Shown here: positions 1 through 24,013 of the stretch, piece by piece
How the letters are laid out: every line of letters begins with the position of its first letter
Numbering within the stretch: the first letter of the stretch is position 1
Origin: Planctomycetota bacterium
GTDB taxonomy: Bacteria > Planctomycetota > Planctomycetia > Pirellulales > Pirellulaceae
Length of the DNA: 24,013 nt
Reading direction: 5' to 3'
Assembly (NCBI GenBank): GCA_024277285.1
Contig: JAJRVM010000358.1
Span: 1-24,013 of the forward strand
Program-made: the position numbers and the translations under genes
The notes under the pieces: model-generated
What the model saw: the letters and a program-made list of their open reading frames with translations, nothing else
The model's database searches: none
Told to the model about the DNA's origin: nothing

Positions 1-147
1 AGACGATTGACACGGGCGCTATTGCTGAGTCATCTCTTAGCCTGGACAGTTGAGAATGTAGTACTGCCACGTCCACATTGAAATCAAAACGCATCCCAGT
101 TTTGTGTCGAGTCGTTCCAGGCAATGACGAATGACAAAGCACGAATC

Positions 148-214
148 GACGCTAATCCCGCAACGCCCTCCGCCCGGGCAAGCCCCGGTGGAAGGCACGA
201 CTGGCCAGCTACCA
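148..214 (+). repeat. Dispersed palindromic (REP-like) element, copy 1
   Basis: The element begins GACGCTAATCCCG and ends CACGACTGGCCAGCTACCA. Its centre is a G/C-rich imperfect hairpin of the form CCTCCGCCCGGGC / CCCCGGTGGAAGG. Two other copies lie at 10012-10077 (+) and 18199-18260 (-). All three are intergenic. Confidence 0.75.
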
Positions 215-327
215 GCGATGCAATAGTTCCTCGGTCGCCGTGACAAGCCCATCCGCCAATGACCAAACAATGCCGGAATTTGGAGCGCGACTTGGATCGG
301 GTCGTATTCGCGGCGAATGCCGCGGCT

Positions 328-355
328 GCATGTAGCCACAGGCGTCAGCCTGTGG
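328..355 (+). repeat. Short hairpin element, copy 1
   Basis: GCATGTAGCC is followed by the hairpin CCACAGGC-GTCA-GCCTGTGG (336-355, 8-bp perfect arms). A second copy lies inverted at 452-479. The two differ in the stem by paired changes, so base pairing is kept. Confidence 0.75.
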
Positions 356-380
356 TTATTGGTGCGTATCAAAACGAGTC

Positions 381-424
381 GCCGCGAATGCGGCGATAGC
401 ATGCGCTGCCGCCGCATTCGCGGC
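381..424. repeat. Perfect 15-bp inverted repeat
   Basis: The left arm GCCGCGAATGCGGCG (381-395) is the exact reverse complement of the right arm at 410-424, with a 14-nt loop. No T-run follows on either strand, so it is not a typical intrinsic terminator. Confidence 0.8.
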
Positions 425-451
425 TCCGCGTCCATCGATCGCATCCCCGTT

Positions 452-479
452 CCATGGGCTGACGCCCATGGCTACATGC
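452..479 (-). repeat. Short hairpin element, copy 2 (inverted)
   Basis: The hairpin CCATGGGC-TGAC-GCCCATGG (452-471) is followed by GCTACATGC. Read on the - strand it matches copy 1 at 328-355, with compensating substitutions in both arms (CACAGGC/GCCTGTG becomes CATGGGC/GCCCATG). Confidence 0.75.
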
Positions 480-689
480 TATGGCCGCTTCGCGGCCGCA
501 TTACTCATCATGTCGCCGGTGCCGCGTCCATCGATCGCATCCTGGATGCGCTGTTTACGCCCACCATCTCGTGAATAGGCACTCGTCGCCGTTATCTCAC
601 TGGTATCCTCACTGCCACGCAACATTGACATTTCGGTTACAATGGCCTAATCCCCTCCCGTCCCATCCCTCCAATCGCCGGACACCACG

Positions 690-1776
690 ATGACCGTTTC
701 TGCAATACTCCGCTGCGCCGCACTCGTCACGCTCACGCTCACTTGCCATTGTCTCGCATTCGCAAACGAATCAGCCGAAAGGGATAACATCGCATTGGGC
801 AAGCCGTACACATTGCACCCAGCGCCACGGTATTCGTACTGCACTGACCCGGGCGACCGAACTCAGCTGACCGATGGCAAACAATCGGAAGGCTATTTCT
901 GGAATCACAAAGCAACCGTTGGCTGGTCGAGTACCGGATACGCGTCAATCACGATTGACTTGGGCAAGATCGAACCGATCGCAGGCGTTACTTTCCGCAC
1001 CGCGGCGGGCACTGCCGGCGTGCATTGGCCCACTGCGGTTCACATTCACGTCAGCGATGCAAGACAACTCGCGTCCCGCTGCACTTGCATGTATATCCGC
1101 TACAGTTTCCCCAGCAGACGTCACTCCTGCTGGGTGGCTGGTCTTATACGTGCTGGGTGGCTGGTCTTATACGAACAGCGGCGGATACGGCCTGACAGCG
1201 CAGAACCGCTCGGCCCTGATCACTCACCTGAAAGAACGATTTGTCAACGCACCGTGGGCTAACGGCAGTGCCCTGAATAGCTACCAGTTCGCTGCGGACG
1301 GCAGCATCGCACTGAACACCAAGAACTTGGACGACTGGCTGGCCACTTGGTCTGGCGCACAGCGTTACCAGATCTTCGTCCACGTCCCCACCTCGATCGG
1401 CGGCGCCAAGATCGGCACGTCGGCGTTCGATAAGAACGTCGCGACGTGGATCCGCGCCTGGGTGGCGCACTTGGGCAAGCAGGGGATCCGGGCCAACCAA
1501 CTTGCCTTGCTGCTGCGTGACGAGCCGAATGAGAGCAAAGATGTGAGCCCCATTGTCGCGTGGTCTCGCGCGTTGCGCGCGGCCGAGCCCGAGGTGGTCA
1601 TCTGGGAAGATCCTACCTATCGAGATCCACGCAAAGCGCCGGCACCGTTTTGGGAGGCGTGCGATGTGCTCTGCCCCAATCGCGTGATGTGGCTCGCCGG
1701 CGGACCGGCATTCGAGAAGTTCTACCTGGACCAGCAAGCCAAAGGCGCGACACTGCAGTTCTGCTCTCAGGACTAG
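690..1776 (+). pseudogene. Degraded discoidin-domain / glycosidase-like secreted protein
   Basis: The 5' part (690 to about 1058) encodes a signal peptide (MTVSAILRCAALVTLTLTC) and most of an F5/8 type C (discoidin-like) carbohydrate-binding region, with NIALGKPYTL, QLTDGK, TVGWSS, ITIDLGKIEPIAGV and AAGTAGVHWPTAV. The frame then breaks. A short segment in a second frame (about 1061-1127) reads TRVPLHLHVYPLQFPQQTS and joins LLLGGWSYTNSGGYG. A 23-bp tandem duplication (1128-1150 and 1151-1173) throws the rest into a third frame, which stays open to 1776 and reads like the middle of a larger protein (for example LALLLRDEPNES). It stops at LQFCSQD, well short of a plausible end. The gene therefore has at least a lost internal segment, a duplication frameshift and a truncated 3' end. 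The family call is by eye and moderate; the disruption is clear. Confidence 0.75.
1128..1173 (+). repeat. 23-bp perfect tandem duplication causing a frameshift
   Basis: The unit TGCTGGGTGGCTGGTCTTA plus TACG occurs at 1128-1150 and again at 1151-1173 with no gap. Removing one copy joins the frame on the left (about 1061-1127) to the long frame on the right. Confidence 0.9.
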
Positions 1777-1823
1777 GAAATTCTCCCTTCCTTTTCCTAT
1801 TCCAATCAGAGGACGCGCCAATC

Positions 1824-1952
1824 ATGCTCCGAACCCACTCCACACGTCACCGATTTCACTCTTTCTCGGTAGCCATCATCTCCGGCATTGTCGCCGCCAT
1901 GCTTTTGAGCTGCATGGCCGCCCCTCTGAATGCGGACGATGACGACGACTAA
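1824..1952 (+). CDS. Possible small exported peptide with acidic tail (42 aa)
   Basis: ATG at 1824 is preceded by AGAGGA at about 1808-1813. The peptide has a basic N terminus (MLRTHSTRHRFHSF), a hydrophobic core (VAIISGIVAAMLL) and either a lipobox-like LLSC (Cys30) or a signal peptidase site after PLNA. It then ends in five aspartates. It could be a real small exported peptide, or the surviving 5' end of a longer gene, since the neighbouring 1 kb is decayed. No family is recognised. Confidence 0.4.
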   Translation: MLRTHSTRHRFHSFSVAIISGIVAAMLLSCMAAPLNADDDDD

Positions 1953-2049
1953 CTCACGTTGCTTACGCTACTGAGCCTCAGTCACCCTGCTTGACACCTA
2001 CGGCATGCGGCGTACAAAGTGCGCCGCTTGTCGCAGTTATCGGCCGCCA

Positions 2050-2431
2050 GGGGTCAGACTCTGTTTACTGTTTACGCGTGGCGGTCGAGCGGTCAGAACA
2101 GGTCAATGGCACGACCACTTCGCATCGCGTTTTCCGGGCCGTCCACGATGCGGCGCCGCGCGGCAAGCACTGTTTCGCGAAGAACAAGTACGGTGCACGT
2201 CCGTGCCACTGCTCATTCCGTACGTTTCCCAATATCATTCCGTCCAACAAAGCGATAAATCGATGCACACACGCAAACGCCGAGTTGAGCAGTGCGAAGC
2301 GTCGATCGAGCTGCCATTGGAAACCGGCTAGCCGGTTCGCACTGCGTGCAGTTACTGGCGACGTGTTGGTTAAGCGTTCGGCAGTGCCAGATCGATCGAG
2401 ATTGCGAACGCGTTTGCGCATGCAGTGGCAC
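2050..2431 (+). repeat. Composite intergenic repeat, copy A
   Basis: Three blocks are shared with copy B (15720-15980): block 1 at 2050-2092 (GGGGTCAGACTCTGTTTACT onward), block 2 at 2215-2314 (ATTCCGTACG to GATCGAGCTGCC) and block 3 at 2319-2431 (GAAACCGGCTAGCCGGTTCG to GCAGTGGCAC). Block 3 starts with a perfect 16-bp palindrome, AACCGGCTAGCCGGTT (2322-2337). The order here is 1-2-3; in copy B it is 1-3-2. Confidence 0.8.
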
Positions 2432-2681
2432 ACACGCGCAGCTATGGACCGCGGAAAAAGGGAGTAACCTCATTTCTTAGTTGAACGAACATAACGAAGA
2501 CGCCGTCAAGTGTCACGCGTCAAACACTTCATCAAGTTGTCCAGTTTTTGGGGTCCATTACAATGGTTGTGCCAGCCCTCCAGACTTGTTGGTGTCAGCC
2601 GCGGTGGCATAAACACCGAGAACGGTTACGATTTGCCAGTGTTTTCCAGCAAAATGGTGGGCGCAACGGCAAGACTCTATA

Positions 2682-2786
2682 CTAGGCTGCGTCTCAAAAC
2701 TCGTATTTACCACCTTGCGTTTCGCGTAATCTGCTGAAAATGGCATGGCTTTGCCGCGCGAAAAGACGTTTTGAGACAAAGCCTAG
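2682..2786. mobile_element. MITE-like element, 97 bp, 15-bp terminal inverted repeats, CTAG flanks
   Basis: GCTGCGTCTCAAAAC at 2686-2700 and GTTTTGAGACAAAGC at 2768-2782 are inverted repeats with 13 of 15 positions matching. CTAG flanks both sides (2682-2685 and 2783-2786). CTAG fits the YTAR target duplicated by the IS5 group of IS elements. Inside, TTTCGCG and CGCGAAA extend the foldback. There is no transposase, so the element would be non-autonomous. Because CTAG is itself a palindrome, it could instead be part of the inverted repeat. Confidence 0.6.
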
Positions 2787-2863
2787 CTGGACACAGCACC
2801 ATTTTGGCGGTTCTCGGACCTCCTTTCTACTTATCAGGATAACCTGGGGATAGAAACACGCCT

Positions 2864-3538
2864 GTGCCGGACCAACCCACTAACGCCGACGACGCGAAAA
2901 CCGAAGAGTCAATAGCTGACGAGCCTTTGGTTGGAGCGCCATTGGCCGAAGACGTAGACTCCGATTTAGAGCCGACCGATCACTATTTGCTGAGTCGTTT
3001 TCGGCGTGGCGAAGAAGACGCGGCCACGGCGATCTATCTTCGGTACGCCAAGCGTCTACAATTGCTGGCGCGCGCACAATCGGGCAAGGACCTGGCGGTT
3101 CGAGTCGACCCAGAGGATGTGGTGCAATCGGTATTTCGCACTTTTTTCCGCCGCGCGTCCGAAGGCCACTATGAAATTCCCGATGGCGAAGAACTGTGGA
3201 AGTTGTTCTTGGTCATTGCATTGAACAAAGTCCGCCGGCTGGGCGAGTTTCACCGCGCGGCGAAGCGGGATGTCAGTCAAACGACGGCGTTGGAGAAAAT
3301 CGGCGATGTTGCCGGTCGGCAAAGGAAGCTCGACGACCAGTCGTTCGGCATTTTGCAGTTGACCATCGAGGAGTTACTTGAAGAGCTGCCGGAAACACAG
3401 CGCCGCATGGTGACTTTGCGGATCGAAGGGCATGGCGTTACCCAGATCGCCGAAGAAACGCGACGTGCGAAGAGGTCGGTGGAACGGGTCTTGCAAAAAT
3501 TCCGCAACCGCTTGGCCGATGTGCTCTATGACGACTAG
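2864..3538 (+). CDS. ECF-type RNA polymerase sigma factor (planctomycete, kinase-linked)
   Basis: This 224-aa protein directs RNA polymerase to a regulon that cannot be named from sequence. The region 2 part spans about residues 40-130: FRRGEEDAATAIYLRYAKRL, then DPEDVVQSVFRTFF, where the DVVQ segment is the -10 recognition helix region, then LFLVIALNKVRR. Region 4, about 167-220, has the helix-turn-helix LPETQRRMVTLRIEGHGVTQ with IAEETRRAKRSVERVLQKFR. The first 38 residues are an acidic, low-complexity leader. The start is GTG, with GGGGA about 13 nt upstream. The gene lies 270 bp ahead of a Ser/Thr kinase on the same strand; sigma factors paired with such kinases are common in planctomycetes (the ECF STK groups), so control by phosphorylation rather than by an anti-sigma factor is plausible but not shown. 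No anti-sigma gene is adjacent. Confidence 0.92.
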   Translation: MPDQPTNADDAKTEESIADEPLVGAPLAEDVDSDLEPTDHYLLSRFRRGEEDAATAIYLRYAKRLQLLARAQSGKDLAVRVDPEDVVQSVFRTFFRRASEGHYEIPDGEELWKLFLVIALNKVRRLGEFHRAAKRDVSQTTALEKIGDVAGRQRKLDDQSFGILQLTIEELLEELPETQRRMVTLRIEGHGVTQIAEETRRAKRSVERVLQKFRNRLADVLYDD

Positions 3539-3808
3539 TATGTCACCGGAGAGGTGGTCGTTTGAGCATGGACCGATCTCTTTCGGGTGCACCGACGACG
3601 GTGATTAGGTTGAATTGGCAGCGCGACGCCAACGCCCGACAAACGAGAATCAACGTAGCACTATCAGCTTGCGACAAAACGGATACTGCACCGCTGCGGC
3701 GAGGGGCACGCCGCAAATGAATCGGATCGGGTTTCCAGGATCCGAAATGCGTGGGGGCAGTTTAACAGGGAAGCAGTGTAACGGGGGCACGGCACGCAGG
3801 TAACAACC

Positions 3809-6800
3809 ATGCACAACAGTCTGCGTCAACTGGACGACTACGTGGAAGCGTACGAAGTTGCGCGCGAATCGGGTGGCCTCCTCAATTTGCTCGACTTCGC
3901 CCCGGCACCCGATTCCCCAGAGCGATTCGACACGGTGATCGAATTGGTACGTGTCGATCTGGAATATGGATGGAAATCAGGCGACCGCAAACAGATCGAA
4001 CATTACCAGCAGATGTTTCCCGACATCTTGCAATCTGGCGACGGATTGAAGCAGGTTGCTTTTGAAGAATACCGACTCAGGCGTCTAGCGGGGGAAGCGG
4101 TCCTGCGGGAATCGTACGATCATCTCGATGGAGTATCGACCGACGATTGGCCGGAGCTTCCCGTTGGTGATTCCGAACCGTCAACCTCGACGCTCCCCCT
4201 CGAAGCAGCTTGCCTGGCCGAACTGTCCCAGATCGATCGCTCCTTGGGCGACCGCATGGCAGCCGCAACGCTCGAAATGCCTGACGTTGGCGATCAATTT
4301 CAGTCTTTTGATTTGGTCGGCGAACTCGGTCGCGGTGCGTTCGGACGCGTTTTCCTGGCACGCCAAGGTGATCTTGCGCAGCGATTCGTCGCTCTCAAAA
4401 TCAGCCTCCGTTTCTCCGAGGAACCACAACGACTGGCTCAACTGCAACACACGCACATTGTGCCCATCTACTCCGTCCATCGGCAAGGATCGTTGCAGGC
4501 AATCTGCATGCCGTTCCTGGGCCCAAACACGTTGGCGGATGTACTCAAGACATTCGCGCTATCGCGGACGATCCCCAATTCCGGCCAGGCGATCGTAAGC
4601 ACTATCGGTTTGCGTTCCGCATCAACTCTTGCTTGCGATGCGGCACACGGCAACAACCTGCCGTCCGCGCCCCCTTCCGAAGGCTCCGCAGAAGTCGTGC
4701 CGAGTGGAGAAGCGATCCAGCGGCTGGGCAATATGGACTATCTGTCCGCCGCAGTCTGGATCATATCGCGTGTCGCCGACGGATTAGCCTACGCACACGA
4801 ACACGGGATCGTACATCGCGACTTGAAACCAGCTAATATCTTGCTGACCGATGACGGCCAACCGCTGCTGCTTGACTTCAACCTGGCAACACAGCACACC
4901 GCGACCGGTACAACGATGGCGTTGATCGGGGGCACGCTCCCCTACATCGGACCGGAGCACATGGCCGCATTGCAAGAGGGTGGCAACATTGGCCCGCGAA
5001 GCGATGTCTATTCGCTGGGCGTGATCTTGTTCCAGATGCTGACCGGCCACTTGCCCTATCCCGCTCCGCGCGGACCGTTTGCCAAGATTGTCACTCGCAT
5101 GCGTCGCGACCGGCAACAGCCCGCACGCTCGGCTCGTACACTCAATCCGCTAGTCTCTCCAGGCTTGGCAGCCATCGTAAGCCGTTGCCTGGAACCCGAT
5201 CAGCAGCGTCGCTACGCAAACGCGCGCGAGCTGCAGGAGGACTTACAGCGACACCTGGATCACCGCCCTCTGCAACATGCCCCAAATCGTTCCATCCCCG
5301 AACGAGCTCGAAAGTGGGCACGTCGTCACCCGCGACTTGCCTCGGCAACCACGGTCGCTTTGATGGCGGTCACCATTTTGGCCGCGTTAGCCTTGGTTGC
5401 CCACAGACGCGGCAAGAGCCTTGCCGCGCATCAAGCTCGGGAAACTCTGCGGCAAGTCGAGACAGCGGTAGACTCGGCCCAAACGGCGCTCAACTCGCCG
5501 TTCGTCGACAATCGCGAACTGGCCGGCGCCGTCGATCGCACCACTGAATCGCTACGTCAACTGCACGTTCACGAATCGCCACTGGCCGTCCAACCCGTAT
5601 TCCAAGAACTGGACAACACCGGAAAACGACGCTTGCGACAATGTACTGATCGGCTGGCCTATCTGCTCGCAGGCGGTATTGCCCAACAGGCCATTCGAAC
5701 GTCGGATCCCCAGCAACGCGCCCAACGGCTCAAAGAAGCACTGCAGTGGAACAGTTTGCTCTACGATCCAGATGCACCACAACTCGCCGACCAGGCTATC
5801 ATCCTGCAACGCGCTCGCTTACTCCAGGCTGCCGGCCGGGAATCAGAAGCTGAACAGCTACGTACCGAAGCAGAAGCGACGGCCGGTGACGCAAAGGAAC
5901 CTCGCACGCGCGCTTTTGAATACGCCCACCAAGGCCGGTTCGACGAGGCCGCTGCCATCATCAAACAACTCCTTCGCCAAGCACCACAAGATCACGTGCT
6001 CTGGTTCTGCCTTGGCAATTGTTACCTCAGTAATCAACGGGCCGACGACGCGGAAGATTGCTACGCTGCAGCCGTCGTGTTGCGACCCGATTTCACACTG
6101 GGTTTTGAACATCGTGGTTTGGCGAGGCTGCAGATGCAAGCGTTTCGCGACGCGTGCGACGATTTCGATACCGCATTGACTCAACAACCAGGCCTGGTCG
6201 CTGCCTTGGTTAATCGTGCAATCGCACGTCAACACTTGGGGTTACTGGCATTGGCCGAAGAAGATATTTCCGCCGCAATCGACCAGGGCGCGACGCAGAC
6301 TCGCATCTACTTCATTCGATCACGGATCCGTACGGCGCTGGGGAATCGGACCGGCGCGGCGCAAGACCATGACGAGGGAATACGGCGCACTCCCCAAGAC
6401 GAACTGAGTTGGATAGCGCGAGGCGTCGCGCGTCTGGCCGACGAACCGATCGAGGCACTTGCTGATTTCCGACAGGCCTTGAAACTGAACCCGCAATCTC
6501 CCTCCGCATTGCAAAACATCGCCCACGTCTTGTCGGAGCAACTCGGTGACCAGGACGGCGCGATCGCGACCTTGAATCGACTGGTCGCCGCGGAACCGGA
6601 CAACGCCTCCGCGCTGGCTGGCCGCGGTGTGCTGCTTGCACGCCAGAAGCAACGCGATGCCAGCATGCGTGATGCGCAAGCGGCGCTCGCGGCAACGGAT
6701 ATCCCGTTGATCATCTACCAGGTCGGCTGCATCTATGCGATCAATGCCGCAACGCATCCCGAAGATGCTCACCGCGCAGTACAGCTTATCGCCCGCGCAT

Positions 6801-6928
6801 TACGACGCGATCCTGAGTTGGCCAAGGTCGCATCGCACGACACCGATCTCGATGCCATTCGCCATCATGCCGAACTCAAGGCAGTGCTCAATGCAGCGCG
6901 CACACTGCAAAAAACTGGCACGCCATGA
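3809..6928 (+). CDS. Membrane Ser/Thr protein kinase with C-terminal TPR repeats
   Basis: This 1039-aa protein has four parts. Residues 1-165 are an acidic N-terminal region typical of planctomycete kinases. Residues 166-490 are a Hanks-type kinase: glycine loop GELGRGAFGRVF (171-182), VALK (Lys197), a very short alpha-C region, catalytic loop HRDLKPAN (336-343, Asp338), then DFN at 356-358 instead of DFG, GPEH instead of APE, and SDVYSLGVILFQMLTG. Between the hinge and the alpha-E helix there is an unusual 60-residue insertion rich in Ser, Ala and Pro (about 250-308). Residues 509-532 form one transmembrane helix, so the kinase is cytoplasmic. The TPR repeats (about 700-990) follow that helix and would lie across the membrane. 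ATG at 3809 has a weak AGGT upstream. It probably acts with the sigma factor upstream, by genomic association. Substrates are unknown. Confidence 0.93.
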   Translation: MHNSLRQLDDYVEAYEVARESGGLLNLLDFAPAPDSPERFDTVIELVRVDLEYGWKSGDRKQIEHYQQMFPDILQSGDGLKQVAFEEYRLRRLAGEAVLRESYDHLDGVSTDDWPELPVGDSEPSTSTLPLEAACLAELSQIDRSLGDRMAAATLEMPDVGDQFQSFDLVGELGRGAFGRVFLARQGDLAQRFVALKISLRFSEEPQRLAQLQHTHIVPIYSVHRQGSLQAICMPFLGPNTLADVLKTFALSRTIPNSGQAIVSTIGLRSASTLACDAAHGNNLPSAPPSEGSAEVVPSGEAIQRLGNMDYLSAAVWIISRVADGLAYAHEHGIVHRDLKPANILLTDDGQPLLLDFNLATQHTATGTTMALIGGTLPYIGPEHMAALQEGGNIGPRSDVYSLGVILFQMLTGHLPYPAPRGPFAKIVTRMRRDRQQPARSARTLNPLVSPGLAAIVSRCLEPDQQRRYANARELQEDLQRHLDHRPLQHAPNRSIPERARKWARRHPRLASATTVALMAVTILAALALVAHRRGKSLAAHQARETLRQVETAVDSAQTALNSPFVDNRELAGAVDRTTESLRQLHVHESPLAVQPVFQELDNTGKRRLRQCTDRLAYLLAGGIAQQAIRTSDPQQRAQRLKEALQWNSLLYDPDAPQLADQAIILQRARLLQAAGRESEAEQLRTEAEATAGDAKEPRTRAFEYAHQGRFDEAAAIIKQLLRQAPQDHVLWFCLGNCYLSNQRADDAEDCYAAAVVLRPDFTLGFEHRGLARLQMQAFRDACDDFDTALTQQPGLVAALVNRAIARQHLGLLALAEEDISAAIDQGATQTRIYFIRSRIRTALGNRTGAAQDHDEGIRRTPQDELSWIARGVARLADEPIEALADFRQALKLNPQSPSALQNIAHVLSEQLGDQDGAIATLNRLVAAEPDNASALAGRGVLLARQKQRDASMRDAQAALAATDIPLIIYQVGCIYAINAATHPEDAHRAVQLIARALRRDPELAKVASHDTDLDAIRHHAELKAVLNAARTLQKTGTP

Positions 6929-7815
6929 CCACCCCTCCGTGCCACTTTCTGAAAACGCTGCCGCTACTCCCTTCCTATTCAAGACCGGAAAACTCGCTTC
7001 CGCCACGCCACACCGCCACACCGGGCCGCCACACTGGTGGGCCCACGGCACAGGAAACCTGTCGCGCTTCCATCACGACAGAGACACACCACGCGCGTCA
7101 CACGGCCCAATTCACGTTGCCTGGCTCCACACCACCTTTCCGAGGCAAAACAGCACAACAACTGGACGGGTTCTCAACGTGAGCCGCGTCACCTTAAATT
7201 GAGGCCAACGTCGTTTTCGATTCGGTCTTCATCTGTTATGATGCTGGAGCAGCAGCGGCAATAAGATGGAATAATGCCACCGCTCGTTTCGCACCTCATC
7301 AGAATCTATTCTCGAAAAAACCTTTTCCCTTGAGCCGTCGGCGGCGGACACGGATATCCGCGATCCGCGCGTTTGAACCCGCTGTTGTGCCGGTCGCTCC
7401 CAACCGCTTTCACGCGGTGAGTGCAGTAGCTTGGCTGGCTAGCAACCATGCTTCACCTGACGCACCCTGCTCCCACCTTGCCACGGTCAGCAACGTTGGG
7501 GGAACCGAAGGGGACAATTCGGTATTCGCACCATGATGGGTCGAATTCGTCGACTTACGGACGAGGCGAGTGGCGGAGCAGGCCCAACCACTTCACGGCA
7601 GACACGATAGGCCACGCGAGTGCTAGCAGGACTCGAAAGAACAGATGACGCCGGAACAACCATGCGGGCAAAGCTTGGTACATGCAGATTTTACAGCTCC
7701 GACACAACATGAAATTGTCGGTTTTCTTGGCGCAGCAGCATCTTGAAATCGACTGCTCCTATGCAGAGGGTGTGTGACGCGTTCCTGAAGCAGCAACATT
7801 GTTCGAGAGGTCCCT
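6929..7815. other. 887-bp spacer, no credible gene
   Basis: An 85-codon frame starts at 6925, overlapping the kinase stop as ATGA, but it is rich in Thr, His, Pro and Arg without any domain, and I do not accept it. Other short frames look random. TTATGAT at 7236-7242 could be a -10 box, without a convincing -35 box. Nothing else is recognised, so the LEPR-XLL gene may have a long leader. Confidence 0.5.
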
Positions 7816-9951
7816 ATGTTCCGCCGCCCAACAAAGAGAATTCCCCAAACGAATTCGTCCCCCCGGCGTCAACGCCGTCTGTCCGTCGAGCCCTTGGAAT
7901 CACGTTTGATGCTCAGCGCCGATGGCTTGGCCTGGGGCCTGGCCTGGGCCGGTGCATCGGAGTTGACGATCAGCTTCGTGCCGGACGGCACCGACGTTGC
8001 CGGCCGACCGAGTTCACTCTATGCCGAGCTCCAAACGCCTGCGACACGAGGTTGGCAGGAAGCGATCGTGAACGCCTTTGAAACTTGGACGCCCTACGCA
8101 TCCACGAACGTTGCCGTGGTAAGTGACAACGGCGATCCACTCGGAACACCTGGACCGAGCATCGGTGACGCGCGATTCGGCGACGTACGCGTAGCGGCCA
8201 TTCCATTGGCTGCCGATGTCATTGCCATGTCCGTACCGCAGAGCGAACTCGCATCAGGGACCTGGGCGGGCGACATTGTGATCAACTCGCAATACGATTT
8301 CGCGAACGTCGACGAGCTGTTCGCGGTTGCCGTCCATGAAGCGGGACACGTGCTGGGCCTGAGACACAGCAACAACCCGAACTCGCCGATGTTCATCCAC
8401 GGTATCCCCGACGTAACCGTGCCCCAAGCCGAAGACATTTCGCTGCTGCGCAGCGTCTCGGGACTGACCATCGGCGATACGGAAACCACACGGACTGACG
8501 ACGATAGCCACTCGGATGATGATGAAGACGTCCACGACACCGACAAAAAACAGGACGAGGAAGACGATCGTGACGCCGAAGACCGACAGGAAGCGGAAGA
8601 AGCTCGCAATGCCAACGAGGACCGGGAAGAGGAACGAGAAGCTGACGAAGAGCGCGAATCCGGTGCGGACCGCGGCACGGACCGCGATGAGGACGAAGAT
8701 CAAGACGAAGAAGAAAAGGAGGAGGAGCGTGAGGCATTTGCGGCACGTGCGGCAAGCAGGATAGACGCGGAACAAAACGAGCAGGCGAAAGAGGAATACC
8801 GCAGCACGCGTAGACGCGAACCGGCGGAGACACGTCAATGGCACTTCAGCGACGACGGCGAAGGAGAGAGCAAGGCGGAAGCAAATGACGATGCAGACGC
8901 CGACGAGGAGGAGATCGTGACCATCTTGCAAAGGCGCTCGAGGACCGAAGGCCCCAGCCAAGAAGAAGTCGCCCGTCAATACTCGTACTCCAGCACACGG
9001 CTTGGCAACGATCGGACCGGAGTCGCGACCATCTCTGCCGACGCGAATCGTCCGTTCCACTACGACGCGACCGGCTTTATTCGATCGGGCCGTGACATCA
9101 ACACGTTTCGACTGAGGCCGAGCGACGTGGCCGATGGCGAACTGGAGACCCTTACCGTCACCGTACGTTCGACCGATCCCAACGGCCTGATTCCGCGTGT
9201 GGAAGTGTTGTCCGAACAAGGTATCGCATTACCAACCGAAGTCCTTGCTAACGCCGATGGGACATTGGTCGTGCAGATCCGGGGTGTCGATCCCGCGTAC
9301 GGGCACTTGGTGCGCGTCATGGCAGCCAGTGTGTCGGCGCCATTTCAAACGGGTGCGTACCAAATGGAGGCCCAGTTCGTAAGTCAGCCAACGATGTTGG
9401 ATCCGTTGTTCACCGAAACGCTGCGTGCCGCGAACCCTGCGATCGAAAACTCGTTCCGCGTTGCGGAAACGACACTGGCACAATTGGTTTTGACGGTTGA
9501 TGCCGTGGCCGCCATGGCCCCGGTGGCGATGTGGACCATCATTTACGATGCCGAAGGCAATTTGGTCCAACGCATCGCGGCACCTGGCGGCGAGACGCGT
9601 TCGAGCGGTACATTGCTGCTGGCGCCCGGCGATTACCGTGTCGAGTTTCACGCAGCTCGAACTGACGGTGGGCAATTGCCCGAAATCCAATTCACGCTTT
9701 CCAGCAAGCCCATTTCATTGCCCATCGGCCCAACGATCCAAGATCCAACACAGACTCCCATCCTGCCACCCACCAACAGCACGCCTGGCCCGGAATATTG
9801 GAACCCCAACGACCTTATCGTGACCGATCCCATCATCTTCCCCACTCCCGCAAGAACGTCGCGGCCCACGACCCCGACCAACGTTGATCGCCCCTGGTAC
9901 GACCGCGCTTGGTGGTACTGGGAGCAACCGGCTTTGGTGATCCTGCGCTAG
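7816..9951 (+). CDS. LEPR-XLL secreted matrixin-like metalloprotease with long charged linker
   Basis: This 711-aa protein starts at ATG 7816 with GAGAGG 5 nt upstream. Residues 1-40 carry the planctomycete LEPR-XLL motif (RRLSVEPLESRLMLSAD), thought to mark surface or exported giant proteins. Residues about 48-215 are a matrixin-like catalytic domain, with the metzincin zinc signature HEAGHVLGLRH at 174-184 (His174, His178, His184; Glu175 catalytic). The usual Met-turn could be SPMF (190-193). Residues about 222-365 are an extreme Asp/Glu/Arg/Lys-rich tract, probably an extended or calcium-binding linker. Residues about 385-500 and 510-690 look like beta-sandwich domains of the pre-peptidase C-terminal kind (DINTFRLRPSD). 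The C-terminal segment is proline-rich and ends in aromatic residues. It is probably an extracellular protease; the substrate is unknown. Confidence 0.88.
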   Translation: MFRRPTKRIPQTNSSPRRQRRLSVEPLESRLMLSADGLAWGLAWAGASELTISFVPDGTDVAGRPSSLYAELQTPATRGWQEAIVNAFETWTPYASTNVAVVSDNGDPLGTPGPSIGDARFGDVRVAAIPLAADVIAMSVPQSELASGTWAGDIVINSQYDFANVDELFAVAVHEAGHVLGLRHSNNPNSPMFIHGIPDVTVPQAEDISLLRSVSGLTIGDTETTRTDDDSHSDDDEDVHDTDKKQDEEDDRDAEDRQEAEEARNANEDREEEREADEERESGADRGTDRDEDEDQDEEEKEEEREAFAARAASRIDAEQNEQAKEEYRSTRRREPAETRQWHFSDDGEGESKAEANDDADADEEEIVTILQRRSRTEGPSQEEVARQYSYSSTRLGNDRTGVATISADANRPFHYDATGFIRSGRDINTFRLRPSDVADGELETLTVTVRSTDPNGLIPRVEVLSEQGIALPTEVLANADGTLVVQIRGVDPAYGHLVRVMAASVSAPFQTGAYQMEAQFVSQPTMLDPLFTETLRAANPAIENSFRVAETTLAQLVLTVDAVAAMAPVAMWTIIYDAEGNLVQRIAAPGGETRSSGTLLLAPGDYRVEFHAARTDGGQLPEIQFTLSSKPISLPIGPTIQDPTQTPILPPTNSTPGPEYWNPNDLIVTDPIIFPTPARTSRPTTPTNVDRPWYDRAWWYWEQPALVILR

Positions 9952-10252
9952 TGTGTATCGGGCGCACCACGATGCGGTGGATGGCATTCCAGCCGCTGGT
10001 GACCGCTGCCCGACGCTAATCCCGAAGAGCCCTCCACCGGGCTTGTCCCGGTCGGAGGCACGACTGGTCAGCTACCAACACAACGCGCCCATGATCTTTG
10101 CGGCGCTCGAACTACGCAACCGTTCCAGTGGCCCAATCGCACCCACATCACGAACGTGTTGTGCCAGCCTCTCCAGCGCGTTCTAATGGCAGGCATCGTG
10201 AACGCGCGCTACCGCCCGCTGCCAAGACGCACCTCTCGCTGGAGATTACACG
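9952..10252. other. 301-bp spacer with one dispersed repeat copy
   Basis: The only structure seen is the REP-like element at 10012-10077. The last 12 bases carry GGAG (10241-10244), the ribosome binding site of the following peptidase gene. Confidence 0.5.
10012..10077 (+). repeat. Dispersed palindromic (REP-like) element, copy 2
   Basis: The element starts GACGCTAATCCCG and ends CACGACTGGTCAGCTACCA, with the central foldback CCTCCACCGGG-CTTGT-CCCGGTCGGAGG. It is closest to copy 1 (148-214) at both ends and to copy 3 (18199-18260, opposite strand) in the stem. Confidence 0.8.
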
Positions 10253-11707
10253 ATGGCACACTGTCCTTCCTGGATCGTGACGCTCCTGATTGCATCCACT
10301 GCCTGGGCCCTGCTGGGCGCGCATGGGAATACGGCCGCGGCACAATCGATTGCCGCTGGCACAGCACCGCATGATGCGCTCAAGACCATTACCGACGCCG
10401 AGCTGTTCGACCATGTGAAGTTCCTGGCCGACGATGCTCGCGAGGGCCGCGAAGCGGGCAAGGCCGGTGGCAAGTCAGCTGGCGACTATTTGCTTGAGCA
10501 GATCCAAGAACTGGGACTCAAACCGGGTGGACCCAACAACCAATACGTGCAGTCATTTCGCGGTGAGATGCGCAACATCCTGGCCATCCTTCCCGGCAGC
10601 GACCCAGAGCTGGCCAAGGAAACCGTCGTCATTGGCGCGCATTATGACCACGTCGGTTTCGGCCGGCGCAGAATGGGGACACCCAATGCCAAGGTCTACA
10701 ATGGCGCGAACGACAATGCCAGCGGCACGGCGGGTGTACTGGAAATCGCCGAGGCGATGGCGCAACTGCCTCAAACCCCACGGCGAAGCATCCTGTTTGC
10801 ATTCTGGGACGGCGAGGAAAAGGGGCTACTCGGTTCACGCCACTTCGTCCAGAACCCCACGGTCGATCTCGATCGCATCGTGTTCGCGATCGCTTTGGAC
10901 ATGATCGGGCGTATCGAGGACAATCATTTTGTACTCTGGGGCACCGGCACTGCGGTCGGCCTGCGTAAGCTGGTGGCGCGTAACAATGCGGTCTCTGACC
11001 TCGACCTGGAGTTCCGCGTCTTCAACTTGGTCCTGTCAGACCATCAACCATTCTTCGTAAAAGATATCCCCGTACTGCTCCCCTCCTCCGGCCTCTTCCC
11101 GGAACTCCACCGCCCCACGGATGACGTGGAACGCATCAATGCTGACGGCATGCGCCGCGCTTCGCAGCTGATCTGCAGCTTGGTCTACGACCTGGCAAAT
11201 CGAGCCGATCGCATGGAGTTTGCCGAAGTGTCCAAGTCCGAGGTCTCGCGTAGTCCTAGCCGTACGGCGACTCCCCCGACTCCCCACAGTAGTGATCCGG
11301 CGTTTAAGTTCGGCTTCACTTGTCAGCGTGCGCCGCGTGAACCTGCCGCGATCATCGTCGTGCGCGTGGCGGCCGACACTCCCGCCGCGATGGCCGGCTT
11401 GCAAACCGGCGACCGCATATACCGCATCGGCAAGACGAGCGTCGCTGAACTTGACCTCGCTTCAAGCATCCTGGCCGATGCAAGCAAGCCAGTCTCCCTG
11501 GCGGTCGAACATCGTGGCAGACTTCGCACCATTACACTCGACCCGCATGCTGGCACGCCGCGAGCTCCTCGCCCCTTTGAACCAAGGAGCGTCACGCACG
11601 CGTGGTCCAAGACGCAACCCAAGCGTCCTGCCAACGGCTGTGAACGCGTGCGAAACGTGGCAGCGAGCGTTCTGAAATCTTGCGTTCGCAGGCCCCATGG
11701 TCTCTAA
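10253..11707 (+). CDS. Exported M28-family zinc aminopeptidase with PDZ domain
   Basis: This 484-aa protein has a signal peptide at about 1-31 (ending NTAAAQ) and starts at ATG 10253 with GGAG 8 nt upstream. The M28 catalytic domain covers about 45-318. Expected two-zinc ligands and catalytic residues are visible: GAHYDH (His130), GANDNASGTA (Asp154), WDGEE (Glu188/Glu189, base and ligand), ALDMIGR (Asp216) and ELHRPTDD (His286). A linker rich in Ser, Pro and Thr (about 327-348) leads to a PDZ domain (about 351-430, AGLQTGDRIYRIGKTSV). The last 50 residues are basic and without a domain. Family knowledge predicts removal of N-terminal residues from peptides outside the cytoplasm; the PDZ may bind substrate ends or partners. 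It stands alone, with spacers on both sides. Confidence 0.93.
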   Translation: MAHCPSWIVTLLIASTAWALLGAHGNTAAAQSIAAGTAPHDALKTITDAELFDHVKFLADDAREGREAGKAGGKSAGDYLLEQIQELGLKPGGPNNQYVQSFRGEMRNILAILPGSDPELAKETVVIGAHYDHVGFGRRRMGTPNAKVYNGANDNASGTAGVLEIAEAMAQLPQTPRRSILFAFWDGEEKGLLGSRHFVQNPTVDLDRIVFAIALDMIGRIEDNHFVLWGTGTAVGLRKLVARNNAVSDLDLEFRVFNLVLSDHQPFFVKDIPVLLPSSGLFPELHRPTDDVERINADGMRRASQLICSLVYDLANRADRMEFAEVSKSEVSRSPSRTATPPTPHSSDPAFKFGFTCQRAPREPAAIIVVRVAADTPAAMAGLQTGDRIYRIGKTSVAELDLASSILADASKPVSLAVEHRGRLRTITLDPHAGTPRAPRPFEPRSVTHAWSKTQPKRPANGCERVRNVAASVLKSCVRRPHGL

Positions 11708-11857
11708 TGAACGCGTGTAATTTCCATTTCTGAGCTATTCGCGTCTTGGTTCAGACACCCGTCGCCGTCTACGGATTGTTCACGTTTGGCAGCGGATCGA
11801 ACCGCGAACGACCTTGGTCTACAAGTTCTCATCCTGCTCCCCTTTCGGAGATGTCTC

Positions 11858-12433
11858 GTGAAACGCTTTCTCGCTGCGACCCTATTGACGCTACTGCTTC
11901 CCTGGATCGCTGCGGCTCAAGAAGAAACTCCGCAGCCCCAGCAGCGACCAGCCAACTATGACCATTTGCAGATTCTCGAACCCTTTCTAGGCCAATGGGT
12001 TTACGAAGGGCCTGCGAAACGAACCGTTCCCGGGTTACTGAAAGAGGGCAGGCAAATGCGTGTCGAGATGGCCTATCGGTGGGTGGTCAACAAGAACGCA
12101 CTTATCCTGACCATTTCAATCCAGCCGAAAGGCGAGAAGGAGTTTAAAATCGTCGAGATGGTCGGCTGGGACGTGAAACGCCAGATGATCGTAAGCGGTG
12201 CGTTCAACACTGCCGGTGGGATGTCGTACGGACGGTGGTCGGTCGACGAAAACCGACTTCTGATCAAGACGCGTGACGTCGCGGATGATGGCACCGAATC
12301 GAGTGCAACCATCGTTCACGAATTGCACGACACCGACAAACTGACTTGGAGCGAAACCAACCGTTTAGTCGATGGCAAGAAACGCCCCGACAGCCCGGCA
12401 TACGAATTCACGCGCGTGAAGAAAATGCAATAA
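11858..12433 (+). CDS. Small exported protein, DUF1579-like (lipocalin-type) fold
   Basis: GTG at 11858 is chosen because GGAG lies 7 nt upstream and translation then begins directly with a signal peptide (MKRFLAATLLTLLLPWIAAAQ); an upstream TTG in frame would place it internally. The mature part, about 170 aa, starts with a Gln/Pro/Glu-rich segment and then a beta-rich domain: FLGQWVYEG, MAYRWVVNKNALIL, IVEMVGWDVKRQMIVSGAF, YGRWSVDENRLLIK. This pattern of heat-stable small barrels with FLGxW near the start resembles DUF1579-type proteins. No catalytic residues are evident. The function is unknown. Confidence 0.8.
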   Translation: MKRFLAATLLTLLLPWIAAAQEETPQPQQRPANYDHLQILEPFLGQWVYEGPAKRTVPGLLKEGRQMRVEMAYRWVVNKNALILTISIQPKGEKEFKIVEMVGWDVKRQMIVSGAFNTAGGMSYGRWSVDENRLLIKTRDVADDGTESSATIVHELHDTDKLTWSETNRLVDGKKRPDSPAYEFTRVKKMQ

Positions 12434-13037
12434 GCACGCAATACGGTGCCGCACCACGATAGAACTTGCCACACACTTGCACCGTTGGTAATGCATTCGC
12501 CATCGGCGGTTGGCTTGCACGGAGGTCCTGCTGTGTTGCGAGTCGCCCCGAACCTCCCTGTGCGGTTGGTGTGGGAGATCGTTGGGCAAGTCCGCAGGCA
12601 CCGCGCGCGGTTGGCCCGTCGTATCCACCCAGGGGACGAGCCAATGAGCGTCTTCTCAAAATGACGCCGTTTCACGGAAACCGAATTCGGACCCTGCCAC
12701 CGGGGCGCTCGCCCCATGAATTGCACGTCTTGTGGCCGAAAACCAGTTTTCTTGAAAAATCCTTATTTTTCGTGAGGGGTTTCTGGGCCCGTTGGTGATT
12801 TACCAACAGGGGATCTGTCTTATCCCACCGACCAGTTCGTGATCTGACATTCAGGATGCTCGCTTTGCAGCGCTGCCTGGTCGCGTGCGCGATCAGTCAG
12901 CGTACACAGTGTCACCGCCAGGGTGTCACCGCCAGGGTGTCGCCGGCATAGTGTCGCAATCCACGGGCTGTCCCTGCACTCGGGAAAACGCATTGGTCGG
13001 AACGCCACCACATTCGCGACGAAAGGGGAGCACCACC
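12434..13037. other. 604-bp spacer with short tandem repeat and hairpin, no credible gene
   Basis: Overlapping frames on both strands (to 136 codons) show no domain or ribosome binding site. Seen here are the palindrome GAAAAAT-CCTT-ATTTTTC (12754-12771) and a 14-bp tandem repeat at 12909-12950. A strong AAGGGGAG at 13021-13028 precedes the ATG at 13038. Confidence 0.5.
12909..12950 (+). repeat. 14-bp tandem repeat, two perfect units plus one degenerate
   Basis: GTGTCACCGCCAGG at 12909-12922 and 12923-12936, followed by GTGTCGCCGGCATA (12937-12950) and a further GTGTCGC. It lies outside any accepted gene. Confidence 0.8.
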
Positions 13038-14012
13038 ATGGAGTCATCGCCACAAATCATGCAACAGGACTGGGAATCGAGCCCACCGGCCCGCAAGGAA
13101 CCGCCGCCGGTACTCAGACACCGAGCCATCGCCTGCGGCTGGAAGACAGCTCCGCATGCGCGCCGACGGCGTGGCGAGTCAGAAGGTAATTTGGAGCCTG
13201 TCACACAACTACCGGCAGCGTTGCCCAATCGCGAAGACTCCTGCATGTCAACCAGGTCTTGGGACAGGTTCTTAGTTCGCGCTGTGTGCATCCTTGCAGC
13301 ATGCTTCGCGTGCACCGAACTGGCCAGCCCCAAACCATGTCTGGCTCAGAAGCCTTCCACCCCGACGAATCAAACTCCCTCGGCCAAGAGGGTTCTGTTG
13401 GATTTATCCAAGAAAGAGACGTTTATACTGCTCGCGACCCGCGCCAACCCGCGCAATGTCATGGTCTGCGACGTCGAAATCGACAACCTGCCTACCGAAC
13501 ACCGGTTTGTCCCCGCATCGGTAACCGCGCGATTCGGCCATCCGTTGGACATCGAACTGAAGGAACCAGACAACGTCCGGATCCGGCTGGCGATCGTCAA
13601 ACGCGGCAAACAGCTGGCGTTGAAGATATCGCCCCAAGTGGTGCTCAGCCAGAACAATGTTGTCGATCTGACAAAGGACCGGATTGCCCGCACCCAGCGC
13701 ACGATGCACCGCCGCCTAAGGGACTTAAACCGGCAACTGATCGCGATGTCGCGCGAACGGCGCGCGCTCAATCTCTGGCTCATCACGCCTGGCAACAAGG
13801 CCTTGGAGTCGGTCGAGACGGCTCACATGCGCATGAAGATCTTGGACCAAGCGATCCGCGAGAAGCGGCGCCAGATACCGATGGCCGGAAAAGCATGCCT
13901 CGCTCTGGCGCAAGCAGGCAAGTTTGTCAAGAAGTTGCACAAGAACGTCGAGATCCAGTACTCCATCACGGTCGTCGGCGCTCAAGTTGCACGACGCCAA
14001 GGCGGCGACTAG
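13038..14012 (+). CDS. Exported coiled-coil protein of unknown function
   Basis: Two starts compete. ATG 13038 has a strong AAGGGGAG about 9 nt upstream and gives 324 aa, but puts 69 residues before the signal sequence. ATG 13245 gives 255 aa starting directly with a normal signal peptide (MSTRSWDRFLVRAVCILAAC, cleavage near CLAQ) but has only a weak GAAG. The mature domain begins after about residue 105 of the long form with a beta-rich segment (VMVCDVEIDNLPTEHRFVPA, then a DIELKEPDNVRIRLAIVKRG stretch). It continues with a helical, strongly basic coiled coil (about 225-300) and ends in a short beta segment (EIQYSITVVGA). No family is recognised. The long leader, if translated, would be unusual for Sec export. 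Confidence 0.7.
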   Translation: MESSPQIMQQDWESSPPARKEPPPVLRHRAIACGWKTAPHARRRRGESEGNLEPVTQLPAALPNREDSCMSTRSWDRFLVRAVCILAACFACTELASPKPCLAQKPSTPTNQTPSAKRVLLDLSKKETFILLATRANPRNVMVCDVEIDNLPTEHRFVPASVTARFGHPLDIELKEPDNVRIRLAIVKRGKQLALKISPQVVLSQNNVVDLTKDRIARTQRTMHRRLRDLNRQLIAMSRERRALNLWLITPGNKALESVETAHMRMKILDQAIREKRRQIPMAGKACLALAQAGKFVKKLHKNVEIQYSITVVGAQVARRQGGD

Positions 14013-14330
14013 ACTGAGAATCTGCCACAAACCTGAACGAGCTCAAGCCGACAGCGAACAAATCGGGAATCGTTCACAGCTTCGACAAAGGTTGTGCCAG
14101 CCATCAGGGCTCTTTTCCGCGTGGCTGTCGCAACGGTCGTAGCCGCGTTCGAGGGAACGATCGTGAACCGCCACCATTGCCGCATGGCGAACAGGTTGTG
14201 CGAAACGTCCCTGCCAGGTAATCGTAGACGATGGGTAGGGCATGCAAATACTCGGCGACGCCACGCGTCGAGGTGGTTATCGTGGCGCGCTTTTCGCGTC
14301 TGACGCACGTTTGCCGACAGGAGCCCTAGC
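14013..14330. other. 318-bp spacer, nothing recognised
   Basis: No repeat copy, domain-bearing frame or terminator was found. The last bases carry AGGAG (14319-14323), the ribosome binding site of the next gene. Confidence 0.45.
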
Positions 14331-15695
14331 TTGAACGATCCACTTCGCACCGTGCCGCGACGCCGCCGCAATCCCACAGCCAATGCCAAGGAGGCGCGAC
14401 CGTGGCATCGGGTTGTCGTCGCAGCCCGTTCGCTGGCTTGCCGTTCGCTGGGTCGCCAATCATTGGGTGGCAAGCTGGCATGCTTACTGGCCCTTGTCGC
14501 GGTGGTAGGCAGTGGGCTGTTTGCCGAGCGTGTCATGGGCCAGCGAGCTGGCGCCCTGGAAACGGCTCGACAACGCATGGTTCAAGCGGAAGTAATGGGA
14601 CGCGGCATCAAGGACCCTCGCGTCATCAAGGCGATGGGTGAGGTACCACGTCATTTGTTCATACCGGCAAATCAGCGAAAATTCGCTTACAACGACGCCG
14701 CGTTGCCACTCGGGCACGGCCAAACGATCACCTCCCCGTTCGTGGTCGCTTTCATGACGGAACAGCTAGACCCCAAGCCCACCGACCGTGTCCTGGAAAT
14801 TGGAACCGGGAGCGGCTACCAAGCGTCGGTACTCAGTCGCGTCGTAGCCGATGTCTATTCGATTGAGATTGTAGAGCCGCTTGGCGAACGTGCTGCACGA
14901 ACGATCAAGCAATTGCGATACAACAACGTGCACACCAAGATCGGTGATGGGTACAAAGGCTGGCCTGAATACGCCCCGTTCGACAAGATCATCGTCACTT
15001 GCTCGCCCGAAAAAGTTCCTCCGGCACTGGTCGACCAACTGAAGGAAGGAGGCCGCCTGATCGTGCCGCTGGGCGAACGTTTCCAGCAGTCGCTCTTCCT
15101 GTTTCGCAAGCTGAACGGAAAACTACAACGAGAGAAACTGGAAGCGACTTTCTTCGTACCCATGACCGGGCAAGCGGAAGCACTGAGGATAACGAAGGAC
15201 GATTCGGGACACCCGTCGATTGTTAACGGCGGCTTTGAACAAGCGACCGCCGACGGCGAACCGACCGGTTGGTTTTATGTTCGGCAAGCGAAAGTCATCC
15301 GTGACCCTTCCGCCCCTGAAGGCCAGCAAGTACTCGTCTTGACCAACAATTCGGTTGGCCAGAATTGTCACGTCATCCAGGCGTTTGGTGTCGACGGTCG
15401 CGTGGTCAAGAGCGTTGAGTTATCGGTGCGTGCCCGCCTGCAAGGCATCCGCCGCGCAGGCGGAAAAGACTCGCTACCATACGTTGAAATCACGTTCTAT
15501 GACGAGAATCGCGGAGCGATCCGACGTGGCGGAGTCGGACCATGGGAACAGGATTCGCGTTGGTCTCGATACCATGCAGAGATCCCCGTGCCGGGCCGAG
15601 CGAGATTGGCCACCGTCGTTATCGGCATGTTCGGTGCCACCGGTCAGGTCATGATCGACCAACTGTCGATTCGCGGTGTCGTGAAAGCTCCCTGA
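14331..15695 (+). CDS. pcm: Exported protein-L-isoaspartate O-methyltransferase homologue with C-terminal beta-sandwich domain
   Basis: The start is TTG 14331, supported by AGGAG 7 nt upstream. This 454-aa protein has a basic N-terminal stretch, then a hydrophobic segment at about 48-65 ending AERVMGQ, a signal peptide or anchor. Residues about 75-285 are a Pcm-type methyltransferase: VPRHLFIP, HGQTITSPFVVAFM (active-site segment), SAM motif I RVLEIGTGSGYQ (153-164), YNNVHTKIGDGYKGW, and VPPALVDQLKEGGRLIVPLG. The family repairs isoaspartyl residues using S-adenosylmethionine. Residues about 296-454 form an extra domain resembling a carbohydrate-binding jelly roll (VNGGFEQ, GWFYV, MIDQLSI), about twice the normal Pcm length in total. 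Export is odd for a SAM enzyme: either the protein is anchored facing the cytoplasm or it has another role. Confidence 0.88.
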   Translation: MNDPLRTVPRRRRNPTANAKEARPWHRVVVAARSLACRSLGRQSLGGKLACLLALVAVVGSGLFAERVMGQRAGALETARQRMVQAEVMGRGIKDPRVIKAMGEVPRHLFIPANQRKFAYNDAALPLGHGQTITSPFVVAFMTEQLDPKPTDRVLEIGTGSGYQASVLSRVVADVYSIEIVEPLGERAARTIKQLRYNNVHTKIGDGYKGWPEYAPFDKIIVTCSPEKVPPALVDQLKEGGRLIVPLGERFQQSLFLFRKLNGKLQREKLEATFFVPMTGQAEALRITKDDSGHPSIVNGGFEQATADGEPTGWFYVRQAKVIRDPSAPEGQQVLVLTNNSVGQNCHVIQAFGVDGRVVKSVELSVRARLQGIRRAGGKDSLPYVEITFYDENRGAIRRGGVGPWEQDSRWSRYHAEIPVPGRARLATVVIGMFGATGQVMIDQLSIRGVVKAP

Positions 15696-15719
15696 CATCT
15701 TGTCGAGATACAGCTGCGC

Positions 15720-15980
15720 GGGGTCAAACCCTGTTCACTGTTTATGCGTGTCGGTCGAGCGGCTAGAAACCGGCTAGCCGGTTCGCACTGCGTGCAGTGA
15801 GCGACGGTGTGATGGTTGAGCGGTTGGTAGTGCGAGATCGATCGAGGTGTAGAACGCGTTCGAGCATGCAGTGGCACCAACATTCCGTACGTTTTCTGAT
15901 TCCAAATACCCCACAAAGCCGCAAGCCGATGCCAACACGCAAACGCCAAGTTGAGCAGTGCGAAGTGTCAATCGAGCTGC
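15720..15980 (+). repeat. Composite intergenic repeat, copy B (permuted order)
   Basis: Block 1 at 15720-15762, block 3 at 15766-15877 and block 2 at 15882-15980 match the blocks of copy A (2050-2431), but blocks 2 and 3 are swapped. The perfect palindrome AACCGGCTAGCCGGTT is at 15768-15783. Confidence 0.8.
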
Positions 15981-16142
15981 GGATTTCGGAATTGTTTGGT
16001 CATTGGGTATTGCGTCATTCGTCATGGGCCGCCCCCCCGTTGAGCGACTGAGTGGTGCTGCCCCCCTAGTTTCCCGGAGGACCGGCAACTCCCAAGATGG
16101 GTGATTGCTATCCTCCCTCTAGTAGCTAGACTTAGAACTTGG

Positions 16143-16203
16143 CCTACCTGCTCAGGTAGGCGTCTTGTCCGAGAAGTCTTGTCCGAGAAGTCTTGTCCGA
16201 GAA
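16143..16203 (+). repeat. Hairpin followed by 14-bp triple tandem repeat
   Basis: CCTACCTG-CT-CAGGTAGG (16143-16160) is directly followed by three perfect units of GTCTTGTCCGAGAA at 16162-16175, 16176-16189 and 16190-16203. It lies about 350 bp ahead of the protease gene. No coding role. Confidence 0.85.
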
Positions 16204-16553
16204 AATGGGGCAGCGGTTTCTTCTCGATCGGGTGAGATGCATGATGCAGTGCCAAGCGGTTCGCAGAAACTCAGCAGAAGTTTCGCCAAACGCCTGCTTG
16301 GCACGCTGCGTTGCTTTCCAGAAAAACGCTTATTTTCGGCGATTCTGAAAGGCGAGTGAAAGTGGAATTTGATTAAGCTCACCCTACTCTTCTTTGCTGG
16401 CATTACCAGCCACTGATCTGCAACGTCTTTTTGCGACGGGATGAACACTTGGCTGGAGCTTGCCCTCTGCGGGTCTTCTGCATGCCGAGTGTGAATCGTT
16501 GCGTGCAAGGCGCGTCAGCAGGTGAAAGCGTAACGGATCGGAGATGATGGACC

Positions 16554-17891
16554 ATGGCTCTCGATAGTCTTGCTGGCCAAAGTACCGGAACTCGAATCGG
16601 GCGTTTCGCGTCGATTGCGCTCTTGCTGGCCTCGACCTGCGTCACGGCAGCCGAAACGCCAACCCGCCCACTATTGGTCGACCGATCGGCCCACTTCCTG
16701 CTGCACACGGACCTGCCACAAGACAAAGCAACTCACTTGCTTAAACGGATGGAATGGACGCTCAACGAAGCGGGTGACTACTGGCGCCGTCCAGCCCAGG
16801 AGATGATCGAGTGCTACGTCGTGGATGACCTGAGGAATTGGACCGACGACGCCTTGCCGCATCCGATGGCTCGCCTGGTCGTTGACCGGATCGGCGGAGT
16901 CACGTTGCTTGACGATTCAGGCGCCGGCATTCATGCCCGTAAGAAAGTCGTGATCCTGGCATCGTCGCTTGACGGCGTTGCGGAGCACGAGGTGATTCAC
17001 GCCTACTGCGGCGTCGTGTTCGGCCAAACCGGCCCCGCCTGGTATCGCGAAGGCATGGCACAGATGTTCACCTACGCGCACGGCAAGACACGCGGCTTGC
17101 ATTGTCCAGACAACTTGCTGGCGGATCTGACCGGTGACCATCCCAAACCAATCTGCGAAGTGGTCAAAGGCTCCGCTTTCACGCAACAACTGGCCAACCG
17201 TCTTAAGAAGAAGATGGATCGCCATCAAGATCTGGTCGGCTTGGTCCCCATCAGCAACTGGAGCGAGAGTGACGTACGCGAACTGGACTTCTTGAAACGC
17301 GAGTACGCCTGGAGCTGGTTGGCTTGCCACCTGCTTTACCACAATCCCAACTACGAGTCGCGATTCAAGGCACTCGGGCACGGCTATATGGCGCATCGCG
17401 AAGACACTTTCGATACGTTATTTACCGGTTCGGTCAGAGCCCAGTTGTCGTTCGAGTTTGATTTCACCGTCAAACATTTCAAATCCGGGTATCGCGTCGA
17501 CCTGTGCCATTGGGACTGGGACAAACGATTTCGACAGGTTGCCTTCGGTCGGAATGTGCGTATCCGGATTGCCGCCGCACGTGGCTACCAGGCATCCGGA
17601 CTGCTGGTAACCGCTGGCGACACCTATAGGGTCAAGACCAGCGGAACGTGGTCGACCGGCACCGGAAAAAAGGCCACGAACTCCGGTGGAGATATTCACG
17701 GAGACGGTCGCCTGGAGGGAATCATCCTCAAGGACTTTCAGCTGAGCGCACCGTTTAATGTTGGCAGTGCGACATCGTTCCAAGCTCCATGTAATGGCCA
17801 GCTGTACCTGCGCTGCTGCGACGACTGGGCACAACTGAGCGACAACGACGGCAGCCTCATCGTCACACTCGGACGGCCGCGACGACGATAA
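16554..17891 (+). CDS. Exported HExxH (gluzincin-like) metalloprotease with LecA-like C-terminal domain
   Basis: This 445-aa protein starts at ATG 16554 with GGAG 10 nt upstream. A signal peptide covers about 1-33 (TCVTAAE). The catalytic part has HEVIH at 145-149 and WYREGMAQM, whose Glu166, 17 residues after His149, is placed as the third zinc ligand of gluzincins; this resembles the DUF1570 / peptidase MA-like proteins common in planctomycetes. Lys/Asp-rich helical segments follow (200-290). Residues about 335-441 look like the galactose-binding PA-IL (LecA) fold: LVTAGDTYRVKTSGTW, then DGRLEGIILK, FNVGSATSFQAPCNGQLYLR and a final DNDGSLIVTLG. The lectin-like match is from pattern only. 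The protein may cut glycoprotein or cell-surface targets. An unusual number of cysteines (for example CC at 421-422) suggests disulfides. Confidence 0.85.
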   Translation: MALDSLAGQSTGTRIGRFASIALLLASTCVTAAETPTRPLLVDRSAHFLLHTDLPQDKATHLLKRMEWTLNEAGDYWRRPAQEMIECYVVDDLRNWTDDALPHPMARLVVDRIGGVTLLDDSGAGIHARKKVVILASSLDGVAEHEVIHAYCGVVFGQTGPAWYREGMAQMFTYAHGKTRGLHCPDNLLADLTGDHPKPICEVVKGSAFTQQLANRLKKKMDRHQDLVGLVPISNWSESDVRELDFLKREYAWSWLACHLLYHNPNYESRFKALGHGYMAHREDTFDTLFTGSVRAQLSFEFDFTVKHFKSGYRVDLCHWDWDKRFRQVAFGRNVRIRIAAARGYQASGLLVTAGDTYRVKTSGTWSTGTGKKATNSGGDIHGDGRLEGIILKDFQLSAPFNVGSATSFQAPCNGQLYLRCCDDWAQLSDNDGSLIVTLGRPRRR

Positions 17892-18467
17892 TCGCATTCC
17901 CACCGACACCGTCTGCAAATGTCAAGCTCGCTCCAACTGATGTGGTAGCTCCTTCCACCTTGCACGATCCCACGTGCCGCGGCGCGATGCCACGAGCGCG
18001 ATCCGATCGTCGTTTTTTGGCAACCGTTCACACTGGTTCAAGCCATTACGCACTCGTCATGGTGACTGAACAGCCACTGCCCAGATCGCATGGCGAATAC
18101 CCCCAGCTGAAAGAAACTCCGTCCTGACTCGGTCTCACCAAAGCGGCGATTGATGGGGAACCTAGCGTTCGACCGACGGAAGAATAAGAGCGTGTTGCTG
18201 TAGCTGACCAGTCGTGCCTCCACCCGGGACAAGCCCGGAGGAGGGCCCTGCATGAGCGTCTCTCAGCGTGGATTAGCGGCCCCCTTCGTGGCTGCGATGC
18301 TCGCATCCGCATTCTCGTGAACGGCTACCTATCTTGGAATAATGTAGTTCATTCAAGCCTGCATCCGAATCATCACTCGACGGATGACGTGTGCCGGATT
18401 GACCTTGTCGGTATCGATGGCGGCAGTCCCGACCGCGCCGCAGGGAACGTGCAGCGGTTCAGGAAAT
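17892..18467. other. 576-bp spacer between convergent genes, one repeat copy
   Basis: The genes on either side point toward each other. The only structure seen is the REP-like element copy 3 at 18199-18260. No clear intrinsic terminator was found for either gene. Confidence 0.5.
18199..18260 (-). repeat. Dispersed palindromic (REP-like) element, copy 3
   Basis: On the - strand it starts GACGCTCATGCAGGGCCCTC and ends CACGACTGGTCAGCTACA, with the foldback CCTCCGGGC-TTGT-CCCGGGTGGAGG. It matches copies at 148-214 and 10012-10077. Confidence 0.8.
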
Positions 18468-18845
18468 TCATCGACCGAGGATGCGCCGTGCCGTTTCCAG
18501 CAGCTTCGATGGATCGACAAACTCGACCACATCGGGCCAACGCTCCAAGTGAGTTCGCGCGCAGCGGTGCAGTTTCTCGGGCACGATTACCAAGAATGGT
18601 ATCTGATAGACGTCGCAAACGTGCATAATGTCTTCCGCCTGCGTTTCGGCCCCGATCGGCGCGATCACCTTATGGAGATACCCAATGATCAGGTCCACCT
18701 TATTTTCTTCATTGAACAGTCGCACGTGCTGACCATAGTTATCGAACCCATTGGAGATGGGAATGGTATCGCAGTCGTCACAGATGAGACTGGTCAGTAC
18801 GGCCGGATCGGTGCCTTCAAAATAGCCGATTCCCTTGCGAGCCAT
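18468..18845 (-). CDS. Small conserved-looking protein of unknown function
   Basis: This 125-aa protein has ATG at 18845 with an excellent GGAGGAG 8 nt upstream. There is no signal peptide. The sequence is compact and globular, alternating beta and alpha: a CDDC pair at residues 22-25, then KVDLIIGYLHKV, IPFLVIVPEKLH and a C-terminal helix. The strand-helix pattern suggests a small Rossmann-like or flavodoxin-like fold, but no binding motif is recognised. It lies 109 bp downstream of gdhA on the same strand, so co-transcription is possible; a role linked to nitrogen metabolism would be only an inference. Confidence 0.8.
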   Translation of the reverse strand: MARKGIGYFEGTDPAVLTSLICDDCDTIPISNGFDNYGQHVRLFNEENKVDLIIGYLHKVIAPIGAETQAEDIMHVCDVYQIPFLVIVPEKLHRCARTHLERWPDVVEFVDPSKLLETARRILGR

Positions 18846-18939
18846 TTTCGTTTCTCCTCCCGAGGGTTGCCAATTTACAGACCGTGCTTTGGCCTGGTCT
18901 TGCTCTGCTATTTCAAATGTGCTGTCAGGTAGTGCCCTG

Positions 18940-18969
18940 TCACACGATACCCTGTCACACGATACCCTG
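18940..18969 (-). repeat. 15-bp tandem duplication across the gdhA stop codon
   Basis: On the - strand CAGGGTATCGTGTGA (Gln-Gly-Ile-Val-stop) occurs at 18969-18955 and again at 18954-18940. Both copies are in the gdhA frame, so the second stop would back up the first. Confidence 0.9.
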
Positions 18970-20298
18970 ATCGAACATGGCTCGAGCCACTTTCAGGAAA
19001 CCGGCAATATTGGCACCGTTGACGTAGTTCCCGGGCGTCCCGAAAGCCTCCGCCGTTTCACAACAGTTGCGATGAATACTCACCATGATACTCAGCAAGC
19101 GTCGGTCGACCTCTTCACGTGGCCACGGGGTGTGACCCGCGTTCTGCGCCATCTCTAACCCGCTTGTGGCGACGCCACCCGCATTGGCAGCCTTGCCCGG
19201 TCCAAACAGGATTTTCTCGTGTACGAAATGCTCGACTGCCGCCGGCACACTCGGCATATTGGCACCCTCACACACCACAAACACGCCGTTTGCCGTCAAA
19301 CGCCTTGCCTCATCGAGATTCAGTTCGTTCTGCGTGGCACAGGGAAAGGCACATTCGGCCCCGTCAACTCCCCATGGCCGTTTACCCTCAAAATAGTCAC
19401 ACTCAAAGTGCTCGGCATATTCACGGATCCGTCCGCGGCGAACGTTCTTCAGTTGCTTGATCCAACGGACTTTATCCGCGTTGATTCCATCGCGATCCAA
19501 GATAAATCCGCCGGAATCGGACATCGTGATCGCCATACCGCCCAAACGATTGATATTCTCGACGGCGAACTGAGCCACGTTGCCAGATCCGGATACCAAA
19601 CAGGTCTTGCCGCGAATACTGTCGCTACGCGTCTTCAGCATCTCGTCGGCAAAATAGACCGCACCGTAGCCGGTCGCCTCGGGCCGAATGAGGCTGCCCC
19701 CCCAATCGATCCCCTTCCCGGTCAACACGCCCGAGAACTCGTTCGCAATCCGCTTGTATTGCCCGAACAGGAAACCAATCTCGCGTGCCCCCACGCCGAT
19801 ATCACCGGCAGGAACATCCGTACGGTCACCGATATGGCGGAACAGTTCGGTCATGAACGACTGGCAAAACCGCATCACTTCCAGGTCACTTCGTCCCTTG
19901 GGATCGAAATCCGCTCCCCCTTTGCCACCCCCGAGTGGCAGCGTCGTCAAGGAGTTCTTGAAGATCTGCTCGAATCCCAGGAATTTCAGCACACCCAGAT
20001 TGACCGTCGGATGGAACCGCAGCCCCCCCTTATACGGTCCCAGAGCACTATTCATCTCGACCCGGTAGCCACGATTCACCTGCACACGGCCCTGATCATC
20101 CACCCAGGGGACGCGAAACATGATGACACGCTCAGGCTCGACCATTCGCTCCAAGAGTCGAGCGTCGAGGAACTCGGGATGCGCGTCGAGCGCCGGGACG
20201 AGCGACTCAACGACCTCTCGCACCGCTTGGTGAAAGACATCTTCAGCAGGGTTCTTCGCAATAACCTGCTCCATAAACGCTTCAACTACCCTAGCCAT
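18955..20298 (-). CDS. gdhA: NADP-type glutamate dehydrogenase
   Basis: Reversible amination of 2-oxoglutarate with ammonia to glutamate, usually with NADPH, in the cytoplasm; the family forms hexamers. ATG 20298 is chosen because AAGGAGG lies 8 nt upstream and the product is then 447 aa, the length of E. coli GdhA; an upstream in-frame ATG adds 11 residues. Key features are GYRVEMNSALGPYKGGLRFH (substrate lysine, about residue 90), LPLGGGKGGADFDPKG (catalytic Lys about 126), PAGDIGVGAREIGFLFGQYK, the nucleotide-binding VSGSGNVAQFA, and CEGANMP near the C terminus. No truncation or missing residue is seen. A 15-bp tandem duplication repeats the last four codons and the stop. An upstream promoter may lie at 20338-20365. 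Confidence 0.97.
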   Translation of the reverse strand: MARVVEAFMEQVIAKNPAEDVFHQAVREVVESLVPALDAHPEFLDARLLERMVEPERVIMFRVPWVDDQGRVQVNRGYRVEMNSALGPYKGGLRFHPTVNLGVLKFLGFEQIFKNSLTTLPLGGGKGGADFDPKGRSDLEVMRFCQSFMTELFRHIGDRTDVPAGDIGVGAREIGFLFGQYKRIANEFSGVLTGKGIDWGGSLIRPEATGYGAVYFADEMLKTRSDSIRGKTCLVSGSGNVAQFAVENINRLGGMAITMSDSGGFILDRDGINADKVRWIKQLKNVRRGRIREYAEHFECDYFEGKRPWGVDGAECAFPCATQNELNLDEARRLTANGVFVVCEGANMPSVPAAVEHFVHEKILFGPGKAANAGGVATSGLEMAQNAGHTPWPREEVDRRLLSIMVSIHRNCCETAEAFGTPGNYVNGANIAGFLKVARAMFDQGIV

Positions 20299-20693
20299 TA
20301 TCATGACCTCCTTGGTACCAGGCAGCATCAAACGCTCATAATATGGCGTTGAAAGTGAAACACAAGTACCAGCACCACGTCCAAAACGAAAATCTGTTCA
20401 GCCGATTGCCGCAGCGCATTTGCACTATTCCCGGCCCACTAACTCCTTCGCCAACCGCACCCGGAATTTGGGGCCGACCGACGACACAACAGGCTCGCAA
20501 TGGGCCTGCGCTGCACATCCGCTGCAGGGGGCGTTGACCGACCAAGATCGAGCCCGGAAGCGTGCACTCCCGGGCCCGAACGCGTACTGCGTCAATTCGG
20601 AGATGAACGGTACTTGGCCACAACGTCGACCACAAAGATTCTCTGCGGCGGCGGTGCCGGATTCCGTTCAGAAAACGGTTTTCCAACGGTGAG
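20299..20693. other. 395-bp spacer between gdhA and the oxidoreductase gene
   Basis: Holds the gdhA ribosome binding site and possible promoter at the left end. A G/C hairpin with arms GCCCGGAAG (20552-20560) and CTCCCGGGC (20567-20575) has one mismatch. It lies about 120 nt past the oxidoreductase stop and lacks a T-run, so it is at best a weak terminator. No gene is seen. Confidence 0.45.
20338..20365 (-). promoter_or_regulatory. Possible sigma-70-like promoter of gdhA
   Basis: On the - strand TTGTGT (20365-20360) is followed after 16 nt by TATTAT (20343-20338). This would give a leader of about 30 nt before the gdhA ATG. The -10 box matches 5 of 6 consensus bases, the -35 box only 3 of 6. 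Confidence 0.35.
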
Positions 20694-22079
20694 CTACAGT
20701 TCTTTCCAGAGTCCGGCCACCGGTACCGGGAACTGCCCATTCGCATCGGCCTTGACCGGCACCGGACTGTCGAAAGTAAGTTCATCCAGATTGTCGCAGA
20801 ACTGGAACCGAGACGCCATCATCTGGTCCCAAGTAACCTCCTGCCCGGTGTGACACGCCGCGCGTCCCATCAACGTGGTTAAATCGGAATAGACCGCGCG
20901 ACGACACTCGTTGTGCGGCTTGTCGTTGCGAATGCTGTCGATCAGATGGTTCCATTCATATTGCCAGGGACTGAATGCATCCTTGGTCGGTGTCCACGCG
21001 ATATTGTCGTTGTTGATCCGCTGATCCTTGAACATGTGCACCGTCGCCGCGTGAATATTCCCGGAAAACTGTGCCGCACACTTGGCACCATGAATATAGG
21101 TGGCGAAATCGGAGCGTGCTCTTTTCATCCGGCGAAATCCGCAAAACGCCTTGGACCCATCGGCAAACGTGTACTCCATCGAATAGACGTCGATGTTCTG
21201 ACCGTGATCGATGCTGTCATAGGCACGGCCCCCCATGCCAATGCAAGAGACGGGCCAACCATCCTTGATCCAACAGCATTCGTCAATCTGATGGATCAGG
21301 TAGTCAACCATATGCCCTGACCCAACCCAGAACAAGTTGATCCGCCCGAACTTCAGCTGGTCTACCACCTTATTCGACCGATCGCCCTGCGATCCCATCC
21401 AACCACCGCCACCCAACCGATTCGCACGAATCAGGGGAATATCGCCCATCGCGCCGTCGCGGATCTTGTCGATCAACGCTTGTCGCGCTGGCGAGTGCCG
21501 ACACTGCACACCAGCGGCAATCTTAAGGTTCTTATTCTCGGCCTCTTCCCCCGCCGCCAACAAGCGATGCAGTGAACCCGGCTCAGCCGCAAACGGCTTC
21601 TCCATGAATACGTTGATCCCTTTCTTCACGGCGTACTCCACGTGAATGGGACGAATGTAAGCGCGTGTGGTGCACATGGCAATGTCGCCCGGCTTGAGCG
21701 TGTCAATCGCCTTGCGATACGCATCAAAACCGACGAACTTGCGGTCGTCCGACACGTTCACTCTGTCCTCGAAACCACGCTTCTTCAGATGAGCCAGCTT
21801 CTGCTCGATCGGCGCCTCGTACAGGTCGGCTGTCGCATACAGCTCGATCGGTCCACTATCGGGAACGGAGAACGCATTCTCCACCGCGCCCGTGCCGCGA
21901 CTGCCACACCCGATCAAAGCCAGGCGAATCGTGTTGTCCTCGGCCGCATGCACGGCGGGAGTCATGCTGCCCAACAACGTGGCACCAGCGGCCAGCGCGC
22001 CGCCCCGCTTGAGAAAATCGCGTCGTGACGACTCGCCAGCGTGGCTGCAACTCGTTCGACTCTGCTTCGATTCGGACAT
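20694..22079 (-). CDS. Tat-exported Gfo/Idh/MocA-family oxidoreductase
   Basis: ATG 22079 is chosen: GGAG lies 10 nt upstream and the Tat signal then starts near residue 17; another ATG two codons earlier sits directly against the GGAGAGAG. The product is 461 aa. The twin-arginine signal SSRRDFLKRGGALAAG (Arg19-Arg20) with a cleavage site after VHAA indicates export folded with bound cofactor. The Rossmann domain begins IRLALIGCGSRGTGAV (about 51-66) and has MEKPFAAEP (Lys161 of the family's EKP motif). The C-terminal beta-sheet domain includes GGGGWMGSQGD and HMVDYLIHQID. Family members oxidise or rearrange sugars and polyols with NAD(P); the substrate here cannot be told. Planctomycetes carry many such Tat-dependent paralogues. 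Confidence 0.93.
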   Translation of the reverse strand: MSESKQSRTSCSHAGESSRRDFLKRGGALAAGATLLGSMTPAVHAAEDNTIRLALIGCGSRGTGAVENAFSVPDSGPIELYATADLYEAPIEQKLAHLKKRGFEDRVNVSDDRKFVGFDAYRKAIDTLKPGDIAMCTTRAYIRPIHVEYAVKKGINVFMEKPFAAEPGSLHRLLAAGEEAENKNLKIAAGVQCRHSPARQALIDKIRDGAMGDIPLIRANRLGGGGWMGSQGDRSNKVVDQLKFGRINLFWVGSGHMVDYLIHQIDECCWIKDGWPVSCIGMGGRAYDSIDHGQNIDVYSMEYTFADGSKAFCGFRRMKRARSDFATYIHGAKCAAQFSGNIHAATVHMFKDQRINNDNIAWTPTKDAFSPWQYEWNHLIDSIRNDKPHNECRRAVYSDLTTLMGRAACHTGQEVTWDQMMASRFQFCDNLDELTFDSPVPVKADANGQFPVPVAGLWKEL

Positions 22080-22370
22080 GTTCATCTCTCTCCGTTCGTT
22101 CTCATGAGGAATCAGTGGGGACAACAATTTCCGCGCCCGTACGCTCGACGTCAATCCGCGTTGCGAGACAAACAACACTCGGCAGAACATCCATCGGGCC
22201 GACTCGCACGAAAATCGACTGACGCTCATGGGGAGGGAAGGAAGCGGCAACAAAGGAAGGAACGTAAGCTGGGACGTCCGCTTTTGAACGTCTGCTTGAT
22301 TTTACCAAGAAAAAGCCGCGATGTACAACGCGACTGACAAACAGCCGATATCGCGTTTCCCATAAGAAAA
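22080..22370. other. Leader and spacer upstream of the oxidoreductase
   Basis: Carries the ribosome binding site of the oxidoreductase (GGAGAGAG at 22093-22086 on the - strand). No gene, repeat or clear promoter was recognised. Confidence 0.4.
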
Positions 22371-22403
22371 GGCCCGCCAGGCGAGACTGCCTGCGGGCCT
22401 TTC
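22371..22403 (-). terminator. Intrinsic terminator of the HMA lipoprotein gene
   Basis: The arms GGCCCGCCAGGC (22371-22382) and GCCTGCGGGCC (22389-22399) pair with one bulged C and a 6-nt loop. On the - strand the hairpin is followed by TTTTCTTA. It lies about 45 nt past the gene's final TAG, not close to the internal UGA, which supports the whole frame being transcribed as one unit. Confidence 0.88.
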
Positions 22404-22425
22404 ATGACTTCACGCGTCTTGCTGG

Positions 22426-22455
22426 TGGAACTACAGAATCTGAAACTACAGAATC
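22426..22455 (-). repeat. 15-bp tandem duplication across the HMA gene stop codon
   Basis: On the - strand GATTCTGTAGTTTCA (22455-22441) is followed by GATTCTGTAGTTCCA (22440-22426), 14 of 15 identical. Both keep the frame Ile-Leu-stop, as in the duplication at the gdhA end. Confidence 0.85.
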
Positions 22456-22901
22456 GTGTATTCTGCCAGGTGTTCATTCGTCGCAGCCAACTCCTTGAGC
22501 TTGGCCTTGTAGTCGAGATCTGGTTTTGTGACCTTGAACGAACATGTGCGATCAGACGTGTTGGTCTCGATATCGGCGATACCGTCAACACTTGCCAATG
22601 CGCCTCGGACCGAGGCGGCACAACCCCCTCACGTCATGTTCGGGACTTTAAGACTCACCAGCGTGGAATTTCCCGTGGCCGGTGGCGTCTCGGTCGAATC
22701 GGTCGAATCGGTAGCCGTCGTGGCCATTCCTGAAGCGTCCGGAGTGGGTACACTCGGACTCGCCGCATCCGAACTCGTAGCGGACACGTCGTTGGCCTTC
22801 GCGTCAGTCGCGTTCGTGTCGTCGGCCTTCTTCTCGCCAGCACAGCCGACGCAGCTCAGCGCCAACCCAAGAGCCAGCAACAGATGCATGCCTCTCTTCA
22901 T
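22446..22901 (-). CDS. Exported HMA-domain lipoprotein, candidate selenoprotein (in-frame UGA)
   Basis: ATG 22901 has GAGGAG 7 nt upstream. Residues 1-20 form a lipoprotein-like signal (MKRGMHLLLALGLALSCVGC, acceptor Cys20 or Cys17). Residues 21-80 are an Asp/Thr/Ser/Ala-rich linker. Residues about 82-151 are a heavy-metal-associated (HMA) domain as in MerP, CopZ and P-type ATPases. UGA at 22631-22629 is codon 91 and sits exactly on the first Cys of the MTCxxC metal site: KVPNMT-U-GGCAASVRGAL. Sixty in-frame codons follow (VDGIADIETNTSDRTCSFKV onward) to TAG at 22448-22446, so the full product would be 151 aa. A hairpin just 3' of the UGA looks like a bacterial SECIS. If Sec is inserted, the site is U-x-x-C, suited to soft-metal binding or redox. 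Otherwise the gene is a nonsense mutant or the base is misread. The gene is monocistronic, with its own terminator. Confidence 0.8.
22599..22631 (-). promoter_or_regulatory. Candidate SECIS element with its UGA codon
   Basis: On the - strand the order is UGA (22631-22629), 12 nt, then GCCUCGGUCCGAGGC (22616-22602): stem GCCUC/GAGGC closed around GGUCC, with a further UGC/GCA pairing below across a bulged C. From the UGA to the loop is about 17 nt. In E. coli fdhF the minimal SelB-binding hairpin starts 11 nt after the UGA and has GGUC in its loop, so both spacing and loop agree. I judged the fold by eye. Confidence 0.65.
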
Positions 22902-23030
22902 AATAGTCTCCTCGCAATCATACATTCGGAACAGGTACACAAAACCAGTACCCTATTTTAGCCCCACCAAGGAAATTGACCACTTGAAGACCACAGAAAT
23001 CAGCAAGAAACCTCGTCCCTCCCCCCCCCC
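22902..23030. other. Leader of the HMA gene and a C/G homopolymer tract
   Basis: Contains the GAGGAG ribosome binding site. TAAAAT on the - strand near 22955 could be a -10 box but has no clear -35 box at normal spacing. A run of ten C (23021-23030) directly follows the A7 tract of the next terminator. Confidence 0.4.
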
Positions 23031-23065
23031 AAAAAAAGCCCGGACGGCATGAATACCGTCCGGGC
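23031..23065 (-). terminator. Strong intrinsic terminator of the cysteine-rich protein gene
   Basis: Perfect 10-bp stem GCCCGGACGG (23038-23047) / CCGTCCGGGC (23056-23065), loop CATGAATA, followed on the - strand by seven T (23037-23031). It separates the cysteine-rich gene from the HMA gene, which therefore needs its own promoter. Confidence 0.93.
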
Positions 23066-23090
23066 ATGTGGGCGTTGCATCACAAACTCT

Positions 23091-23113
23091 GAACGATTCG
23101 TTAAGAATCGTTC
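23091..23113. repeat. Perfect inverted repeat around the stop codon of the cysteine-rich gene
   Basis: GAACGATTC (23091-23099) and GAATCGTTC (23105-23113) flank GTTAA, which contains the TAA stop read on the - strand. The main terminator is 26 nt further downstream. Confidence 0.75.
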
Positions 23114-24013
23114 GATGTCTGCGTCGATGCCTCGTTGGACGTCTCTTTCGTGTCGCTCGATGCCTGCAGCAAGGCCACGACAGCCGCCTTGTACTTGGCC
23201 CGAGCCAGGCTCAATCGAGCCGTTACGTCGCATGCGGTCTTTTCATCACCGACCACGAACAGCTTGACGTCGCCAGAGTCCTTGGCCAGCTTCTCGGCCT
23301 CGATAGGACAGTTGCACGATTTCTCGCCAACCATGTAGCTCATGTGAACTTTCCCCATCGCCGCGCTCGCAACTTTGGCCATCTCGGCGGCCGTCGATTC
23401 GCAGTGAGCTTTCTGGCCAGCCACCGTGATCGTACCACTTTTGCTGCATACTTTCGGCTTGGCAAATGCTGCCACAAATTGCTCGGTCGCGTCCGCCAAT
23501 GCTCGCTTCGCTTCCGTCTCCTTGTCGAAACGCTTGTCGCCAACGACGTACTGGACCGCGGCACTCGATTCTTCCGCCAGCTTGCTCGCCGTCTTCGGGC
23601 AGTTCGTCTTGTCCGTGCCAACAGCATACGTCATTTGCGGCAACTTCTTCATGGCTGCTGTAATCGGGCAGTCCTTGCGGTCGCCGTTCTTCGCACCGGG
23701 ACATTTGCCTTTCGCACAGCTCTTGCCATCGTCTTTGCTGGTGTTCTTGGTCGTATCTTTCGCGGAAGGACAACCCTTGCAAGCAGCCTTGTCACCATGC
23801 GGGCAGGTTGCGCACTTCGCGTCCTTTTCGCCACTGCACTTGCCACCGGCACACGCCTTCGCACCCTCTTTGCCTTCGCAGCACTTGCCGTCCTTACCTT
23901 CACAGCATTTACCGTCTACATCCTTGCTGGTGTTCTTGGTCGTATCTTTCGCGGAAGGACAACCCTTGCAAGCAGCCTTGTCACCATGCGGGCAGGTTGC
24001 GCACTTCGCGTCC
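23101..24013 (-). CDS. Cysteine-rich repeat protein with duplicated C-terminal domain (5' end outside window)
   Basis: The frame is open from the window edge to TAA at 23103-23101; 303 codons are visible and the start lies beyond 24013. The first part is a hydrophilic Lys/Gly/Cys-rich region with about 17 cysteines in CxxC and CC clusters (DAKCATCPHGDKAACKGCPS, GKCCEGK twice, ACAGGKCSG). A 63-residue unit is repeated: the visible 90 bp at 23924-24013 are identical to 23735-23824. The second part has two related modules of about 60 residues: MTYAVGTDKTNCPKTASKLA then VVGD, and MSYMVGEKSCNCPIEAEKLA then FVVGD, each closing with an Ala-rich helix. No known family is recognised. The cysteine clusters suggest metal or thiol chemistry, and the neighbour is a metal-binding-domain protein, but a shared role is inference. 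Cellular location cannot be judged without the N terminus. Confidence 0.85.
   Translation of the reverse strand, partial: DAKCATCPHGDKAACKGCPSAKDTTKNTSKDVDGKCCEGKDGKCCEGKEGAKACAGGKCSGEKDAKCATCPHGDKAACKGCPSAKDTTKNTSKDDGKSCAKGKCPGAKNGDRKDCPITAAMKKLPQMTYAVGTDKTNCPKTASKLAEESSAAVQYVVGDKRFDKETEAKRALADATEQFVAAFAKPKVCSKSGTITVAGQKAHCESTAAEMAKVASAAMGKVHMSYMVGEKSCNCPIEAEKLAKDSGDVKLFVVGDEKTACDVTARLSLARAKYKAAVVALLQASSDTKETSNEASTQTSNDS
23735..24013 (-). repeat. Perfect 90-bp direct repeat with 189-bp period
   Basis: Positions 23735-23824 and 23924-24013 are identical. The period is 63 codons, so the reading frame is kept. The second copy is cut by the window end, so its full length and copy number are unknown. 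Confidence 0.92.

Follow-up and report, generated by a model that had tools for sequence, protein, structure and literature searches.

A candidate exported selenoprotein of planctomycetes with a UGA codon in the metal-binding loop of an HMA domain

In the stretch of planctomycete DNA analyzed here (hereafter the window, 24,013 nucleotides in length), a gene on the minus strand carries an in-frame UGA at codon 91 that is almost certainly decoded as selenocysteine. This reading, which the initial annotation had put forward, is borne out by the finding of TGA at the same codon in all 15 of the best related loci, by the association of this form with tRNA-Sec, and by a SECIS-like hairpin with compensatory changes. 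Decoding of the UGA, conservation of the hairpin, and the fold of the domain are, in fact, all supported by our computational results. With regard to the product, we favor, at a probability of roughly 60%, an exported, lipid-anchored selenoprotein in which selenocysteine is inserted at codon 91 by means of the hairpin and the HMA domain binds a soft metal. According to this model, when the ribosome reaches the UGA, the downstream hairpin would recruit SelB with its Sec-tRNA, and selenocysteine would be inserted in place of termination. The product would be exported and lipidated, presumably at Cys20, and a linker of about 60 residues would keep the HMA domain, of the MerP/CopZ fold, outside of the cytoplasm, where Sec91 and Cys94 (U-x-x-C), possibly along with Cys120, would bind a soft thiophilic metal, for example Cu(I), Hg(II), or Ag(I), which would then be buffered or handed on. 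The parts of this model that we infer are export, metal binding, and the identity of the metal.

The gene and its HMA domain

The features of the gene are listed below, with the origin of each assignment in brackets.

22446..22901, minus strand: proposed selenoprotein gene encoding a 151-amino acid HMA lipoprotein, from ATG at 22901 to TAG at 22448-22446 (translation with TGA as U)
22908..22912, minus strand: AGGAG, ribosome-binding-like, 6 nt 5' of the ATG (sequence)
22842..22901, minus strand: predicted signal peptide with lipobox (alignment; the lipoprotein reading comes from the motif)
22631-22629, minus strand: in-frame UGA, codon 91, at the position of the first metal-site Cys, NMT-U-GGC (translation)
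22620..22622, minus strand: Cys94, putative second metal-site cysteine of U-x-x-C (invariant, 16/16)
22601..22617, minus strand: bSECIS-like hairpin, CGCCUCG-GUC-CGAGGCG, loop G 18 nt past the UGA (covariation and synonymous-shuffle test)
22497..22652, minus strand: HMA domain, residues 84-135 (Pfam)
22449-22664, minus strand: part modeled with confidence by AlphaFold2, from about residue 80 to residue 151 (model)
22542..22544, minus strand: Cys120, third cysteine, in strand beta-3 (invariant, 16/16)
22366..22402, minus strand: terminator-like hairpin 3' of the gene, GC-rich with a T run (sequence)

The initial annotation, which did not give the strand, had described a single in-frame UGA at codon 91 within the motif MT-U-GGC. 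Translation of 22901..22446 on the minus strand confirmed that the 151-amino acid frame has one internal TGA, followed by 60 more codons and then TAG. The HMA domain, the rest of which had been placed between the UGA and this TAG, was also recovered, as the Pfam HMA model (PF00403) matches above its cut-off when Cys is put in the place of Sec (39.6 bits against 24.8, E 7.1e-10), and the terminator-like hairpin is present, a consensus hairpin scan having picked up only a 5-pair portion of it (22385-22373). In the alignment of the window protein with 15 homologues (L001-L015, for a total of 16 sequences), Gly19-Cys20 is invariant (16/16), and Cys20 is likely the lipidated residue, based on its place in the lipobox.

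In the AlphaFold2 model, the domain forms a block with a pLDDT of 95-98 and the beta-alpha-beta-beta-alpha-beta order of HMA domains, the last strand of which consists of just two residues according to DSSP. A Foldseek search returned mostly HMA structures: MerP (1osd) was the top match, with HMA domains of copper chaperones and ATPases coming next. When relatives of solved structure are ranked by sequence, copper ATPases are at the top and MerP is sixth. HMA domains are often found in the metal-transporting ATPase family. Of 72 Sec domains, 58 have a cysteine in the third-Cys region (beta-3), as do 3 of 6 Cys domains, and human Atox1 likewise has a Cys at this position. Because of the HMA fold, the matches to MerP and copper-chaperone structures, and this third cysteine, metal binding at U-x-x-C outside of the cytoplasm appears the likeliest role for this protein; the ligand would be a soft metal, bound in the periplasm by Sec-x-x-Cys, as homology suggests.

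The main alternative, which we consider less likely though by no means negligible, is that the same selenoprotein uses U-x-x-C as a selenol/thiol redox center, for example as a reductase or isomerase of exported proteins, and not as a metal ligand. Selenoproteins are mostly thought to have redox functions, and the UxxC motif is of a redox kind (PMC13188914); moreover, the third cysteine, seen in the majority of Sec domains, could resolve such a center. The predicted fold, however, is that of an HMA and not a thioredoxin-like domain, and the motif is located at the HMA metal loop. Quite improbable, in our opinion, is that the UGA acts as a switch that yields a full HMA protein when selenium is available and a truncated lipoprotein of 90 amino acids when it is not, both with a role. 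Because the signal peptide and linker upstream of the UGA are complete, truncation would still yield an exported lipopeptide; the linker, however, is variable in both length and sequence, whereas the part past the UGA is conserved.

The UGA site and the selenocysteine machinery among relatives

A search with the single protein found two relatives, and an alignment-based search gave 125, the best 120 of which were considered. Of the 55 database records examined from these 120, the last 21 of which were picked for their likeness to N-terminal pieces, 34 stop exactly one residue before the UGA site (ending in NMT or NMH); these were viewed as protein only, with the exception of P0063, which has the sequence of locus L006. 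Four of the 55 begin at most two codons past the site, several (such as P0003 and P0007) have C at the site, and seven (P0002, P0006, P0008-P0011, and P0021) have W.

A scan of genome contigs, from which the best 80 of 156 relatives were taken, provided the codons themselves. The top 15 are loci L001-L015, and the remaining 65 are weaker (E >= 4e-11). Thirteen of the 15 are on contigs titled as planctomycetes and two (L001 and L004) on contigs titled 'bacterium', from genomes in the same family group as that of L003. Each of the 15 has TGA at the codon that aligns with residue 91, with the conserved domain beyond it and a normal stop. Past the UGA, 41 of 43 pairs gave a dN/dS ratio below 0.3; the pairs were hand-chosen within 11 groups of relatives, are not independent, and include several dS values close to saturation. 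We then searched the 241 genomes of the family to which the L003 genome belongs, which is probably the Pirellulaceae judging from the locus titles. Using the 16-sequence alignment, 75 of them were matched (E<=1e-6); 55 of these have a TGA inside at least one match, and 20 have TGA-free matches only. The loci examined comprised 60 fetched stretches in addition to 30 earlier loci, with the weak TGA-free matches of G083, G084, G097, G102, and G113 left out. Among 83 domains with E<1e-8, the site codon is TGA in 77, TGC in five, and TGT in one, a count that omits the five of 99 domain rows lacking the motif, namely the TGA member L152 and four spurious second hits. The initial annotation had held that orthologues with either TGA or a Cys codon (TGC or TGT) at this site, and conserved sequence downstream, would support its proposal, and this is how the relatives turned out.

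That the TGA is a sequencing error, or that a Cys codon turned to TGA in a decaying pseudogene, would take a single base in a single genome, and L152 indeed looks damaged, with an Arg at the second Cys and an in-frame TAG; at the level of the family, however, the recurrence of TGA in the 15 best loci and in 55 of the 75 matched genomes, together with selection downstream of it, refutes this explanation, to which we give next to no weight. A comparably negligible chance goes to the UGA being read as tryptophan without selenium, either through a variant code or near-cognate read-through. In its favor are the seven database records with W at the site, which, judging from the protein records alone, were probably obtained by translating UGA under code 4. 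Against it, TGA ends four of 12 other open reading frames examined in the window, glutamate dehydrogenase among them, no TGG is seen at the site in any of the 99 domain rows, and the TGA form tracks tRNA-Sec. The tryptophan reading was rejected on the site-codon count and the TGA stops in the window.

In a phylum-wide sample, the family was found in five of 392 genomes at E<=1e-8, three of which have a TGA inside, so that it seems mainly confined to the group of L003. A tree built on 74 columns required five changes between Sec and Cys, compared to 5.9 for shuffled labels, and hence says little about switching between the two, its one informative point being that the Cys form L122 falls inside a supported cluster of Sec forms.

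The machinery for selenocysteine insertion was present in the genomes of the best loci. A tRNA-Sec was found in 15 of 15 (66.9-77.4 bits, with a gathering score of 47), as were SelA and SelD above cut-off, and SelB was above cut-off in 13; of the remaining two, G009 carries a fragment of the gene, and in G006 no match passed the cut-off. More broadly, tRNA-Sec was detected (E<=1e-9) in 113 of the 241 family genomes and in three of 14 control genomes. It was carried by 52 of the 55 genomes with the TGA form as opposed to two of the 20 whose matches all lack a TGA (Fisher p 2e-12), and the association of tRNA-Sec with the TGA form also holds against all 186 genomes without this form, 61 of which carry it (Fisher p 2e-17), both tests being uncorrected for the kinship of the genomes. 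The value of two in 20 does not represent a clean Cys control, as 16 of these genomes have weak, distant HMA matches and no tRNA-Sec, and two (G031 and G058) of the four with strong matches (G017, G018, G031, and G058) do carry tRNA-Sec. The other two, G017 and G018, lack both tRNA-Sec and selD but do encode a SelA-family protein. The three TGA-form genomes in which tRNA-Sec was not found are 3.5-4.8 Mb in size, and have selA (G035), selD (G144), or selD and a partial selA (G134). Based on glutamate dehydrogenase, whose gene lies about 2 kb away in the window, the closest genome is G131 (79% identity), in which neither tRNA-Sec nor a match to the family was found; of the next six (67-69%), all have tRNA-Sec, and two (G005 and G052) have the family. 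As a separate observation, a SelD gene with one in-frame TGA inside the match is present in each of G001, G002, G005, G006, G007, and G134.

A SECIS-like hairpin past the UGA

The hairpin past the UGA, with its 7-bp stem and GUC loop, falls within the limits published for bacterial SECIS elements (PMC13188914), which are a loop of 3-9 nt, an upper stem of 4-16 bp, a G among the first two nucleotides of the loop, a distance of 16-37 nt from the UGA, and an MFE of at most -7.5. The MFE in the window is -14.6 kcal/mol, a value that is no better than that of dinucleotide shuffles of this stretch, and a scan of the window with Rfam gave nothing at the gathering score.

Among 66 distinct sequences, six of the seven pairs had changed on both sides; at pair 18-28, for example, UA is seen in 26, CG in 24, GC in four, and AU in two, with 10 unpaired. 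Doubly changed cells numbered 48, compared to a mean of 11.5 in shuffles, and 75.8% of cells were paired, compared to 37-46% when the hairpin was slid along the sequence; none of 500 shuffles reached the observed paired cells, doubly changed cells, or covariation score. The count of doubly changed cells is not decisive on its own, because sliding the hairpin by -1 brings it to 50, with as many pair types, but with only 46.3% of cells paired.

Three tests, tried in this order, compared TGA with Cys sites. Plain MFE over the 36 nt past the site did not separate them (mean z -0.70 for 71 TGA sites and -0.83 for 17 Cys sites). With the position of the loop fixed, stems of at least six pairs were found at 45 of 73 TGA sites and at none of 17 Cys sites, and p<=0.05 was reached by just 17 of the 73 TGA sites, with a p of 0.185 for the window. 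When synonymous codons were shuffled, p<=0.05 was obtained at 55 of 73 TGA sites and at none of the 17 Cys sites, with a p of 0.032 for the window, in a broader test that looked for a GU in the loop at 15-37 nt from the UGA and was defined after the sequences had been seen.

Related proteins, surroundings and implications

Single-domain lipoproteins such as that of the window are one of several architectures recognized by translation and Pfam. In L113, L128, and L148, a YceI domain is fused to the HMA domain, both over the Pfam cut-off, and by eye a YceI-like part is followed by a C-terminal Sec-HMA in L114, L118, L141, L153, L154, L156, and L157. A helical-looking N-terminal part resembling CpxP/Spy is seen in L112, L125, L139, and L150, a name that is a guess, as L125 alone matches Pfam LTXXQ, and under the cut-off. 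In L111 (2034-3383, plus strand), a single lipoprotein frame of 450 codons holds four HMA domains with a UGA in each, and each UGA has its own SECIS-like hairpin, of a separate type in which the loop G lies 23 nt past the UGA. We also noticed lipoproteins in which two UGAs lie at a distance of four codons (L115, L116, L117, and L165; MHUGFSU and similar); in these, Ser takes the place of the second Cys of CxxC and is followed directly by a UGA, and the forms of L115-L117 do not fit the hairpin model. L158 and L162 carry a variant TUGVGC (UxxxC), which seems to correspond, with Sec in place of Cys, to the TCPSGC lipoproteins of other genomes. None of 10 scanned proteins of these architectures reached an NCBIfam cut-off; L111 came nearest, its domains together scoring 79.7 bits with the MerP model (cut-off 92.55).

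The presence of Sec in a protein of HMA type is, as a kind, already known, based on entries in the 2026 inventory, on a Sec MerP row, and on two NCBIfam models named for selenoproteins. The window protein itself scores far under every cut-off in NCBIfam 20.0. It shares with MerP (TIGR02052), CopZ, and PF00403 the fold and the position of the metal loop, but its first metal-site residue is Sec and it is a predicted lipoprotein with a long linker; its score with the MerP model is 31.4 bits (cut-off 92.55), and it is far below the cut-offs of the CopZ models too. The family of the UxxU metal-binding (seleno)protein NF041115 likewise has an HMA-like domain, with two Sec residues in UxxU whereas the motif here is UxxC, and its model gave 24.3 bits (cut-off 95). 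The MerT/CopZ fusion-like heavy metal transport selenoprotein NF045683 has, as here, a CopZ-like part in a selenoprotein, but this is fused to a MerT-like part that the window protein lacks; it gave 20.9 bits (cut-off 375), with profile positions 161-207 of 235 alone matched. A Sec form of 'Mercuric transport protein MerP', alike by name, was listed in the Global Ocean Sampling data with two sequences, no Cys homologues counted, and no motif given in the available text (PMC2398784). The 2026 inventory reports Sec in a MerT-like protein, in a UxxU metal-binding protein, and in a cation ATPase that shares UxxC with the window protein but is a membrane ATPase and not a small lipoprotein; neither PF00403 nor planctomycetes is mentioned in the text of this source as available (PMC13188914). 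Planctomycete selenoproteins are known as such, those of two planctomycetes having been described (PMC4807772). For the family of the window protein, the fusions, and the four-UGA form, no published description was found in the literature searched, including the available text of PMC9312934, PMC12013277, and PMC1794560, with the supplementary tables of PMC4807772 lying outside of this search.

The gene neighborhood, analyzed at 16 loci with antisense frames of the gene set aside, gave no guide to function. The sole neighbor cluster present in more than five loci, which from its sequence we take to be sulfatase-like, occurs in eight, at varying places; the remaining shared clusters are found in two or five loci each. 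In the window, the selenoprotein gene adjoins that of a Cys-rich protein (23101-24013, minus strand) that runs off the window end, in which a 93-nt repeat is present in two copies, 99% identical, encoding KCATCPHGDKAACKGCPSAKD; this protein has no Pfam match. Elsewhere in the window, a repeat occurs in two places (2244-2431 and 15766-15980) as pieces of 112 nt (84%) and 71 nt (85%), and a second repeat lies at 147-214 and 10011-10077, and inverted at 18200-18249.

Taken as a group, the single, YceI-fused, CpxP-like-fused, double-UGA, and four-Sec forms might represent a periplasmic metal-handling layer of the Pirellulaceae built on one Sec-HMA module, in which selenolates, and not thiolates, would buffer soft metals, a view that we offer tentatively. 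The family has remained largely hidden in databases, 34 of the 55 records examined ending one residue short of the UGA site. The four-UGA protein of L111 would exceed the '2-3 Sec residues' given for the small multi-Sec subset in the 2026 inventory (PMC13188914). Related genomes, some with the Cys form and others with the Sec form, offer pairs for comparison, and, if selenium is indeed the metal ligand, these proteins would represent a natural test of the replacement of sulfur with selenium in a possibly non-catalytic job.
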